Origin: Alphaproteobacteria bacterium | GTDB lineage: Bacteria > Pseudomonadota > Alphaproteobacteria > Sphingomonadales > JAKSBY01 | NCBI GenBank assembly: GCA_021774625.1 | Contig: JAJFIV010000034.1 | Coordinates: forward strand, 1-64,000 | Direction of reading: 5' to 3' | Length of the DNA stretch: 64,000 nucleotides | Shown: positions 1-64,000 of the stretch, one piece after another | Layout of the letters: each line of letters begins with the position of its first letter | How positions within the stretch are numbered: position 1 is the stretch's first letter | The notes under the pieces: generated by a model | What the model was told of the DNA's origin: nothing | Database searches by the model: none | The model's input: only the letters and a program-made list of their open reading frames with translations | Made by a program: the position numbers and the translations under genes

Positions 1-291
1 GCCAGCGCCGGCCGAACCGGAAGAGCGGTCGACCTTCAATCCCGCAATCTCCCCCTGCAGCGCCCCGATCAGAGATAAAGCCTCCTCCAGACGGCGCTCC
101 AAATCATCAACCCGCGACCCCGTAACTTCCTGCGATTGGGCAAAGGAGGGGTTGGCCAGACAAAAAGCGAGAGCCAGCAGTTTTGCATAGCGCCTTGGGC
201 GGGGGATTGGTCCGGTTGCGAAACAGGAGGACCGTGGGCTGAGCGGGCGAAAGTCCGCACGCTTTCTTTTTAACATCAAATTTGATTTCAT
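1..291 (-). CDS. YbgF/CpoB-like periplasmic coiled-coil protein, N-terminal part (runs off left edge)
   Basis: Open reading frame of 97 codons on the minus strand, continuing past base 1. A basic N-terminus leads into a hydrophobic stretch and a signal-peptidase-like site (LANPSFA-Q, about residue 52). After it comes a short heptad-like helix (VDDLERRLEEALSLIGALQGEIAGL) and a Ser/Gly-rich linker. This order (signal peptide, short coiled coil, linker) matches the trimerising N-terminus of YbgF/CpoB, the periplasmic TPR partner of Tol-Pal. The TPR part would lie outside the window, so the family call is inference. The ATG at 291 has no clear Shine-Dalgarno and gives an unusually long pre-signal segment; an ATG at 267 is an alternative start. 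Confidence 0.5.
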   Translation of the reverse strand, partial: MKSNLMLKRKRADFRPLSPRSSCFATGPIPRPRRYAKLLALAFCLANPSFAQSQEVTGSRVDDLERRLEEALSLIGALQGEIAGLKVDRSSGSAGAG

Positions 292-331
292 AAGGGTTGC
301 CTGATGGTTGGTGTGAAAAATCTTTGTGGGA

Positions 332-796
332 TCAGGAGATGTCCCGCTGAATATTGGGCGGGTTTTTGAGAATGCGCCTGATCCGGCTTAAAAGGCGGTC
401 GGCGGAAATGGGTTTGGCCAGCAATTCGTTGACGCCAACCTTGCGCGCTTCCACCACATTTTCATATTCTGTATGGCCCGTGAGCATGATGACGGGGACG
501 AAGGGGTTGGGGCTGTCCTTGGCTGTCCGCAGCATCTGGACAAATTCAAGACCGTCGATGGGGCTCATTTTAAGATCGGTTATGATAATATCGGCGGTGA
601 AGTTTCGCAGCATTTCCAGGGCCGCGGCGCCTTCCGGCGCCTCCCGGACCTGCGAGATGCCAAGCCCGCGCAGGATCTGTTTGACCAGCAGCCGCATGGA
701 CATGCTGTCCTCAACAATAAGAATCTGCAGGGACGAGAGGTCAAATTCAGCCTCTTTTCTGTTCCCGCTGCGGGATGTTTTGTCTAATGTCAGCAT
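332..796 (-). CDS. CheY-like single-domain response regulator
   Basis: 154-residue protein made of one receiver domain after a short (about 20-residue) leader. Visible hallmarks are the acidic pair in ILIVEDS, the phospho-acceptor Asp74 in IIITDLKM, the Thr of MLTGH and the Lys of LLAKPIS. There is no output domain, so it probably acts by protein-protein contact, as in chemotaxis or phosphorelay regulators. I chose the ATG at 796 because GGGAAA lies just upstream and the receiver follows directly; the frame is open upstream but that part has low-complexity composition. No kinase lies next to it, so its partner is unknown. Confidence 0.85.
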   Translation of the reverse strand: MLTLDKTSRSGNRKEAEFDLSSLQILIVEDSMSMRLLVKQILRGLGISQVREAPEGAAALEMLRNFTADIIITDLKMSPIDGLEFVQMLRTAKDSPNPFVPVIMLTGHTEYENVVEARKVGVNELLAKPISADRLLSRIRRILKNPPNIQRDIS

Positions 797-1021
797 AACT
801 ATTTTCCCGATTGGGCGCCGCTGCGGCCATTGGTTATGTTCGTGCAGCAAAACCGATGGGGGGTATGCCGCAGCAGCGCAGCACAATATATATTATAAGT
901 AGTATTAATGGGCAGTTAATGAAACTTATGAGAGTAGTTCTGTGTCATCCGCCCGGCATTAATCGTTGCTTTTGACAGCCGCGCCGGTAAGGTTGCTGGG
1001 GCTGCAAACTGGAGGATACTT

Positions 1022-1435
1022 ATGCCGTCTTTTCACCTTGCATTTCCGGTAAATGACCTCGGTAAAGCGCATATATTTTATCATGACCTTCTTGGCTGTC
1101 CCTTAGGCCGCACAAGTGACCGCTGGATTGACCTTAATTTTTTTGGCCACCAGATCACGGCGCATTTGCGGTCAAATGAGGAAGAGCCTGCCGACACCAA
1201 TGCCGTTGACGGCGAGCAGGTGCCGGTCCGGCATTTTGGGGCTATTCTGGACTGGGATGACTGGGAGGCCTTATCCGAGAAGCTGAAAGCGGCCGGGGCC
1301 GACTTCATCATTCAGCCGCGCGTACGGTTCCGCGGAAAGGCCGGAGAACAGGGCACATTTTTCGTTCGCGATCCGTCCGGCAACGCTCTGGAGTTCAAAA
1401 CCTTCCGGGACCCGACGCAAATTTTTGCAAAATAG
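1022..1435 (+). CDS. VOC-family (glyoxalase/dioxygenase fold) protein
   Basis: 137 residues with the paired beta-alpha-beta-beta-beta pattern of the vicinal-oxygen-chelate superfamily. It starts FHLAFPVNDLGKAHIFYHDLLG, typical of the first module, and ends DPSGNALEFKTF, typical of the second. Likely metal ligands are His5, the His in HQITAHL and the Glu of ALEFKTF. The family includes glyoxalases, extradiol dioxygenases and resistance proteins, so the substrate cannot be named. The stop codon lies about 10 bases before the SDR start, so the two are probably co-transcribed. Confidence 0.8.
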   Translation: MPSFHLAFPVNDLGKAHIFYHDLLGCPLGRTSDRWIDLNFFGHQITAHLRSNEEEPADTNAVDGEQVPVRHFGAILDWDDWEALSEKLKAAGADFIIQPRVRFRGKAGEQGTFFVRDPSGNALEFKTFRDPTQIFAK

Positions 1436-1445
1436 GGGTGGGCCC

Positions 1446-2204
1446 ATGATTTCTTTAAAAGGCCAGGTGATTTTACTGACCGGGGCGTCCCGGGGCATCG
1501 GCGCGGCGACGGCTGAGGTGCTGCTGACGGCCGGCGCGGACGTGATCCTGCATTATAACAGCGGTCAGGGTAAAGCTGCGGCTTTGCTGGAACAGTATGG
1601 CGAACAACGCTGCTGTCTGATCAGGGCTGATCTGGCGCGAACGGAGGATGTCGACCAGCTATGGCGGGCGGCTCTCGACTGGAAAGGGCAGCTGGACGGA
1701 ATTGTCAACAATGCTGCGGTCATGCTTGCCGCCGCGCCGGAAGATTCCCTGGAAGACTGGCGGGCGGACTGGCGGAAAACCCTGAATGTCAATGTCGGGG
1801 CCGTTGCTGATCTTTGCCGTTACGCCATCCGTCATTTTAAGGAAAACGGCGGCGGCAGCATGGTCAATATCGCGAGTCGCGCGGCCTTTCGGGGCGACCT
1901 GCCCGGCTCCTTTCATTATGCGGCTTCAAAGGGCGCGGTGGTGGCGCTGACCCGCTCCATCGCCAAGGGCTATGCGGAAGAAGGGATCTATGCCTATGCG
2001 GTCGCTCCCGGCTGGGTCGGCACGGATCGTATCCAGCCGATGCTTGATACGCCCGGCAATGAATTCATGTTGAAAGAAGTGCCCATGGGAGCAGCGGCGC
2101 CGCCGGAACAGGTGGGGAATATTGTGGCATTCCTGCTGTCAGGCCTTGCCACCCACGCCACCGGCGCGACGTTCGATATTAACGGCGCTTCCTATTTTCA
2201 TTGA
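1446..2204 (+). CDS. Short-chain dehydrogenase/reductase
   Basis: 252-residue classical SDR. Cofactor motif TGASRGIG lies near residue 12, then NNAA, and the catalytic Tyr/Lys in YAASKGA. The sequence after the active site (VAPGWVGTD) and the C-terminus (DINGASYFH) are typical of the family. The start at 1446 is preferred over an upstream in-frame ATG at 1425 because GGGGTGG sits just before it and the TGASRGIG motif is then at its usual distance. It follows the VOC gene closely, so a shared small-molecule substrate is possible but unproven. Confidence 0.9.
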   Translation: MISLKGQVILLTGASRGIGAATAEVLLTAGADVILHYNSGQGKAAALLEQYGEQRCCLIRADLARTEDVDQLWRAALDWKGQLDGIVNNAAVMLAAAPEDSLEDWRADWRKTLNVNVGAVADLCRYAIRHFKENGGGSMVNIASRAAFRGDLPGSFHYAASKGAVVALTRSIAKGYAEEGIYAYAVAPGWVGTDRIQPMLDTPGNEFMLKEVPMGAAAPPEQVGNIVAFLLSGLATHATGATFDINGASYFH

Positions 2205-2342
2205 TCGAAAGCTTGCGCTGTCAGGCGTTGCTCACCATATATTGACCATAAGTGACAAGACCTGATGTGCTTTCTGTTTGAATTCCTGCTATGATGCCCT
2301 TAATGCAAAGGGCAGGAGCCACGTTTTTATAAGGGACAGGTT

Positions 2343-3035
2343 ATGGAAAAAATCAGTACTATTGTCTTGGCGGCAGCGACTTTTACTTTAGTGGCGGGGG
2401 CTTCGGCCTATCAGGGCGCTTCGGATCGTTCGTTCGGCGTCTCCGTCAATTATTCGGACTCCCTGCAAGGGGTGATTGAGAAAGTGAATGACGTCGAGCA
2501 GGAACGCGAGATGTATTTCCGGGAATATCGCGACGATCAGCGCCATCCGGTCCGGACCGTCCGGCGTTTCGCCCGCATCCATTTTCCCAATGTAAAATGG
2601 GCCGGTGAAACCATGGTGCCGGATCTGGAAAATTATACCGTTGATGCGCTTTTGGGCGCCATGATCGCAGAGAATTTAAAGAATGCGGCGCCGGCGAATT
2701 ACAACAATTCGGTCCGGGTGACCATCAAGCGGTTAAAGGTTGCCAATCATTCGGTGGCGCGGCTGAGAAGTTCGCACAGCTACGCCGTTGGCACGGTCGA
2801 CGAAGTCAGCCCCGCGGGCCAGGTTGTCCGCAGCTTTAAGGTGAGCGCCAATCTTTCCCCCAATTTTACCAATGACCCCAATTATGACGGGCCTGATTTT
2901 GCCTTTGAGGATACCGATGAAGTGAACCGTGTCGGGCCGGTTCTGGCGCAGTTCGCCGAGGATTGCGTTGAAAAGCTGTTTCCCGGCGAAAAGGTCGCCG
3001 GGCCCATCCTGGTCGGAAGGCATTTCTACCGCTAG
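2343..3035 (+). CDS. Exported protein of unknown function
   Basis: 230 residues with a clear Sec signal peptide (MEKISTIVLAAATFTLVAGASA, cleavage about residue 22). The mature part is mixed alpha/beta with charged helices and no motif I recognise. Its one Cys in DCVEKLF lies near the C-terminus. A good Shine-Dalgarno (AGGGACAGG) precedes the ATG. It stands alone and is followed by a hairpin terminator at 3083-3109. Probably periplasmic; I cannot assign a function. Confidence 0.7.
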   Translation: MEKISTIVLAAATFTLVAGASAYQGASDRSFGVSVNYSDSLQGVIEKVNDVEQEREMYFREYRDDQRHPVRTVRRFARIHFPNVKWAGETMVPDLENYTVDALLGAMIAENLKNAAPANYNNSVRVTIKRLKVANHSVARLRSSHSYAVGTVDEVSPAGQVVRSFKVSANLSPNFTNDPNYDGPDFAFEDTDEVNRVGPVLAQFAEDCVEKLFPGEKVAGPILVGRHFYR

Positions 3036-3082
3036 CGAGGTGGAACTGAAGCAGGACAGAAAATAGAATATAAACGAATGGA

Positions 3083-3115
3083 AAAGGGGGTGGCTTGGCC
3101 GCTCCCTTTATTCAT
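3083..3115 (+). terminator. Rho-independent terminator between convergent genes
   Basis: Twelve-base arms (3083-3094 and 3098-3109) pair with two G-U wobbles around a 3-base loop, followed by a T-rich stretch. The reverse reading also ends in T's, so it may stop transcription from both the upstream (+) gene and the small (-) gene that ends at 3116. Confidence 0.7.
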
Positions 3116-3463
3116 TCATTCATTAATGGCCTTGACCAGGGCCGGGAATTCTTTGGCAAATCTCGGGCAGCCGCCGGCAGGCTCCTTTGAGCTTGAGATG
3201 TTGAAGCTGCTGGTAAAACCGATCCGGGCGACCACCAGACCCACATCATCATCCGTTTGCGACGCAATCAGCGCCTGGGCGCGGTCAATATAATTTTCGA
3301 CCAGATCCGCTTCCAGTTTGCAGAATGTTGCCGCGCCGGCGATAGCGCCTGTGCGCGCGGCGAACTGGTTGGCGTCCGCCTTGGCCGTGTCCTGGCCGAA
3401 TGCCGGCAGCGCTACCGGCAGCAGCAGGACAGTGATCAGTATAAAATAAACCCGCATAGACAT
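3116..3463 (-). CDS. Small exported protein of unknown function
   Basis: 115 residues starting MSMRVYFILITVLLLPVALPAFGQ, a signal peptide with cleavage near residue 24. The mature 90-residue domain is largely helical, with two cysteines (TFCKLE and GGCPRF) that could form a disulfide in the periplasm. GGGATCA precedes two closely spaced ATGs (3463 and 3457) and either could be used. An ORF start at 3523 is less likely because it puts 20 polar residues ahead of the signal peptide. No family recognised. Confidence 0.65.
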   Translation of the reverse strand: MSMRVYFILITVLLLPVALPAFGQDTAKADANQFAARTGAIAGAATFCKLEADLVENYIDRAQALIASQTDDDVGLVVARIGFTSSFNISSSKEPAGGCPRFAKEFPALVKAINE

Positions 3464-3650
3464 TGATCCCGTTTGATTCTGTATCAAAATTAACCTGTTA
3501 ACCGTGTCCCGGCAAGAATTCATCTTGCGATCTGAAGAAATTGTTATCGGCGAATGTGAACTTTTCAGGGAAGACGCCGGCGAAGGGAAATCCCGTCAGG
3601 ACCGTATAAAGCAATAGTGGCGGTGAAAAACAACCGAATTGGAGAAAAGA

Positions 3651-4121
3651 ATGAAGAATTTAAATTTATTGGCAACCGTCGCCCTGGGTGTGGCGCTTTA
3701 CAACCCCTCTTTCGCTCAGGAGGAGACGGAACGGGACCACCCCCGCCGTGGACATATGCTGGAAAAACTGGATGCCAATGGCGATCAGGCCATCGATGAA
3801 GGCGAATTTCTGGCCATGGGCGCCGACCGGTTTCAGAAAGCTGATCTGAACGGGGATGGCGCGGTGACCGCGGAAGAGGCCGAACAGGCCGCCTATGCCG
3901 CGATGGAAGCCCGGATCAGGGAGCGGATCGCCAGGCAGGTCGCCCGCCGCATGGAACGGCTGGATGCCAACGGCGATGGCCGGATCAGCCGGGAAGAAAG
4001 TGAAGCCGGATCCAGGGAACGCTTTGCCCATATGGACCGCAACGATGATGGCGTTCTGAACCGGGATGACCGGCGGCACGGAAAACACAGCAGGCGCCAC
4101 AAGGACCGCAATAAAGATTAA
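3651..4121 (+). CDS. Secreted EF-hand calcium-binding protein
   Basis: 156 residues: signal peptide MKNLNLLATVALGVALYNPSFA-Q, then four EF-hand loops of the DxNxDGxIxxxE type (DANGDQAIDEGE, DLNGDGAVTAEE, DANGDGRISREE and the looser DRNDDGVLNRDD). The loops come in two pairs separated by an Arg/Glu-rich helix, followed by a basic His/Arg/Lys tail. Known EF-hand families of this kind bind Ca2+ in the periplasm; the role here is unknown. The ATG at 3651 follows GGAGAAAAG at ideal spacing; an in-frame TTG at 3639 is not needed. Confidence 0.85.
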   Translation: MKNLNLLATVALGVALYNPSFAQEETERDHPRRGHMLEKLDANGDQAIDEGEFLAMGADRFQKADLNGDGAVTAEEAEQAAYAAMEARIRERIARQVARRMERLDANGDGRISREESEAGSRERFAHMDRNDDGVLNRDDRRHGKHSRRHKDRNKD

Positions 4122-4142
4122 TGTTTCCCCCTAACCGACTTG

Positions 4143-4172
4143 GCCCGGCTTCACCGCCGGGCTTTTCTTTTT
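4143..4172 (+). terminator. Rho-independent terminator after the EF-hand gene
   Basis: Perfect 7-bp stem GCCCGGC / GCCGGGC with a 6-base loop, followed directly by TTTTCTTTTT. It lies 22 bases after the stop codon of the EF-hand gene. Confidence 0.9.
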
Positions 4173-4282
4173 GAGGAAACCACTGCCGGCATAAAAAATA
4201 GCGGGATACATGTTGAAGGCATCCGGGAATAACGTAAACGGATGCAAAGGGTTGCATTGAACGAATAAGTGTGATCGGCGTA

Positions 4283-6349
4283 TTACCGGCTGTGCTGGCC
4301 GTTTCTCAGCAGGTTGTTCAGACTGGGTGGGGTGTCGTCTTTACCCATAAGGCGGGCGTAGGCCGTGGCGCCTTCAAGCACCCGTTGAATATAATCGCGG
4401 GTTTCCGAATAGGGGATCGTCTCAACCCAGTCGACCGGGTCAATATCCGGGTTGCGCGGGTCGCCATAATCTCTGATCCAGCGCCCGACCGGGCCGGGAC
4501 CGGCATTATAGGCGGCCAGCGCAAGGATGTATGAGCCGCGATAGTCTGTGATCACTTCAGCAAAATGGACACTGCCCAGCACCATGTTATAGGCGCCGTC
4601 CCGGGTCAGTTGGGCTTTGTTATAGGGATAGGAAATCTGCCGGGCGACTCGTTTGGCCGTCGCCGGAGTCAGTTGCATCAGCCCAAGCGCGCCTTTTGCG
4701 CTGACCGCCTGAATATCGAAGGCGCTTTCCTGCCGGGTGATGGCAAGGATGATATTTTTGGCAAGCTTGGCGTCGTCGGGAATGACCAGCATCGGATAAT
4801 TATGGTCATCCAGCGTGACTCCGTCGCGGGCTGCCGCTTTGGCCGCCATCAGTTCGATATCCGGCCGGTCCAGGGTCCGTCCCAGTTCGGCGGTCAGTTT
4901 CTGGTCAAGGGTGGTTGCGGCGGTGCTGGCCAGGTGCGCTACAAACGGGCGCAGTTCGTGATTAGCCCTGACAGTGGCAAGGTCCATGGTCAGCCGGACC
5001 AGCGGCTTTGCCAGAAATAACTGACGGTCGGCATCTGACGGTTCCGTAATCACCGGCTGCGGCGGTGCGGGCAGCCCGAGATGTTCCGCGGCCAGTTGAC
5101 CGTAATAATAACCCGCGTGGCGGGCGGCTTCGGTATACCAGCGGTTTGCCTCTTCCGGATTTCCCAGTGCTTCCGCCGACCGGCCCAGCCAATAGGCGGC
5201 ACGCGACAGACTGACCGGATAGCGGACAGCTTCATGAACATTCCTGAAATGCTGAAAAGCGGCGTCCGGCCGGTCCAGAAAACGCAGCGCCAGCCAACCC
5301 GCCAGCCATTCGGCGTCGGCAAAATCAGCCCGGCGGCGCAGCGGCAGATCCTCCGCCTCATCGGCAATCGCCGCTTCGAGAATTTTATGATCCCGCGCCA
5401 GCCGGTAGGCATCCCGGTAGCGCTTTTCCTTCAGCGAACGGCGGGAGGAAAGATGCCGCTCCCGCCACCACCGGTCGGGCCGCAGAATAGCGCCGCCGTC
5501 AATATCGGTTGAAAGCAGCAGATCCCGGGCCCCGTCCTGCTTACCCTTGACACGGCGCCAATAGACCCGGTCATAGACCAGCCCGGCATCGGCGACAAGG
5601 TGGGGAGGCACCGCGGCGACCCGGCTGTCCACATCCCAGGCGAACGCGATCAGGGCGTTGCGGGCGTTGGCAAGTTTTTGTTCCTCTTCCGGCAGACGGG
5701 AAATGAGGCGGACAGCGGGCCCGCGCGAACGATTCCAGAAAAAATGGTTGATGCGCGCCCGGTGATCGTCAAGGCTCAAAATGCTGGGATAAGAGCGTAA
5801 AATGCGCCGTTCCTCGGCCAGGGTCAGATTGGCGGTCACCCAGCCCTGTTTCAGGAAATGGGTACCTGGTTCGCTGTTTCCGTCGGCCATCAGCACTTCG
5901 GCATAGCGGATCATGCCTTTGCCGGTAACGGGCGGATTGTTATTAAACCAGTCAAGGACGGCATCATTGGCGGTGTCCGCATTGATGGCTTCCTCCGCCC
6001 GCCGGCGCAGCAGGTCCAGGCCGGGCCAGTCCGGATGGCCGGCGATGAAATCACGGATTTCCGTAAAGGGGAGGCGGCCGCCTTTTACCCGGTAGGCGGC
6101 CCAGCGAAGCGTGTCCTTCAGGCCGGGCCGGTCATAGATGCGGACCTTTGCCAGGGCATCCGAAAGCCGGGCCCTTCTGGCGTCCTTAAAGGCCTCGGTG
6201 AAAGCCTGTTTTTCCGCATTGGTGAACGGCTGGCCGGTATGGGTTTCGGCGGCGCTGGCCACCGGCGGGGAAGTAACATCCGCATGTGCAGATACTGCGC
6301 CAGACAAAAGCGCAAGACAAAGTCCCCCGGAAACGATAAATTTTATCAT
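4283..6349 (-). CDS. slt: Soluble lytic murein transglycosylase (Slt70-like)
   Basis: 688-residue exported enzyme that cleaves the glycan strands of peptidoglycan, forming 1,6-anhydromuramic ends. A signal peptide (KFIVSGGLCLALLSGAVSAHA) is followed by a long alpha-helical superhelix and a C-terminal SLT domain. The catalytic Glu is about residue 541 in TRQESAF, followed by GALGLMQLTPATA and AAYNAGPG, all diagnostic. The ATG at 6349 is used; an in-frame GTG two codons upstream is the alternative. It is divergent from dapA, the order commonly found in Alphaproteobacteria. A second, distinct lytic transglycosylase lies at 61524-63341. Confidence 0.93.
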   Translation of the reverse strand: MIKFIVSGGLCLALLSGAVSAHADVTSPPVASAAETHTGQPFTNAEKQAFTEAFKDARRARLSDALAKVRIYDRPGLKDTLRWAAYRVKGGRLPFTEIRDFIAGHPDWPGLDLLRRRAEEAINADTANDAVLDWFNNNPPVTGKGMIRYAEVLMADGNSEPGTHFLKQGWVTANLTLAEERRILRSYPSILSLDDHRARINHFFWNRSRGPAVRLISRLPEEEQKLANARNALIAFAWDVDSRVAAVPPHLVADAGLVYDRVYWRRVKGKQDGARDLLLSTDIDGGAILRPDRWWRERHLSSRRSLKEKRYRDAYRLARDHKILEAAIADEAEDLPLRRRADFADAEWLAGWLALRFLDRPDAAFQHFRNVHEAVRYPVSLSRAAYWLGRSAEALGNPEEANRWYTEAARHAGYYYGQLAAEHLGLPAPPQPVITEPSDADRQLFLAKPLVRLTMDLATVRANHELRPFVAHLASTAATTLDQKLTAELGRTLDRPDIELMAAKAAARDGVTLDDHNYPMLVIPDDAKLAKNIILAITRQESAFDIQAVSAKGALGLMQLTPATAKRVARQISYPYNKAQLTRDGAYNMVLGSVHFAEVITDYRGSYILALAAYNAGPGPVGRWIRDYGDPRNPDIDPVDWVETIPYSETRDYIQRVLEGATAYARLMGKDDTPPSLNNLLRNGQHSR

Positions 6350-6484
6350 GTTCACTGCCGTTATTTGGATATCATCCTATATAAAGTCGCCTCTGTCCGC
6401 CAGTCGTTCTCTTTGACAAAAACGTGATTTGTATTAGTGTGCGCAAAATACAGGCCATGTCTATATGGCAGAAGGATAGCACCA

Positions 6485-7375
6485 ATGTTTAAAGGCTCCA
6501 TTACCGCGCTGGTCACGCCCTTCCGGGAGGGTCATGTGGATGACAAGGCGTATCAGACTTTCGTTGACTGGCAGGTCAGGGAAGGTTCTCACGGTCTTGT
6601 GCCGTGCGGGACGACCGGGGAATCCGCAACCCTGAGCCATGGCGAACATGAACGGGTGACGGAGCTGTGTATCGAGGCCGCGGCCGGCCGGGTGCCGGTG
6701 ATCGCCGGCTGCGGCTCGAACTCGACCGACGAATGTATCAGCCTGATCCAGCACGCGAAAAAGGCGGGCGCCGACGGCGCGCTGGTGGTGGTGCCTTATT
6801 ACAACAAACCGGGCCAGGAAGGTCTTTACCAGCATTTCAAGGCGGTGCATGACGCCGGTGATCTGCCGGTCATCATTTATAATATTCCCGGCCGCTCGGC
6901 CTCGGATATGTCGGTGGAGACGATGGCGCGGCTTTGGGAACTGCCGAATATTGTCGGCGTGAAGGACGCCACCGGGAATCTTGACCGGGTGGCGTCGCAG
7001 CGCTCGGCCATGGGGCCGGATTTCTGCCAGCTTTCCGGCGAGGATGCGACGGCGCTGGCTTTCAATGCGATGGGCGGCGTCGGCTGCATTTCCGTTTCCG
7101 CCAATGTCGCCCCCAAACTCTGTGCGCAGTTTCAGGACGCCTGTCTCGCCGGTGATTTCGCCGGGGCGCTCACGCTCCAGGATCTGCTTTTGCCCCTTCA
7201 TCGCGCCATGTTTGTTGAACCCAGTCCGGGTCCGGCGAAATTTGGCGTCCATCTTCTGGGCCTGTGCGAACCCGCCCTGCGGCTTCCCATGGTGGAGCCA
7301 AGCGATGCCGGCAAGGCGATTGTAGCGGCGGCTATCGCTAAAGCCGGTCTTGCGCCAGCCCTGATAGAAACCTGA
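6485..7375 (+). CDS. dapA: 4-hydroxy-tetrahydrodipicolinate synthase
   Basis: 296 residues, the usual DapA length. It condenses pyruvate with aspartate semialdehyde in the lysine/diaminopimelate branch that feeds peptidoglycan. Visible active-site residues are the Thr pair in GTTGESATL, the Tyr in VVPYYNKPG, the Arg in YNIPGRSA and the Schiff-base Lys160 in VGVKDATGN. The start at 6485 is supported by AAGGAT eight bases upstream and by the conserved opening [13 protein letters not shown]. An upstream extension to 6437 is not expected. smpB follows after 3 bases. Confidence 0.97.
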
Positions 7376-7378
7376 CGC

Positions 7379-7864
7379 ATGGCAGGACTGAAGGGGCGGG
7401 CGGCAAGTCTAAAGACTAAGGTCGCTGCGGAAAACCGTAAAGCCCGCCATAATTATTTTATCGAAGATACGATTGAAGCCGGGATCGTTCTGCAGGGGAC
7501 CGAAGTCAAATCGCTGCGCGCCGGTTCTGCGACCATTGCGGAATCCTACGCCGAAGTCAAAGACGGCGAAGTCTGGCTGATCAATGCCCATATTCCGGAA
7601 TTTTCTCACGGCAACCGCAACAACCATGAACCGAAGCGCCCCCGCAAGCTGCTGCTGAAAAAGCGGGAAATCGGCCGCATGCAGGGCGCCGTTCAGCGCC
7701 AGGGCATGACCATTATCCCGCTCAGCCTCTATTTCAACCGGCAGGGCCGCGTCAAGCTGGAGCTGGGACTGGCCAAGGGCAAGAAACTGCATGACAAGCG
7801 GGAAACCCAGAAACAAAAAGACTGGGACCGGCAAAAAGCCCGCCTGCTGAGGGATAAGGGATAA
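7379..7864 (+). CDS. smpB: SsrA-binding protein SmpB
   Basis: 161-residue tmRNA partner for trans-translation and ribosome rescue. Conserved blocks: [41 protein letters not shown], and the basic C-terminal tail [12 protein letters not shown] that enters the ribosomal decoding centre. It begins 3 bases after dapA and is probably translated from the same message. The tmRNA gene itself is not in the window. Confidence 0.97.
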
Positions 7865-7871
7865 AAAAGCG

Positions 7872-7892
7872 CCCTTCGACAGGCTCAGGACG
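7872..7892. repeat. Candidate dispersed repeat (CTTCGACAGGCTCAGGACG)
   Basis: A short imperfectly palindromic sequence right after smpB. I recall this motif as common in intergenic regions of many proteobacterial genomes, but only one copy is obvious in this window, so its status as a repeat here rests on memory, not on counting. Confidence 0.35.
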
Positions 7893-7935
7893 CGCCGGCC
7901 GCGGAAGAGAAAGCTGCCCACGCCAAGCCGATATA

Positions 7936-8316
7936 TTACCCTGACGCCATGGCGTCCCGGACCAGCGCGGTATCGGCATATTGCTGGAATTTCACGATTT
8001 TATTGTCCCGAAATTCGAAAACATGGGCGAAGGCGACGCGCATCTGTTTGCCGGTCTTTTTGAAGGCACCCGTGTAATATCCCTGGGAAATCACATGATC
8101 GCCGGCCGACAGGATTGTATCGGCGGCCGCGGCAAAACCGTCCCAGTCCTCGCCGATGCGCTGGAAAACATTGGCCAGAATCTCTTCCGGTCCGTGATAG
8201 ACGCCGCCATAGGGAAAGCCTTCCATTTCGTGCCATTCCACATCTGGCGCCATGAGGGCGAACAGAGTCTGGATGTCATCATAGGCGGCTTTGATTTTTT
8301 TGGCATTGCTGCTCAT
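7936..8316 (-). CDS. SnoaL-like / NTF2-fold protein
   Basis: 126 residues with the alpha+beta cone pattern of the SnoaL/ketosteroid-isomerase group: an N-terminal helix, then PDVEWHEMEGFPYGGVYHGPEEI, AGDHVISQGYYTGAFKKTGK and a C-terminal AHVFEFRDNKIVKFQQYADT. These proteins include isomerases, cyclases and many with no known reaction; catalytic residues cannot be assigned with confidence. The ATG at 8316 follows AGGAACG; the upstream open frame looks non-coding. Confidence 0.8.
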   Translation of the reverse strand: MSSNAKKIKAAYDDIQTLFALMAPDVEWHEMEGFPYGGVYHGPEEILANVFQRIGEDWDGFAAAADTILSAGDHVISQGYYTGAFKKTGKQMRVAFAHVFEFRDNKIVKFQQYADTALVRDAMASG

Positions 8317-8527
8317 GGCTCGTTCCTGTTTTGGTGATTGGTTTTGAACTCCATCCCGTATCCGTTCTTGTACTATAGCACCCGCCCGGAGAATGTCATC
8401 TTTCCTTATTCGTATGGGTGCGGGGAACGGCAAGTCTGTCATTGCAATGACGCGGCGATTGCGGCAGTTTCCTTTCGGGTCCGTGGCCGTCACGGATGCC
8501 GCTGCTTTTGATGAATTTGGATCCGAC

Positions 8528-8800
8528 ATGAAAACCCTGGTAAAAACCACCAATCCGGCTCTGATTTCCTATCTGGATGCCCTGCTGCGGGGCGAGGGAA
8601 TTGCGGTAGTGATTTTGGACGCCAATGCGAGTATCATCGAGGGCAGCATCGGCATCCTGCCGCGCCGGGTGGCCGTCAGTGACGATGATTATGACCGCGC
8701 TGTTGGTCTCCTGGCGGCGGCGGGATTGGAAGACGAACTTTGTGAGCCGGAAAAACCAGCACAATCAGGCTTTCTCGGGCTCTTCGGGTCCGGACGGTAA
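8528..8800 (+). CDS. DUF2007-family putative signal-transducing protein
   Basis: 90 residues opening MKTLVKTTNPALISYLDALLRGEGI, the ferredoxin-like fold typical of DUF2007, in which members often carry a 'multi-substrate' D-A-N-A-S...G.....PRRVAV pattern seen here. Function is not established. The start at 8528 follows GGATCC with the conserved N-terminus; upstream sequence in frame lacks family similarity. It overlaps the following methyltransferase, an arrangement I recall as common in Alphaproteobacteria. Confidence 0.75.
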   Translation: MKTLVKTTNPALISYLDALLRGEGIAVVILDANASIIEGSIGILPRRVAVSDDDYDRAVGLLAAAGLEDELCEPEKPAQSGFLGLFGSGR

Positions 8801-9539
8801 AACCAGCCTGGATGACCTGCTGGGCGGCGCCGTTCGGATCATCCAGCCGGTGAGCGGCTATCGCGTGACCACGGATACCCTTCTGCTGGCGGCCTGCGTT
8901 CCGGCGAAAAAGGGTGAAAAAGTGCTCGAGGCCGGCACCGGCACCGGCGGCGCGGCGCTTTGCATCGCAAGGCGCGTCGAAGGCGCGGATGTCACCGGCA
9001 TCGAGATACAGGACCGCATGGCCGGCCTTGCGGAAAAGAATATCGCGCTCAATCATCTGCAGGGACGGGTTCATATCGTGCGGGGCTGCATCACCCGCCC
9101 GCCGGACAGTCTTGTGAGTCAGAGCTTTGACCATGTGCTGGCCAATCCACCTTATCTGGAGCCGGGCCGCGCCATCCGTCCGCCGTCGGAAAGCAAGGGT
9201 CTGGCTTTCATGGAATCCTCCGCCACGCTGAAGGACTGGGTGAAATTCTGCCTCACCATGGCAAGGAACCGGGGCACTCTGTCCTTCATTCACCGGGCCG
9301 ATCATGTGGATGCACTGATCGGGCTTTTGTATGGCAGGGTCGGGGAATTGAAAATATTCCCGCTGTGGCCCCGCCCCGGCGTTCCGGCAAAACGGGTCAT
9401 TATACAGGGCCGGAAAGGAGTTCATGGTGTGGCCTGTCTGCTGCCGGGCATCGCGCTGCACGGAGAGAAGGAACGTTATTCCAAAGAGGCGGAAGTCATT
9501 CTTCGCCACGGCGCGGCATTGGATTTAAGAGGCGGTTGA
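8742..9539 (+). CDS. tRNA1(Val)-A37 N6-methyltransferase-like protein (TrmN6 type)
   Basis: 265-residue class I SAM methyltransferase. The SAM-binding loop is VLEAGTGTGGAALCIARR and the catalytic motif is NPPY (LANPPYLEP), typical of N6-adenine or glutamine methylation. The N-terminal GGAVRIIQPVSGYRVTTDTLLLAA matches the TrmN6 group. Start choice: GTG at 8742 lies inside the end of the DUF2007 gene in another frame; the frame is open further upstream but that part is only the DUF2007 coding sequence read out of phase. The RNA target is inferred from family. Confidence 0.85.
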   Translation: MSRKNQHNQAFSGSSGPDGKTSLDDLLGGAVRIIQPVSGYRVTTDTLLLAACVPAKKGEKVLEAGTGTGGAALCIARRVEGADVTGIEIQDRMAGLAEKNIALNHLQGRVHIVRGCITRPPDSLVSQSFDHVLANPPYLEPGRAIRPPSESKGLAFMESSATLKDWVKFCLTMARNRGTLSFIHRADHVDALIGLLYGRVGELKIFPLWPRPGVPAKRVIIQGRKGVHGVACLLPGIALHGEKERYSKEAEVILRHGAALDLRGG

Positions 9540-9616
9540 GGGCAAATCCGGATTGCCATTGACGGCTGGATCAAAAAACGCCATCTAACGGGTATGTTCA
9601 GAATTGTGACGGTGTT

Positions 9617-10480
9617 ATGAGAAAATATCTCGCTTATCTGCCTTTCAAGCGCTTCCGGCATCCGCCGCCGATAGTGGCGGTATTGCGGCTCAGCGGCCCG
9701 ATCGGGGCAGTGTCCCGCTTTCAGCCCGGCCTGAGCATGGCCTCGACCGCCAAAGCCATCAATGAAGCCTTTTCCATGCATGGCGTCGAAGCGGTGGCGC
9801 TTTCCATTAATTCGCCGGGCGGATCGCCGGTGCAATCGGCGCTGATCCTGAAACGCATCCGGGCCCTGGCCGAGGAAAAGGATATTCCCGTGATTGCCTT
9901 TGCCGAGGATGTGGCGGCGTCCGGCGGCTATATGCTGGCGCTGGCCGGCGATGAAATTTACGCCCATGATGCGTCGGTTATCGGATCCATAGGCGTCATT
10001 TATTCCGGCTTCGGTTTTACCGGCGTGATGGAAAAACTGGGCGTCGACCGCCGGCTTTATACGGCGGGGGAAAGCAAGGCCATCGGCGATCCGTTCAGCC
10101 CGGAAAAACAGGAGGATATTGAGCGCATCAAGGATATTCAGGTGCAGATCCATGACTTCTTCAAGACGGTGGTGCGGGAACGGCGGGGCCGGCGGCTCAA
10201 GGGGCCGCGGGCGAAAGTCTTTTCCGGTGATGTCTGGGTCGGCGCCCAGGCGCAGAAAATGGGCCTGATTGACGGGATCGGCGATCTGCGCACGATTCTC
10301 AGGGAACGGTTCGGGGAAAAGGTCAAAATCCGCCTTGTCAGCAATAAAAAAGGCCGGCTGTCCTCCCTTCTGGGTTTCACCCGGGGCTTTGATGAGGTCC
10401 CGGACGAGAATGGCAGTTGGGCCGAGGGTCTGATTGCCGCCATCGAGGCGCGCATTATGTGGTCGCGTTTCGGCTTATAG
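9617..10480 (+). CDS. S49 family serine peptidase (SppA/SohB-like, single domain)
   Basis: 287 residues. The Ser/Lys dyad is visible: Ser102 in AASGGYML and Lys154 in GESKAIGDPF, with spacing typical of the short SppA type. Oxyanion-hole residues lie in SINSPGGSP. Members remove signal-peptide remnants at the inner membrane. The N-terminus (RKYLAYLPFKRFRHPPPIV) has no long hydrophobic segment, so it may be peripheral or cytoplasmic. It follows the methyltransferase by 77 bases. Confidence 0.9.
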   Translation: MRKYLAYLPFKRFRHPPPIVAVLRLSGPIGAVSRFQPGLSMASTAKAINEAFSMHGVEAVALSINSPGGSPVQSALILKRIRALAEEKDIPVIAFAEDVAASGGYMLALAGDEIYAHDASVIGSIGVIYSGFGFTGVMEKLGVDRRLYTAGESKAIGDPFSPEKQEDIERIKDIQVQIHDFFKTVVRERRGRRLKGPRAKVFSGDVWVGAQAQKMGLIDGIGDLRTILRERFGEKVKIRLVSNKKGRLSSLLGFTRGFDEVPDENGSWAEGLIAAIEARIMWSRFGL

Positions 10481-10489
10481 ATCGAGGGC

Positions 10490-10783
10490 ATGATGGCTGA
10501 ACAGGACGACCCCGTGTTAAAGGAGTTCCGTGACAGCATCGACAATATCGATGCGGCGCTGATTTTCCTGCTGGCCGAGCGGTTCAAGGTCACTCAGAAA
10601 GTCGGGTGTTATAAAAAAGACCAGCAGATGGCGCCGTCCGATAAAGGGCGGGAAGCGGAACAGATCAACCGCCTGCGGCAACTGGCCGTGGAGGCCAAAC
10701 TTGATCCGGAGTTCAGCGAAAAATTCCTCAATTTTATTATTCGTGAAGTGATCAAGCATCACGAACAGATTCAGGCCGAATGA
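10490..10783 (+). CDS. Chorismate mutase (AroQ type)
   Basis: 97-residue all-helical protein of the AroQ class that converts chorismate to prephenate for Phe/Tyr synthesis. Visible family features are the first helix FRDSIDNIDAALIFLLAERF with its Arg, the Lys in VGCYKKDQ, and REAEQINRLR. The length fits a free-standing mutase rather than a fusion to prephenate dehydratase or dehydrogenase. It is linked to nadC by an ATGA overlap, so translation of the two is probably coupled. Confidence 0.88.
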   Translation: MMAEQDDPVLKEFRDSIDNIDAALIFLLAERFKVTQKVGCYKKDQQMAPSDKGREAEQINRLRQLAVEAKLDPEFSEKFLNFIIREVIKHHEQIQAE

Positions 10784-11634
10784 GCGGGGCGTCGCCTTTG
10801 ACGGGCGAAGAACTGGACGCCTTTATTGAGGCCGTGCTGGAAGAGGATGTGGGCGCCGGCGATGCGACCACCGAAGCCTGTATTGACCAGGACGCGGCAT
10901 TTTCCGTCGCGATGGTCGCCCGGCAGACAATGGTTGTCGCGGGGGCGGACATCGCCGCCGCTTTTTTCCGCAAACTTGATCCGGATGTAAAGATTGAAAA
11001 TCTGGCCGGTGAGGGCAGCCAAATCAAGGCGGGCCGGCAAATTATGACCATCAGTGGCAAGGCGAGAGCCATTCTGACGGCGGAACGTTCGGCGCTTAAC
11101 CTGATCCAGCATCTGTCCGGCATTGCAACGCTGACCTGGCGCTATGCGATTGAAATCGACGGCACCGGCGCCACGTTGCTGGACACCCGGAAAACCCTGC
11201 CGCTTTACCGCGATCTTGCCAAATATGCCACGCGCATGGGCGGCGCCCGTAACCACCGGATGGGTCTCTATGACGCCGTCATGATCAAGGATAATCATAT
11301 CGTGGCTGCGGGCGGGATTGCCGCCGCGGTTCAGGCTGTCAGGGCCAAAAGCAGCCTCGCCATTCAGGTCGAGTGCGATACGCTTGATCAGGTAAAAGAA
11401 GCCATTGAGGCGGGGGCGGACAGTCTGCTGCTTGACAATATGAGCCTGGAGGACTTGCGGACCGCAGCCGCGCTGGCAGGGAAAAAAATTCCGCTGGAAG
11501 CGTCTGGCGGCGTTACCCTGAAAACCATCGGCGCCATTGCGGAAACCGGCGTCGATTATATTTCCGTCGGCCGCATTACCCAGTCTGCCCCGGCGGTGGA
11601 TATCGGGCTGGATTATCTCACGGCAAAAAAATAA
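10780..11634 (+). CDS. nadC: Nicotinate-nucleotide pyrophosphorylase (quinolinate phosphoribosyltransferase)
   Basis: 284 residues. It converts quinolinate and PRPP to nicotinate mononucleotide in NAD synthesis. Characteristic blocks are EEDVGAGDATTEA, ERSALNLIQHLSGIAT, LDTRKTLPLYR, GGARNHRMGLYDAVMIKDNH, VECDTLDQ and the C-terminal EASGGV...YISVGRITQS. The start overlaps the chorismate mutase stop (ATGA). nadA and nadB are not in the window. Confidence 0.96.
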   Translation: MSGASPLTGEELDAFIEAVLEEDVGAGDATTEACIDQDAAFSVAMVARQTMVVAGADIAAAFFRKLDPDVKIENLAGEGSQIKAGRQIMTISGKARAILTAERSALNLIQHLSGIATLTWRYAIEIDGTGATLLDTRKTLPLYRDLAKYATRMGGARNHRMGLYDAVMIKDNHIVAAGGIAAAVQAVRAKSSLAIQVECDTLDQVKEAIEAGADSLLLDNMSLEDLRTAAALAGKKIPLEASGGVTLKTIGAIAETGVDYISVGRITQSAPAVDIGLDYLTAKK

Positions 11635-11637
11635 CCT

Positions 11638-11829
11638 TTATTCGAGTTTTCCCCGGGCAGGCATATTCTGTTGCGCCATCTCGATCATGGTTTCGATCCG
11701 GATTAATCTTTTTTCATGATCCAGTGCCTGGTCTGTCAGACTGTCAAGGGCATCCGATAGCCGCGCAATCCGGTCTTCCATCAGGATAATCTTGCGAAGA
11801 TTGGATTTCAGTTCGGCCCAAACGCTCAT
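11638..11829 (-). CDS. Small helical (coiled-coil) protein, partner of the upstream RHH-like gene
   Basis: 63 residues that look entirely alpha-helical with heptad spacing (MEDRIARLSDALDSLTDQALDHEKRLIRIETMIEMAQ). Its start overlaps the stop of the upstream gene by 4 bases (ATGA), implying translational coupling. No family recognised. It does not resemble known toxins; it could be a multimerisation partner. It converges on nadC with only a few bases between the stop codons. Confidence 0.6.
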   Translation of the reverse strand: MSVWAELKSNLRKIILMEDRIARLSDALDSLTDQALDHEKRLIRIETMIEMAQQNMPARGKLE

Positions 11830-12179
11830 GTCTTGGCGGCTTCACTTTGCCGGGTTGCAAATGGCCAGGACATGCCTTTTGCAATCAGCTCATTCCGCGC
11901 CTCCGTGCGCATCGTTTCTTTTTTATTCATCAACGATTGAAAGTGATCAAATTTCTTGAGGGCTGCATCAAGCTTTTTTCCTGTCCGGCTGACAGCGTCT
12001 GCCAGTTCGCCGGACAGGGCGTGCAGTTCTTTATCTGCACCTGTTTCAGCCGTGGGATCATAAACATTGACAGCGCGGCGGACCAGTTCACTCGCACTGA
12101 TTTTCAAGGCCGCAGACCGGGCGTCTATGTTGGCTTTTTCCTGCGGTGAAATCAGGAGATTTAAGCGGGCTGTTTTCAT
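11826..12179 (-). CDS. Ribbon-helix-helix-like DNA-binding protein
   Basis: 117 residues. The N-terminus KTARLNLLISPQEKANIDARSAALKISASELVRRAV fits a beta strand plus two helices, as in RHH (CopG/Arc/MobC-like) proteins. The C-terminal two thirds is a charged helical region. Tandem 6-bp repeats lie directly upstream of its start beside a good -10 element, suggesting autoregulation. Together with the downstream 63-residue helical gene it forms a compact two-gene unit. The family call is from pattern only; I recognise no exact homologue. Confidence 0.65.
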   Translation of the reverse strand: MKTARLNLLISPQEKANIDARSAALKISASELVRRAVNVYDPTAETGADKELHALSGELADAVSRTGKKLDAALKKFDHFQSLMNKKETMRTEARNELIAKGMSWPFATRQSEAAKT

Positions 12180-12196
12180 AAATCATTCTCAAATTT

Positions 12197-12243
12197 ATGT
12201 GTATGTGTATGTGTATAATATATCATCGGTGGTCAGTTTTCAA
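12197..12243 (-). promoter_or_regulatory. Promoter with tandem ATGTGT operator-like repeats for the RHH-like gene
   Basis: Read on the minus strand: TTGAAA (12243-12238), 17-base spacer, TATTAT (12220-12215), a good sigma-70 promoter. Just downstream, three perfect tandem copies of ACACAT (ATGTGT on the plus strand, 12197-12214) fill the expected start-site region, 18 bases before the ATG. The -35 element lies inside the 3' end of the TetR gene. RHH proteins commonly bind tandem short repeats, so an autoregulatory operator is likely (inference). Confidence 0.6.
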
Positions 12244-12825
12244 GGGAGAACAGCGTTCTATGACGTTTGCAAGCCGTTCAGCCCGCCCCAGGGCTTTGTC
12301 CAGATGCGGCATGGTTTTTGCCATATCCGGGCTGTCATCCGTTACCCAGACGCGCAAGGCCGACAGATAGATGACGGCCAGTCCCTTGCTGCGCAGAATG
12401 CCCGGCGCGCCGGATGTGCCGATATGCGCCGCCTGTAGGGTTCGTTTCATGGCGGATGGCAGCGTGCAGGCGAGGGTCAGGCCCAGCACGGGATCGAACC
12501 GCACGCCTTCCAGAACAGCTTTCAGGCCCGCCTTATAAGGGGCGGCCGCATCAAAACGCTGCATCAGGACATCAAACAGCCGGTCGCGCGGGCTGTCCTC
12601 TTCTGAAAAATCACCGGATGCGGCGAGGATATCCGCCGAGACTTTGCGGGAATAGGCGGCGATCACTGCGGCCGGGTGATCAAATTCCCGGTAAAAGCCG
12701 TTCTTTTCTATTTTGACCTTTTCGCAGATGGCGGCAACGCTCACGCCGCGCCAGCCATGGTCCGCCGCCAGTTGCAGCGTGACGTCGATAATCTTATCCC
12801 GGATAGCTGTTTTTGCCTTGGGCAT
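12223..12825 (-). CDS. TetR-family transcriptional regulator
   Basis: 200 residues. The N-terminal HTH fits the TetR pattern: KTAIRDKIIDVTLQLAADHGWRGVSVAAICEKVKIEKNGFYREFDHPAAV. The C-terminal helical ligand domain contains QRFDAAAPYKAGLKAVLEG and is less conserved. It starts 2 bases after the stop of the exported 114-residue gene upstream, so the two form an operon. The ligand and targets are unknown. The start at 12825 begins just before the HTH; the longer open frame is the upstream gene read out of phase. Confidence 0.85.
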   Translation of the reverse strand: MPKAKTAIRDKIIDVTLQLAADHGWRGVSVAAICEKVKIEKNGFYREFDHPAAVIAAYSRKVSADILAASGDFSEEDSPRDRLFDVLMQRFDAAAPYKAGLKAVLEGVRFDPVLGLTLACTLPSAMKRTLQAAHIGTSGAPGILRSKGLAVIYLSALRVWVTDDSPDMAKTMPHLDKALGRAERLANVIERCSPLKTDHR

Positions 12826-12827
12826 GG

Positions 12828-13172
12828 TCAGTTGCCGCCGCCTTCGGTTTCTTCTATTGCCGCGCTCTGTTCGCTGCAGGACCAGCCCCAGCCGGCCAGT
12901 TTGTCGAGAAATGCAGCGGCCTGTTCCCGGCAATAACCGGCGTCGTTATTGGCGCTCCACAGAAGGCTGCGGCCCGCCCCTTCGCGGGATTTATCGTACC
13001 AGACTTCACAGGCGGGCGAACCGCCGGGATTTTCCCGCAGTTCAACAGTCCGCTCGGCGCCATTCATCTGGCAGTGATAAAGCGTTGATGCTTCCTGCGC
13101 GCCGGCCTGGGCAAGACCGAACACCAGAAAGACGGCGGAAAGGGGCAGGGTGCGGTGCGGATTTTTGATCAT
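12828..13172 (-). CDS. Small exported protein in operon with TetR regulator
   Basis: 114 residues. Signal peptide KNPHRTLPLSAVFLVFGLAQAGAQ, then a compact domain with four Cys (LYHCQMNG, PACEVWYDK, GYCREQ, WSCSEQ) that could form two disulfides in the periplasm. Shine-Dalgarno AGGAACAGG precedes the ATG. I do not recognise the family. Co-transcription with a TetR regulator suggests that both are controlled by the same signal. Confidence 0.7.
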   Translation of the reverse strand: MIKNPHRTLPLSAVFLVFGLAQAGAQEASTLYHCQMNGAERTVELRENPGGSPACEVWYDKSREGAGRSLLWSANNDAGYCREQAAAFLDKLAGWGWSCSEQSAAIEETEGGGN

Positions 13173-13348
13173 GGAGCCTGTTCCTCATGACAATTGCGGG
13201 TGAAAGGGATGACAGCATCAGCTTAACAGATTTTCTGCGCCGCCGCCATTTGTCCTTTTCATGGCGGTTGCAACCTTTATCTGATTGGCGTTCAATTATA
13301 CACGAAAATATGGTATGATTTTCAATTTTTTAAATCGGAAGTTTATTC

Positions 13349-13816
13349 GTGGACCCCATACAATTTCGCGATCTGGTGATCGCGCCGACTTTACGCAGAA
13401 TAGAACTCTATTCCGAAGCCGCAGCCAATCTCCTTCTGGGCACGGCGCTTCATGAATCCGGCGGGCTCAGATATATCCGGCAGCTGCCGGACGGCCCGGC
13501 GCTCGGCCCCTATCAGATGGAGCCGGATACTCACCACGACCTTTATGAAAATTATCTGAATTTCCGCCCACGCCTGTTGGCAAAGCTGGCGGACTTTACC
13601 ACGCCGTATGAGCCACAGAGCGATCAACTCATCTGGAATTTCACCTATGCGACGGCCGTCGCCCGCCTGCAATATTTCAGAAAGCCGGAACCCTTGCCGC
13701 CCGCGGATGATCTGGACGGCCTGGCGGATTACTGGAAAAAGCACTGGAACACGGAACGGGGCGCTGGAACGGTGGAGCAATTTATTGAGGCCTGGCAGCG
13801 TTTTGCGTTAAATTAG
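13349..13816 (+). CDS. Lysozyme/transglycosylase-like protein of phage type (orphan)
   Basis: 155 residues beginning at a GTG. No signal peptide. The segment LLLGTALHESGGLRYIRQ followed by GPALGPYQMEP resembles the Glu-containing start and the substrate-cleft loop of lysozyme-fold muramidases (a helix ending H-E-S-G-G, then a GxYQM stretch). Such proteins occur in tailed phages. No other phage gene lies beside it, so it may be a domesticated remnant. Activity is inferred from motif only. Confidence 0.55.
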   Translation: MDPIQFRDLVIAPTLRRIELYSEAAANLLLGTALHESGGLRYIRQLPDGPALGPYQMEPDTHHDLYENYLNFRPRLLAKLADFTTPYEPQSDQLIWNFTYATAVARLQYFRKPEPLPPADDLDGLADYWKKHWNTERGAGTVEQFIEAWQRFALN

Positions 13817-13891
13817 AGTCTTTTGATGGTGCCAACACTCCCCGCCAAAAGGCAAAAGTGCCGCCCATCTCTCGGGCCGGGCGCAACTGTC

Positions 13892-14971
13892 TTAAAGCGG
13901 CTTGTAATCGGTATCGAAGCCGAAGCAGCGGGGGGCGAGGACTTTCATGGCCTCAGGCGTGGTCATGATAGGCGGCGCGCCAATGCCGATTACTGCGACC
14001 CGGTGGCCGTAATGAATGGTTTCGGAGGTGATGGGGCGGCAGGTTTCATGATCGATCAGGATGATCAGGTCGGGCACGGTCGCCACAACCTCGCCGTCAA
14101 GTTTTGCGATCAGATATTCGTTCTGAATGGCGATCCGCATTTCTTTTTTATCAGCGCCGAAGCTTTCCAGCCGCAAATCCCCCATATCAAAACCGCCTTC
14201 GACGCGGCGCGCGACATCGGCGATTTTGCCCTCAAACAGACATTTCATTTTGCCGTAATGGGTGTCTTTGAGGATGGTCTGGAGATCAGCCAGAAAAAGA
14301 TCGAGCTTGCCGTAATGTGTTCCAAGCGATGCCCCGATCCTGTGGCACAGGCTGATCGTGCCGGGGACCGACACCCGTTTGGCGGTTTTGCCGTCCATCA
14401 CATGCTCGGCGCTGCAGCAATGCCCGCCGCCGGCATGAATGGCAAACTGGCGGACAAGTTTTTCGGCGACCGCCGAATTGCGGGTATTGATGACGGCGTT
14501 ATCGCCCAGATCGCCGGCCATGGACAAGGGGGTTGCCTTGACGCCATAAATGCTGAAGGTTTCCATCTGCAGTTCCGGCAGCGCCCGGCCCATGCCGTCG
14601 GCATCCAGCACCGGAAGTTTTCGCTGCGCTCCAACGAGAAACGGCACCAGCGCGTTCAGCCCGCCCGCTTCAAAGGCGATCAAGGCATCGGCTTTGCGGC
14701 CCAGATACGCTTCCAATGCCTGCAGCGCCCACAGGGCCTCCATGCCGTTGGAAACTTTTTCCTGCATGATGGTTGGGGCGCCGACGCTGCCGATGGCGAT
14801 GACGGTTGCGGCGTCATCCAGCGCCTCCAGCGGCATCAGTTCCACATCGCCGTGACGGCGCAGGATTTCCTCGGTTGTCATTTTGCCGACCAGAACGTCG
14901 CCGCCGCCGCCCGTCGCCAGAAATGCGCCGCCCATGGCGATGTCGGCGATCTGATCCTTGCTGATGATCAT
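13892..14971 (-). CDS. DUF917 family protein (S-methyl-thiohydantoin desulfurase-like)
   Basis: 359 residues with the glycine-rich DUF917 opening GGAFLATGGGGDVLVGK, then GAPTIMQEKVSNG, FEAGGLNALVPF, PVLDADGMGRALPELQM and HAGGGHCCSAEHVMDG. The family is linked to thiohydantoin/hydantoin breakdown and is usually encoded beside HyuA-type proteins and NCS1 permeases, exactly as here. Cys residues in GGHCCS may be functionally important. Its start overlaps the HyuA stop by 4 bases. The real substrate in this organism is not shown by the sequence. Confidence 0.85.
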   Translation of the reverse strand: MIISKDQIADIAMGGAFLATGGGGDVLVGKMTTEEILRRHGDVELMPLEALDDAATVIAIGSVGAPTIMQEKVSNGMEALWALQALEAYLGRKADALIAFEAGGLNALVPFLVGAQRKLPVLDADGMGRALPELQMETFSIYGVKATPLSMAGDLGDNAVINTRNSAVAEKLVRQFAIHAGGGHCCSAEHVMDGKTAKRVSVPGTISLCHRIGASLGTHYGKLDLFLADLQTILKDTHYGKMKCLFEGKIADVARRVEGGFDMGDLRLESFGADKKEMRIAIQNEYLIAKLDGEVVATVPDLIILIDHETCRPITSETIHYGHRVAVIGIGAPPIMTTPEAMKVLAPRCFGFDTDYKPL

Positions 14972-16533
14972 GCTCTGGCCCCGTCCTTCGCTCCGCGAGC
15001 CAGATCGCCGACCGCCTTGACATGCAGGCGCATTGTGGGCTTCGCCATATAGCTCATGGGGGTTTCCTCAATTTCCGTGATCGTGATATGCGCTGGATCG
15101 GCTCCGGCTTTGACGGCATTGTCCTTTGCCTGTTTCTGCACCTCGGCCAGGGCGTCGCCGCGCTCCCTCTCGCCGCGGGTATAGACAATCTCCGCTTCTG
15201 CGCCGACCTGCGCCAGGGCCGCGCCAATGGCATTGGCGACACTGCCGTGATTGGGATGGATGACCTCCGATATGCCGGGCAGATCATCGGGAACCAGAAA
15301 GCCGCCGCCGCCGACCACGACAAGGGGCAGATCGCCGGCGCTGGTTTTCATTTTATCAATATTTTGGCCCAGCAGGTCCCGCATGGTTTCCAGGGCCTGC
15401 CGGATCGTATCGGGTTTCAATGCCGCCACCCGGCTTTCATCGCCAATGGCGACATGTTTCGCCGCAACGGCAATATCGGTCGCGGTCAGTCTGGAACCGC
15501 CAAAGACCAGACCTTCGGTGATAAGCTGGTGGCCGACGGAATCCGGGCCGACTGTCTTGCCGTCTTCCGCAACCAGACTGCCGCCGCCAAGCCCGATGGC
15601 GAGCACATCCGGCATGCGGAAATTGGTCAGCACGCCGCCAATCTCGACCGAGGTGCCCGACTGACGGGGAAAGCCGTTCATCAGCATGCCGATATCGCTG
15701 GTGGTGCCGCCGACATCGACCACCATGGCATCCTTTAGCCCGCTGAGATAAAGCGCGCCGCGCATGGAATTGGTCGGTCCCGATGAAAAGGTCAGGACCG
15801 GGAAATCAGCGGCAAAGCCGGCGCTCATCAGCGTACCGTCATTCTGGCTGATAAAAAACGGGGCGTTGATGCCGAGGCCGGCGAAACTGCTTTCGAATGC
15901 GGCGACGATATCCCTGGCAAAACCCATCAGGGCCGCGTTCAGCAGGGTCGCATTTTCCCGCTGATAGAGGCCGATCTTGCCAATCTGATGGGAGAGCGCC
16001 ACCTCAATGCCCGGGATAGCGTCCTGCAGGCGGTCCCGGCACAGCAGCTCCGTCGCCGCATTGACCGGCGAAAAGACGGAACAGAGGGCGGCGGCTTTCA
16101 GATTTTTGGACCGGATGTCTGTGATCGCAGTTTCAAAAGCCGCCTCATCAAAAGGCACGATTTCGCTGCCGTCATATTCATGGCCGCCGTCAATCATGTG
16201 GCAATGCCCGCCCAGAGCCCTTGTCAGGTCGCCGGGCCAGTCCATAAAGGGCGGCAGGGCGGATGTTGACTGCGCGCCGATGCGGATGGCGGCGACTTGC
16301 GCCAGTTTTTTCCGCTCGACAACGGCGTTGGTGAATTGGGTCGTGCCCAGCATCACGGCGGTGACGGCTGAAGGGGACAGGTCTTTTTTATTCTTCAGGA
16401 CGCCATTGATTGCGGCGATGATGCCGCTGGAAATATCGGCCGTGGTAAGCGCTTTGTGGCTGGCGCAGACATCGCCGCCATCCATGAGAACGGCGTCGGT
16501 GTGGGTTCCGCCGACATCTATTCCCAATCTCAT
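14968..16533 (-). CDS. Hydantoinase/oxoprolinase family protein (HyuA type, short form)
   Basis: 521 residues. N-terminal actin-like ATPase signature MRLGIDVGGTHTDAV, second phosphate loop VVDVGGTTSDIGML, and LTFSSGPTNSMRGALYL. Shorter than the about 690-residue HyuA that pairs with HyuB, and no HyuB lies here. This short form fits the DUF917-associated type. It probably activates or hydrolyses a cyclic amide with ATP. Coupled to the DUF917 gene (4-base overlap) and one base downstream of the permease stop. Confidence 0.9.
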   Translation of the reverse strand: MRLGIDVGGTHTDAVLMDGGDVCASHKALTTADISSGIIAAINGVLKNKKDLSPSAVTAVMLGTTQFTNAVVERKKLAQVAAIRIGAQSTSALPPFMDWPGDLTRALGGHCHMIDGGHEYDGSEIVPFDEAAFETAITDIRSKNLKAAALCSVFSPVNAATELLCRDRLQDAIPGIEVALSHQIGKIGLYQRENATLLNAALMGFARDIVAAFESSFAGLGINAPFFISQNDGTLMSAGFAADFPVLTFSSGPTNSMRGALYLSGLKDAMVVDVGGTTSDIGMLMNGFPRQSGTSVEIGGVLTNFRMPDVLAIGLGGGSLVAEDGKTVGPDSVGHQLITEGLVFGGSRLTATDIAVAAKHVAIGDESRVAALKPDTIRQALETMRDLLGQNIDKMKTSAGDLPLVVVGGGGFLVPDDLPGISEVIHPNHGSVANAIGAALAQVGAEAEIVYTRGERERGDALAEVQKQAKDNAVKAGADPAHITITEIEETPMSYMAKPTMRLHVKAVGDLARGAKDGARA

Positions 16534-16534
16534 T

Positions 16535-17779
16535 TCAAACCTGCTCCGCTGGCTTCAAGGGGATAAGCTTCATCAGCAGAAAGTATAACAAAGCCGCCAC
16601 AAGCGCGCCATCGAGGCTTGGAATCCCGCTGAGATTCAATATTTCCTGTTCTCCGGAATAGGTTATGGCGCTGCCGCCAGTCCATGCGGCGAAAGCCTGC
16701 CAGCCTATTGCGGGAGAGCGCGACAGGTCAGCCAAATCATAACGGCGGCGCTTTATGACAAAAAAATCGAGGACATAAATACCGACAACCGGCGCAAAGA
16801 TAATGCTCTGATAAACCAGAAAGTCGATAAAAAGATCAGACACATCCCAGAGCGCCACAGCGGTTCCGGCAATTCCGCCGAGCGCGATGATCTTCCATTC
16901 ACCGAATTTCGGAAAGACGGCCGACATGGAAAGGCCGGCGCCGTAAAGATTCACGGCGTTTGTTGTCCAGCTGGTAAAGATCAGTATAAGCCCGGCGAAG
17001 AGACCGAGGCCGACGGCGATCAGAATATTCAACACCAGATCTTCGCCGGTCGCGATGCCCGGCATGGCGCCGGCCAGATGAACCAGCGGCTCCATGATCG
17101 CCAGCGCGATCAGAATGGCGATAATGGCGTCCCGCGGGCTGCGGGCATAGCGGGTGAGATCAGGCAGCAGAACCACGCCCACCATGATGCCGCCGACCAG
17201 CGCGGTCGATGCGGTGGCGAGGCTCATGGTCCCGGTGCCGGGAATGGCGATCAGTTCATCAAGCGAGACCAGATTGAAGGTGGCGGCGATCATGTAAACA
17301 AGGGTCGTGATCAGCAGCGGCACCGCAAACAGCGCCAGTTTGTCAAGCGCTTTGAAGCCGAAAATTGTGCTTGCAGTCATCAGAAACCCGCCGAGAATAA
17401 TATAGGCGTTTTGCCCCAGTTCCAGGCCCAGAACCTGATCGCCCACTTCAACGGCGGAGGAACCGAAAATATAGATATTGACCGTGAACCAGCCGATTTG
17501 TGTCAGACCGAAGGAAAAATTGACGAGTTTCGAGCCCATCGGGCCGAAAGAAAACTGGATCAGCATATAGGTTGAAAGCCGCGCTTTAGCGCCGACCAGC
17601 GCCGAAAAAGCTCCCATAACGGTGACGGCGATCGCGGCCAGCAGGAAGGCATAGGCGCTTTCAGTAAAGCCCAGCGCCCGGCCGACTTCTATGCCGCTCA
17701 GGATGGCGGGCAGCGCAATGCCGATCCCGCCGAGCACCAGACCGATCCGAACGCCGCTGACGGTTTTTTCTTTCGGCAC
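16535..17779 (-). CDS. NCS1-family (cytosine/purine/hydantoin) permease
   Basis: At least 414 residues with about twelve hydrophobic segments. It starts with [27 protein letters not shown], typical of NCS1 symporters for nucleobases and hydantoins, and contains [15 protein letters not shown] and the family's broken-helix regions. First gene of the operon with HyuA and DUF917, so it probably imports their substrate. Start problem: GTG at 17779 is the first standard codon, but family-like sequence ([15 protein letters not shown]) continues upstream to 17839, where a CTG follows GGGGAG. The real start may be that CTG. Confidence 0.85.
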
Positions 17780-17959
17780 GGGCCTGGTCGCATAATCCTC
17801 AACCAGCCGTTCGAATTTTTTAGAGGGCGTCTTTATCAGTCTGCTCCCCGTTGGCCATTCTTCATACTGTCAGAGGACGGCCCGTTCCGAAAGTCTTTCT
17901 TTTGCCTGATCCCGGCGATCCGGCTTGCATTTCCGGTCATTTCTTGCCGTAATGCAGCC

Positions 17960-19660
17960 ATGGACAAACTGAGGAAAAGTTACGTCAGCGGAGCAGGCGA
18001 GCATCCGCTGACCTATGAGACCATCGGCGAAGCCTTTGACCGGATCGTCGGGGATTATGGCGAGCGGGAAGCCCTGGTCGTCTGCCATCAGGACATCCGC
18101 TGGACTTACCGGGAGCTGGCGGCTGAGGTTGAAAAAGCCGCGGCCGGTCTTGTCGCGCTGGGTCTTGAGAAAGGCGACAGGGTTGGGGTGTGGGCGCCGA
18201 ATTCGGCGGAATGGGTGGTGATGCAGTACGCCACCGCCAAAGCTGGGCTGATCCAGGTCAATATCAATCCGGCGTACCGGATTTCCGAACTGGAATATGC
18301 CCTGAATAAAGTAGGCTGCAAGGCGCTTGCCCTGGCGTCCGCCTTCAAATCCAGCGATTATGTCGCGATGATGGCGGAACTGGCCCCGGAGCTGAAGGGA
18401 CAGAAAAAAAACTGTCTGGAGCTGGCGCGGTTGCCGGCGCTGGAGCATCTGATCCTTTTCGGGGATGAACCTGTCCCGGGCTATTACCGTTATCGTGATA
18501 TCCTGGAATTGGGCCGGGACAGGCGCCGGGAAGAATTGATAAGGATCGCGGCGAGCCTTGATCCCGATGACGCCATCAATATCCAGTTTACCAGCGGCAC
18601 CACCGGCTCGCCCAAGGGGGCGACCCTTAGCCATTTCAACATCGTGAATAACGGTTTTTTTACCGGGGCCAGCATGCGGATCACGGAACAGGACCGTATT
18701 TGCGTGCCGGTGCCGCTGTATCACTGTTTTGGCATGGTTCTGGGGAATCTGGCGGCGCTCATGCATGGCGCGGCGGTGGTCTATCCCAATGACGGGTTCG
18801 ATCCCGGACTGACTCTGAAGGCGGTTCATGATGAGCGCTGCACGGCGCTTTACGGCGTGCCTACCATGTTCATTGCCGAACTGGAGCGCCCGGATTTTGC
18901 AAAATATGATCTGACATCCCTCAGGACCGGCATTATGGCGGGGGCCGCCTGTCCCATCGAATTGATGAAAAAGGTGGTCGGCGACATGCATATGGGCGAT
19001 TTCACCATCGCCTACGGCATGACCGAAACCAGCCCGATCAGTTTTCAGACTCATCCCGATGACAGTCTGGAGCGGCGGGTTTCGACCGTTGGCCGCATCC
19101 ACCCCCATGTGGAAGTCAAAATCGTCGATGAGGCGGGCAGGGTCGTTGCGCCCGGCGAAAAGGGGGAACTGATGACCCGCGGTTACTCGGTCATGATCGG
19201 CTATTGGGGGGATGAGGATAAAACGGCGGAGGCCATAGACCCCGCCGGCTGGATGCACACCGGCGATCTGGCGACCCTGGACGGGGACGGCTATTGCAGA
19301 ATTGTCGGACGGCTGAAGGATATGGTGATCCGCGGTGGTGAAAATATCTATCCGCGGGAAGTCGAGGAGTTTCTCTTCCACCATCCGGCAATCGAGGATG
19401 TGGCCGTCTTTGGCATTCCGGACAAAAAATACGGTGAAGCGCTCTGCGCCTGGGTGAAATTAAAGGAAGCCGCGAATTTAAGCAAGGAGGAGCTTCGGAC
19501 CTTTTGTGATGGCCAGATCGCCCATTATAAAATTCCAAAACACATCCGTTTTGTCGATGCTTTCCCGATGACGGTGACCGGAAAAATCCAGAAATTCGTT
19601 ATGCGCGATCAGATAATTGCCGATTTGGCGGCGCCCGCCACCGGATCTGAAAAAGAATAG
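17960..19660 (+). CDS. Acyl-CoA synthetase (AMP-forming), medium/long-chain type
   Basis: 566 residues. ATP-binding P-loop [15 protein letters not shown] near residue 211; AMP motif [22 protein letters not shown]; hinge [17 protein letters not shown]-terminal Lys in [10 protein letters not shown]. This is a complete set of ANL-superfamily signatures. Members activate fatty or aromatic acids to CoA thioesters in the cytoplasm. The opening [26 protein letters not shown] is common in fatty-acyl ligases used for beta-oxidation. It stands alone and is divergent from the hydantoin operon. Confidence 0.92.
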
Positions 19661-19969
19661 CCGATTGAAGTTCAAATCCTGACATTTGCAAGCGGCCGCA
19701 GGGGATAATGAAGAAATTGTGGTAAAGATGTCACATAATCAGAAATTTCTTCGAAAAATTCCTTTCCGGACTAACCTTTGCAAGGGTTGTGTCTTGACAA
19801 CAGGGGGGCCGGTTAATTCTTGTGTAACTGGTTTAGGCAATTCGTCACTTTGAATTATCTATCATCCAAAAAAAGAAAATGAGTAAAGTCTAATAACAGC
19901 TTAAATGCATTTTCTCATTTTCCTTTTAACCTATCATGATGCAACGTCTTAAAGATAAAGGAAGAACAT
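19661..19969. other. Intergenic region upstream of the TonB receptor
   Basis: 309 bases without a gene. It holds a TTGACA at 19794 with only a poor -10 partner. Near the 3' end, GAAAATGAG (19875-19883) can pair with CTCATTTTC (19914-19922), a 9-bp hairpin in the probable leader of the receptor gene. I see no Fur-like or riboswitch pattern that I can defend. Confidence 0.4.
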
Positions 19970-22900
19970 ATGTCGAATACTATCGGGGAGGGTCTGCTGG
20001 GTTTTTTGAAAGGCAGCGCCTCAGCCCTTATTCTCGGCGCCTCGCTCGCGGCTCTGCCGTCTGCCGTTCAGGCGCAACAGGCTGATCAGACCGCCGACGA
20101 CAGCGGCGATGTGGATCAGATCGTCATCACCGGCTCGCGGATCCGCCGTGACGAATTTTCAAGTCCGGCGCCTTTGCAAACCTATAATATCGACGCCGCG
20201 CGCCAGATTGGTATTTCATCCATCGGCGAATTGCTGCAGCGGACGACCATCGCCAACGGTCAGCAGATCGATACGACGCTGAATACCAATGCGGGCAATT
20301 CCAATGCTTCTGAACCGCCGCCCATCGGTGGTGTCGGCTCGTCCAATATCGGCCTGCGCGGGCTGGGCTCGGAACGGACCTTGGTTCTGATCAATAACAA
20401 GCGGCTTGGTTCTGCCGGCGTGCGCGGCGCGCCCTCGCAGCCCGATCTCAACCTGCTGCCGCTGAATCTGGTAGAGCGCATAGAAGTCATCACCGAAGGC
20501 GCGTCTTCGATTTACGGCGCCGACGCCGTGGCCGGGGTTGTCAATATCCTGCTGCGCGATTCCTTTGAAGGTTTTGAAGTTTCCGGCAATATCGAACTTC
20601 CCGAAGCCGGCGGCGGCGAGATTTTCCAGACGTCTTTCATCACCGGCGCCACGACCAGCAATGCGAAATTTGTCTTTTCCGGCGAATTTTTTGAACAGCA
20701 GCGGGCCTCGCTTGGCTCGCGGGTTGACTGTTTGCAGGTGATTGCGCGCGATGCGGACGGCAATATCACGTCCTTCTGCAACAGCGGCTTTTTCGACAAT
20801 GTGATCGGCACGGGAACCGACGGATCGCCTTCCCTGGGCTTGAATGGCGATGTTCTCGGCGTTTTCTACACGCCGGGCGAAACCAATATCGGCGTGCCGA
20901 ATTTCTCCAACGCCCTGGCTTTACCGGTCCCGACGGCGGATGGCGCCGCCTGTGAACGGACCGATCAGCGCTGCCGTTTTCCCTTCATCCCGTTCTTTAA
21001 TGACCAGGATGAGCGGCTGGCGGCGGATTTGATTCAGCCCCAGACCCGGTTTTCGCTTGTCAGTCTCGGGTCCTATCAGCCGGACTTTCTGGGCGGCGAT
21101 TCGGAAATTTATTACGAGGCCTATTATTTCAACCGGCATTCCGGTGTCCGCGGTTCTTCGGAACAGATTTTTCCGACCATCCCCGGTAATATCCCGCAGG
21201 AAGACGCAAACGGAAATATCGTCGTGGACAGCTCAGGTGCGCCGATTCTCGCGCCAAACCCATTGAACCCGTTTGGCCAAAATGCCTCGCCAATTATCAC
21301 TCTGGATGTGCTGCGGCAGGACCGCCGGGTGGAACTGCAACAGGCCCGTTTCGTTGGCGGCCTGCGCGGCGATTTCTGGGGGGATAACTGGCTTGCCGAG
21401 AATAACTGGAGCTACGATTTGTTCACGAGTTATGATCGCGGGACCGGTTTTGCCTCCCAGCCCCTGCTGAATGAATCCAATCTTATTCTGGCGCTTGAAA
21501 CCCTGCGTCTGGATGCGGATGGTAATCCGGTCTGCGGTGTGCCGGTCAATAATAATGATTTTGGTTTCCTGACGCCTCAACAGTGTGTGCCCCTTGACTT
21601 TTTCAATGACTCCGTCTTCAGGGGCGGACCCAATGGGGAAGGGCAGTTTGCGACGGAAGAGGAGAATGATTTCCTTTTCGGCACGCGGACCAACCGCACG
21701 GTTGTCGAACAGTTCCTTGCCGGCACCTATTTCACCGGCGATCTGTTTGAAATGCCGGACGGCGGCACCGTCGGCCTGGCATTCGGCGCGGAATTCCGCA
21801 AGGATTCCATCTCTTCGGCCGCCGACTTCCTCAGCTCCAACGCGCTGAATGCGGCGGAAAATCCACTGGCGGAAGGTGAAACCTTCGGCAGCCGGAATAT
21901 TTTCGATCTTTACGCCGAATTGAACGTGCCGCTTCTGGCCAATCGTGAAATGGCCGATTATCTGGCCGTTGAAGGCGCCGTCCGCTATACCGAAGAAGAA
22001 AACTTCGGCTCCGAGACCACCTACCGGGCCCGTTTTATCTACCGTCCGGTTGACTGGATCCAGACAAGCGGTTCCTACGGCACATCCTTCCGCGCGCCCA
22101 ATCTCAGGGAGCAATTTCTTGCTGACCAGCTGATCGGCGTTTCCAGTAATGCCGATCCGTGCGGCGTGCCGCCGGAAGCCAATATCGGCGGCGTTTTTGA
22201 CCCGACGCAGGATACGCGTCCGCAGGTTGTTATCGATAACTGTATTCTGGACGGGGCCGATCCGACACGGCTGGGACTGATCGCGAATATCAATATCCCG
22301 GCGACGGTCGGCGGTAACGCCGATGATCTGGTGGCGGAAACCTCGCGGACCTTTACCGCGACGGTTCAGGTGACCCCGCCGATCAGCGATCAGTTCGACA
22401 TCGAGCTGGCCGTCAGTTTCTTCGATATCAAGGTTGAGGATACGGTCCGTGCCCTGGCGCCAGAGACGATACTGGCACGCTGTTTCCAGGATGCGCCCGG
22501 CCTTGCCAGCCCCTTCTGTGACCGCCTCACGCGGACACAGGGCGGACAGCCGGAGTTTCAGTTCGTCAACTTTATCGACGATTCCTTCATCAACCTCGGT
22601 GAGGAAAACTCGCAGGGCATCGATGTGAATGCGCGCTTCCGCACCGATATTGAGGATGTGGCTGGTAAAACCCTGAGCATTGCCTGGGCCGGCGCCATCA
22701 CATTCCAGACCCAACGCAACGAGCAGATCTTTGCCGGCGACCCGTTCGACAACCTGAACGGCGATTTTGGTGTCCCCAAACGCCGCCTGACATCGAACCT
22801 GTCGCTGGGTCTGGACCGGTTCGAGTTCATTTATGAAACCCGCCATATCAGCGGTACCCAGTCCAGCGATACCATTCAAATATCAGCGGACTGCAATACT

Positions 22901-23158
22901 TTTTCAGACAATCTGAGCATTGCAGGAACAACGCCGACCGCACCGTTGTGCTCGGCGCCGGGCCGCTGGTATCATGATGCCTCGCTGACCTACCGGCTGG
23001 ATAATATTGTGTTCACCGGCGGTGTGCGCAACCTTTTGGATAAGGATCCGCCATTTGTCAGCGCAGGCGCCGGTTCCAACCGCGGTAACCGCGTGACCTC
23101 CTCGGGTTATGATCAGCTTGGCCGGACCTTCTTCTTTACGGCGACGACGGCTTTCTAA
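19970..23158 (+). CDS. TonB-dependent outer-membrane receptor
   Basis: 1062 residues. Signal peptide ending AVQA-Q, TonB box-like DQIVITGSR near residue 49, plug domain with SSIGELLQR, GLRGLGSERTLVLINNKRL and EGASSIYGADAVAGVVNI. The large beta-barrel ends YDQLGRTFFFTATTAF with C-terminal Phe, as needed for outer-membrane insertion. It takes up a large ligand using TonB energy; the ligand is unknown. The size and the plug (ITGSRIRR) fit the group common in Alphaproteobacteria such as Caulobacter and sphingomonads, often linked to carbohydrates, peptides or siderophores. Shine-Dalgarno AAGGAAG precedes the ATG. A terminator follows. Confidence 0.95.
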   Translation: MSNTIGEGLLGFLKGSASALILGASLAALPSAVQAQQADQTADDSGDVDQIVITGSRIRRDEFSSPAPLQTYNIDAARQIGISSIGELLQRTTIANGQQIDTTLNTNAGNSNASEPPPIGGVGSSNIGLRGLGSERTLVLINNKRLGSAGVRGAPSQPDLNLLPLNLVERIEVITEGASSIYGADAVAGVVNILLRDSFEGFEVSGNIELPEAGGGEIFQTSFITGATTSNAKFVFSGEFFEQQRASLGSRVDCLQVIARDADGNITSFCNSGFFDNVIGTGTDGSPSLGLNGDVLGVFYTPGETNIGVPNFSNALALPVPTADGAACERTDQRCRFPFIPFFNDQDERLAADLIQPQTRFSLVSLGSYQPDFLGGDSEIYYEAYYFNRHSGVRGSSEQIFPTIPGNIPQEDANGNIVVDSSGAPILAPNPLNPFGQNASPIITLDVLRQDRRVELQQARFVGGLRGDFWGDNWLAENNWSYDLFTSYDRGTGFASQPLLNESNLILALETLRLDADGNPVCGVPVNNNDFGFLTPQQCVPLDFFNDSVFRGGPNGEGQFATEEENDFLFGTRTNRTVVEQFLAGTYFTGDLFEMPDGGTVGLAFGAEFRKDSISSAADFLSSNALNAAENPLAEGETFGSRNIFDLYAELNVPLLANREMADYLAVEGAVRYTEEENFGSETTYRARFIYRPVDWIQTSGSYGTSFRAPNLREQFLADQLIGVSSNADPCGVPPEANIGGVFDPTQDTRPQVVIDNCILDGADPTRLGLIANINIPATVGGNADDLVAETSRTFTATVQVTPPISDQFDIELAVSFFDIKVEDTVRALAPETILARCFQDAPGLASPFCDRLTRTQGGQPEFQFVNFIDDSFINLGEENSQGIDVNARFRTDIEDVAGKTLSIAWAGAITFQTQRNEQIFAGDPFDNLNGDFGVPKRRLTSNLSLGLDRFEFIYETRHISGTQSSDTIQISADCNTFSDNLSIAGTTPTAPLCSAPGRWYHDASLTYRLDNIVFTGGVRNLLDKDPPFVSAGAGSNRGNRVTSSGYDQLGRTFFFTATTAF

Positions 23159-23185
23159 GCTGACGGTTTTCTTGAGATTCGTGAG

Positions 23186-23213
23186 AGTGCGGCCTTTGGG
23201 CCGCACTTTTTTT
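23186..23213 (+). terminator. Rho-independent terminator after the TonB receptor
   Basis: Perfect 9-bp stem AGTGCGGCC / GGCCGCACT with a TTTG loop, then a run of seven T's that overlaps the last pair of the stem. Confidence 0.92.
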
Positions 23214-23330
23214 ATCTGCGGCGACGCGTGCTATCGACAAGACTCTTTTGATAAAATACCATGACGGCAATCTTTTAAACTTAAAACATAGCGCCGGGCT
23301 CCGTGGACCGGCCCGAATGCAGGTGCAATT

Positions 23331-24089
23331 ATGGACAGAGACTATTTTTATTCCATCATGAACGGGACCGGGGAGCTGGATTACGAGCTTTATCTCGACA
23401 CCCCAAAAATCCTTTCGGCGCAAAAACCGTTTGATCAATTCTGCAACCGCGATGAGCTGCAGTTTCAGATCATCCATCAGGTGGAGGAATTATGGATGAA
23501 GCTGGCGGCTTACACGCTGCTGGATATTGATGATTTCATCCGGGAACGGAACGCCAACCGGGTGATGACACTGTTCCGCCGGGTCCAGATGATTATCGAG
23601 ATGATGACGACGCAATTGGGGATGCTGGAAACCATGTCGCCCAAGGAATATCAGGAAATCCGCCTTCAGCTTGGCAACGGGTCGGGCCAGGAAAGCCCCG
23701 GCTTCCGCACCTTGCTGAAAATGCCGAAACACCTGTGGGATAGCTATGTTTCCGCCTATCTGGAACCCGACGGGCGCACCATCGAGCATGTCTATAATTC
23801 CGGATACGCCCACGATGACGCCTATATGGTGGCCGAATGTCTGGTCGAATTTGACGAACTGTTCCAGAAATTCCGCTTTCATCATATCCAGTTGATTCAC
23901 CGCTCCATCGGCATGGAGGCCAAATCGCTGAAAGGCCGTTCGGTGGAACTGCTGCAGGACGGGATGCGGACCCGTTTCTTTCCCGCCCTCTGGGAAATCC
24001 GCTTCAAGATGACGGACAAGTGGGGAGGTGAGTATGGCACGGTCCGGGAAAGCATAGGCGCGTCGAAGAAAGGCAGCGGTGCTCACTGA
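23331..24089 (+). CDS. Tryptophan 2,3-dioxygenase family heme protein
   Basis: 252 residues, all-helical. The His and Glu pattern DELQFQIIHQVEELWMKLA matches the distal-pocket helix of tryptophan 2,3-dioxygenase; QESPGFRTLL carries the substrate-binding Arg; FRFHHIQLIHRSIG would hold the proximal heme His; SLKGRSVELLQDGMRTRFFPALWEIR is the C-terminal block. Family members oxidise tryptophan to N-formylkynurenine; some relatives act on other indoles. No kynurenine formamidase or kynureninase lies nearby. The subgroup (with ...ESPGFR) may differ from classical TDO. Confidence 0.8.
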   Translation: MDRDYFYSIMNGTGELDYELYLDTPKILSAQKPFDQFCNRDELQFQIIHQVEELWMKLAAYTLLDIDDFIRERNANRVMTLFRRVQMIIEMMTTQLGMLETMSPKEYQEIRLQLGNGSGQESPGFRTLLKMPKHLWDSYVSAYLEPDGRTIEHVYNSGYAHDDAYMVAECLVEFDELFQKFRFHHIQLIHRSIGMEAKSLKGRSVELLQDGMRTRFFPALWEIRFKMTDKWGGEYGTVRESIGASKKGSGAH

Positions 24090-24152
24090 GTGCCTGTTGC
24101 ACAGTCCTCGCTCTTTATGGTAGGGACGGCGGCCTTTTGATGGACCGCAAAA

Positions 24153-24941
24153 ATGACACAACATAAGGATACCGGCTGTTTTACCGCCGATGCGCCGGCC
24201 GCCCTGATAACCGGCGGCGCCCGGCGCGTTGGCCGCGCCATTGCCGCATCGCTGCTGGATGCGGGCTGGAATGTGGTGATCCATTATAATGGCTCGGCCG
24301 GGCATGCGGAGGTTTTTCAGGCGGCAGTCAACAGGGAGGGCAAAATTCAGCTTCTGGCCTGCCAGGCGGATTTGCGCAGCCCCGGAGCCCCTGCGGAAAT
24401 ATTTTCCTGGCTGGAGGCGCATCGCATCAAACTCAAGGCGCTGATCAACAGCGCTGCGATTTTTGAATATGATGCCCCGGATGCCGTGGAGGGCGCTTTG
24501 TTCGACCGGCATATGGCGGTCAATCTGAAAGCCCCCATTTTACTGGCCGATCATTTTGCCCGCCAGAAAACCGGGCATGACGACCGGGTGATCATCAATC
24601 TGCTGGATGCCAAGCTGAATGCGCTCAATCCGGATTTTTTTTCCTATACCCTGTCGAAGCAGGCGCTGCTGGCGGCGACCAAAATGGCGGCCATGAAATT
24701 TGCGCCAAATATCCGGGTCTGCGGCATTGCGCCCGGGATCACCCTGGTCAGTGGCGATCAGACGCCGGAACAGTTTGAACGGGCGCGGAAGATCAATCCG
24801 CTGGGCCATTCATCGACGCCGGAAGATATTGCGAAGGCCGTGCATTTTATTCTTGATTGCCGCTCCATAACCGGGCAGGTGATCACGCTTGATGGCGGCG
24901 TGTCGCTGGCCGGCCTGCCGCGCGACGTTGCCTATTTATAA
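24153..24941 (+). CDS. SDR-family pteridine reductase (FolM-like)
   Basis: 262 residues. The cofactor loop reads TGGARRVGRAIAASLL, the TGGxRRxG variant typical of pteridine reductases and FolM rather than the usual TGxxxGIG. The active site is YTLSKQAL. The C-terminal GLPRDVAYL is like FolM. FolM reduces dihydromonapterin/dihydropteridines in pterin metabolism. It is followed after 15 bases by folB, which supports a folate role. Start at 24153 (ATG). Confidence 0.85.
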   Translation: MTQHKDTGCFTADAPAALITGGARRVGRAIAASLLDAGWNVVIHYNGSAGHAEVFQAAVNREGKIQLLACQADLRSPGAPAEIFSWLEAHRIKLKALINSAAIFEYDAPDAVEGALFDRHMAVNLKAPILLADHFARQKTGHDDRVIINLLDAKLNALNPDFFSYTLSKQALLAATKMAAMKFAPNIRVCGIAPGITLVSGDQTPEQFERARKINPLGHSSTPEDIAKAVHFILDCRSITGQVITLDGGVSLAGLPRDVAYL

Positions 24942-24956
24942 GCTGGAGTTGCCCCC

Positions 24957-25325
24957 GTGAAGCTGAGTGAAAAACAGATTATCCTGAACGGCTTTGAATT
25001 TGACTGTCTGATCGGCTTCCACCCCCATGAAAGGGCCGCCAAACAGCGTGTGGTGGTCGATATTCTGCTGACCACCCGCCTTGATCAGGACGGTCTTGCC
25101 GCCGGCGACGATGTGACAAGCGTGATCGACTATGATTTCATGCGGAACGGTATCTTCGCGCTCACCAAAGACCGGCAGTTTAATCTGCAGGAAACCCTGT
25201 GCGAGGAGATCGCCAGGCTCTGCTTCGCCCAGCCCGCCATCGTCCGCGCCGAAATCGCCACCGCCAAACCCGACATCTATCCCGATTGCGACTTTGTCGG
25301 CTGCCGCATGGTTTTTGAGCGCTAG
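24957..25325 (+). CDS. folB: Dihydroneopterin aldolase
   Basis: 122 residues starting at GTG, with GGAG upstream. Characteristic segments are [22 protein letters not shown] (catalytic Glu), [25 protein letters not shown] and the C-terminal [10 protein letters not shown] with the catalytic Lys. It splits dihydroneopterin into hydroxymethyl-dihydropterin and glycolaldehyde in folate synthesis. Length matches the family. Paired with the FolM-like SDR. Confidence 0.93.
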
Positions 25326-25332
25326 AGTCTTT

Positions 25333-25409
25333 TGGTCGGGGAGAGAGGATTCGAACCTCCGGCCCCTGCGTCCCGAACGCAGTGCTCTACCAGGCTGAGC
25401 TACCCCCCG
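25333..25409 (-). tRNA. tRNA-Pro (anticodon CGG)
   Basis: 77 nt including an encoded CCA. Acceptor arms CGGGGGG / CTCCCCG pair with one G-U. D-arm region is TAGCTCAGCCTGGTAGAGC, anticodon stem CTGCG/CGCAG with loop TTCGGGA (anticodon CGG), T-arm GGAGGTTCGAATCCTC. All four arms can be drawn. Lies just after folB and convergent with it. Confidence 0.97.
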
Positions 25410-25494
25410 CCAGAAAGAAGTGGTTTAATGGCGATGGACCAAAGCGAGAGGTCTTATAGCGCCGCTGTTTCCCTATCGCAAGCCCGGAATGACC

Positions 25495-25938
25495 TTATGA
25501 CGCCTTTCGCGAAAGCCAGTGATCAAGGGTGATTTTGTCGGCGCCCGCCGGCAGCATCAGCAGGAAGACGATCAGCGCCAGCCGGGTAAAGGTGTGACCG
25601 TCAATATCGAACAAGGGTTCCTGCAGCGCATGGCCGTAGGTCGTGAGAATCAGCAGCAGGCCCAGCGCCGTTGCCGCCTCCCGCACGCGAAGGCCGAGAC
25701 AGAGCAGAATGCCCGCGATCAGTTCCAGAAACGGGATGCCCATGCCCAGCGGCCACAGCAGCCATTGCGGGATCCAGCTGTCCGCATAGGGCGTGATAAA
25801 GAAATTATCCGTATGCGCGGCGGGCGTCAGGATAAACACTTTCCAATACCCGGCCATGACAAACAGAACGCCCAATATCCAGCGCACGATAAAGGCGGCG
25901 ATGGACAGATTCGGCAGATTTTTTAGAAATTGCAGCAT
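25495..25938 (-). CDS. DoxX family membrane protein
   Basis: 147 residues with four hydrophobic helices: near 12-30, 66-84 (WLLWPLGMGIPFLELIAGILLC), 87-105 and 118-134. The motif GMGIPFLELIAGILLCLGLRVREAATALG is typical of DoxX/SURF-like small inner-membrane proteins. The biochemical role is generally unknown. Shine-Dalgarno GAGAGGG before the ATG. Confidence 0.85.
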   Translation of the reverse strand: MLQFLKNLPNLSIAAFIVRWILGVLFVMAGYWKVFILTPAAHTDNFFITPYADSWIPQWLLWPLGMGIPFLELIAGILLCLGLRVREAATALGLLLILTTYGHALQEPLFDIDGHTFTRLALIVFLLMLPAGADKITLDHWLSRKAS

Positions 25939-26151
25939 GATTTTCCCTCTCCTGATCTTTTTACCAGCTTACACCTGAAAGCAATTTTCGCAAATAATGG
26001 AAATGTTCAAGGCAACCCTGCCTTGCCGCGGCTTGGCCGCCCGTTTGACAAGGAATCGCCATTGGGTTTGCGGGAACAGGATTTTAACGGCAACTTCTCA
26101 AGGCCGCTGGCCGGCGATTCTGAGGATTTTGCGGAAGATTAGGGAAACAAC

Positions 26152-26180
26152 TTGACATGTACGCCTATATGACGTACATT
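26152..26180 (+). promoter_or_regulatory. Promoter with inverted-repeat operator for the DUF1778/GNAT pair
   Basis: TTGACA (26152-26157), 17-base spacer, TACATT (26175-26180). Overlapping both elements is a perfect 7-bp inverted repeat ATGTACG (26157-26163) / CGTACAT (26173-26179) with a 9-base centre. This places an operator directly on the promoter, as expected for toxin-antitoxin autorepression. Confidence 0.7.
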
Positions 26181-26213
26181 TATCACCAATCAAGATTGGA
26201 TATGGAGGCCGTT

Positions 26214-26522
26214 ATGCGGGGCTTTGAAGATAAAACGAAAGAGATTGAGGAGCGCAGTTCCGAGCGAATGAATTTTCGCACGAAGCCTCGTATCAAGCAA
26301 ACTATTCAGCGCGCGGCGGCGCTCGCCGGTGTTGATGATTCTGTCTTCACCATGAATGCGGCTTATCAATCTGCAATGGAGACGATTGCAGCCCATGAGA
26401 ACACAGTGCTGCAACCCGAGGATCATGCAACATTTTTTGCAGCGCTTGATAATCCGCCTGCACCTACTGATGCGCTTCGCGCCGCTGCCGATCAATATCG
26501 CCGCCGGGTCATCTCCAATTGA
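26214..26522 (+). CDS. DUF1778 (TacA-like) antitoxin, RHH type
   Basis: 102 residues: a ribbon-helix-helix-like N-terminal half (ERMNFRTKPRIKQTIQRAAALAGVDDSVFTMNAAYQSAMETI) and a disordered C-terminal tail that would wrap the toxin (LQPEDHATFFAALDNPPAPTDALRAAADQYRRR). The DHATFFAALDNPP stretch is characteristic of DUF1778 antitoxins. The start at 26214 is set by GGAGG (26204-26208). The stop overlaps the toxin ATG (TGATG). Confidence 0.88.
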   Translation: MRGFEDKTKEIEERSSERMNFRTKPRIKQTIQRAAALAGVDDSVFTMNAAYQSAMETIAAHENTVLQPEDHATFFAALDNPPAPTDALRAAADQYRRRVISN

Positions 26523-27082
26523 TGGGTAAGGCGGAAGCCGGACCTAAACTGATAGAGCCGTTCGATCCAGACAGACATGATCGTACGGCTTTTTCCTGTG
26601 GCGTAGAGCAGGTCGATAACTATTTCAAAAAAACCGCCAATAAACTCAACAAAGTCGATAATATCCGGCTCTTTGTAATGACAACGCCGGATGCCGAGGT
26701 CATGGGTTTTTATGCCCTTAACGCCCACGCCGTCAATTATGCTGATTTGCCAAAAAAATATACCCGGACGCGCCCCGCTCATGGCAATATACCGGCCGTT
26801 TATATTTCAATGATCGGCCGCGATGAAAAATTCAGAGGTGGCGGTTATGGCGCTGACTTGCTTGTCGATGCGCTGACCCGCATAGCGGTTGCTGCCGAAA
26901 ATGTAGGTTTATCTGTCGTCATACTGGATGTTCTGGACTGCGGCGATCCTGATCGTACGCAAAGACGAGTGGCGCTTTATAAGGGCTATGGCTTTCAGGC
27001 AATGGAGTCCAATCCTCTGAGAATGTTCCTGCCGATGGCAACAGTAAGAAAATTGATTGCCGGAGAAACGCCAGAAAGCTGA
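26522..27082 (+). CDS. GNAT acetyltransferase toxin (TacT-like)
   Basis: 186 residues. N-terminal LIEPFDPDRHDRTAFSCGVEQVDNYFKKTA is the typical TacT opening; the acetyl-CoA loop is KFRGGGYGADLL; a late Tyr lies in ALYKGYGFQAM. Such toxins acetylate the amino group on charged aminoacyl-tRNA and stop translation; the DUF1778 antitoxin neutralises and represses. ATG at 26522 overlaps the antitoxin stop; a TTG three bases earlier is not needed. Confidence 0.9.
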   Translation: MGKAEAGPKLIEPFDPDRHDRTAFSCGVEQVDNYFKKTANKLNKVDNIRLFVMTTPDAEVMGFYALNAHAVNYADLPKKYTRTRPAHGNIPAVYISMIGRDEKFRGGGYGADLLVDALTRIAVAAENVGLSVVILDVLDCGDPDRTQRRVALYKGYGFQAMESNPLRMFLPMATVRKLIAGETPES

Positions 27083-27136
27083 CACCGGAGCTGGTGCCAT
27101 CGCTGTGCCACCATTACCGTAACCCACTTAAACCCC

Positions 27137-28171
27137 CTAATAAGCCCGTTCAATACAGAAATCAATGATGCCGAGCAGGGCTTTTTTTGCAGTTGAGTCC
27201 GGGAAAATCGCCAGTCCGTCGCGGGCCATGGCGCCATAATGGCGGGCGCGGTCGATGGTATCGGTCAGGGTGCCGTAATGGTCCATCAGTACGATGGCAT
27301 GAGCGAGATCACCGTCTTTCTGTTCCATATCCTGCAGGGTCCGCCGCCAGAAAATACGGTCATTTTCTGTCCCCCGCCGGTAGGCAAGGATGACCGGCAG
27401 CGAAATCTTGCCTTCCCGGAAGTCGTCGCCGATGGATTTTCCCAGCGTGGCCTGCCGGGCCGAATAATCAAGCGCATCATCCACAAGCTGGAAGGCGATC
27501 CCGAGATTGCGGCCGAAACTGGCAAGCGCCGCTTCCTCGCCTTCCGGACGTTCGGCAACAACAGCGGATATCTGGCAGGCGGCGGCAAACAGGGCGGCCG
27601 TTTTGGCGCTGATCACCTCAAGATAGGCGTCCTCGGAGGTTTCCGTGTCATTGGTGGTCATCAATTGCAGGACTTCGCCTTCGGCAATGATGGCCGACGC
27701 GCCGGATAATATCTTCAGAACCTTCAGCGATCCGTCCTCGACCATCAGCTCGAAGGCGCGGGAAAACAGGAAATCACCGACCAGAACGCTGGGTTTGTTG
27801 CCCCAGATGACATTGGCGGTTTCCTGACCGCGGCGCAGATTGGAATGATCCACTACATCATCATGCAGCAGCGTCGCCGTATGAATAAATTCCACACAGG
27901 CGGCAAGCCTGGCATGGCGCTTGCCCTCATAGCCCACAAGTTTGGCGCTTGCGATGGTCAGCATGGGGCGAAGCCGCTTGCCGCCCGATGCGATCAGATG
28001 CCCGGCCAGTTGCGGGATCAGCGCCACCGGGCTTTCCATGCGGTGCAGGATAATCTCATTCACCTTGCGCATGTCATCGGAAACCAGGGACAACAGCGCA
28101 TGCAGGCTGATATTGGGGTCGCGCTCCGAGGGGCTGATCTCATGAGAATCAAAGGGAAGAACTTTCGCCAC
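27137..28171 (-). CDS. ispB: Long-chain polyprenyl diphosphate synthase (octaprenyl/decaprenyl type)
   Basis: 344 residues, GTG start preceded by GGAGG. Both aspartate-rich motifs are present: LLHDDVVDHSNLRRG (first) and LVDDALDYS (second), with GGKRLRPML. It elongates isoprenoid diphosphates to make the ubiquinone side chain. Small residues before the first motif fit a long product. The symbol is by family; the exact chain length (C40 or C50) cannot be read from sequence. Confidence 0.9.
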   Translation of the reverse strand: MAKVLPFDSHEISPSERDPNISLHALLSLVSDDMRKVNEIILHRMESPVALIPQLAGHLIASGGKRLRPMLTIASAKLVGYEGKRHARLAACVEFIHTATLLHDDVVDHSNLRRGQETANVIWGNKPSVLVGDFLFSRAFELMVEDGSLKVLKILSGASAIIAEGEVLQLMTTNDTETSEDAYLEVISAKTAALFAAACQISAVVAERPEGEEAALASFGRNLGIAFQLVDDALDYSARQATLGKSIGDDFREGKISLPVILAYRRGTENDRIFWRRTLQDMEQKDGDLAHAIVLMDHYGTLTDTIDRARHYGAMARDGLAIFPDSTAKKALLGIIDFCIERAY

Positions 28172-28344
28172 GGATGGCCTCCATAAGCTGTTGCGCGGAC
28201 TGCATAAAGGGGTTATCCCCTACCCCGCCATTCCGGATAGCATAATGGCCATAAAGGCGGGGGACAAGTTTTAGTGAGGTGGCAGAGATAAACTGTGGCC
28301 TGGGCGGGACAACAGGGGGAGCGACAAAACAGCCGGCGCTATTT

Positions 28345-28635
28345 TTAAACGATCCCTTCAACAACCGTCAGCGTTCCCCGTGAGACCGGCGCCCGGATAA
28401 TGCGGGCTTCCTGATATTGGTCCGAATGGTACCAGGCCTTTGCAGTTGCCATATCGGGAAATTCGACGACGACCATGCGGTTGGGCGCGCCGCCGCCTTC
28501 CAGTCGTTCCGTATCGCCGCCCCGCGCCAGATAGCGGCCGCCAAAATCGGCGATGCTTTGCGCGGCCTTTGGCTTATAGGCTTCATAGAGATCCGGGTCA
28601 TCCACTACAATTTCGGCGATCAGATAAGCAGCCAT
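28345..28635 (-). CDS. DUF1330 family protein
   Basis: 96 residues, ferredoxin-like dimeric alpha/beta fold: MAAYLIAEIVVDDPDLYEAYKPKA, then GGRYLARGGDTERLEGG, MVVVEFPDMATAKAWYHSDQYQEA. These match DUF1330 throughout. Function unknown. Shine-Dalgarno GAGGAAA upstream. Stands alone between ispB and the ArsR pair. Confidence 0.88.
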   Translation of the reverse strand: MAAYLIAEIVVDDPDLYEAYKPKAAQSIADFGGRYLARGGDTERLEGGGAPNRMVVVEFPDMATAKAWYHSDQYQEARIIRAPVSRGTLTVVEGIV

Positions 28636-28727
28636 GACATTTCCTCGCTTGTTGAAAGAGCGAGATTAGCAGGATCGATCGGATAGTCTTGAATAATTCT
28701 GCTTAAAACCTTTCGGGGATCATGATC

Positions 28728-29309
28728 CTAGGCACCGGGGTTGGGGGGCGAATCGCATTTTTTTATGTAGGCCCAGCCGACCCGTCCCAGGACCAGCGCC
28801 AGACCGCTTCCCATAATGGCCACCGAAACCGTATCTGCATTTTCAAACGGCGAAATCATCCAGGCAATGGCGTATCCCAACCCGGCCAGCACAAAGACCC
28901 AGCCGCCAAAACGCAGCATGGATTGCTTTTTGGCGGAGGCCGCCGATTTGGGGATGAAGTTGGCATAGACCGCCAGTATAACACCGTAAATCGCGCCGAT
29001 GGCCCGGTCCGAAATTTCACCTGCCTCCGCATTGAACAGAGTGAGATGATCGGCAATACCGGCGAGCAGGGCCGTTGCCAGGATCAGCCCGCCGCCAATC
29101 ATGCCGAGATGGATTTTATTGGCGGACTTTACCCTTTTTTCAGGATTTTCGATTTTCTGAATGAACAGCAAAAAAATTGTCCCGGCCGGCAAAACAAACA
29201 TGGCGGCGGCCCATGAAAGGGCCCGTTCCGGCTGCAGATACCACATATAAGAGCCGAGGATGATGACCAGAAGCATGGTCAGATAGGCGAGGCTGCTTTT
29301 TTTCATCAT
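28728..29309 (-). CDS. Integral membrane protein coupled to ArsR regulator (SdpI-like?)
   Basis: 193 residues with about six hydrophobic segments (for example AYLTMLLVIILGSYMWYL, AAAMFVLPAGTIFLLFI, GMIGGGLILATALLAGI, AIGAIYGVILAVYANFI, GWVFVLAGLGYAIAWMI). Its start overlaps the ArsR gene by 4 bases. The pairing of an ArsR autorepressor with a membrane protein whose late region reads GAIYGVILAVYANFIPKS resembles SdpR/SdpI immunity pairs, but the similarity is loose. Could be an immunity or stress-sensing protein. Confidence 0.65.
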   Translation of the reverse strand: MMKKSSLAYLTMLLVIILGSYMWYLQPERALSWAAAMFVLPAGTIFLLFIQKIENPEKRVKSANKIHLGMIGGGLILATALLAGIADHLTLFNAEAGEISDRAIGAIYGVILAVYANFIPKSAASAKKQSMLRFGGWVFVLAGLGYAIAWMISPFENADTVSVAIMGSGLALVLGRVGWAYIKKCDSPPNPGA

Positions 29310-29626
29310 GATGATGTCTCCTTATTTTCCGTGTTGTTGGCGGGGATATTTTCTTCCCCCGGTCTGCTTTCCATTCCGAATATCTGAGCGAAACCCAGAA
29401 GCGCGTCCTCAAGCACCGATATTTTGAGGCGGTAAATCACCGTCTTGCCATCCTTCTTGGTGTCCACAAGGCCGGCTTCCTTCAGGACCAGGAAATGCGC
29501 CGACATGGTGGGCTTGGAGACCGAAAAATGAGCCGCCAATTCCCCGGCGGTCAGCGGACCCTTACGCAAAAGCTGCAACACCTGCCGCCGCGTCGGGTCC
29601 GATAAAGCTTTGAATATCTTGTTCAT
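29306..29626 (-). CDS. ArsR-family transcriptional regulator (SdpR-like)
   Basis: 106 residues. Winged helix: FKALSDPTRRQVLQLLRKGPLTAGELAAHFSVSKPTMSAHFLVLKEAGLVDTKKDGKTVIYRL. There is no metal-binding CxC motif, so it does not look like a metal sensor; the FKALSDPTRRxxL...M S.HF opening fits SdpR-type autorepressors. Translationally coupled to the downstream membrane protein. Upstream, TTAGCTAA (29637-29644) and CATCTAATTGATG are palindromic candidates for its operator. Confidence 0.88.
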   Translation of the reverse strand: MNKIFKALSDPTRRQVLQLLRKGPLTAGELAAHFSVSKPTMSAHFLVLKEAGLVDTKKDGKTVIYRLKISVLEDALLGFAQIFGMESRPGEENIPANNTENKETSS

Positions 29627-29636
29627 GTTTTTACAT

Positions 29637-29660
29637 TTAGCTAATCATCTAATTGATGTC
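29637..29660. promoter_or_regulatory. Palindromes upstream of the ArsR gene (candidate operator)
   Basis: A perfect 8-bp palindrome TTAGCTAA (29637-29644) and, a few bases on, CATC-TAATT-GATG lie 11 to about 35 bases upstream of the ArsR ATG, where a self-repressor would bind. Assignment is positional only. Confidence 0.4.
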
Positions 29661-29713
29661 AAGAATTTATTTCGATGAATGGCTAATTATTTGTCAGAAA
29701 ATGCTGGAAACCC

Positions 29714-31345
29714 TTATTCAGTATATATTTCAAGAAGTTTATAATACTGAATCTTACCTGTATTGGTGCGGGGGAGGGTGGGAAGAAAGTGAATTTTTCT
29801 GGGGTATTTATAGGGTGCGGCAGTTTTTTTAGCGAAACTCCGCAGGCTCTCGGCCAGGGCGCTGTCTGCGGAATAGCCGTTTTTCAATACAATGAAGGCC
29901 GTGACAATTTTCCCTCGTTTCTCATCGGGTGTTCCGATCACGGCGCAATCGGCGACGGCCTCGTGCTTAAGAAGGGTCTGTTCCACGTCAGGCCCGGCGA
30001 TATTATAGCCCGCCGAGACGATCATGCCGTCGGCGCGGGATTTGAACCAGACATTGCCATTGTCATCCATGGACGCGATATCGCCGGTGATATTCCAGCC
30101 GTCCCTCACATAGTCTTTTTGCCGGATACCATTAAGATAACGGCAGCCGGTCGGCCCGCGCACGGCCAGCCTGCCATCCCTGCCCACGGGAACATCCTTT
30201 CCGCTGTCATCCAAAATGCGGACCTCATAACCTGTGACCGGTCTGCCCAGCGATCCGAAAGGAGTGTCTTCTGCGGCGGAAATAAAGCTGTGCAGCATCT
30301 CCGTTGAACCGATGCCATCCATCAGCCGGATCCCGGTCGCCTGCCGCCAGCGTTCGGCAATTTGCGCGGGCAGGGCTTCTCCGGCGGAAACGCACTTCCT
30401 GAGGGAGGACAGATCGCACTCTTCAAGATGTTCCAGTAGAACTTTATAGGCCGTCGGCACGGTAAAGAGGATCGTGGCCTGGAATTTCCGTATCGCTTTC
30501 ACCAGGTGTTTCCGCGCGTTATTTTCCAGCAACACGACCGAGGCCCGGGCATGGAACGGGAAGAATAAGAGCGCCCCGATGCCATAGACAAAAGCCAGGG
30601 GCGGCGTGCCGAGCAGGATATCATCTTCGGCCGGCGTCAGGCAGTGGTCGCAATAACTTCTGCAAACGCTCATGATATCCCGGTGGCTGTGCATAACGCC
30701 CTTGGGAGCGCCTGTTGTTCCCGACGTGAAGGCGAGGATGGCGATGTCGGCGGGCCTGGCGGGATAGTTGGTGAATTCGGACGCTTTTAAAGCAACGGCC
30801 GTTTCCAGTCCGCCGCCTTCGCCAAAATAATGCCGCCGGAGGGAAGGGCGGATGCTGTTTGCCGCTTTTTCCAATTCATCCGCATATTTGTGATCACAAA
30901 GAGCAATCTGTATTGCCGCAAGCTCCAGTATCGCGGCGATTTCCTTGTCGCGCAGCATCGCCATGGTGGTGACGGCCACGCCCCCCGCCTTCTGGACGGC
31001 AAACCAGGAAATGACCGCCCAGGGGCTGTTTGCGGCGCGGATCAGCACCCGGTTTCCGGGGACAAGGGCGCACTCTTCAACCAGAAAATTTGCGAGCTTG
31101 TTGGCGGCCTCATAAATTTCACCATAAGACCAGTTTTTCCCGAATGTCAGGATCGCCGGTTTTTCCATATAACCCCCATGGACGGCCTTATCGAGTAATT
31201 CGGTCGCAACATTAAGTGTGTCACCGTTCAGGGCAGGCGATATGTTGATGAAATCCGGCCAGTTTTCTACCGGCGGCAGGCTGTTGCGGATAAAATCATC
31301 CGGATAACTCTGCCTGATTCCCGCATTTTTGCCTTCAATTGCCAT
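29714..31345 (-). CDS. 2-aminobenzoate/benzoate-CoA ligase-like enzyme
   Basis: 543-residue ANL-superfamily ligase: FTSGTTGAPKGVMHSHRDI, IGSTEMLHSFISA, NITGDIASMDDNGNVWFKSRADGMIVSAGYNIAGPDVEQ, TNTGKIQYY. The phrase SAGYNIAGPDVEQTLLKHEAVADCAVIG and the start SYPDDFIRNSLPPVENWPDF are characteristic of the 2-aminobenzoate-CoA ligase group in aromatic degradation. It makes the CoA thioester of an aromatic acid. No further degradation genes adjoin it, but a tryptophan-dioxygenase relative lies 5.6 kb away. Confidence 0.8.
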   Translation of the reverse strand: MAIEGKNAGIRQSYPDDFIRNSLPPVENWPDFINISPALNGDTLNVATELLDKAVHGGYMEKPAILTFGKNWSYGEIYEAANKLANFLVEECALVPGNRVLIRAANSPWAVISWFAVQKAGGVAVTTMAMLRDKEIAAILELAAIQIALCDHKYADELEKAANSIRPSLRRHYFGEGGGLETAVALKASEFTNYPARPADIAILAFTSGTTGAPKGVMHSHRDIMSVCRSYCDHCLTPAEDDILLGTPPLAFVYGIGALLFFPFHARASVVLLENNARKHLVKAIRKFQATILFTVPTAYKVLLEHLEECDLSSLRKCVSAGEALPAQIAERWRQATGIRLMDGIGSTEMLHSFISAAEDTPFGSLGRPVTGYEVRILDDSGKDVPVGRDGRLAVRGPTGCRYLNGIRQKDYVRDGWNITGDIASMDDNGNVWFKSRADGMIVSAGYNIAGPDVEQTLLKHEAVADCAVIGTPDEKRGKIVTAFIVLKNGYSADSALAESLRSFAKKTAAPYKYPRKIHFLPTLPRTNTGKIQYYKLLEIYTE

Positions 31346-31474
31346 GCCGTGAATGCCTTTTTTTGCCGCAATGGAAATATTGAGCCAGTATCGAGGTCAA
31401 TATCATCAGGAAAATATACCATCCAGCGGCTATGTTTCGCGATATTTTAATTATAATTTTAGGGTTGTAATTGT

Positions 31475-31494
31475 TTATGCAATTGATTATGCAA
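31475..31494. repeat. Short direct repeat TTATGCAA x2 (12-bp period)
   Basis: Two exact copies of TTATGCAA (31475-31482, 31487-31494) in an AT-rich gap between the divergent ligase and PAS genes. The spacing could suit a dimeric regulator, but there is no direct evidence. Nothing else is recognised in the 267-base gap. Confidence 0.35.
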
Positions 31495-31612
31495 CGCTCG
31501 ATCTGCAATCATTCCGCACGGCGAGAAGCGTCCGGATATATTGATTGCCTCTCTTTGAATTTTTGATGCGCGCCGCTGCACGCAGCCGGGCGCCGGGAAT
31601 CATTGCGCCATC

Positions 31613-32137
31613 ATGATTAAATTTACTGCACCGCAGGCGGTGACGCTGACGCGTCATGCGGCCTTCTGGGACGGCACTGGGACCATCGCCGCCCAATTAC
31701 AGAAATCCCTGGATCTGCTGAACCACTGGCATGCTTTACGGCGCGCCGGTGCGGACAAGGAACAACCGCCATCCTTTGCCGCATTCCTGCCGGCGGAAAT
31801 ACCCAAAATCCTGCCGCATATTTTTCTGCTGGAACGGCTTGCCTGCGGCGGCGACTGGCGGGTCAGGCTTGCGGGAACTTATATAACAACCATCCTTGAT
31901 AAGGATATTACCGCCCTGAGGCTTCAGGAAATCGATATTCTGGGCGGGTATCATGCTTCCTACCGGCAATTCTGCGAACAGGTCGCCGCCGGGCGCAGCG
32001 CCGTGATCGCATCCGGCTGCAAAGCCGGCTGGTCGCAAAGTTTCCAGCATTTTGAAATTGTTCACGCGCCGGTTCTCAGCCGGGATGAAAGCGACGTCTG
32101 GATATTAGGCGGCGTTTTTCCCATCAGCCGGTCTTAG
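31613..32137 (+). CDS. PAS_5-type PAS domain protein
   Basis: 174 residues. The region LPHIFLLERLACGGDWRVRLAGTYITTILDKDITALRLQEIDIL matches the PAS_5 (PF07310) family, found mainly in Alphaproteobacteria, with a leading helix SLDLLNHWHALRRAG. No output domain. Likely a small sensory or adaptor protein; the ligand is unknown. Start ATG at 31613. Confidence 0.75.
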   Translation: MIKFTAPQAVTLTRHAAFWDGTGTIAAQLQKSLDLLNHWHALRRAGADKEQPPSFAAFLPAEIPKILPHIFLLERLACGGDWRVRLAGTYITTILDKDITALRLQEIDILGGYHASYRQFCEQVAAGRSAVIASGCKAGWSQSFQHFEIVHAPVLSRDESDVWILGGVFPISRS

Positions 32138-32160
32138 GGTCAACTGCCTTGCCGGTCCAT

Positions 32161-32215
32161 TCCCCCGGCCCAACCACCCGACAGGATACCATGAAGGGGT
32201 GGTTGGGCCGGGGGA
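32161..32215. repeat. Perfect 19-bp inverted repeat between convergent genes
   Basis: Left arm 32161-32179 and right arm 32197-32215 pair without mismatch (GC-rich, ending in AACCACCC / GGGTGGTT) around a 17-base loop. It lies between the end of the PAS gene and the end of the histidine kinase gene. It has no T-run on either side, so it is not a standard terminator, although a strong RNA hairpin could still stabilise or separate the two messages. Confidence 0.85.
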
Positions 32216-32248
32216 GCGGGCCGGTGATGCTATTTTTGAAAAAGACAT

Positions 32249-33589
32249 TTAGAAAACAAGCCGGAACAGGGCGCCGCCTTCGGGGGCGTTCCCGGCCGAG
32301 ATAACTCCGCCATGGGTCAGCACAATCTGGCGCACCAGACTGAGGCCGATGCCTGAGCCATCCTGCTTGGTGGTGAAAAAGGGGATAAAAATCTGGTCCT
32401 GTTTGCTTTCCGGAATACCCGGGCCGTTATCGGCAACCTCGATTGCGATTTTGCCGCGCGCATTGCGCATGGCCCTGAGCCGGATTTTGGGACGGTCCGT
32501 TTCCGATAAGGCATCCGCGCTGTTTTTCAACAGATTGATCAGGGCCTGTTCCAAAAGGCTGTCATCGGCGGACAACGGCAATCCTTTGGGCTCGATCTCA
32601 ATTATCAGTTCAATGCCCGCTTTTGCGTACTCCGCTTCAAACAGGGTTTTCAGGCGGGAAAACAGGACATCCAGCTTCAATTCCTTGCGGTTGGGCGGCG
32701 GCATCTGGATCAGTTTACGGTACGCCTGAACAAAATGGATCAGGCCCTCACTGCGCCGGGCCAGGGTTTCGACAGCGTCCTTCACATCCTGAAAATTTTC
32801 CGCGTCATCCGGCGCATCCGCCAACCGGTCAACCAGATTGCAGGCGGTTTTCGCCAGCGAAGCGACGGGGGTGATGGAATTCATGATTTCATGGGTCAGC
32901 ACATGAGAGAATTCCTGCCAGGAAGCCAGTTCGGTGGCGTCCAGTTCCTGCTGTATATTCTGCAGAGCAATCAGTTTCAGCTGCGCCCCTTTGATCGTAA
33001 TCTGGGTTGCCGATAAAATCAGATGCTGGTCAACCTCATCAATCCGTATTTTCGTCAGCCGGTGCCGGCCCGGCCTGATCTGGGCGATGTCCCGCTGAAA
33101 GCGCGCGCCATAACGGGCCATGCCTTCGCTGCCCCTGATGTTGGCCGCGTCGAATAACTGCCGGGCCGTATGGTTCAGAAGGTCAACCCGCCCGGTCTGA
33201 TGCAGCGCCACCAGCGGCACCGGAGCATGATCGACCACGGCTTTAAGGTAACGGTTTTGCGCTTCGCTGTCTTTCCGGCTTTCCCGGAACCGGCCGGAAA
33301 TATCCTCCATTGCCGCGCCGAGGCCTTTATAGCTGCCGCCGAGTTTTTCCAGGGAAAAGGTCTGGGAAAAATCCTCATAACGCAGGGCGTCGAGAAACCG
33401 TGTCACCTCGATATTGGTGCGGTCCAGATAGTGCAGGAGGGAAAAAATCTGTAACAGGATAATCAGGCTGAGAACCAGGCTGGTCACCAGATATCCCGGT
33501 CCGATCAGCAGATAAGACAGCAGCGCCAATGAGGCGAACAGAAAGACCAGACGGACCAGAAGCCCGAGCTTGTAATTTTCAAAGCCCAT
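32249..33589 (-). CDS. Membrane sensor histidine kinase (NtrY-like)
   Basis: 446 residues: two transmembrane helices near 8-28 and 33-53 with almost no periplasmic loop, a linker and PAS-like domain, dimerisation helix with phospho-His233 in LTHEIMNSITP, and an ATPase domain with INLLKNSADAL (N box), VADNGPGIP (G1), IFIPFFTTK and GSGIGLSLVRQI (G2). It should phosphorylate the NtrC-like regulator encoded just upstream. The start at 33589 follows AGGATGG and overlaps the regulator's end by 11 bases. With no sizeable periplasmic domain, it likely senses membrane or cytoplasmic cues. Confidence 0.92.
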   Translation of the reverse strand: MGFENYKLGLLVRLVFLFASLALLSYLLIGPGYLVTSLVLSLIILLQIFSLLHYLDRTNIEVTRFLDALRYEDFSQTFSLEKLGGSYKGLGAAMEDISGRFRESRKDSEAQNRYLKAVVDHAPVPLVALHQTGRVDLLNHTARQLFDAANIRGSEGMARYGARFQRDIAQIRPGRHRLTKIRIDEVDQHLILSATQITIKGAQLKLIALQNIQQELDATELASWQEFSHVLTHEIMNSITPVASLAKTACNLVDRLADAPDDAENFQDVKDAVETLARRSEGLIHFVQAYRKLIQMPPPNRKELKLDVLFSRLKTLFEAEYAKAGIELIIEIEPKGLPLSADDSLLEQALINLLKNSADALSETDRPKIRLRAMRNARGKIAIEVADNGPGIPESKQDQIFIPFFTTKQDGSGIGLSLVRQIVLTHGGVISAGNAPEGGALFRLVF

Positions 33590-34970
33590 GTTTTTCCATC
33601 CTGCGGTAAAGTGCGGCCCGGGTGATGCCGAGCTGATGGGCTGCGCGGGAGACATTCCCCTGATGTCTGCGAAGCGCCGATTCCACCGCCCTTTTTTCCA
33701 GGCTGTCGAGATTGAGAGTGTCCAAAACCGGTTCTGACGCCGTTAAGGCCGGCATGGCGGCAGGTTCGCTGAGGTTGAAATCCTTTGCCATGATCTGGTC
33801 TTCATCCGATAAAATCACCGCCCGCTCGACCGCATGCCGCAGCGCCCGGATATTTCCCGGCCAGGCATAGGCCGTTATCTCGGACAAGGTGGCCGGGCTG
33901 ATTTCCTTTTCCGCCCGGTTATACTTTTTGCAATAGACGGAAATAAACGCCCTGACCAGAAGCGGAATATCTTCCGCCCGTTCCCGCAGGGGCGGCAGGG
34001 GAATTTCCACAGTGTTGAGGCGATAGAGCAGATCCTGGCGGAAGATTGCTTCATCGCGCAATTTAGCAGCCGCAAGATTGGTCGCGGAGATGACCCGGAC
34101 ATCAATTGCCACCGGCGCATTGGCGCCCACCGGCGTCACTTCTCTCTGCTCAAGGGCAGTCAGCAGCTTTGCCTGCATATGGAGGGGGATATTGCCAATT
34201 TCGTCAAGGAAAAGCGTTCCGCCATGTGCGGCCTGAAAGCGCCCGATCCGGTCCTGCCGGGCATCGGTAAAGGCGCCCTTTTTGTGGCCGAATAATTCGC
34301 TTTCAAAAAGACTTTCGGACACCGCTCCCAAATCGACAGCCATGAAAATTTCATCTTTTCTGTGCGATTGCGCGTGCAGTTCGCGGGCGATCAGTTCCTT
34401 GCCCGTGCCGTTTTCACCCAGAATCAGGACATTGGCCTCGGTGGGGGCTGCCCGATTGACAATGGAAAGCACTTCGCGGACCGCACGGGATTGGCCGAGA
34501 ATTTTCTGCTGCGGTTTTGTAAGCTGGGAGGTCAGTTCCCGATTTTGCGATTTGAGCTGCTGCGTTTCGCGGCGGCTTTCGCGCAGCCGCAGGGCCGAAT
34601 GGACGGTCGCCACCAGTTTTTCATTCTGCCACGGTTTGATAATAAAATCCGTAGCCCCCTGTTTCATCGCATTGACCGCCGCATCGACACTGCCATAGGC
34701 GGTAATAAGAATCACCACGGCATCGGGATCAATCTCGAGAATTTTGTTCAGCCAGAGGAAGCCTTCCCTGCCGGACTGCTCGCCGATGGCGTAATTCATA
34801 TCCAGAAGGATGACATCTACGGGGTTTTCGGCAATCAGGCCGGGGATATCCTCAGGATCGCTGATGGTGGAGACCGAGGCGAAATGCTGTTTCAGCAACA
34901 GCCTGCCCGCAGTCTGAATGTCGAGGCTGTCATCAACGATTAAAATATGGCCGGGAGACCGGGTCACCAT
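33579..34970 (-). CDS. Sigma-54-dependent NtrC-family response regulator
   Basis: 463 residues: receiver with Asp57 in VILLDMNYA and the Lys in FIIKPW; AAA+ domain with ILGENGTGKELIARELH (Walker A), GAFTDA at the sigma-54 contact loop (the consensus is GAFTGA), GGTLFLDEIGN (Walker B), and R-finger regions; Fis-type HTH at the C-terminus (GNVSRAAHQLGITRAALYRRM). It opens sigma-54 promoters; a matching promoter lies in the divergent gap. The ATG at 34970 sits 8 bases after AGGAG and is preferred to the GTG at 34979. Confidence 0.94.
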   Translation of the reverse strand: MVTRSPGHILIVDDSLDIQTAGRLLLKQHFASVSTISDPEDIPGLIAENPVDVILLDMNYAIGEQSGREGFLWLNKILEIDPDAVVILITAYGSVDAAVNAMKQGATDFIIKPWQNEKLVATVHSALRLRESRRETQQLKSQNRELTSQLTKPQQKILGQSRAVREVLSIVNRAAPTEANVLILGENGTGKELIARELHAQSHRKDEIFMAVDLGAVSESLFESELFGHKKGAFTDARQDRIGRFQAAHGGTLFLDEIGNIPLHMQAKLLTALEQREVTPVGANAPVAIDVRVISATNLAAAKLRDEAIFRQDLLYRLNTVEIPLPPLRERAEDIPLLVRAFISVYCKKYNRAEKEISPATLSEITAYAWPGNIRALRHAVERAVILSDEDQIMAKDFNLSEPAAMPALTASEPVLDTLNLDSLEKRAVESALRRHQGNVSRAAHQLGITRAALYRRMEKHGL

Positions 34971-35002
34971 TTTATTCACTCCTGCATCCTGCTGCGGACG
35001 TC

Positions 35003-35019
35003 CGGATCACCGTGATCCG
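35003..35019. promoter_or_regulatory. Palindrome, candidate upstream activator site
   Basis: Perfect 8-bp arms CGGATCAC / GTGATCCG with a single central base, about 130 bases upstream of the -24/-12 promoter, a usual distance for an NtrC-type enhancer. Just downstream, two near-identical TTCGYACAC words (about 35036 and 35057) may be further sites. Functional role is inference. Confidence 0.5.
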
Positions 35020-35147
35020 TGCGGATTGTTCATATTCGCACACAACCTGTCCGTTTTCGTACACTTTTTTGAGTCCACCCTCCTGTCAAGTCTTAAGAAA
35101 CGTTAAGAATTCCGGGGCCCTGGAATATTTCCTAGCAATTTTCATAC

Positions 35148-35164
35148 CTGGCATGGCTCTTGCT
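35148..35164 (+). promoter_or_regulatory. Sigma-54 (-24/-12) promoter of the transporter operon
   Basis: CTGGCATGGCTCTTGCT fits the consensus YTGGCACGRNNNTTGCW with one mismatch; the invariant GG and GC are 10 bases apart. It lies 38 bases upstream of the adaptor ATG, allowing a leader of about 25 bases. The sigma-54 activator is encoded divergently next to it. Confidence 0.85.
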
Positions 35165-35201
35165 GCGTATGGGCATGTAAAAATGCGATGGGTGACTTTT
35201 C

Positions 35202-36467
35202 ATGAGTATGGACCGGAAAATCGAACGCAAATATCCCAAATGGATGAAGCCGGCTATTATTGGCGGCGGGACTGCGATTGTTTTGATTGCTGGCGCCATC
35301 ACCTTAAGCCCGGAAGCGGGCCGCACCCTCAAAGTCAATGATGACCGGATTGTGGTTTCCACCGTTACCCGCGGCCAGTTTGATGATTTTATCCCCGTTC
35401 GCGGCCGGGTCGAGCCCCTGAAAACGATTTTTCTCGATGCGGTCGAGGGTGGCCAGGTCGAGGCTATTCATATTGAGGATGGCGCATCGGTGGCGCCCGG
35501 CCAGTTGCTGGTGGAGCTTTCCAATACACAATTGCAGCTGGATGTGATCGCCCGCGAATCGGAAGTAACCCAGCAGCTCAATAACCTGCGCAGCCTGGAA
35601 CTGGCGCATGAACAGAACCGGCTGAGCCACAAGCGCGAACTGGTCGAAATCAATTACCAGCTGGTGCGTCTGGGGCGGGAAGTGGAACGCCGCAAGGAAC
35701 TGGTCGCGAGAGGCAATGCGCCGGTGCGCGAGCTGGAAAATTTCCAGGACGAGTTTGAATATTACACCAATCTTAAAGTGGTGCGGCTGGAAAGCCAGGC
35801 AACCGATGAACGGCTGCAAAAGGCTCAGCAGGTCCAGTTGCGTCTCGCCACCGAACAGCTTGAGAAAAATCTTACCATCGCCCGTAAAAATCTCGACGGC
35901 CTGAATGTCCAGTCTCCGGTGACCGGCAGACTGACGGCGTTTGATCTCGAGGTCGGCCAGTCCCTCAGCCCGGGCGAACGGATCGGCCAGATTGATGATC
36001 CGGACAATTTCAAGGTATCCGCCGATATTGATGAATTTTACCTTGGCCGGGTCGATATCGATCAGATCGGCATTCTGACCCTGGGCGGCGCTGACTATCT
36101 GCTGCGTATCAGCAAGGTCTATCCGCAGGTGAATAACGGCCAGTTTGAAGTGGACCTGGTGTTTGCAGACGGCAGTCAGCCCGGCAATATCCGCCGCGGC
36201 CAGACGCTGCAGATGCGTCTGCAGCTTGGCGACCCTTCGGAAGCGCTGCTGATTCCCAACGGCGCCTTTTATCAGGATACCGGCGGCAACTGGGTGTTTG
36301 TGGTGTCATCCGATGGCAGTCAGGCGATCCGCCGCAATGTCCGGATGGGGCGGCGCAATCTGCAGTTTATCGAAGTTCTGGACGGACTGGAACCCGGCGA
36401 ACGGGTCGTGACGTCCCCCTATACCAACTATCTCAATATGGACCGGCTTGAACTCGGATCATCATAA
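35202..36467 (+). CDS. HlyD/MacA-like periplasmic adaptor (membrane fusion protein)
   Basis: 421 residues. N-terminal membrane anchor near residues 17-37 (PAIIGGGTAIVLIAGAITL), then a split biotinyl-lipoyl domain (PVRGRVEPLKTIFLDAVEGGQVEAIHIEDGASVAPGQLLVEL ... NLDGLNVQSPVTGRLTAFDLEVGQSLSPGERIGQI) flanking a long coiled-coil hairpin, then beta-barrel and membrane-proximal domains. Proteins of this type link an inner-membrane ABC permease to the periplasm or to an outer-membrane channel. First gene downstream of the sigma-54 promoter, followed by the ATPase. Confidence 0.92.
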   Translation: MSMDRKIERKYPKWMKPAIIGGGTAIVLIAGAITLSPEAGRTLKVNDDRIVVSTVTRGQFDDFIPVRGRVEPLKTIFLDAVEGGQVEAIHIEDGASVAPGQLLVELSNTQLQLDVIARESEVTQQLNNLRSLELAHEQNRLSHKRELVEINYQLVRLGREVERRKELVARGNAPVRELENFQDEFEYYTNLKVVRLESQATDERLQKAQQVQLRLATEQLEKNLTIARKNLDGLNVQSPVTGRLTAFDLEVGQSLSPGERIGQIDDPDNFKVSADIDEFYLGRVDIDQIGILTLGGADYLLRISKVYPQVNNGQFEVDLVFADGSQPGNIRRGQTLQMRLQLGDPSEALLIPNGAFYQDTGGNWVFVVSSDGSQAIRRNVRMGRRNLQFIEVLDGLEPGERVVTSPYTNYLNMDRLELGSS

Positions 36468-36518
36468 TCCCGGCCTGAGACACGACAGCGTTAGCTTAAT
36501 AATAAAAGGACAAGAATA

Positions 36519-37205
36519 ATGCTCAAACTTCAAGACCTGACAAAGGCCTACCGCACGGATGAAGTGGAAACAACCGCACTCAACAAGGTCAATATCAATA
36601 TCAATGCCGGCGAGTTTGTCGCCATCATGGGTCCCTCGGGCTGCGGGAAATCAACTCTGCTGAATATTGTCGGCATGCTCGATAACCCGACATCCGGCGC
36701 TTATATTTTCCTCAATGAGGATGTGGCGGGCTATCCGGAATCGAAACTCGCCAAAATCCGCAAGGAAAATATCGGCTTTATTTTCCAGAGCTTTAATCTG
36801 ATCGATGAACTGACGGTCGGGGAAAATATCGAGCTCGCGCTGCTCTATCATGATGATGTTTCGTCCAAGGAGCGGAAGGAGCGGGTTACAGCCGCCATGG
36901 ATAAAATGGGCATCGCGCATCGCGCCAAACACATGCCGTCGCAGCTTTCCGGCGGTCAGCAGCAGCGCGTCGCCATTGCCCGCGCCGTGGTCGCCAACCC
37001 CAATATGATCCTGGCCGATGAGCCGACCGGTAATCTCGATTCCGCCAACGGCGAAGAGGTTATGAACCTGCTGACGGCGCTCAACAAAGAAGGGACGACC
37101 ATCGTCATGGTGACCCATTCCGATCACCACGCCCAATATGCCCAGCGCACCATCAATCTTCTGGACGGCCAGGTGGTAACGGAGAATCTGCGGGCGGCGC
37201 AATAA
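36519..37205 (+). CDS. ABC transporter ATP-binding protein (MacB/LolD type)
   Basis: 228 residues: Walker [10 protein letters not shown] (38-46), Q-loop FIFQSFNLI, signature LSGGQQQR, Walker [13 protein letters not shown], switch His in VTHSDHHA. The [18 protein letters not shown] stretch is typical of ATPases for type VII (FtsX/MacB/LolCDE) transporters, which use ATP for periplasmic work rather than direct transport. It is the only ATPase gene for the six permeases that follow. Confidence 0.95.
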
Positions 37206-37231
37206 GACAGGGAGGAGCCACAGAAGGCGCC

Positions 37232-39697
37232 ATGTATAAAAACTATGTCATCACCGCTTTTCGCAATCTGATCAAAAACAGATTGTATTCGACGATCAAT
37301 GTGCTGGGGCTGGCCATTGGGCTGACGGTGTGTCTGCTGATCTTTCTCTTTGTCCGGTTTGAACTGAGCTATGATGACTGGCTGCCGGGGGCGGATCGAA
37401 CCTACCGGCTGGAAACCACGTTTCATGTTCCGGGGCGGGAGCCGATTGTGACCGCCTATTCCATGGCGCCCCTGCGTTCCGCGCTGGAACAGCAGGGGGT
37501 GGAAATTGATCATATCGCCCGTTTTACGCCTTTCTGGATATCCCTGTCGCGGGACAATATCCTGTTCAATGAACAGGCGGTTTATTCCGATCCCGACATT
37601 CTGGATTTCTTTGATTTCACCTATCTGGAGGGCAGCAGGGAACGAGCGCTGACCTACCCGACGTCTATTGTTCTGACCCGCAGCCTGAAGGAAAAATATT
37701 TTGGCGGCGCGCCGGCGCTGGGCGAAACGATTATTGTCGATGGCGATGTACCGTTTACCGTCGATGCGGTGATCGAGGACCTGCCGGATAACAGCCATTT
37801 TCTTCTGAATATCATTGCCCCGATTTCCGCCCCCACTTTTTATTCCCGCGACCGGATTGAGACGCGCTGGGACAGAGGGTCCGTGATGACTTATATACAA
37901 TTGGCGGATGGCGAAAGGCCGGAAGCTGTCACTGATCGCTTCAACACGATTATCGAAACATTCGTGCCCGAGATCAATTTGCAGGGCGCCAGTATTCCCG
38001 GCGAAGATGTGATTGAATTACGCATGGTGCCGGTGCGGGATATTCATCTTTTTTCCAAATCGGGAAATAATATGAAACCCGGTGGCAACCCCAATATTGT
38101 TTATCTTTTTACCGGCATTGCGTTTCTTATTCTCTCTATTGCCATCGTCAATTTTGTCGGCCTGACAACGGCCCGCTATACGCTGCGCAACAAGGAAGTG
38201 GCGCTTCGAAAGGTGCTGGGCGCGGGGCGCAAAGACCTTATCATGCAGTTCCTGGGTGAAGCGGGCCTTTTTATGTCGGTCGCCATCCTTATCGCTTTTG
38301 TGCTGAGTGAACTGGCGCTGCCCTGGTTCAATAATCTGGTTGGCCTCGAGCTTACCATCCAGATGTTGCTGACACCGTTGAATACGGGTCTGGTGATCTT
38401 TTTCGTCGCGCTGACGACGCTGGCGGCAGGTCTGTATCCGGCCTTCTTTCTGTCATCCGTCAGACCGGCGGCAACACTGGGTGAGCGGGGATCAGCTTTT
38501 CTTAAACCTGGCCTGATGCGCTCGGCGATCGTATTTTTTCAGTTTATCATCACCATCGTACTGATCGTTGCGGTCACGGTGATTTATCAGCAGATCAATT
38601 ATGCGAAAAATCTTGATCTGGGATTTGAAAGCGAAAACCGGCTGGTTCTTTCCGGTATTCAGCGCGGACCGGATGAAACAATTTATAACACAGACACTCT
38701 GACGCAACAGCTTTTGCGCCATCCGGATATTCTGACGGTTGCCGCTTCGCAAAGCATTCCCTCACAGGCCATTCGCGCCACAGGCGTCTTTCAACGGGCC
38801 AATGGCGATGCGGCGGAAAGTTTTACCCTCAGCACCCTGTCTGTGGGCTTGGATTTTTTCCAGGCTTTCGGCATTGATCCAGTCGCGGGGCGTCTCTTTT
38901 CACGTGACTTTTCCACCGACGATCTGACGGCGCCCACAACTGCGCCGCCCAAAAACTCCGCCGCTGTCATTGTCAATGTAAGCGCCGCCCGGCAACTGGG
39001 TTTTGCCCGGCCCGAGGTGGCCATCGACCAGGTCGTCCGGCAAAATCGGGGCGACGGGACTCGCTATGAATTCACGATTGTCGGCGTTGTGCCGGATTTC
39101 AAATGGCGCTCGGCGCTTGATCCTGTCCAGCCCATCATTTTCTATTCGGACCGCAGCCAGATCGTGCACCTGACCCTGCATTTGCGCGGCGGACATAACA
39201 ATGATGTTTATGCCCATATTGACGAAGTGTGGAACGGGGTGTTCGCCGATCAGGAAATTATACGCCAATTTCTCTCCGATATGATGCAACAGCTTTTTCT
39301 GGCGGAAGACACGCTGATCACGGTCCTGCTGGTCTTCGCCGTGCTCGCAATGGGGGTGGCGGGATTAGGCCTGTTCGGACTTGCCGCTTTTGCCGCGCAG
39401 CGACGCACCCGGGAGATTGCCATCCGCAAGGTTCTGGGGGCTTCTATTCCCGATATTCTGCGCCTGCTGGTCTGGCAGTTTTCAAAGCCGGTGATCCTGG
39501 CCAACCTGATCGCCTGGCCGATCGCCTATTATGCCATGTCCGACTGGCTGGAAAACTATGCCTTTCGCATTGACCTGACGCTGCTGCCCTTTGTCTTTGC
39601 CGCCGTCATAGCCCTTTTTACCGCGATTACCACGGTCAGCAGCCACGCCTTCAACGTGGCGCGGTCCAATCCCGTCCTTGGACTGAGATACGAATAG
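37232..39697 (+). CDS. FtsX/MacB-type ABC permease, paralog 1 of 6
   Basis: 821 residues with two FtsX-like halves. TM1 (20-41), first MacB-type periplasmic domain to about 285, TM2-4, TM5 at about 430, a second periplasmic domain, then TM6-8. Coupling-helix motifs that would contact the ATPase occur twice: KEVALRKVLGAG (321-332) and REIAIRKVLGAS (about 728). The C-terminus NPVLGLRYE is shared in form by all six. Starts 26 bases after the ATPase with AGGGAGGAG. Closest by eye to paralog 6 in the MKPGGN...Y.F segment before TM2. Confidence 0.92.
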   Translation: MYKNYVITAFRNLIKNRLYSTINVLGLAIGLTVCLLIFLFVRFELSYDDWLPGADRTYRLETTFHVPGREPIVTAYSMAPLRSALEQQGVEIDHIARFTPFWISLSRDNILFNEQAVYSDPDILDFFDFTYLEGSRERALTYPTSIVLTRSLKEKYFGGAPALGETIIVDGDVPFTVDAVIEDLPDNSHFLLNIIAPISAPTFYSRDRIETRWDRGSVMTYIQLADGERPEAVTDRFNTIIETFVPEINLQGASIPGEDVIELRMVPVRDIHLFSKSGNNMKPGGNPNIVYLFTGIAFLILSIAIVNFVGLTTARYTLRNKEVALRKVLGAGRKDLIMQFLGEAGLFMSVAILIAFVLSELALPWFNNLVGLELTIQMLLTPLNTGLVIFFVALTTLAAGLYPAFFLSSVRPAATLGERGSAFLKPGLMRSAIVFFQFIITIVLIVAVTVIYQQINYAKNLDLGFESENRLVLSGIQRGPDETIYNTDTLTQQLLRHPDILTVAASQSIPSQAIRATGVFQRANGDAAESFTLSTLSVGLDFFQAFGIDPVAGRLFSRDFSTDDLTAPTTAPPKNSAAVIVNVSAARQLGFARPEVAIDQVVRQNRGDGTRYEFTIVGVVPDFKWRSALDPVQPIIFYSDRSQIVHLTLHLRGGHNNDVYAHIDEVWNGVFADQEIIRQFLSDMMQQLFLAEDTLITVLLVFAVLAMGVAGLGLFGLAAFAAQRRTREIAIRKVLGASIPDILRLLVWQFSKPVILANLIAWPIAYYAMSDWLENYAFRIDLTLLPFVFAAVIALFTAITTVSSHAFNVARSNPVLGLRYE

Positions 39698-39706
39698 GGA
39701 GAGAAA

Positions 39707-42193
39707 ATGTATAAAAATTACGTCACGACAGCGCTGCGGAATCTCTTCAAGAACAAGCTTTATTCCGCCATCAATATTCTCGGCCTCACAGTGGGCCTGG
39801 CGGCGGGGCTTTTGATCTTTCTGTTTGTGCGCTGGGAACTCAGTTACGATCAATGGGTGCCGGACGGAGAGCGGATTTACCGGCTGCACAGCACCTATGA
39901 AATACCGGGCCGCAGCCCGTTCCGGACGGTTCGATCATCCGGCCCGATGGCGGAAAATCTGCCGCTTAGCTTTCCGGAAATCGAATCCATTGTGCGCCTG
40001 AATTATATCAGCCCGACCATCCTGCATGAAGGCGAGGCTTTCAATCAACAAGTCACAATGGTTGATCCCAGTTTTTTCGATGTCTTCGATCTGCCCATGG
40101 CGGAAGGAACGCCTGAGGGGGCCTTGCGGGATTTCAGTTCAATCCTGATATCGGAAAGTACCCGGCAGCGTTATTTCGGCGATCAGCCCGCTCTCGGAAA
40201 AACCATGGTCTTTTGTTGCCTGCAGGGCCAAACCATCGACCTGAAAGTCACCGGGGTGCTGAAAGATATTGCGGACAATTCGCACCTGGATTTTCAGGCG
40301 CTCATTCTGATCAACAAGGAAGCGTTCCGGCAAAGCCCCTGGATGTTTGAAAGCTGGACATCGGTCAATAATCACACCTTTATCAAATTCCGTCCGGGTA
40401 CGGATATTGCAGCTTTTGAAGCGGGCCTGCCCGCCTTTATCGATGAAAAAATCCCGCCGAATCCGGATGCCGGCGTCGGCAAAACTTCGGACTTTATGAA
40501 ACTCAGTCTGATGAATTTGCGTGACCTGCATTTGCGGGCCGGTTTTCAGGCGTCCGATGTGGGTGATATCAAACCCCTTGGCAGTATGACCTCGGTCATC
40601 GGTTTTGCCGCTACCGCAATTCTTATCCTGATCATCGCATCGATTAATTTCATGAATCTGTCAACGGCGCGGTCAAGCCTCAGGGCGCGGGAAGTCAGTC
40701 TGCGCAAAGTCGTTGGCGCGAGTAAAAAACAATTGGTGCAGCAGTTTCTGGGAGAATCCTTCATTATAACGGCCATCGCCATGATCCTGGCGATTGTGGC
40801 GGTGGAACTGACGCTTCCCTGGTATAATAATTTTCTGAATCTGGAACTGAGCCTCAATCTTTTCACCGACCCGGTGTTGATTCCGGCGCTTGTCGCGGCG
40901 GTAACTCTTCTTGGAGCCATCAGCGGACTCTATCCGGCTTTCAATCTTTCCGCCTTCAAGCCGGCGCGGATTCTTGCCGCCAACCAGTCCAGCGCCTCAT
41001 CGAAAATGGGCGGGCTCAGAACGGCTTTGGTGGTTGTGCAGTTTTCAGTCACGGTGGCGCTGCTGATCATTACCGCTGTGGTCTATATCCAGACCGAATA
41101 CGCCAAATCGGTGGAGCTTGGCTTTGAGAGGGAAAACCGGCTGGTTTTGCGGGGTGTGAGGGACGGAGCAAATGCCGACAGCCGCACCGCTTTTGTGAAT
41201 GAAGTCCGGCGATTGCCGGAAGTCCGGGCGGCGGTCCTTTCCTCCGATGTGCCGACCGACAATAATGAAAACAACAATGGTTTTGCTCTGGCAGGGGATG
41301 AAAGCGCCCGGAATTATGCGCTGAATATCATTTCGACCGACTATGGCTTTATGGAGGCCTACGGTATTGATCTGCTGGCGGGACGGGATTTATCGCAGGA
41401 GTTTGGTAGCGACAATATTGTCCTGCCGCCGGAGGAAGGGGTTGTGCAAACCGTTTCCGCCCTGGTCAATGAATCGGCCGCGCGTCATCTGGGCTTTTCC
41501 GATCCTCAGGCTGCATTGGGCGCCATTCTGCGCTCTGATGTTTTCGAGGCGGGCCCCATTGAGCACAGAATTGTCGGCGTCATTCCGGACCTGCAAATGC
41601 GTTCCGTAAAATATGACGCCCGGCCGACCATTTACTTCCGCAGCGAGGCCCGGCTGAATGATCTGACCATTGTCTTTGACGGCGGCAATGCCCCGGCCCT
41701 TATCGACAAGATCGAGGCGATGTGGCGGGAGAATTATCCGCGCACGCCCTTTACCTATACGTTTCTCAATGATCTGATCACCGGCCAGTATGCGGAAGAA
41801 GACCGGCAATCCACGGTGTTCCTGTTCTTCACCGGCCTTGCCATTCTGGTGGCCTCGTTGGGTTTGTTCGGCCTTGCCTCCTTCGCCATTGTGCAAAGGA
41901 CCAAGGAAGTGGGCATCCGCAAGGTTCTGGGCGCCGATATTCCGGATATCGTCCGGCTGATGCTGTGGCAGTTCTCAAAACCGGTGCTGATAGCCAACCT
42001 GATCGCCTGGCCGGTCGCCTGGTATCTTAGCCAGAACTGGCTCGAAGGCTTCGAACAGCGCATCTCGGCTTTTAATCCTTTCATTTTCGCCGGCGCGACG
42101 CTTGCCGCACTCCTGATTGCCTGGATTACCGTTGGCGGCCACGCCATCCGCGTCGCCCGGTCCAATCCGGTCCATGCGCTGCGGTACGAATAA
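39707..42193 (+). CDS. FtsX/MacB-type ABC permease, paralog 2 of 6
   Basis: 828 residues, the longest of the six; same 8-TM two-half plan as paralog 1. Opens MYKNYVTTALRNLFKNKLYSAIN. Coupling motifs REVSLRKVVGAS and KEVGIRKVLGAD. Two adjacent Cys (MVFCCLQGQ) in the first periplasmic domain are unusual for the group and could form a redox or structural pair. Starts 9 bases after paralog 1 with AGGGAGAG. Its last 43 bases before the LRYE codons are identical to paralog 3. Confidence 0.92.
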   Translation: MYKNYVTTALRNLFKNKLYSAINILGLTVGLAAGLLIFLFVRWELSYDQWVPDGERIYRLHSTYEIPGRSPFRTVRSSGPMAENLPLSFPEIESIVRLNYISPTILHEGEAFNQQVTMVDPSFFDVFDLPMAEGTPEGALRDFSSILISESTRQRYFGDQPALGKTMVFCCLQGQTIDLKVTGVLKDIADNSHLDFQALILINKEAFRQSPWMFESWTSVNNHTFIKFRPGTDIAAFEAGLPAFIDEKIPPNPDAGVGKTSDFMKLSLMNLRDLHLRAGFQASDVGDIKPLGSMTSVIGFAATAILILIIASINFMNLSTARSSLRAREVSLRKVVGASKKQLVQQFLGESFIITAIAMILAIVAVELTLPWYNNFLNLELSLNLFTDPVLIPALVAAVTLLGAISGLYPAFNLSAFKPARILAANQSSASSKMGGLRTALVVVQFSVTVALLIITAVVYIQTEYAKSVELGFERENRLVLRGVRDGANADSRTAFVNEVRRLPEVRAAVLSSDVPTDNNENNNGFALAGDESARNYALNIISTDYGFMEAYGIDLLAGRDLSQEFGSDNIVLPPEEGVVQTVSALVNESAARHLGFSDPQAALGAILRSDVFEAGPIEHRIVGVIPDLQMRSVKYDARPTIYFRSEARLNDLTIVFDGGNAPALIDKIEAMWRENYPRTPFTYTFLNDLITGQYAEEDRQSTVFLFFTGLAILVASLGLFGLASFAIVQRTKEVGIRKVLGADIPDIVRLMLWQFSKPVLIANLIAWPVAWYLSQNWLEGFEQRISAFNPFIFAGATLAALLIAWITVGGHAIRVARSNPVHALRYE

Positions 42194-42213
42194 ACAGCCA
42201 AAGGAGGAAAAAG

Positions 42214-44670
42214 ATGATCAAAAATTATATTATAACGGCGATCCGTAATCTTCTGAAGCATAAGCTTCATTCCTTCATCAATATATTCGGACTTGCCATC
42301 GGTTTTGCCGTGGCCATGCTGATCGCGTTTTTTGTCCGGACCGAGCTTTCCTTTGAACAGGGTTTTACCAAAGCGGATCAGATTTACCGCCTGACCTGGG
42401 AAAGCAAGACCACCGGCAACCGGTTTGGAACCGTCGATAATCCCGCGGGCCCCGCAATGGCGAAGGATTTTCCGGAAGTGCTGGACGCCAACCGACTCGC
42501 CACGAGCGAGATGTTGCTGTCGGTAGATGACCGGCAGGCGTTTGAGACCGTATATTTTTCCGAAAATAATTTTTTTGCGCTTTTTGATCTTCAGTTTATT
42601 GAAGGTTCTCCGGCAAACGCTCTTGCTGATCCCAATTCTATTGTGCTCACGCAATCAGCCGCGGAAAAATATTTTGGTGACGAGTCCGCTATGGGCCGTT
42701 CCCTGACGCTCGGCGGTTCGCAGGATATGGTGGTCACGGCGGTCATCGCCGATATGCCGGCCACTACCCAGTTCACTATGAATTTTCTTGCTCCGATGGA
42801 AACTGCCGCCGCGCTCTTTGGAGGAGAATTTCTCGAACGCTGGGGTTCGGACGTGCTGCATGCCTATCTGCTGCTGGCGCCCGGCACCGATCCGGTTGCA
42901 CTGGAAGCAAAATTTCCGGACTTTATTGACCGGTATATGGATGGCCGCAGCGAATTTATTTCATACCGGCTGCAGGCGCTGGGTGATATTCATTTCACGC
43001 CCAATCTGGAAAATGAACTGCCGGAACGCGATGGGATCACTGGGGCGGTGAAAAGTTTCCGCGAAAAAAGCAATATTTATATTCTGGCCATCGCGGCACT
43101 GTTTGTGCTTGTGGTTGCCTCGATCAATTTCATCAATCTGCAGGTCGCCCAGGCCAGCCACCGGATGAAGGAAGTGGCGGTCCGCAAGGTCAATGGCGCC
43201 ACCCGCAATGATATCGCCCTGCAATTTATCGGCGAATCCCTCTTTCTGGCGCTGTTCGGTTTTGCCGCCGCCCTGATATTGACGGAAATTGCCGCCCCCT
43301 GGTTCGGCGATTTATCCGGCGTCCGGTTTTCCCTGTTCCAGCATACCGGTGGGCTTTTTCTGCCGGCTTTTGTCGGTGTGGCGCTTCTGGTCGGGCTGAT
43401 TTCCGGCCTTTATCCCTCGCTTTTGCTGGCCGGACTGCTGCCGGCGAAAATCTTCAAGGGAGAGTTTTTCTCCACCGGCAGCGGCGCCCATCTTCGCACC
43501 GGGCTGGTGGTGATCCAGTTTGCCATCGCCATCGGGCTGATCATCGCCACCACGGTCATTCGTTCTCAAGTGGAATATAGTATGGAGAAACCGCTGGGTT
43601 ATGACCGGTCCGAGATTATCACGATCCCCATGGACCGTCGCATCATCCGGGAAAATTACGTGACCCTGAAAACCGGGTTTCTGACCTATCCGGATGTGGT
43701 TTCCGTCACCTCTTCTTCCATCGCGCCGACCCGCGATCTGTCCGATGGCTGGAGTTTTACCGAACCCGGCGGGTCGGAAGAAGAAACGCTGAGCGTCCGC
43801 GCCGCTTTCGTCAATTTCGATTTTTTTGAAACCTATGGCATTGAAATGGCGGCTGGACGCGCCTTTTCCGAAGCCTTCGGCAATGATCGGGCGCCTTTTC
43901 CGGATGCCGAAAACCCCCATATTGAAACGACCGTTATTCTCAATGAAACGGCCCTGCGAACTTGGGGCTGGGGCAATCCGCAGGACGCCCTCGGCCGCAC
44001 GCTCCTTACGAACTATACTGATGACGGTGTGGAGTTAAGCATGGCTTTTACCGTTGTGGGCATCGCGCGTGATGTCCATTTCCGCTCGCTCCGCAACGAA
44101 ATCGTCCCCATGGCCTATATGAATGCGCCGGGTGGCGCGATGATCTCCATCAAAACCAGCGGCGATAATATGGCCGGCGTTCTGGACCATATCGGCGGGG
44201 TGTGGAGTTCGGTCATTGCCGATTATCCCTTGCGGACAACGTTCATTGCCGATGATTATCAGGCGCTTTATGCGGACGAACAGCGGAGTCTGGAACTGTC
44301 TTCGGTGGTTTCTCTGCTCGCCATTATCATTTCCTGTCTTGGCCTTTACTCAATCGCGGCGTTTATTGCGGAAAAGCGCACCAAGGAAATCGGCATCCGC
44401 AAAGTGCATGGCGCATCAGTGCCGGCGCTGGTGCGCGCCGTTTCCCTGCATTTCCTGAAGCCGGTCCTGTTGGCCAATCTGATCGCCTGGCCGCTGGCCT
44501 TTTATTTCATGGATCAGTGGCTGACGGGCTTTGCCTATCGCATTGATCTCGGCCTCAGCCCGTTCCTGATCGCCGGCGTTGGGGCTGCGCTGATTGCCCT
44601 TGCCACAGTGCTCGCCCACGCCATCCGCGTCGCCCGGTCCAATCCGGTCCATGCGCTGAGATATGAATAA
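42214..44670 (+). CDS. FtsX/MacB-type ABC permease, paralog 3 of 6
   Basis: 818 residues with the common plan. The most divergent member: coupling motifs are KEVAVRKVNGAT and KEIGIRKVHGAS, with N and H where the others have hydrophobic or polar small residues, and LHFLKPVLLAN replaces the usual WQFSKPVLIAN. This might change ATPase contact or pairing. Shine-Dalgarno AAAGGAGG. Shares a 43-base identical 3' tract with paralog 2 despite this divergence. Confidence 0.92.
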   Translation: MIKNYIITAIRNLLKHKLHSFINIFGLAIGFAVAMLIAFFVRTELSFEQGFTKADQIYRLTWESKTTGNRFGTVDNPAGPAMAKDFPEVLDANRLATSEMLLSVDDRQAFETVYFSENNFFALFDLQFIEGSPANALADPNSIVLTQSAAEKYFGDESAMGRSLTLGGSQDMVVTAVIADMPATTQFTMNFLAPMETAAALFGGEFLERWGSDVLHAYLLLAPGTDPVALEAKFPDFIDRYMDGRSEFISYRLQALGDIHFTPNLENELPERDGITGAVKSFREKSNIYILAIAALFVLVVASINFINLQVAQASHRMKEVAVRKVNGATRNDIALQFIGESLFLALFGFAAALILTEIAAPWFGDLSGVRFSLFQHTGGLFLPAFVGVALLVGLISGLYPSLLLAGLLPAKIFKGEFFSTGSGAHLRTGLVVIQFAIAIGLIIATTVIRSQVEYSMEKPLGYDRSEIITIPMDRRIIRENYVTLKTGFLTYPDVVSVTSSSIAPTRDLSDGWSFTEPGGSEEETLSVRAAFVNFDFFETYGIEMAAGRAFSEAFGNDRAPFPDAENPHIETTVILNETALRTWGWGNPQDALGRTLLTNYTDDGVELSMAFTVVGIARDVHFRSLRNEIVPMAYMNAPGGAMISIKTSGDNMAGVLDHIGGVWSSVIADYPLRTTFIADDYQALYADEQRSLELSSVVSLLAIIISCLGLYSIAAFIAEKRTKEIGIRKVHGASVPALVRAVSLHFLKPVLLANLIAWPLAFYFMDQWLTGFAYRIDLGLSPFLIAGVGAALIALATVLAHAIRVARSNPVHALRYE

Positions 44671-44687
44671 TAAATGGAAAGATCATC

Positions 44688-47165
44688 ATGTTTGCCAATT
44701 ATGTCACGACGGCGTTGCGTAATCTTTTTAAGAACAAGCTTTATTCCTTCATCAATATTGTCGGTCTGGCGGTCGGTCTGGCGGCCTGTATCCTGATCCT
44801 GCTGTTTGTGCGGGATCAGTTATCTTATGACCGGCATGTGCCGGGGACGGAAGATATTCATAAAATCCAGATGGAATTAAGCCCCCCGGGCCGTGATACG
44901 ATTTACTGGGCGACCGGGCCGGGCAGGGCTTACGATGAACTGGAAGCGCTGGTGCCTGAAATCACCGATGTGGCGCGGATATTCTATCGGCAGACCACAG
45001 TGCAGCGGGATGCCAATATCTTCAGTGAAAATCTGATGTATGCCAGTCCCAATTTCTTCGAATTTTTTGGCGTGCCGTTTGTGGCGGGCGATGCCGCAAG
45101 GGCCTTGCAGGATACCCGCTCCGTGGTCATTTCCCAAAGCATGGCGCGGAAGTATCTGGGCCGGGCGGACGGCGCCGTCGGCCAGACCCTGACCATTGCC
45201 ACCACGCGCGGCGATGAGGATTTTGTGGTGACCGGCGTGGTCGAAGACTGGCCCGTCACCAGCCATATGGTGTTTGATCTCGCCATTATGATCAATCCGC
45301 CGGATTTTGCCGATCAGCCCAATTTGCTGCAGCGCTGGATGGCGGGGAATACCCATCTTTATATCAAGCTGGAACCGGGCGCCGACCCGACGGTTCTGGC
45401 GCCGCAATTTTTCGATATCATCGACCGTCAGGCGACGCCGGAGGTCCTGGAATTTCAGATGCCGGTCGAGAGCGCAACGGAAATCGCCACCCTGGTGACG
45501 GTCGCCCTGCGCGACGTTCATCTGGAAGGTTTTAGCCGGTTCAGCATTAAACCCAAAGGCAGCCTCGGCATTGTCATCACCTTTACGGCGGTGGCGGTCC
45601 TGATCCTGCTGATCGCGGTGATCAATTTCACCAATCTTTCCAGCGCCCGGGCGTTGCATCGCGCCCGCGAGGTCGGCATGCGCAAGGTTCTGGGCGCCAG
45701 CCGCCGGCAGCTGATTTCCCAGATCCTGGGGGAATCGGTGATATTCGCAGGGCTGGCGATGCTGCTGGCGATGGCGCTTTCAGAATTGATCCTGCCTTTC
45801 TATAACCGGTTTCTGGGCACGGAAATGGCCCTCAATTATGCCAGCGATCCCGCCGTCGGGCTGACCTTTATAGGCCTTGCCGTTATCGCCGGTTTGATGG
45901 GCGGGCTTTATCCAGCGGCGTATCTTTCCAAATTCCGCCCGGCGGAGGTTCTGAAATCCGGCAAGTCGGAAGCCGGGCCGTCGCCCCGGCTCCGTACGGT
46001 TTTGGTCATTCTGCAATTCGCCATTTCCATCGCGCTCATTTCGGCGACCGCCATTGTCTATAACCAGATGCAGTTTGCCCGTAATTTCGATCCCGGATTT
46101 GAAAAGGAAAATGTCGTTGTCCTTGGCGGCATCAACCGGGCGGAGGTCTTTCCGCTTCGCCATACCCTGCGGGAGGAATTGTTGAGCCACGCCGCTATTG
46201 AAAGTGCGACGCTTTCCTCCCTTACTCCGGGTTTTCCCATCGGCAACGGCACGCGGGCTTTTGTACCAGACAATCCGGAGCCCATCGTGCTGATGATGCG
46301 GCCGATTGATTTCGGTTTTTTTGATACCTACGGTATTGAGCCCATTGCCGGGCGCAGCCTGTCCCGGGATTTCGGGACGGATATCATTCGTGACCGCAAC
46401 AGCCGCGCGGTCAATGACGGCTCGGTCGTCATCAATTCCATCGCCGCGGTCCGCATGGGTCTTGGCACGCCGCAAGAGGCTATCGGCAAAAGCTTCAGAT
46501 TTCTGGCTGACAGCAATGATACCAGCGCCGAGGTAACGGCGACCGTGGTCGGGGTTTTGCCCGACATCAATTTTTCTTCGATCCGCGATACCGTCAGTCC
46601 GGAGATTTTCTTTGTCGATGAACAGACCCAGAATTTTCTCAGCCTGAAATACCGCTCCGACGACACCGGCGCCGTGCTCGGTTTCATCGATCAGACCTGG
46701 CGCGGCCTGGTGCCCGATGCGCCGGTCACCCGCTTTTTTCTGGATGATAATATCGCCGCCCAATATCAGACAGAGGAAACCAGCGGCCGGATATTCGCGG
46801 TCTTCGCGCTGCTGGCTATCCTGGTCTCAAGTCTTGGCCTTTACGGGCTTGCCTCCTTCATTGCGGAGCGGCGGACAAGGGAAATCGGCATCCGCAAGGT
46901 GCTGGGCGCCTCGGTCCGCAACATTGTGCAACTGATGGTCTGGCAGTTTTCCAAACCCGTCCTGATCGCCAATCTGATTGCCTGGCCCGTCGCCTTTTAT
47001 TTCATGAATGAATGGCTGTCAGGATTTGTCCATCGCATATCCCTGAGCCCATTGGTCTTCATCCTGGCCGGTCTCGCCGCGCTGCTGATCGCCTGGACCA
47101 CGGTCGCCGGTCATGCCGTCCGCGTCGCCCGCACCAACCCGGCCATTGCGCTGCGATATGAATAA
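44688..47165 (+). CDS. FtsX/MacB-type ABC permease, paralog 4 of 6
   Basis: 825 residues with the common plan. Opens MFANYVTTALRNLFKNKLYSFIN, nearly the same as paralog 2. Coupling motifs REVGMRKVLGAS and REIGIRKVLGAS. C-terminus ARTNPAIALRYE, shared with paralog 5. The periplasmic domains are the most different parts among paralogs, as expected if they bind different partners or substrates. Starts 17 bases after paralog 3. Confidence 0.92.
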   Translation: MFANYVTTALRNLFKNKLYSFINIVGLAVGLAACILILLFVRDQLSYDRHVPGTEDIHKIQMELSPPGRDTIYWATGPGRAYDELEALVPEITDVARIFYRQTTVQRDANIFSENLMYASPNFFEFFGVPFVAGDAARALQDTRSVVISQSMARKYLGRADGAVGQTLTIATTRGDEDFVVTGVVEDWPVTSHMVFDLAIMINPPDFADQPNLLQRWMAGNTHLYIKLEPGADPTVLAPQFFDIIDRQATPEVLEFQMPVESATEIATLVTVALRDVHLEGFSRFSIKPKGSLGIVITFTAVAVLILLIAVINFTNLSSARALHRAREVGMRKVLGASRRQLISQILGESVIFAGLAMLLAMALSELILPFYNRFLGTEMALNYASDPAVGLTFIGLAVIAGLMGGLYPAAYLSKFRPAEVLKSGKSEAGPSPRLRTVLVILQFAISIALISATAIVYNQMQFARNFDPGFEKENVVVLGGINRAEVFPLRHTLREELLSHAAIESATLSSLTPGFPIGNGTRAFVPDNPEPIVLMMRPIDFGFFDTYGIEPIAGRSLSRDFGTDIIRDRNSRAVNDGSVVINSIAAVRMGLGTPQEAIGKSFRFLADSNDTSAEVTATVVGVLPDINFSSIRDTVSPEIFFVDEQTQNFLSLKYRSDDTGAVLGFIDQTWRGLVPDAPVTRFFLDDNIAAQYQTEETSGRIFAVFALLAILVSSLGLYGLASFIAERRTREIGIRKVLGASVRNIVQLMVWQFSKPVLIANLIAWPVAFYFMNEWLSGFVHRISLSPLVFILAGLAALLIAWTTVAGHAVRVARTNPAIALRYE

Positions 47166-47186
47166 GCCGCAAAAGAGGTCATCTGT

Positions 47187-49643
47187 ATGAGTCTGTTGAA
47201 GAGTTACGTAACGGTCGCCATCCGCAATCTGTCACGTTCGCCGCTTTATTCGGGGATCAATATCGGCGGGCTGGCGATCGGCCTTGCCGCCTGTATCGTG
47301 ATCCTGCTCTATGTCCGGGACCAGCTTTCCTATGACCGTTTTTTGCCGAATGCGGATGAGATCTGGCGGATCGACAGCGTGGAAACCGTGCCCGGCAGAA
47401 CTCCGATTGATGTGGCGGGCGCCCCGGCCGCCATAAAGGATCTGCTGCTGACCGATTTCCCGGAAATTGCCGACGCCGGGCGGATGATCATGATGCCGTT
47501 TTCCGTTGCACGGCAGGGCGCGGAATTCAAGGAACAGGTCGCGCTTGCGGATGAAAACTTCTTTGACATTATCAGGCTGCCCTTTGCCGCAGGAACGGCG
47601 GAGCGCGCGCTTGGCGGCAACCGGAATATTCTGTTGAGCGAGGCCTATGCCCGGAAATATTTTGGAACGGTCGAGGCGGCCGGCAAGACCATGACGCTCC
47701 TGATGCCCGAGCCCAGAAATTTTCAGGTGGCCGGGGTTTTTCACGATATCCCGCAAAACAGTCATCTGGCTTTCGATATGGTCATTCGTATGGATCGCGG
47801 GTTTTCGGAAGCGCTGGTCGCGATCATGGATAACTGGGGCAATCCTCAGTTCAAAACCTATATCCGCCTGCATGAAAATGCCGATCCGCAGCGGATTCAG
47901 GACCGCTTCCCGGCCTTTTTAGACCGGCATTTCCCGGCGGACTTTTCCCGGGCCATCAATATCGCGCCCAATGAGCTTTACCAGTTCAATCTGATTGCGC
48001 TGCGGGACCTTTATTTTGATGGCGCGCCCAATCTTGCCATGAAAGCCAAAGGCGACCGCAAAACGGTTATTGTCTTTGCCCTGATTGCCTTTCTGATTTT
48101 GGTGATTGCCGCCGTCAATTTTGTCAATCTCACAACGGCGCGGGCGGCTTTGCGGGCGCGGGAAGTGGGTGTCCGCAAAGTCATGGGCGCGCGGCGGCGG
48201 CATCTGGTTGGCCAGTTCCTGCTGGAATCCGGCGGGCTGGCGGCCGTGGCTTTGGTGCTGGCGCTCGGTATTGTAGAACTGACCCTGCCGGGATTTCGGG
48301 CTTTTTTCGCGCAAATTCCCGGGCTGAATTTCTTTGAGGACCCGGCGTTGATTATGGCATTTGCGGGTCTTGCCCTAGTCGTCGGGTTGGGGGCCGGACT
48401 GTACCCGGCCTTTTATCTGTCCTCCTTCCGGCCATCGGTGATTTTACAGGACGCCAACCGGATAAAAAGGGGGCGCGGACGGTTCCGTTCCTTTCTGGTG
48501 GTGGCCCAGTTTTCCATATCCATCGCCCTGATGATCGCCGTCGCCATCATCTATCAGCAGACCCACTATGCCGTCACCAAGCCACTGGGATATCAGACGG
48601 AGAATATCATGATTGTCCGGGATGTGGGCGGTGCTGCCGAAGCTAATAAATTACAAACATTTATTCAAAGAGCCTCCCGGCATCCGGCTATCGTGTCCGT
48701 CGGGCATTCGCTCACCGTGCCATCTGATCCATCGGAAGCCAACGCAACATTTATCGCGCCCGGGCAGCCGTCGCCGGTTGCAGTCGGCTTTCAGAGAGTC
48801 GGCCATGATTTTTTCGAAACTTATGAGATTGCGCCCCTTGCCGGGCGGGTTTTTTCCGAGGTCATGCAGGGAGACGGGCTGTTTGGCGCCGGCGAGACGG
48901 CTGCGCGGCCAACCGCATCGGTGGTTTTGAATGAAAAAGCGGTCACGCGGCTGGGGTTTGCGACGCCGGATGACGCCATCGGCAAACACCTGCAATCCAG
49001 ATTTGGCGCGCCGGTTGATTTCACCATTGTCGGCGTCATACCGGATATTCACTACCGTTCGCTCTATCTGGATATTCGCGATGAAATCTATTTACTGGAT
49101 GCCAACGCCAACGCCGTTTCCCTTCGTTACAACCCCGCTGAATTGCCCGCTGTCCGGGCGCATATTGATCAGATCTGGAAGGATCTGTTCCCGGAAAGAA
49201 CCATTGCGATAGAATATCTCGGCGATAATTTGCTGGCGCTTTATGAAACGGATAGAAAGCGCGGGCTTCTGCTGGCGGGCTTCGCCTTTTTTGCACTGTT
49301 CGTATCGAGCCTCGGGCTGTTCGGCCTGACCGCAGCGGCGACCGAGGCCCGTGTTCGGGAAGTTGCCCTCAGAAAGGTTCTGGGGTCCACCAATGGTCGT
49401 ATTATCCGGATGCTGGTGCTGCAATTCTCCAGGCCGGTTCTGATCGCCAATCTGATCGCCTGGCCGACGGCCTGGTATTTCATGCGCGACTGGCTCAACG
49501 GTTTTGCCTTTCGCATGGACCTGACTCCGGCGCCGTTTATTATCGCCGGTGTCATTGCGTTTCTGATTGCCTGGATCACGGTTGCCGGCCATGCCATCCG
49601 CGTATCCCGCACCAACCCGGCCATTGCGCTGCGATATGAATAA
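47187..49643 (+). CDS. FtsX/MacB-type ABC permease, paralog 5 of 6
   Basis: 818 residues with the common plan. N-terminus MSLLKSYVTVAIRNLSRSPLYSGIN departs from the KNKLYS pattern. Coupling motifs REVGVRKVMGAR and REVALRKVLGST; LQFSRPVLIAN in place of WQFSKPVLIAN. The last 38 bases are identical to the end of paralog 4. Starts 21 bases after paralog 4. A 73-base gap, longer than the others, separates it from paralog 6. Confidence 0.92.
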   Translation: MSLLKSYVTVAIRNLSRSPLYSGINIGGLAIGLAACIVILLYVRDQLSYDRFLPNADEIWRIDSVETVPGRTPIDVAGAPAAIKDLLLTDFPEIADAGRMIMMPFSVARQGAEFKEQVALADENFFDIIRLPFAAGTAERALGGNRNILLSEAYARKYFGTVEAAGKTMTLLMPEPRNFQVAGVFHDIPQNSHLAFDMVIRMDRGFSEALVAIMDNWGNPQFKTYIRLHENADPQRIQDRFPAFLDRHFPADFSRAINIAPNELYQFNLIALRDLYFDGAPNLAMKAKGDRKTVIVFALIAFLILVIAAVNFVNLTTARAALRAREVGVRKVMGARRRHLVGQFLLESGGLAAVALVLALGIVELTLPGFRAFFAQIPGLNFFEDPALIMAFAGLALVVGLGAGLYPAFYLSSFRPSVILQDANRIKRGRGRFRSFLVVAQFSISIALMIAVAIIYQQTHYAVTKPLGYQTENIMIVRDVGGAAEANKLQTFIQRASRHPAIVSVGHSLTVPSDPSEANATFIAPGQPSPVAVGFQRVGHDFFETYEIAPLAGRVFSEVMQGDGLFGAGETAARPTASVVLNEKAVTRLGFATPDDAIGKHLQSRFGAPVDFTIVGVIPDIHYRSLYLDIRDEIYLLDANANAVSLRYNPAELPAVRAHIDQIWKDLFPERTIAIEYLGDNLLALYETDRKRGLLLAGFAFFALFVSSLGLFGLTAAATEARVREVALRKVLGSTNGRIIRMLVLQFSRPVLIANLIAWPTAWYFMRDWLNGFAFRMDLTPAPFIIAGVIAFLIAWITVAGHAIRVSRTNPAIALRYE

Positions 49644-49716
49644 ACCAATGCTTTGAATCTCTCTCCATTTACCGTAGGTTTTTTACATAAAACAAAAGAC
49701 ATGATACGGAGGATGT

Positions 49717-52179
49717 ATGCTGCTGCATTATACGAAGACGGCGTCCCGCTATCTTCTCCGCAATAAACTCTATTCTTTCATCAATATTGGCGGGCTGGCC
49801 ATCAGTCTGGCCGTTGCGACGCTGGTCTTGCTGTTTGTCCTGGATGAGCTTTCCTATGACCGCTGGCTGCCGAATATTGACCGGGTTTATCGGCTGGAAA
49901 CGACCTTTTATCCGCCGGGCCGGGGCATTCTGGAATTCGCCAGCACCATGGGGCCGGTGCGGGATGCGCTGGAACGTGACTTTCCGAATGAGATAGAAGC
50001 CGCCGCCCGCATCGGTCGGCAGGGGGCGACCGTGTCCATTGATGATCAGCGGTTCAACGAAACCGTTAATTATGTCGATCCCGGCTTTTTCGACATACTG
50101 GAACTGGAAGCCGTTTCCGGCGATCCCGAAGCGGCGCTGCAGCAGGCGACGTCACTGGTGATCACGGAAAGCATCGCGCAGAAATATTTTGGTTCCGAAC
50201 CCGCACTGAACCGGACCGTCACCTTTGACAATAATATCAGCTACCGCATCGGCGCGGTGATCCGGGATATTCCGGACAACAGTCATCTCGATATGACGCT
50301 GATCGCCCGGCTGGAGCGGGAAAGACTGGCCAATCCGGGGGTCATTGACACCTGGGCCGGCGTTTTTTTCCATACGTATGTGAAATTGCGGGAGGGCGTC
50401 GCCGCGGCGGCCCTCCGTGATGCCCTGCCGGATTTCTTCAGGCGCAACGCCACCACCGAGGTGCCCGGTCTTGGCGACGTGGCGCTCAGCGATATCACCG
50501 AATTACGGCTGATTCCGGTCACCGATATTCATTTAAAGTCCGAGCGCCGGGGCAATATGAAGCCCGGCGGCAACATCAATACGGTTTATGCCTTTTCGGC
50601 CATCGCCCTTTTGATCATTGTCATCGCTTCGATCAATTTCATGAATTTATCGACCGCGCGCTCCAGTATCCGCGCAAAGGAAGTGGCCCTGCGCAAAGTC
50701 GTTGGCGCAGAACGCAGCAAACTGATCATTCAGTTTCAGGCGGAATCGGTTTTTCTGGCCGTGCTGGCGCTGATTGCCGCGCTGATTCTCGCGCGCCTGA
50801 TTCTGCCCTATTACAATAACTTCCTGTCGCGGGATTTTTCGTTGAATTTTCTGGAAAATATGCCACTGGCCGCTTTTCTGGCCGCATTGGCCATTCTCGT
50901 TGGTTTGGTGGGCGGGCTGTATCCGGCTTTCTATCTCTCTGCCTTTCGGCCCGGGGAAATTCTGAAATCCAATCAGTCCTCCACCGACAGTTCGCAGAAA
51001 TTCCGCTTTTTTCTGGTGCTGGTTCAGTTCTCCATCTCGATCGCTTTGATCACCGCGACCGCCATTGTCGGATTGCAGACCCGTTACGCAGGTATGATAG
51101 ATCTTGGGTTCAACAAGGATTTGATGGTTGTGTTGGCCGGTCTTGGCCGGACGCAGGCGTCGCAATCATCGGACACCATCAAGCAGGAAATCGAAAAACT
51201 GCCGGGGGTGATCTCTGTCACCCGGTCGTCCAGCGTGCCGCCGATTATCGGCAGCCCCAATAATATTATCGAACTGCCGGAAAATCCCGGCGGCGAAAGT
51301 CTGATTGTCGAGCAGGTGACCGTTGATTTTGATTATTTTGACACCTATGGGATGGAACCGGTCACGGGCCGTCTTTTCAGTCAGGACCGGGCCGCAGATC
51401 TGCTGATCGTCCCGGAAGCGGAAGAGGAAATACCGACCCAGGCGGTTGTCATCAACGAAAGCGCGGTCAAACGGCTGGGATATGTCAGCCCCGAACTGGC
51501 GCTGGGCCGGACCTTCCGCGCCCTGATACCGGGTGACAGGCCGCAGGCCCTGACCGAAGTGATTGGCGTGATCCCCGATGCGCACTTTCATTCGATCCAT
51601 GTGGATATTCCTCCCATGATGTTTGTGGTGCGCGAAGAGGGCTTTGGCGCCATGACGGTGCATATCCGGCCGGAGGGTCTGGATGCCACGCTGGCTGGAC
51701 TGGACCGTATCTGGCAGTCCGCCGCCCCGGATGAACCGGTCGCCAGAAGCTTCATCGATGATAATTTTTCGGCCCTCTATAACGGGGAAAAACAGATGCA
51801 GCAGGTCTTTATGTATCTGGCCGGGTTCGCTGTCTTTGTCGCCTGTCTCGGGCTGCTTGGTCTGGCGGGCTTTACCGCGGAACGGCGGACCAAGGAGATC
51901 GGCATGCGGAAAGTACTGGGGGCCTCGGTCCTGAAAATCGTCCGGCTGCTGTTGTGGCAATTTTCAAAGCCGGTTCTGATTGCGAATCTCATCGCCTGGC
52001 CGCTGGCCTTTTACTTTCTGGACCAGTGGCTGGAACGCTTTTCCTACCGGATTGAAATGACTATTGTGCCATTTCTGGCCGCCGGACTGATCGCGCTGCT
52101 GCTTGCCTGGGCGACCGTCGCCGGGCATGCCATTATCGCCGCCCGCAGAAATCCGGTTCATTCCCTGCGCTATGAATAA
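49717..52179 (+). CDS. FtsX/MacB-type ABC permease, paralog 6 of 6
   Basis: 820 residues with the common plan. Opens MLLHYTKTASRYLLRNKLYSFIN. Coupling motifs KEVALRKVVGAE and KEIGMRKVLGAS. Ends ARRNPVHSLRYE. Strong Shine-Dalgarno GGAGG. The 73 bases before it could hold an internal promoter, but I see no convincing one. The pre-TM2 segment (NMKPGGNINTVYAF) resembles paralog 1, so the first and last genes of the array may be closest relatives. Confidence 0.92.
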   Translation: MLLHYTKTASRYLLRNKLYSFINIGGLAISLAVATLVLLFVLDELSYDRWLPNIDRVYRLETTFYPPGRGILEFASTMGPVRDALERDFPNEIEAAARIGRQGATVSIDDQRFNETVNYVDPGFFDILELEAVSGDPEAALQQATSLVITESIAQKYFGSEPALNRTVTFDNNISYRIGAVIRDIPDNSHLDMTLIARLERERLANPGVIDTWAGVFFHTYVKLREGVAAAALRDALPDFFRRNATTEVPGLGDVALSDITELRLIPVTDIHLKSERRGNMKPGGNINTVYAFSAIALLIIVIASINFMNLSTARSSIRAKEVALRKVVGAERSKLIIQFQAESVFLAVLALIAALILARLILPYYNNFLSRDFSLNFLENMPLAAFLAALAILVGLVGGLYPAFYLSAFRPGEILKSNQSSTDSSQKFRFFLVLVQFSISIALITATAIVGLQTRYAGMIDLGFNKDLMVVLAGLGRTQASQSSDTIKQEIEKLPGVISVTRSSSVPPIIGSPNNIIELPENPGGESLIVEQVTVDFDYFDTYGMEPVTGRLFSQDRAADLLIVPEAEEEIPTQAVVINESAVKRLGYVSPELALGRTFRALIPGDRPQALTEVIGVIPDAHFHSIHVDIPPMMFVVREEGFGAMTVHIRPEGLDATLAGLDRIWQSAAPDEPVARSFIDDNFSALYNGEKQMQQVFMYLAGFAVFVACLGLLGLAGFTAERRTKEIGMRKVLGASVLKIVRLLLWQFSKPVLIANLIAWPLAFYFLDQWLERFSYRIEMTIVPFLAAGLIALLLAWATVAGHAIIAARRNPVHSLRYE

Positions 52180-52288
52180 AGCCTTTCCGGAAAGCCGGAA
52201 TGGGACGCAGAATGAACGAATTTATGAATCCTGGCCCTAAGTTCCTTCGTCCTGTATAAAGCTGGAAAAGCAGCGAAGGGGACAATGC

Positions 52289-53527
52289 GTGGCGGATGAC
52301 TTGATCCTGTTCAGAAACGGTCTGCTGGTGGACGGCTCCGGGCCGGAGCCTGCGGGCGAGGTTGATGTGCTGGTGGAAGGCGGGCGCATCCGGGACGTCT
52401 CGGACAAGCCTCTCACCGCAAAGGGGGCCCGGATTCTGGAGCTGAATGGCCGGGCCATTATGCCGGGACTGATCGATCTTCATATCCACCCCTTTCTGAC
52501 CAAAATGAAACTTTCGGCGCTGGAAGACACCCCCATCACACTGGTCACGGCGCAGGCGACCGGTATCCTGAAAAAGGCGCTGGATCGCGGTTTTACCACA
52601 ATTCGCGATGCCGCGGGCGGCGACTGGGGCCTCAAACAGGCTGTTGAAGAAGGTTTGCTGGAAGGCCCGCGCATTTTCATTTCCGGCCGCGCCCTGTCGC
52701 AAACCGGCGGTCATGGCGATTTCCGCCGCCGCACCGACGATTCCATGATGTGCAGTTGCGGCAGCGCCCTTAATCTGACGTCCCGCGTTGCCGACGGCGT
52801 CGATCAGGTGCGCCATGCCGTGCGTGATGAAATGCGAAAAGGGGCCGATCAGATCAAGGTCATGGTTTCGGGCGGGGTGTCTTCGCCCTACGATCCGCTG
52901 GAAGGTTGCCAGTATTCCATGGAGGAGTTGGAAGCCATCGTTGACGAGGCCACCCGCTGGGGCACCTATGTACTGGCCCATGCCTATTCGGCGGAGGCGA
53001 TTACACGGGCGCTTCGGGCCGGGGTGCGTTCCATCGAGCACGGCAATCTGATTGATGAAGATGCGGCAAAACTGGTTGTCGAAAAGAACGCCTATGTCGT
53101 GCCGACACTCGTCGCCTATGAGGCGCTGGAAATGTATGCGGAACGGGAAGGCTATTCCGCCGCCATGCTGGATAAGCTTGATAAGGTTAAACAGGCCGGG
53201 CTGCGCTCGCTGGAAATCTGCCGGGCCGCCGGTGTTAAAATGGGTTTCGGCACCGACCTGATCGGCGATACCCATGATCTGCAGTCCCGTGAATTCCTGA
53301 TCCGGGCCGAAGCCCTGCCGGCCCATGAAATTATCGCTTCGGCAACCAGCGTGGGGGCGGAAATTTTGCGTCAGGAAGGGCAGCTTGGCGTTATTGCGCC
53401 GGGCGCCGTTGCCGATATTCTGATTGTGGACGGCAACCCGCTGGAAGACCTCAATCTTCTGCAGGATCAGGGCGCACATCTCAGCGTCATTATGAAGGCG
53501 GGCGCTTTCCACAAGAATAGACTTTAA
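52289..53527 (+). CDS. Metal-dependent amidohydrolase (imidazolonepropionase/prolidase-like)
   Basis: 412 residues, GTG start after AAGGGG. Metal-site residues are visible: His pair in LIDLHIHPF, the likely carboxylated Lys in ADQIKVMVSGG, His in VLAHAYS and SIEHGNL, and Asp in GFGTDLIGD. A TIM-barrel enzyme that hydrolyses an amide or dipeptide-like bond in the cytoplasm; relatives cleave Xaa-Pro or carbamate substrates. Tail ADILIVDGNPLEDL is typical. About 110 bases after the permease array on the same strand; co-transcription is possible but not shown. Confidence 0.88.
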   Translation: MADDLILFRNGLLVDGSGPEPAGEVDVLVEGGRIRDVSDKPLTAKGARILELNGRAIMPGLIDLHIHPFLTKMKLSALEDTPITLVTAQATGILKKALDRGFTTIRDAAGGDWGLKQAVEEGLLEGPRIFISGRALSQTGGHGDFRRRTDDSMMCSCGSALNLTSRVADGVDQVRHAVRDEMRKGADQIKVMVSGGVSSPYDPLEGCQYSMEELEAIVDEATRWGTYVLAHAYSAEAITRALRAGVRSIEHGNLIDEDAAKLVVEKNAYVVPTLVAYEALEMYAEREGYSAAMLDKLDKVKQAGLRSLEICRAAGVKMGFGTDLIGDTHDLQSREFLIRAEALPAHEIIASATSVGAEILRQEGQLGVIAPGAVADILIVDGNPLEDLNLLQDQGAHLSVIMKAGAFHKNRL

Positions 53528-53558
53528 GATCCACGGCCGGACGTTTGGGAAACAAGCG

Positions 53559-54980
53559 TCAACCCCGCAAATTTTTCCATGGCCCCCGGATCGCGAGGGT
53601 ATAACCGGGCGACTGGACATTGACGAACAGAGTGCCGCCGTCCGGCGAGAAACAGGCGCCGCAGAACTCGCTTTTGTCCGCATGGGCGTTGCGGGCGATA
53701 TTGTAGATTTCACCGGTCGGCGTCAGACCACGCAGATATTGCTCGCCGCGGCCGTCTTCGCACAGGATCAGATCGCCCCACGGGGCGACCGCGAGATTGT
53801 CACACATATCCAGTGTATCGGCGCCGGGACTTTCATATAAGAGCGTCAGGGTTCCCGGCGCGTTCCGTTCGGACGTCTTGCCTTCCTCGGGCCCCGGCCT
53901 GTAGCGCCATACCTGCCCCAGCATTTTGGGCCCGCCCGCGGTGCAGTTAAAGTATATTTCGCCCTGCGAATTGGGCCCGGTACGGCCGTAATCCATGCCT
54001 TCGCCGCGGGCAAACAGCGCCGCGCCCGCCTGATGGCCACGGAGACGGAGATCGGCATCGGGCGCTTCGACATCCTCGAGGTCGATCCAGTTGGCCTCGA
54101 AGGTCTGCCCCGCGGCGATGCGGTCCTCTCCGGCCGCCCCCCAGTCAATCGGCCAGTTGCGGGTGTCTGCCGATTTCCAGCCGCGAAGCGCCAGCGCCTG
54201 CAATTTCCCGCCCTGCGCAAGGTCTTTCCGGGTGTTGGGCAGAAACCGGTAAAACAGCGCATCGGAGGAATCTTCCGTCAGATAGACAATATCGGTTTCC
54301 GGATCGACCGCGGCGGCTTCATGCACGAACCGGCCCATGGCCTTGAGCGGGACGGCATCCACCGGGCCCGTCGCATTGGCGGGAACCTCGAACACAAAGC
54401 CGTGCGGCTTCATCGCGCCACTGCCGGGCGCAGCGATATTTTCCTCGCAGGTCAGCCAGGTGCCCCAGGGCGTCCGCCCGCCGGCGCAATTGGTGGAGGT
54501 GCCGGCGAGGGCGAGAAAATCGCGATCCAGTTTCTGGTTGCCAAGGTCGTAATGCGCAATGGTCACGCCGCCAAGGAAGGGCGTGCCATCGTTCCGCCGG
54601 TCATAAAGCTGCGCATCCGTCAACCGGGACAAAAGCGCATGATCGGGTCCAAAGGCGCCGCCGCTGTTGTTGCGCGGGTGTATTTCATGATTGCGCACCA
54701 GAATGCATTTACTGGCATCCGCCGGATTTGCAAAACAGGCCATCCCGTCATGACTTGACGGGCGGAAAAACCCGTCCGACATTGTGCCGCCGGTCTCGGA
54801 AAAAACCGTATAGGAAAATCCTGGAGGCAAATCGAGAATGCCGCCCGGTGTTGGAGAAAGCGCTCCGCTCTCCTGTGCCCGCAGGACGCCGCCCTGTTGC
54901 GCCAGATAACCAAGTGAAGAGTAAGCCAGAGCCGTAGCCGAGGCTGATTTCAGAAAAAACCGCCGTGAAAAATGGATCAT
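53559..54980 (-). CDS. PhoX-like (DUF839) Tat-exported phosphatase family protein
   Basis: 473 residues. Perfect Tat motif SRRFFLK followed by a hydrophobic h-region. Mature domain with NHEIHPRNN, TWLTCEENI, GRFVHEAAAVDPETDIVYLTEDS, GEIYFNCTAGG, LCEDGRG and FCGACFSPDGGTLFVNVQSPG, the PhoX/DUF839 beta-propeller pattern. Known PhoX enzymes are Ca/Fe-dependent alkaline phosphatases in the periplasm that release phosphate. Tat export fits cofactor loading in the cytoplasm. No Pho box found nearby by eye. Confidence 0.9.
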   Translation of the reverse strand: MIHFSRRFFLKSASATALAYSSLGYLAQQGGVLRAQESGALSPTPGGILDLPPGFSYTVFSETGGTMSDGFFRPSSHDGMACFANPADASKCILVRNHEIHPRNNSGGAFGPDHALLSRLTDAQLYDRRNDGTPFLGGVTIAHYDLGNQKLDRDFLALAGTSTNCAGGRTPWGTWLTCEENIAAPGSGAMKPHGFVFEVPANATGPVDAVPLKAMGRFVHEAAAVDPETDIVYLTEDSSDALFYRFLPNTRKDLAQGGKLQALALRGWKSADTRNWPIDWGAAGEDRIAAGQTFEANWIDLEDVEAPDADLRLRGHQAGAALFARGEGMDYGRTGPNSQGEIYFNCTAGGPKMLGQVWRYRPGPEEGKTSERNAPGTLTLLYESPGADTLDMCDNLAVAPWGDLILCEDGRGEQYLRGLTPTGEIYNIARNAHADKSEFCGACFSPDGGTLFVNVQSPGYTLAIRGPWKNLRG

Positions 54981-55091
54981 AATATCCCCGTTGCAGAGCC
55001 GAAGCCCTTCATGTCGCTGTCTTTTGGCTTTTATTGCCGGGATATTACTCCGATTTTGACCGCGCGTCCATGCGGCATTTGGGTCCGGACC

Positions 55092-55511
55092 CTACTCAGG
55101 AAGGTGTTCGGTGCCCACAGTCCGGCAAGCCCTGATCAGGCCTTTATCATGTGTGGCAAGCGGCAGATTGAGACGCATGGCGATGTCCAGATAGGTTGCA
55201 TCATACACACTGAGCTTTTCAGTTCTCGCCAGTTCGGCAATGGCCCCGAAAATCCTGGTGCCGGCAATTTCCTCTATTGAAATCGGCAGCGCGGCCAGCA
55301 GTTCCAGATTATTAGCCATCTGCGTCCGGGTGATCCGCCTCCGCCGTTCCGCCATCACCATGACATTGGCAATTTCCTGCATCCAAAGCACTGGCACGAT
55401 GGCGCCATAATCCCTCAACCGGTCCAGCAGGGCATCGCTTTCTGTTGTGGCTTCATCCTCAAAACACCAGGATACGGCAATGGAACAGTCGAGAATAAAT
55501 GCCGTGCTCAT
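55092..55511 (-). CDS. PIN-domain toxin (VapC-like)
   Basis: 139 residues. Acidic active-site residues typical of PIN ribonucleases: Asp in FILDCSIAVSW, Glu in WMQEIANVMV, Asp in LSVYDATYLDIA and Asp in LATHDKGL. The S-V-Y-D-A-x-Y pattern is a hallmark. Such toxins cut tRNA or rRNA. Its start overlaps the antitoxin stop by 4 bases. Confidence 0.9.
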   Translation of the reverse strand: MSTAFILDCSIAVSWCFEDEATTESDALLDRLRDYGAIVPVLWMQEIANVMVMAERRRRITRTQMANNLELLAALPISIEEIAGTRIFGAIAELARTEKLSVYDATYLDIAMRLNLPLATHDKGLIRACRTVGTEHLPE

Positions 55512-55747
55512 GCCCGGCCCTTGTCCCGCAATTCTTTCCAGGACAGGCCGCCAAGGGTTGCGCCGGCCCTGTTTTTTCTGAGGGCGGAGATGGTTTCGTC
55601 CATATCAGCGTGCGCGGCCTGCTCAAAGGGCACCAAACGCGCAATGGCCTTGCCATGGCGGGTGATGGTGATTTCCTCGCCCCGCGCCACTTTCTCCAAA
55701 AGGGCGGATAAATGGGTTTTGGCCTCAAAGGCCCCGACTTTTGTCAT
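55508..55747 (-). CDS. Phd/YefM-family antitoxin
   Basis: 79 residues: MTKVGAFEAKTHLSALLEKVARGEEITITRHGKAIARLVP is the complete Phd/YefM DNA-binding domain; the C-terminal half (MDETISALRKNRAGATLGGLSWKEL) would bind and block the PIN toxin. It represses its own operon; a long inverted repeat lies just upstream. Shine-Dalgarno AGGTAAAT. Confidence 0.92.
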   Translation of the reverse strand: MTKVGAFEAKTHLSALLEKVARGEEITITRHGKAIARLVPFEQAAHADMDETISALRKNRAGATLGGLSWKELRDKGRA

Positions 55748-55760
55748 GATATTTACCTAT

Positions 55761-55797
55761 TTAATTTAAACCAGTTTAACAGACTGGTTTAAATTAA
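55761..55797. promoter_or_regulatory. Operator-like inverted repeat upstream of the Phd/PIN pair
   Basis: Perfect 15-bp arms TTAATTTAAACCAGT (55761-55775) and ACTGGTTTAAATTAA (55783-55797) around a 7-base spacer, 14 bases before the antitoxin ATG. The position and symmetry fit autorepression by the antitoxin/toxin complex. Confidence 0.8.
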
Positions 55798-55938
55798 GCA
55801 AATAGCCATAAGGGTGAATCTTACCGGGAGCCAGCAATCGCTCCATATCATCAATCCGTCGATTCCCGGTTGCAGATTTGGGGCGGCTGCTGGTAGGCTT
55901 GGGCAGGAAAATTCAACCTCAGCGGGGAGACACTTCAA

Positions 55939-58152
55939 ATGCGCAATACTCTACTTACTACGGTCAGTGCTTTGGCTCTGACACTAACCGCAGCCTGTTC
56001 CGAGCAGTCAGCCACCAATGAAACAGCTGAAAATGAGGCGGCGGATACGGAAATGGCGGATGCCGACAGTATGACCCATGACAATGTGCTGATGGCGGAA
56101 TGGACCGGGCCTTATGGCGGGGTTCCGGCCTTTGACAAGGCGGAGCTTGCGGATTTGAAACCGGCGCTTGAGGCGGGCATGGCAGTGAACCTTGCCGAGA
56201 TTGACGCCATCGCTGGCAATCCCGAAGCCCCAACCTTTGAAAATACGATTGTGGCGCTGGAGCGGACCGGGGACGAACTTGGCCGGACCTTTACCTATTG
56301 GGGTATCTGGAGCGCCAATATGTCGACGCCGGAATTTCGCGAAATCCAGCGGGAAATGGCGCCGAAACTTTCGGCCTTCCGGTCCAAAATCACCCAGAAT
56401 CAGGCGCTGTTTGAGCGGGTAAAGGCGGTCTATGAAAGCGATGAGATGAAGTCTCTCCGTCCCGACCAGCAGCGGCTGGTGTGGCTGACCTATGACGGTT
56501 TCGCCAGCAATGGCGCGACATTGGAAGGCGCGGCAAAGGAACGCTACGCCGCCATTAACCAGCGGCTCGCGGAACTGCATACAAAATTTGCCAATAATGT
56601 TCTGGCCGATGAGGAAGGCTATGTCCTTTATATCAGCGAAGATCAGCTTGGCGGGCTTGCGGCTTCCTTCGTTCAGGCGGCCGCCGCCGCAGCCTCGTCG
56701 CGTGACCATGACGGCGAGTACGCCATCACCAACACCCGCTCCTCGATGGACCCGTTCCTGACCTTTTCCGATGAGCGGGATTTGCGCGAACAGGTCTGGC
56801 GCACCTATTACAGCCGCGGCGACAATGCCGACGAGCACGACAACAACGCGATCATGGCGGAAATTCTCCAATTGCGGGACGAGCGGGTGAAACTGCTGGG
56901 TTATGAGAATTATGCCGCCTGGCGTCTGCAGAACCGCATGGCCAAAGAACCCGCCAACGCGCTTGCGCTGATGGAAGCCGTTTGGCCCGCCGCCATTGCG
57001 AGGGTTGAGGAAGAAGTCGCCGACATGCAGGCCATAGCCGATGCCGAAGCGGCCGGAATCACAATCGCGCCCTGGGATTACCGCTATTATGCGGAAAAGG
57101 TGCGGAAGGCAAAATACGACCTCGATTCCGATGAAGTGAAGCAATATCTGCAACTGGATAAATTACAGCAAGCCATGTTCTTTGTCGCCGGCGAATTGTT
57201 CAATTTTAATTTTGAACCGGTGCCTGAAGGCGCCGTCCCGGTCTTCCAAGAAGATGTGGATGTGTTCGAGGTGACCGACAAGACCTCGGGCGAGCATATC
57301 GGGCTCTGGTATATCGACCCCTTTGCCCGGCCCGGCAAACGTTCCGGCGCCTGGGCCACGTCCTACCGCAGCCATACCACCTATGACGGCAGGGAAACCG
57401 TGCTGGCCTCCAACAATTCCAATTTCATCAAGGCCGCGCCCGGCGAGCCGATTCTGGTTTCCTGGGACGACGCGGAAACCTTTTTCCATGAATTCGGCCA
57501 TGCGCTGCATTCGCTGTCGTCAAAAGTGGTCTATCCCACCCTGAATGGCGGCGTTCGGGATTATACCGAGTTTCATTCCCAATTGCTGGAACGCTGGCTG
57601 GCGACCGATCCGGTGATCGAGAATTATCTCGTCCATCACGAAACCGGCGAGCCCATGCCGGCGGAACTGGTGCAGAAAATCAAGAATGCGGCAACCTTCA
57701 ATCAGGGTTTTGCGACGACTGAGTATCTCGCCTCCGCCCTGGTCGATATGCGTTTTCATATGACCGATCCCGCCGGGATTGATCCGGACGCCTTCGAGCG
57801 GGAGGCGCTTGCCGCCCTCAATATGCCTGATGAAATCGTCATGCGGCACCGCAGCCCGCATTTCAGCCATATCTTTTCCGGCGAGGGGTATTCGGCGGGT
57901 TATTACGGCTATATGTGGGCCGATGTCCTGACCTCGGATGCGGCGGAAGCCTTCGCTGAAGCGCCCGGCGGCTTTTACGATAAGGATGTCGCCAAAAAGC
58001 TGGTGGATCATCTTTTCGCGGTCCGCAATGCGGTTGATCCGGCGCAAGCCTACCGCGCCTTTCGCGGCCGGGATGCCAATATCGAAGCCCTGATGCGGGA
58101 CCGTGGTTTCCCGGTCCCGGATGATAGTGGCGCTGAATCCGAAACGGATTAA
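55939..58152 (+). CDS. M3-family metallopeptidase, lipoprotein (peptidyl-dipeptidase Dcp-like)
   Basis: 737 residues. Signal peptide with lipobox LTAAC (lipidated Cys near residue 20), an acidic Glu/Ala/Asp-rich linker, then the all-helical M3 fold. Zinc motif HEFGH at 517-521 within FFHEFGHALHSL, the second Glu after FNQGFATTEYLAS and the late GEGYSAGYYGYMWADVL. Dcp removes C-terminal dipeptides. A lipobox places it at a membrane in the periplasm, unlike cytoplasmic Dcp of E. coli. Start after GGGGAGA. Confidence 0.93.
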   Translation: MRNTLLTTVSALALTLTAACSEQSATNETAENEAADTEMADADSMTHDNVLMAEWTGPYGGVPAFDKAELADLKPALEAGMAVNLAEIDAIAGNPEAPTFENTIVALERTGDELGRTFTYWGIWSANMSTPEFREIQREMAPKLSAFRSKITQNQALFERVKAVYESDEMKSLRPDQQRLVWLTYDGFASNGATLEGAAKERYAAINQRLAELHTKFANNVLADEEGYVLYISEDQLGGLAASFVQAAAAAASSRDHDGEYAITNTRSSMDPFLTFSDERDLREQVWRTYYSRGDNADEHDNNAIMAEILQLRDERVKLLGYENYAAWRLQNRMAKEPANALALMEAVWPAAIARVEEEVADMQAIADAEAAGITIAPWDYRYYAEKVRKAKYDLDSDEVKQYLQLDKLQQAMFFVAGELFNFNFEPVPEGAVPVFQEDVDVFEVTDKTSGEHIGLWYIDPFARPGKRSGAWATSYRSHTTYDGRETVLASNNSNFIKAAPGEPILVSWDDAETFFHEFGHALHSLSSKVVYPTLNGGVRDYTEFHSQLLERWLATDPVIENYLVHHETGEPMPAELVQKIKNAATFNQGFATTEYLASALVDMRFHMTDPAGIDPDAFEREALAALNMPDEIVMRHRSPHFSHIFSGEGYSAGYYGYMWADVLTSDAAEAFAEAPGGFYDKDVAKKLVDHLFAVRNAVDPAQAYRAFRGRDANIEALMRDRGFPVPDDSGAESETD

Positions 58153-58157
58153 TTGTT

Positions 58158-58574
58158 TTGGCGGCGCTTAAGACGCAACCGAATGATGCCAGTGTTGATG
58201 ATTTTCTCACGGGCATCCCGGATGAGCGCCGCCGCAGGGAGACGCGAACCATCAAGGAGATGATGCAGCGCCTCACAGGCGAGCCGCCCACCATGTGGGG
58301 GCCGGGCATTATCGGCTTTGGCAGCTACCACTATAAATATGACAGCGGCCGGGAAGGCGACTGGTTTCTCACCGGCGTATCGCCCCGCAAGCAGTCACTC
58401 ACCGTCTATATCATGCCGGGGTTCAAGAATTATGACGCTCTCATGGCCCGGCTTGGCAAGCATAAAACCGGGGTCTCCTGTCTTTACATCAACAAACTGG
58501 ATAACGTGGATTTGGCCGTGCTGGAAGAGCTGATCAATCTCTCCGTCAAGCGCATGAGGGAGAAATATGGCTGA
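58158..58574 (+). CDS. DUF1801 domain protein
   Basis: 138 residues starting at TTG five bases after the peptidase gene. MWGPGIIGFGSYHYKYDSGREGDWFLTGVSPRKQSLTVYIMPGF and LGKHKTGVSCLYINKLDNVDLAVLEELI are typical of DUF1801, a small alpha/beta fold related to YdhG. Function unknown. The last third is repeated 938 bases downstream in a 100-bp direct repeat (99 of 100 identical). Confidence 0.85.
   Translation: MAALKTQPNDASVDDFLTGIPDERRRRETRTIKEMMQRLTGEPPTMWGPGIIGFGSYHYKYDSGREGDWFLTGVSPRKQSLTVYIMPGFKNYDALMARLGKHKTGVSCLYINKLDNVDLAVLEELINLSVKRMREKYG
58447..58546 (+). repeat. 100-bp direct repeat, copy 1 (inside DUF1801 gene)
   Basis: Bases 58447-58546 and 59385-59484 match at 99 of 100 positions; the only difference is G at 58480 versus A at 59418. 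Flanking bases differ on both sides. Confidence 0.97.
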
Positions 58575-58621
58575 ATTTAATGGGACATGGCCCTAATAGA
58601 AAAGCATGGCCAATATAAAAC

Positions 58622-58650
58622 AAAAAGCCGCGGCTCCAAGAACCGCGGCT
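58622..58650 (-). terminator. Rho-independent terminator of the PEP-CTERM gene
   Basis: On the minus strand, GCCGCGG / CCGCGGC (7 bp) with a 9-base loop, followed by TTTTTG and further T's. It lies about 24 bases after the PEP-CTERM stop. Confidence 0.88.
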
Positions 58651-58673
58651 AACTTCTGGAAAGTAAAACAGGA

Positions 58674-59237
58674 TCAGGCTGTCTTGCGCCGGCGTATCGC
58701 CCCAAGACCAAGCAGACCGAAACCAAACAACGCCAATGTGGCCGGTACCGGAATATGCTGCGCCTGGATCAGCAAGTGAAGAGACCCCTCAATCGGAAGG
58801 CCGGCGAAATTCAGTTGGATAAAGTCATCACCGAAATTGGCGCGGCTGTCGTTCCAGCCGGTCACCGATGACGTGATTGTCAGACCGGTAATAATGCCGG
58901 GGCCATCGACCCAATCCAGATCACTGATCACCAGTCCGTTGAAATTCTGAACAAACCAGCTAGCATCAAGCCCAGCAAATTCAATCCAGATAGAGCTTTC
59001 TTCAATATCGACCGTATAGCAGGCAACGCCACAAATATTATTAATGGACGTTAAATCACCTGTCCCCGCCTCGACAGTAACCCAGACACTCGTATTTCCA
59101 AAATTAGGAACGCTGCCGAGTGACGGAGATTGGTGCTGCAACAAAACCTCATCACCGATCAGGCCCGCATTGGCGGTGCCCGTCATGGCCAGCGCCACCA
59201 CAACACCAGCCGCCAGATTCTTTACTATGCCTATCAT
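58674..59237 (-). CDS. PEP-CTERM sorting-signal protein
   Basis: 187 residues: signal peptide (KNLAAGVVVALAMTGTANA), a beta-rich secreted domain with a Cys pair (NNICGVACYTV), and the C-terminal sorting signal VPATLALFGFGLLGLGAIRRRKTA: short motif, hydrophobic helix, basic tail. In other bacteria exosortase cleaves here and anchors or exports the protein, often with exopolysaccharide. No exosortase lies in the window. The gene sits between the two 100-bp repeats. Confidence 0.88.
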   Translation of the reverse strand: MIGIVKNLAAGVVVALAMTGTANAGLIGDEVLLQHQSPSLGSVPNFGNTSVWVTVEAGTGDLTSINNICGVACYTVDIEESSIWIEFAGLDASWFVQNFNGLVISDLDWVDGPGIITGLTITSSVTGWNDSRANFGDDFIQLNFAGLPIEGSLHLLIQAQHIPVPATLALFGFGLLGLGAIRRRKTA

Positions 59238-59604
59238 TTATCCCTCCTACTACTTTGCCCGGAAACCTGTTGTTAACCTCAAGCAAATTTCATGCCATAC
59301 AAATTATCTATTGCAAAACAAGTGGTTGGTGAAATGCTCTGGTATGACGACTTCTAAACTGTAAAGAATTCCGACACCCTTATACCCGGCTTGGCAAGCA
59401 TAAAACCGGGGTCTCCTATCTTTACATCAACAAACTGGATAACGTGGATTTGGCCGTGCTGGAAGAGCTGATCAATCTCTCCGTTAGCCATTTACACCAA
59501 TTCACTTTTCCCCGGTTTTATGCTTTAATGGAGTGAGGGATTTGAAACTCCCTTTTTAATAACCGGCTGCAAAGACAGCCTGGTTGCGTGCAGGATAAAA
59601 TATC
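59238..59604. other. Intergenic stretch carrying the copy-2 repeat
   Basis: 367 bases without an intact gene. It holds the second copy of the 100-bp repeat (59385-59484), a truncated piece of the DUF1801 coding sequence, and a 16-bp inverted copy of part of it (59510-59525). No promoter for the following gene is convincing. Confidence 0.6.
59385..59484 (+). repeat. 100-bp direct repeat, copy 2 (DUF1801 fragment)
   Basis: Copy of 58447-58546 with one substitution (A at 59418). The downstream 16 bases CCCCGGTTTTATGCTT (59510-59525) are the exact reverse complement of 59396-59411 within this copy, so the region holds a direct and an inverted fragment of the same sequence. Confidence 0.97.
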
Positions 59605-59874
59605 ATGAGTAATAAAGGTCTGGCCCTGACAGTGGCCGCCGGGCTGTGTCTTGCTGTTCCGTTTCCCGGACATGAAGCAGCGGCCACCCCGCTTTCATCC
59701 CTCACTGTCAATGGCCGTTATTCGATAGACGGGAATAGCAACAATCCGGCCAACCCTGGCTGGGGCAGTACGGGGTCGCCTTTAATGATTTTGTTTTTGT
59801 TGACGGCGATGTGCGTAATGCGCATGCGCCGAGAGCACCGGCGACCTCTTGATCAACACCTGCGCCGGGCATGA
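59605..59874 (+). pseudogene. Probable broken exported protein (peroxidase-like start?)
   Basis: Open frame of 89 codons: signal peptide (MSNKGLALTVAAGLCLAVPFPGHEAAA) then SIDGNSNNPANPGWGSTGSPL, which loosely resembles the start of heme-peroxidase-family proteins (IDGxGNN..NP.WG..GTP). After about residue 56 the frame turns into low-quality sequence, while another frame reads YGVAFNDFVFVDGDVRNAHAPR before a stop. This suggests a frameshifted and truncated gene. Family assignment is weak. Confidence 0.4.
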
Positions 59875-60098
59875 AGAAAAATATGCAGATGGCGGAAAGA
59901 ATAAGTGATCCGACCCGCAGTGTAAGATCTCCTTCTTTTAAACGATGTGTGTGCCTGGAAGATCATTTTGCGGTGATTTGGTTGTGTGGCGCGACAAATG
60001 GCAGGAATTAATGTATAATCGCCGGATCGTTGCGGATTGCGACGGTTCAAAATTCATCTGTGCCGCATCCGCATCAAACCATATTAGGGAAATGTATT

Positions 60099-60899
60099 AT
60101 GGCGCTCGAAAATATCCATACCCATGCCCATCAGGCGGCAAATGAAAATGACGTGATTATCCGGCGCATTGACATGGCGGATATCAGGGAAGCCCTTGCC
60201 AAAGGGCGCGAAGACTTTATGGCGATGCCGAGCCATGTTGTGTTCATCAGCATCATTTATCCCATTCTCGGGCTGCTGCTGAGCCGCTTCGCTTTCGGCT
60301 ATGACATGCTGCCGATTATTTTTCCGCTGATTTCCGGCTTTGCCCTGGTCGGGCCCATTGCGGCCATCGGCCTTTATGAACTCAGCCGCCGCCGGGAGCA
60401 GGGGCTGGAGACCGGCTGGAAACAGGCCTTCAGTGTGCTGCGGTCCCCCGCCATAGGCTCCATTATCCTTGTCAGTCTGGTTTTGATGTCGATTTTTGTT
60501 GTCTGGCTGTCGGTCGCATTAATGATTTACGATTACACATTCGGCGGTGCGGTCCCGGCCTCCGTCGAGGCGTTTCTGCGCGCGGTTCTCACAACGCCGG
60601 CCGGCTGGACTTTGATTATTGCCGGCACCGGCGTCGGCTTTCTCTTTGCTGTGGTGGCGTTGATGGTAGGGGCCGTATCTTTTCCGCTGCTTCTGGACCG
60701 CAGGGTGGGTGCAGCGGAGGCCATGCATATTTCGGCCCGCGCGGTTTTGAAAAACCCGGCCATGATGGCCGTCTGGGGCTTTATAGTGGCGGCGCTGCTG
60801 GTGATTGGCTCACTGCCATTCCTGGTTGGGCTGGCCCTTGTGCTCCCCGTCCTTGGCCACGCCACCTGGCATCTCTATCGGCGGCTGGTTGCCGGTTAG
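60099..60899 (+). CDS. DUF2189 integral membrane protein
   Basis: 266 residues. MADIREALAKGREDFMAMPSHVVFISIIYPILGLLLSRFAFGYDMLPIIFPLISGFALVGPIAAIGLYELSRRREQGLE is the conserved DUF2189 core, followed by further hydrophobic segments (about six in all). Function unknown. The start at 60099 follows AGGGAAATG; the longer frame from 60030 is not conserved-looking. Confidence 0.88.
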   Translation: MALENIHTHAHQAANENDVIIRRIDMADIREALAKGREDFMAMPSHVVFISIIYPILGLLLSRFAFGYDMLPIIFPLISGFALVGPIAAIGLYELSRRREQGLETGWKQAFSVLRSPAIGSIILVSLVLMSIFVVWLSVALMIYDYTFGGAVPASVEAFLRAVLTTPAGWTLIIAGTGVGFLFAVVALMVGAVSFPLLLDRRVGAAEAMHISARAVLKNPAMMAVWGFIVAALLVIGSLPFLVGLALVLPVLGHATWHLYRRLVAG

Positions 60900-60927
60900 T
60901 TTTTATCCGGCTGCTCCGCGCTCCGTC

Positions 60928-61461
60928 TTATAGATGCTCTTTCAACCTGGGCATCAGTTCGACGAAATTGCAGGGGCGGAAGCGGGAATCGAGCTGGGTT
61001 TTGAGTATGCCGTCCCAGGCATCCCGGCAGGCGCCGGGCGATCCGGGCAGGGCGAACAGATAGGTGCCGCCGGCAACTCCTGCGGTCGCCCGGGACTGAA
61101 TGGTTGAGGTGCCGATGATCTGATAACTCAGCATGCGGAACAGTTCGCCGAAGCCGGGAATTTCCTTTTCAAATACCGCATGAAAGGCTTCGGGGGTCAC
61201 GTCGCGCCCGGTCACGCCGGTGCCGCCGGTGGCCAGAACCACGTCAATTCCGGGATCAGCGATCCAGTCTTTCAGTTGGGCGATTATCGCCGCCTGATCA
61301 TCCTTCACGATGGTTCGCGCAGCCGGGATATGACCCGCTTCCCCGATCCGTTCCTGCAGGATATTGCCGGATTTGTCCGTCTCCGCCGTGCGGCTGTCGG
61401 AGACCGTCATAATGGCGATCCGCACCGGCAGAAATTTTCTGGTTTCGTCGATTTTGCCCAT
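60928..61461 (-). CDS. moaB: Molybdenum cofactor biosynthesis protein B
   Basis: 177 residues of the MogA/MoaB fold: [89 protein letters not shown] and [18 protein letters not shown]. It works with molybdopterin (adenylation-type role) in Moco synthesis. The start at 61461 follows AGGACAG. Followed on the same strand by no other moa gene; the lytic transglycosylase lies just upstream. Confidence 0.93.
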
Positions 61462-61523
61462 GAGTTCTGTCCTGTGAACGGTATCAGCGGCCCGCTCCCC
61501 CGGCCAGATCATGTATTAATTGA

Positions 61524-63341
61524 TCAGGGCCCGGCGCGTCTAGGGTTCAGTTCGGCGACATTGCGGATTTTCGGATCGAGCGGCTCGTAAAGCGGCCATG
61601 CGCCGGCCGCGGTGGCGTCCAGACTTGGCGTCGGCTGGCCCATGCGCATACGGTAAAGCCAGAGATTGGCCATGACGCGCTCCACATAATGCCGGGTTTC
61701 CCGCAATGGAATGGTTTCAACAAACAGCAGCGGGTCATTTTTGAAATCCACCGTGCGATGCCATTTGGACAGATTGCCCGGCCCGCCATTATAGGCGGCG
61801 GCCAGCATGAAGAGATTGCCTTCGGTATTGTCCTGGCCCAGCAGATATTCCATATAGGTCTGTCCCAGCTTGATATTGATCGCGGGATCATAGAGCCGGC
61901 TGTCACTGCGGCTGCGAAGGGATCGATCGCCTGTGATATAACTTGCCGTGGCCGGCATCACCTGCATCAGACCGCGGGCGCCGACCCTTGAGCGGGCGGC
62001 GGCGCGAAATTCCGATTCCTGGCGCATAAAGGCGTAAATCACCGCGCGGTCCATTGTAAAGCCGCCTTCGGGCTGCCATTCCGGCATCGGATAAAGGGCG
62101 CTGAAGGAAGCAGGTTCGTCTTCGTTCGAGGCGCGACTGAGACGCATCTGGGTCGCCGGCAGATTCAGACGGGTCGCCAGCGAGATCAGTGATTTCCGGA
62201 CCGGTTCACCATAGCGGCCCCAAACCAGGCGCATTTCTTCATCGGCCATTTCCACATTGCCGATTTCCGCTAATGCGATGGCGCGCCGGACACCGGCAAT
62301 TTCACTCAGAGAATCGTGATCATCAATGGTAAAAGAAGGCAGCGACCAGTCAAGGTCAAGATCAAGGCCCAACTGCCGGCTTGCAATCAGGCCGTAAAAG
62401 GTTTCGGGGTACGAGGCCGCCTGGGCCAGCAGACCCGGGACATCCGCCGGGTTGCTGCAGGCGAGTTCAGCGCGGGCGGCCCAGAAGGCCCCGCTCGCAA
62501 CGGTCCAGGGACCGGCCCTGGACTTGGCTACCTCACGAAAATGTCTGGCGGCAAGGACGCAGTCACCGGTGCGCCAGGCGGACATGCCGGCGATCCAGGC
62601 CGGCTGAATCAGTTCCCCACCGGCAAATTCCGCGCCGATCACGCCGAGCGCCAGACCTTTTTCATCATTACCGGAAAAGAAGTAAGCGGTGGCTAGCTGT
62701 CCCAGATTTTCCGCCAGTTCCAGATCAGTCCAGATGGCCCGCCGTTCAAAGGCCCACATCTGTTTTTCCGCCCGTTCGGGCCGGCGGAGACGGATTTCCC
62801 GCCGGATCACGGCTTCGGCCTGCGCCACCGCTTTGCGGTCATCCTTTGAACGGGGAACCGGTTTGATTTCTTCCTTGATTTCAGCGGCGGGTCCCCTGAG
62901 GCCAACGGGCAGCGGGCGCTTTGGCGCGCCGGCCCGGCCCTGGCGTTTTTTGGCCAGCCGGTAAAGCCGGTGGGCATCAGGATGATCGGCGTAATTGGCC
63001 AGCCAGTCTTTTAATTCGGCATATTTCGAGCGGTATTTGGTGGGGTGCATATACCGCTGATGTCGGACATGACCCATCAGCACATCACTGGAAAGCTGGT
63101 TGATCAGCTGATCGGCGGCTTTCCAGTCACCGGCCTCCTGAATTTCAAAAATGCGGGCATAAAGGTGCTGGTCTTCGGCGTTGAGGATTCGGATGGCTTC
63201 CAGGGAAACTTCCGCCGCAACCGGATCGGAGTCCTGCTGGTCGGCAACCGGGAAAATTGGAAAGGCCGCGGCCGGCCCCATCATGGCTATACATATGCAG
63301 CTTGCTAAAACCCCTCTTAATACGGCCATCTGACGCAACAT
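61524..63341 (-). CDS. Lytic transglycosylase with SLT domain
   Basis: 605 residues with an N-terminal signal-like segment (RGVLASCICIAMMGPAAAF), long helical region, and C-terminal SLT domain: catalytic Glu442 in FMRQESEFRAAARSRVGARGLMQVMPATA, later AAYNGGPGNLSKW. Different from the slt gene at 4283-6349 in the middle part. It cleaves peptidoglycan in the periplasm. Start uncertain: ATG at 63341 has GAGG immediately before it (too close); ATG at 63329 or GTG at 63359 are alternatives. Confidence 0.88.
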   Translation of the reverse strand: MLRQMAVLRGVLASCICIAMMGPAAAFPIFPVADQQDSDPVAAEVSLEAIRILNAEDQHLYARIFEIQEAGDWKAADQLINQLSSDVLMGHVRHQRYMHPTKYRSKYAELKDWLANYADHPDAHRLYRLAKKRQGRAGAPKRPLPVGLRGPAAEIKEEIKPVPRSKDDRKAVAQAEAVIRREIRLRRPERAEKQMWAFERRAIWTDLELAENLGQLATAYFFSGNDEKGLALGVIGAEFAGGELIQPAWIAGMSAWRTGDCVLAARHFREVAKSRAGPWTVASGAFWAARAELACSNPADVPGLLAQAASYPETFYGLIASRQLGLDLDLDWSLPSFTIDDHDSLSEIAGVRRAIALAEIGNVEMADEEMRLVWGRYGEPVRKSLISLATRLNLPATQMRLSRASNEDEPASFSALYPMPEWQPEGGFTMDRAVIYAFMRQESEFRAAARSRVGARGLMQVMPATASYITGDRSLRSRSDSRLYDPAINIKLGQTYMEYLLGQDNTEGNLFMLAAAYNGGPGNLSKWHRTVDFKNDPLLFVETIPLRETRHYVERVMANLWLYRMRMGQPTPSLDATAAGAWPLYEPLDPKIRNVAELNPRRAGP

Positions 63342-63406
63342 CCTCGTTTTTACACTCACCGGTTCATTGTTATTCAGGCGCAATCAGCAATAGCCCCAAC
63401 CGCTGA

Positions 63407-64000
63407 TTATACCTGATTCGCCCTCTCGAGTCTTGACTTGATTTCCAGGATATCCCGCCAGGCATCGCCCTTCAGTGCCGGCTGGCGCAACAGAAACGCC
63501 GGATGATAGGTCGGCATGGCGGGCATGGTTTCTTCCGCACTTAACTGATAATTCATCCAGCGGCCGCGCAGCCGGGTGATGCCCAGGGTCGTATCGAGAA
63601 GAGCGCCGGCAGCTGTTCCACCGAGGAAAACCAGTAATTTTGGCTTCTTTAGTGCGATATGCCGCACGATAAACGGCAGGCACATAGCGGTTTCCACCGG
63701 TGTCGGCTTACGGTTGCCGGGGGGCCGCCAGGGCAGAATATTGCTGATATAATAATCCTGATCGCGCCGCCAGCCGACGGCGGCCATCATGCGGTCCAGC
63801 AATTGCCCGCTGGCGCCGACAAAGGGTTTGCCAATCCGGTCCTCGTCCGCCCCCGGCGCCTCGCCGATAAACATAAGGGGAGCGTCCGGATTGCCGTCGG
63901 CAAAAACCGTATTGGTCGCCGTGCGCTTCAGGCTGCAGCCGTCAAAAACCTCAACGGCCGTTCGCAGTTCATCAAGGCTGCGGCAGGCTGCGGCGGCTTT
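63407..64000 (-). CDS. Uracil-DNA glycosylase superfamily protein (family 4-like), start beyond right edge
   Basis: 198 codons of an incomplete gene whose N-terminus lies outside the window. Motifs: FIGEAPGADEDRIGKPFVGASGQLLDRM (catalytic loop), YISNILPWRPPGNRKPTPVE, LLVFLGGTAAGALL, and MPTYHPAFLLRQPALKGDAWRDI (the HPAFLL motif). This is the family 4 / SPO1-related pattern; such enzymes remove uracil from DNA and many hold a 4Fe-4S cluster, of which one Cys region is visible (DGCSLKRTATNTVF). Confidence 0.92.
   Translation of the reverse strand, partial: KAAAACRSLDELRTAVEVFDGCSLKRTATNTVFADGNPDAPLMFIGEAPGADEDRIGKPFVGASGQLLDRMMAAVGWRRDQDYYISNILPWRPPGNRKPTPVETAMCLPFIVRHIALKKPKLLVFLGGTAAGALLDTTLGITRLRGRWMNYQLSAEETMPAMPTYHPAFLLRQPALKGDAWRDILEIKSRLERANQV

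Follow-up and report, generated by a model that had tools for sequence, protein, structure and literature searches.

Genes and features of the locus

The window, i.e. the whole stretch of 64,000 nucleotides that was analysed, carries an intact DUF1801 gene, which starts 5 bp after an M3 peptidase gene, and a PEP-CTERM gene on the opposite strand. An internal piece of the DUF1801 gene recurs on the far side of the PEP-CTERM gene, followed at a short distance by a smaller inverted piece of the same segment. The features of the locus are as follows:

58158-58574, plus strand: intact DUF1801 gene, source of the duplicated piece (Pfam PF08818, E=2.4e-10; 138 aa, TTG start)
58447-58546, plus strand: copy 1 (ancestral), internal to DUF1801, with a Cys codon at the difference
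58572-58596, minus strand: degraded repeat TTAGGGCCATGTCCCATTAAATTCA resembling a transposon end and sharing bases with the DUF1801 stop codon
58626-58650, minus strand: hairpin terminator of the PEP-CTERM gene (AGCCGCGG/CCGCGGCT, then a T tract on the minus strand)
58674-59237, minus strand: PEP-CTERM protein gene, 187 aa, C-terminal PVPATLALFGFGLLGLGAIRRRKTA (PF07589, TIGR02595)
59283-59296, minus strand: putative sigma-54 type promoter, GG-N10-GC (GGCATGAAATTTGC), 45 nt from the start codon, with the layout described in PMC1569441
59360-59376, minus strand: PrsR-type upstream box of 17 nt, gene strand TGTCGGAATTCTTTACA, ending in TTTACA, ~63 nt from the sigma-54 site
59385-59484, plus strand: copy 2 (derived), an orphan internal DUF1801 fragment in which the universal Cys codon has become TAT (Tyr)
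59485-59509, no strand: 25-bp filler between copy 2 and the inverted piece
59510-59525, minus strand: 16-bp inverted piece of the duplicated segment, pairing with copy 2 as a dyad with a 16-bp stem

The two long copies form a direct repeat of 100 bp with 99/100 bases identical, and their starts lie 938 bp apart. The smaller piece is an exact inverted 16-mer, reading AAGCATAAAACCGGGG within the copies (58458-58473 and 59396-59411) and CCCCGGTTTTATGCTT at 59510-59525. Both recurrences, and the position of the PEP-CTERM gene with its own terminator between the long copies, had been reported in a first-pass annotation, and all were recovered here at the same coordinates. One route considered in the annotation involved the DUF1801 end; the duplicated piece does derive from this gene, but not from its end, as the gene extends for another 28 bp beyond copy 1, with its stop at 58574.

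In the 2.99-Mb genome the 100-mer matches two places only, copy 1 and copy 2, and the search of the whole genome gave no further long copy elsewhere. A 100-bp match by chance is excluded, while for an exact 16-mer within the next ~120 bp our own rough arithmetic gives a chance expectation of ~6e-6. The pair is the only instance in the 64-kb window of exact direct repeats that exceed 15 bp and lie no more than 2 kb apart. Local duplications were counted over 225 kb of this genome, where it is the only close, near-identical case besides tandem arrays and likely paralogues; the remaining local repeats are tandem arrays, diverged paralogue-like repeats and short inverted pairs.

The 25-bp filler has no match in the organism's own genome and no significant local source, its best inverted local match (59320-59336) being at chance level and reached by 11% of random windows. 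To the right of the inverted piece, a marginal inverted match to 58844-58862 was likewise reached by 4% of random windows. The left flanks of both copies share a likeness (AAGAATT..GAC) that was not used, as 2.8% of random pairs equal it. A search of viral contigs did not return the junction. Further to the right, a short ORF at 59605-59874 has a signal-peptide-like start and no database match, and looks like a truncated gene relic; after its start it presumably resembles the beginning of a haem-peroxidase-type protein.

Source gene and polarity of the copies

Homologues of the DUF1801 protein align to residue 137-138, showing that the native C-terminus, usually of the form SVxxMxxKYG, is conserved. 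A sequence-based search for a solved structure of DUF1801 returned none. The codon with the single difference between the copies is TGT in copy 1, encoding Cys; in copy 2 it is TAT, for Tyr. Since Cys is found at this codon in all of the 95 homologous loci compared (95/95), copy 2 is the derived copy. On both sides, copy 1 runs on into the rest of the DUF1801 gene. Copy 2 has neither the 5' part nor the 3' end of the gene; to the left it abuts the PEP-CTERM spacer, to the right sequence that is unrelated. It contains neither a start codon nor an intact gene.

The near-identity of the copies had been taken in the annotation as proof of a recent event. The duplication is likely young, judging from its sequence, but one difference in 100 bases corresponds to a 95% interval of 0.03-5.4% divergence, which bounds the age only loosely, and gene conversion could hide the true age of the copies.

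Searches for the DUF1801, PEP-CTERM, DUF2189 and M3 peptidase proteins covered 40 genomes (this one and 39 relatives), with the GTDB contigs added for DUF1801; at the DNA level, the locus was compared with one other genome of the family. These searches yielded no relative with an empty site, and no locus with two of the neighbouring genes. DUF1801 is present in 15 of the 39 other genomes, and within the flanks compared it never adjoins the other window genes tested; the M3 and DUF2189 loci of the relatives were compared with a flank of 1.5 kb only. The one other family genome lacks both DUF1801 and the M3 peptidase.

The PEP-CTERM gene and its control region

The product of the PEP-CTERM gene, a surface protein, has a signal peptide-like N-terminus and scores above the cut-offs for the sorting domain in both PF07589 (25.0 bits, cut-off 20.7) and TIGR02595 (20 bits, cut-off 16). 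With this domain, the upstream box, the sigma-54 site at ~63 nt and a PrsR gene in the genome (C10:36438-37766; 704.6 bits, cut-off 502.6), the gene is predicted to be an ordinary member of a PrsR/sigma-54 regulon. The box pattern occurs at 20 sites in the genome, compared with three for a control pattern. The arrangement is similar to the published PrsK/PrsR/sigma-54 regulon (Haft et al. 2006, PMC1569441), in which the spacer between box and promoter has a mean of 62.8, and shares with it the single gene, the 17-nt box ending in TTTACA, the GG-N10-GC promoter and the presence of PrsR. RpoN-dependent expression has been shown for another PEP-CTERM gene (PMC9850573). The locus differs from the described regulon (PMC1569441) in two respects: beyond the box, at a distance of 8 bp, lies a duplicated DUF1801 fragment, and the sorting motif is P-V-P rather than the usual P-E-P, which makes processing of the protein by an exosortase uncertain. 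As copy 2 begins only beyond the box, the control region is intact, and regulation of the PEP-CTERM gene is probably undisturbed by the fragment.

Two other PEP-CTERM neighbourhoods in the genome contain repeats of different kinds. A 37-bp inverted repeat (94.6%; C33:329197-329233 and 330614-330650, locus L137 of this genome, G000) flanks another PEP-CTERM gene (329426-330322) and has no further occurrence in the genome. At C18:68935-69414 (locus L135), the end of the contig cuts off a 24-bp-type tandem array, not far from a PEP-CTERM box.

Origin of the duplicated pieces

The position of the PEP-CTERM gene between two direct repeats is reminiscent of transposable-element target-site duplications, and the annotation had proposed insertion with duplication of a target-side segment. 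Had the gene entered the DUF1801 end as one unit, either with target duplication or by an att-type replacement of the gene 3' end, this would also be in keeping with the transposon-end-like repeat at 58572-58596. In a target-site duplication the left copy carries the native 5' side and the right copy the native 3' side, so copy 2 should run into the native end of the gene, which it does not. A simple target-site duplication and an att-type replacement are ruled out because copy 1 keeps both native sides and copy 2 neither, and the annotation's proposal is not supported. Moreover, 100 bp is far longer than usual for a target duplication, the interval between the copies has neither a transposase nor any other recombinase ORF, with the one degraded end-like repeat as its only element-like feature, and PEP-CTERM neighbours elsewhere in the genome are without such copies (225 kb surveyed). 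Taken together, we regard insertion of the gene as a unit as very improbable. A mobile PEP-CTERM cassette was rejected as well, as the other PEP-CTERM genes in the surveyed 225 kb have no adjacent fragments of neighbouring genes.

The transposon-end-like repeat belongs to a degraded family (TTAGGGNCANGNCCCATTAAATTCA), found in the window at 58572-58596 (minus strand) and elsewhere at C26:15393-15663, C20:41016, C23:70370 and C30:50148. Six genome sites match at ≤2 mismatches, compared with none for a control pattern, and no exact match is present in 148 other genomes of the order. At C26 two ends form an inverted pair (271 bp), and probably do so at C20 as well; the window holds a single end.

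Among the remaining explanations the main rival starts from a tandem duplication of 58447-59384 (938 bp, comprising the DUF1801 end and the PEP-CTERM gene); the annotation, too, had listed a tandem duplication with later decay as a possible route. The second unit would then have shrunk by deletion to its initial 100 bp, with the inverted 16-mer arising separately. Tandem duplications are common in bacteria, and copy 2 starts exactly where a second 938-bp unit would be expected to start, in agreement with the spacing of the copies. The route does, however, require at least two or three events, namely the duplication, the deletion and a separate inverted event, and the sequence to the right of 59484 holds no remnant of the other parts of the unit; we therefore see it as a possible but distinctly less likely origin. 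A chimeric join made during assembly or amplification is unlikely, and more so than the tandem route. The assembly is a draft of 35 contigs, and inverted chimeras are known from whole-genome amplification, but the flanks on both sides are unique and lead into intact genes, the copies differ by one base, the contig is 101 kb long with the site far from its ends, and the assembly has a completeness of 100 and a contamination of 0.18.

We favour, with moderate confidence, a local templated insertion, of which the present structure would be a non-functional scar that left the PEP-CTERM control region intact. The inserted pieces copy the nearby segment 58447-58546, 100 bp in direct and 16 bp in inverted orientation, while the source gene itself is intact. 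Templated insertion is favoured because two pieces of one locus join in opposite orientations at one spot, because these pieces are unique in the genome, because copy 2 has the derived base and lacks native flanks, and because the 838-bp interval between the copies is free of transposase, integrase and long terminal repeats. The insertion may have arisen while the spacer upstream of the PEP-CTERM gene was being replicated, or while a break in it was being repaired. A DNA end would have switched templates to DUF1801 close by, and 100 bp would have been copied from there in the direct sense. A further switch would then have added 16 bp from this segment, now inverted, before rejoining that left the 25 bp of filler. 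Most likely this was a single event, and template switching is the most likely mechanism. The filler, for which the searches gave no significant source, counts against the reading.

Comparable structures are described in a double-strand-break study in yeast (PMC11724301), where two sequences of the same locus inserted in inverted orientation are common among complex insertions and template switching is proposed as the cause. The microhomology-mediated insertions treated there resemble the present case in that a single join brings together short pieces of one nearby locus, with two pieces facing opposite ways. The organism here is a bacterium, however, and the proposed mechanism is carried over from yeast. 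The foldback insertions given in that study are 5-34 bp, compared with 100 bp for the direct piece here, which counts against the templated-insertion reading.

A function of copy 2 and the inverted arm, e.g. as a structured RNA or as antisense to DUF1801, is suggested by the 16-bp-stem dyad and by the fold of 59385-59530 (z = -3.27). This z-score is a direct result of the inverted arm, and a search of Rfam gave no match to known RNA families at the locus; we find such a role hardly credible. The same lack of an Rfam match, together with the absence of a start codon or intact gene in copy 2, favours a non-functional scar, and copy 2 with its inverted arm probably has no function.

Consequences of the repeat structure

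A crossover between the copies is predicted to delete 938 bp including the PEP-CTERM gene, and to give a DUF1801 product of 146 residues in which the last eight (KRMREKYG) are exchanged for the 16-residue tail SHLHQFTFPRFYALME. That the copies actually serve as a deletion switch, with recombination removing the PEP-CTERM gene, swapping the DUF1801 tail and so giving reproducible two-state variation in a population, is extremely doubtful. Beyond its patchwork structure, the locus is a case of ordinary genome decay.

As a templated insertion, the locus would represent a compact bacterial patchwork whose pieces come, in both orientations, from a single gene next to it. Scars of this type have been better documented in the genomes of yeast and humans. 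Direct repeats around a gene need not mean that the gene is mobile, and which of the copies keeps the native ends decides the question of mobility even without relatives. A second partial local copy of DUF1801 was seen in an unrelated Anaerolineales genome (L086:3901-4075), where the first 175 bp of the gene are duplicated ~1.1 kb upstream with 91% identity.
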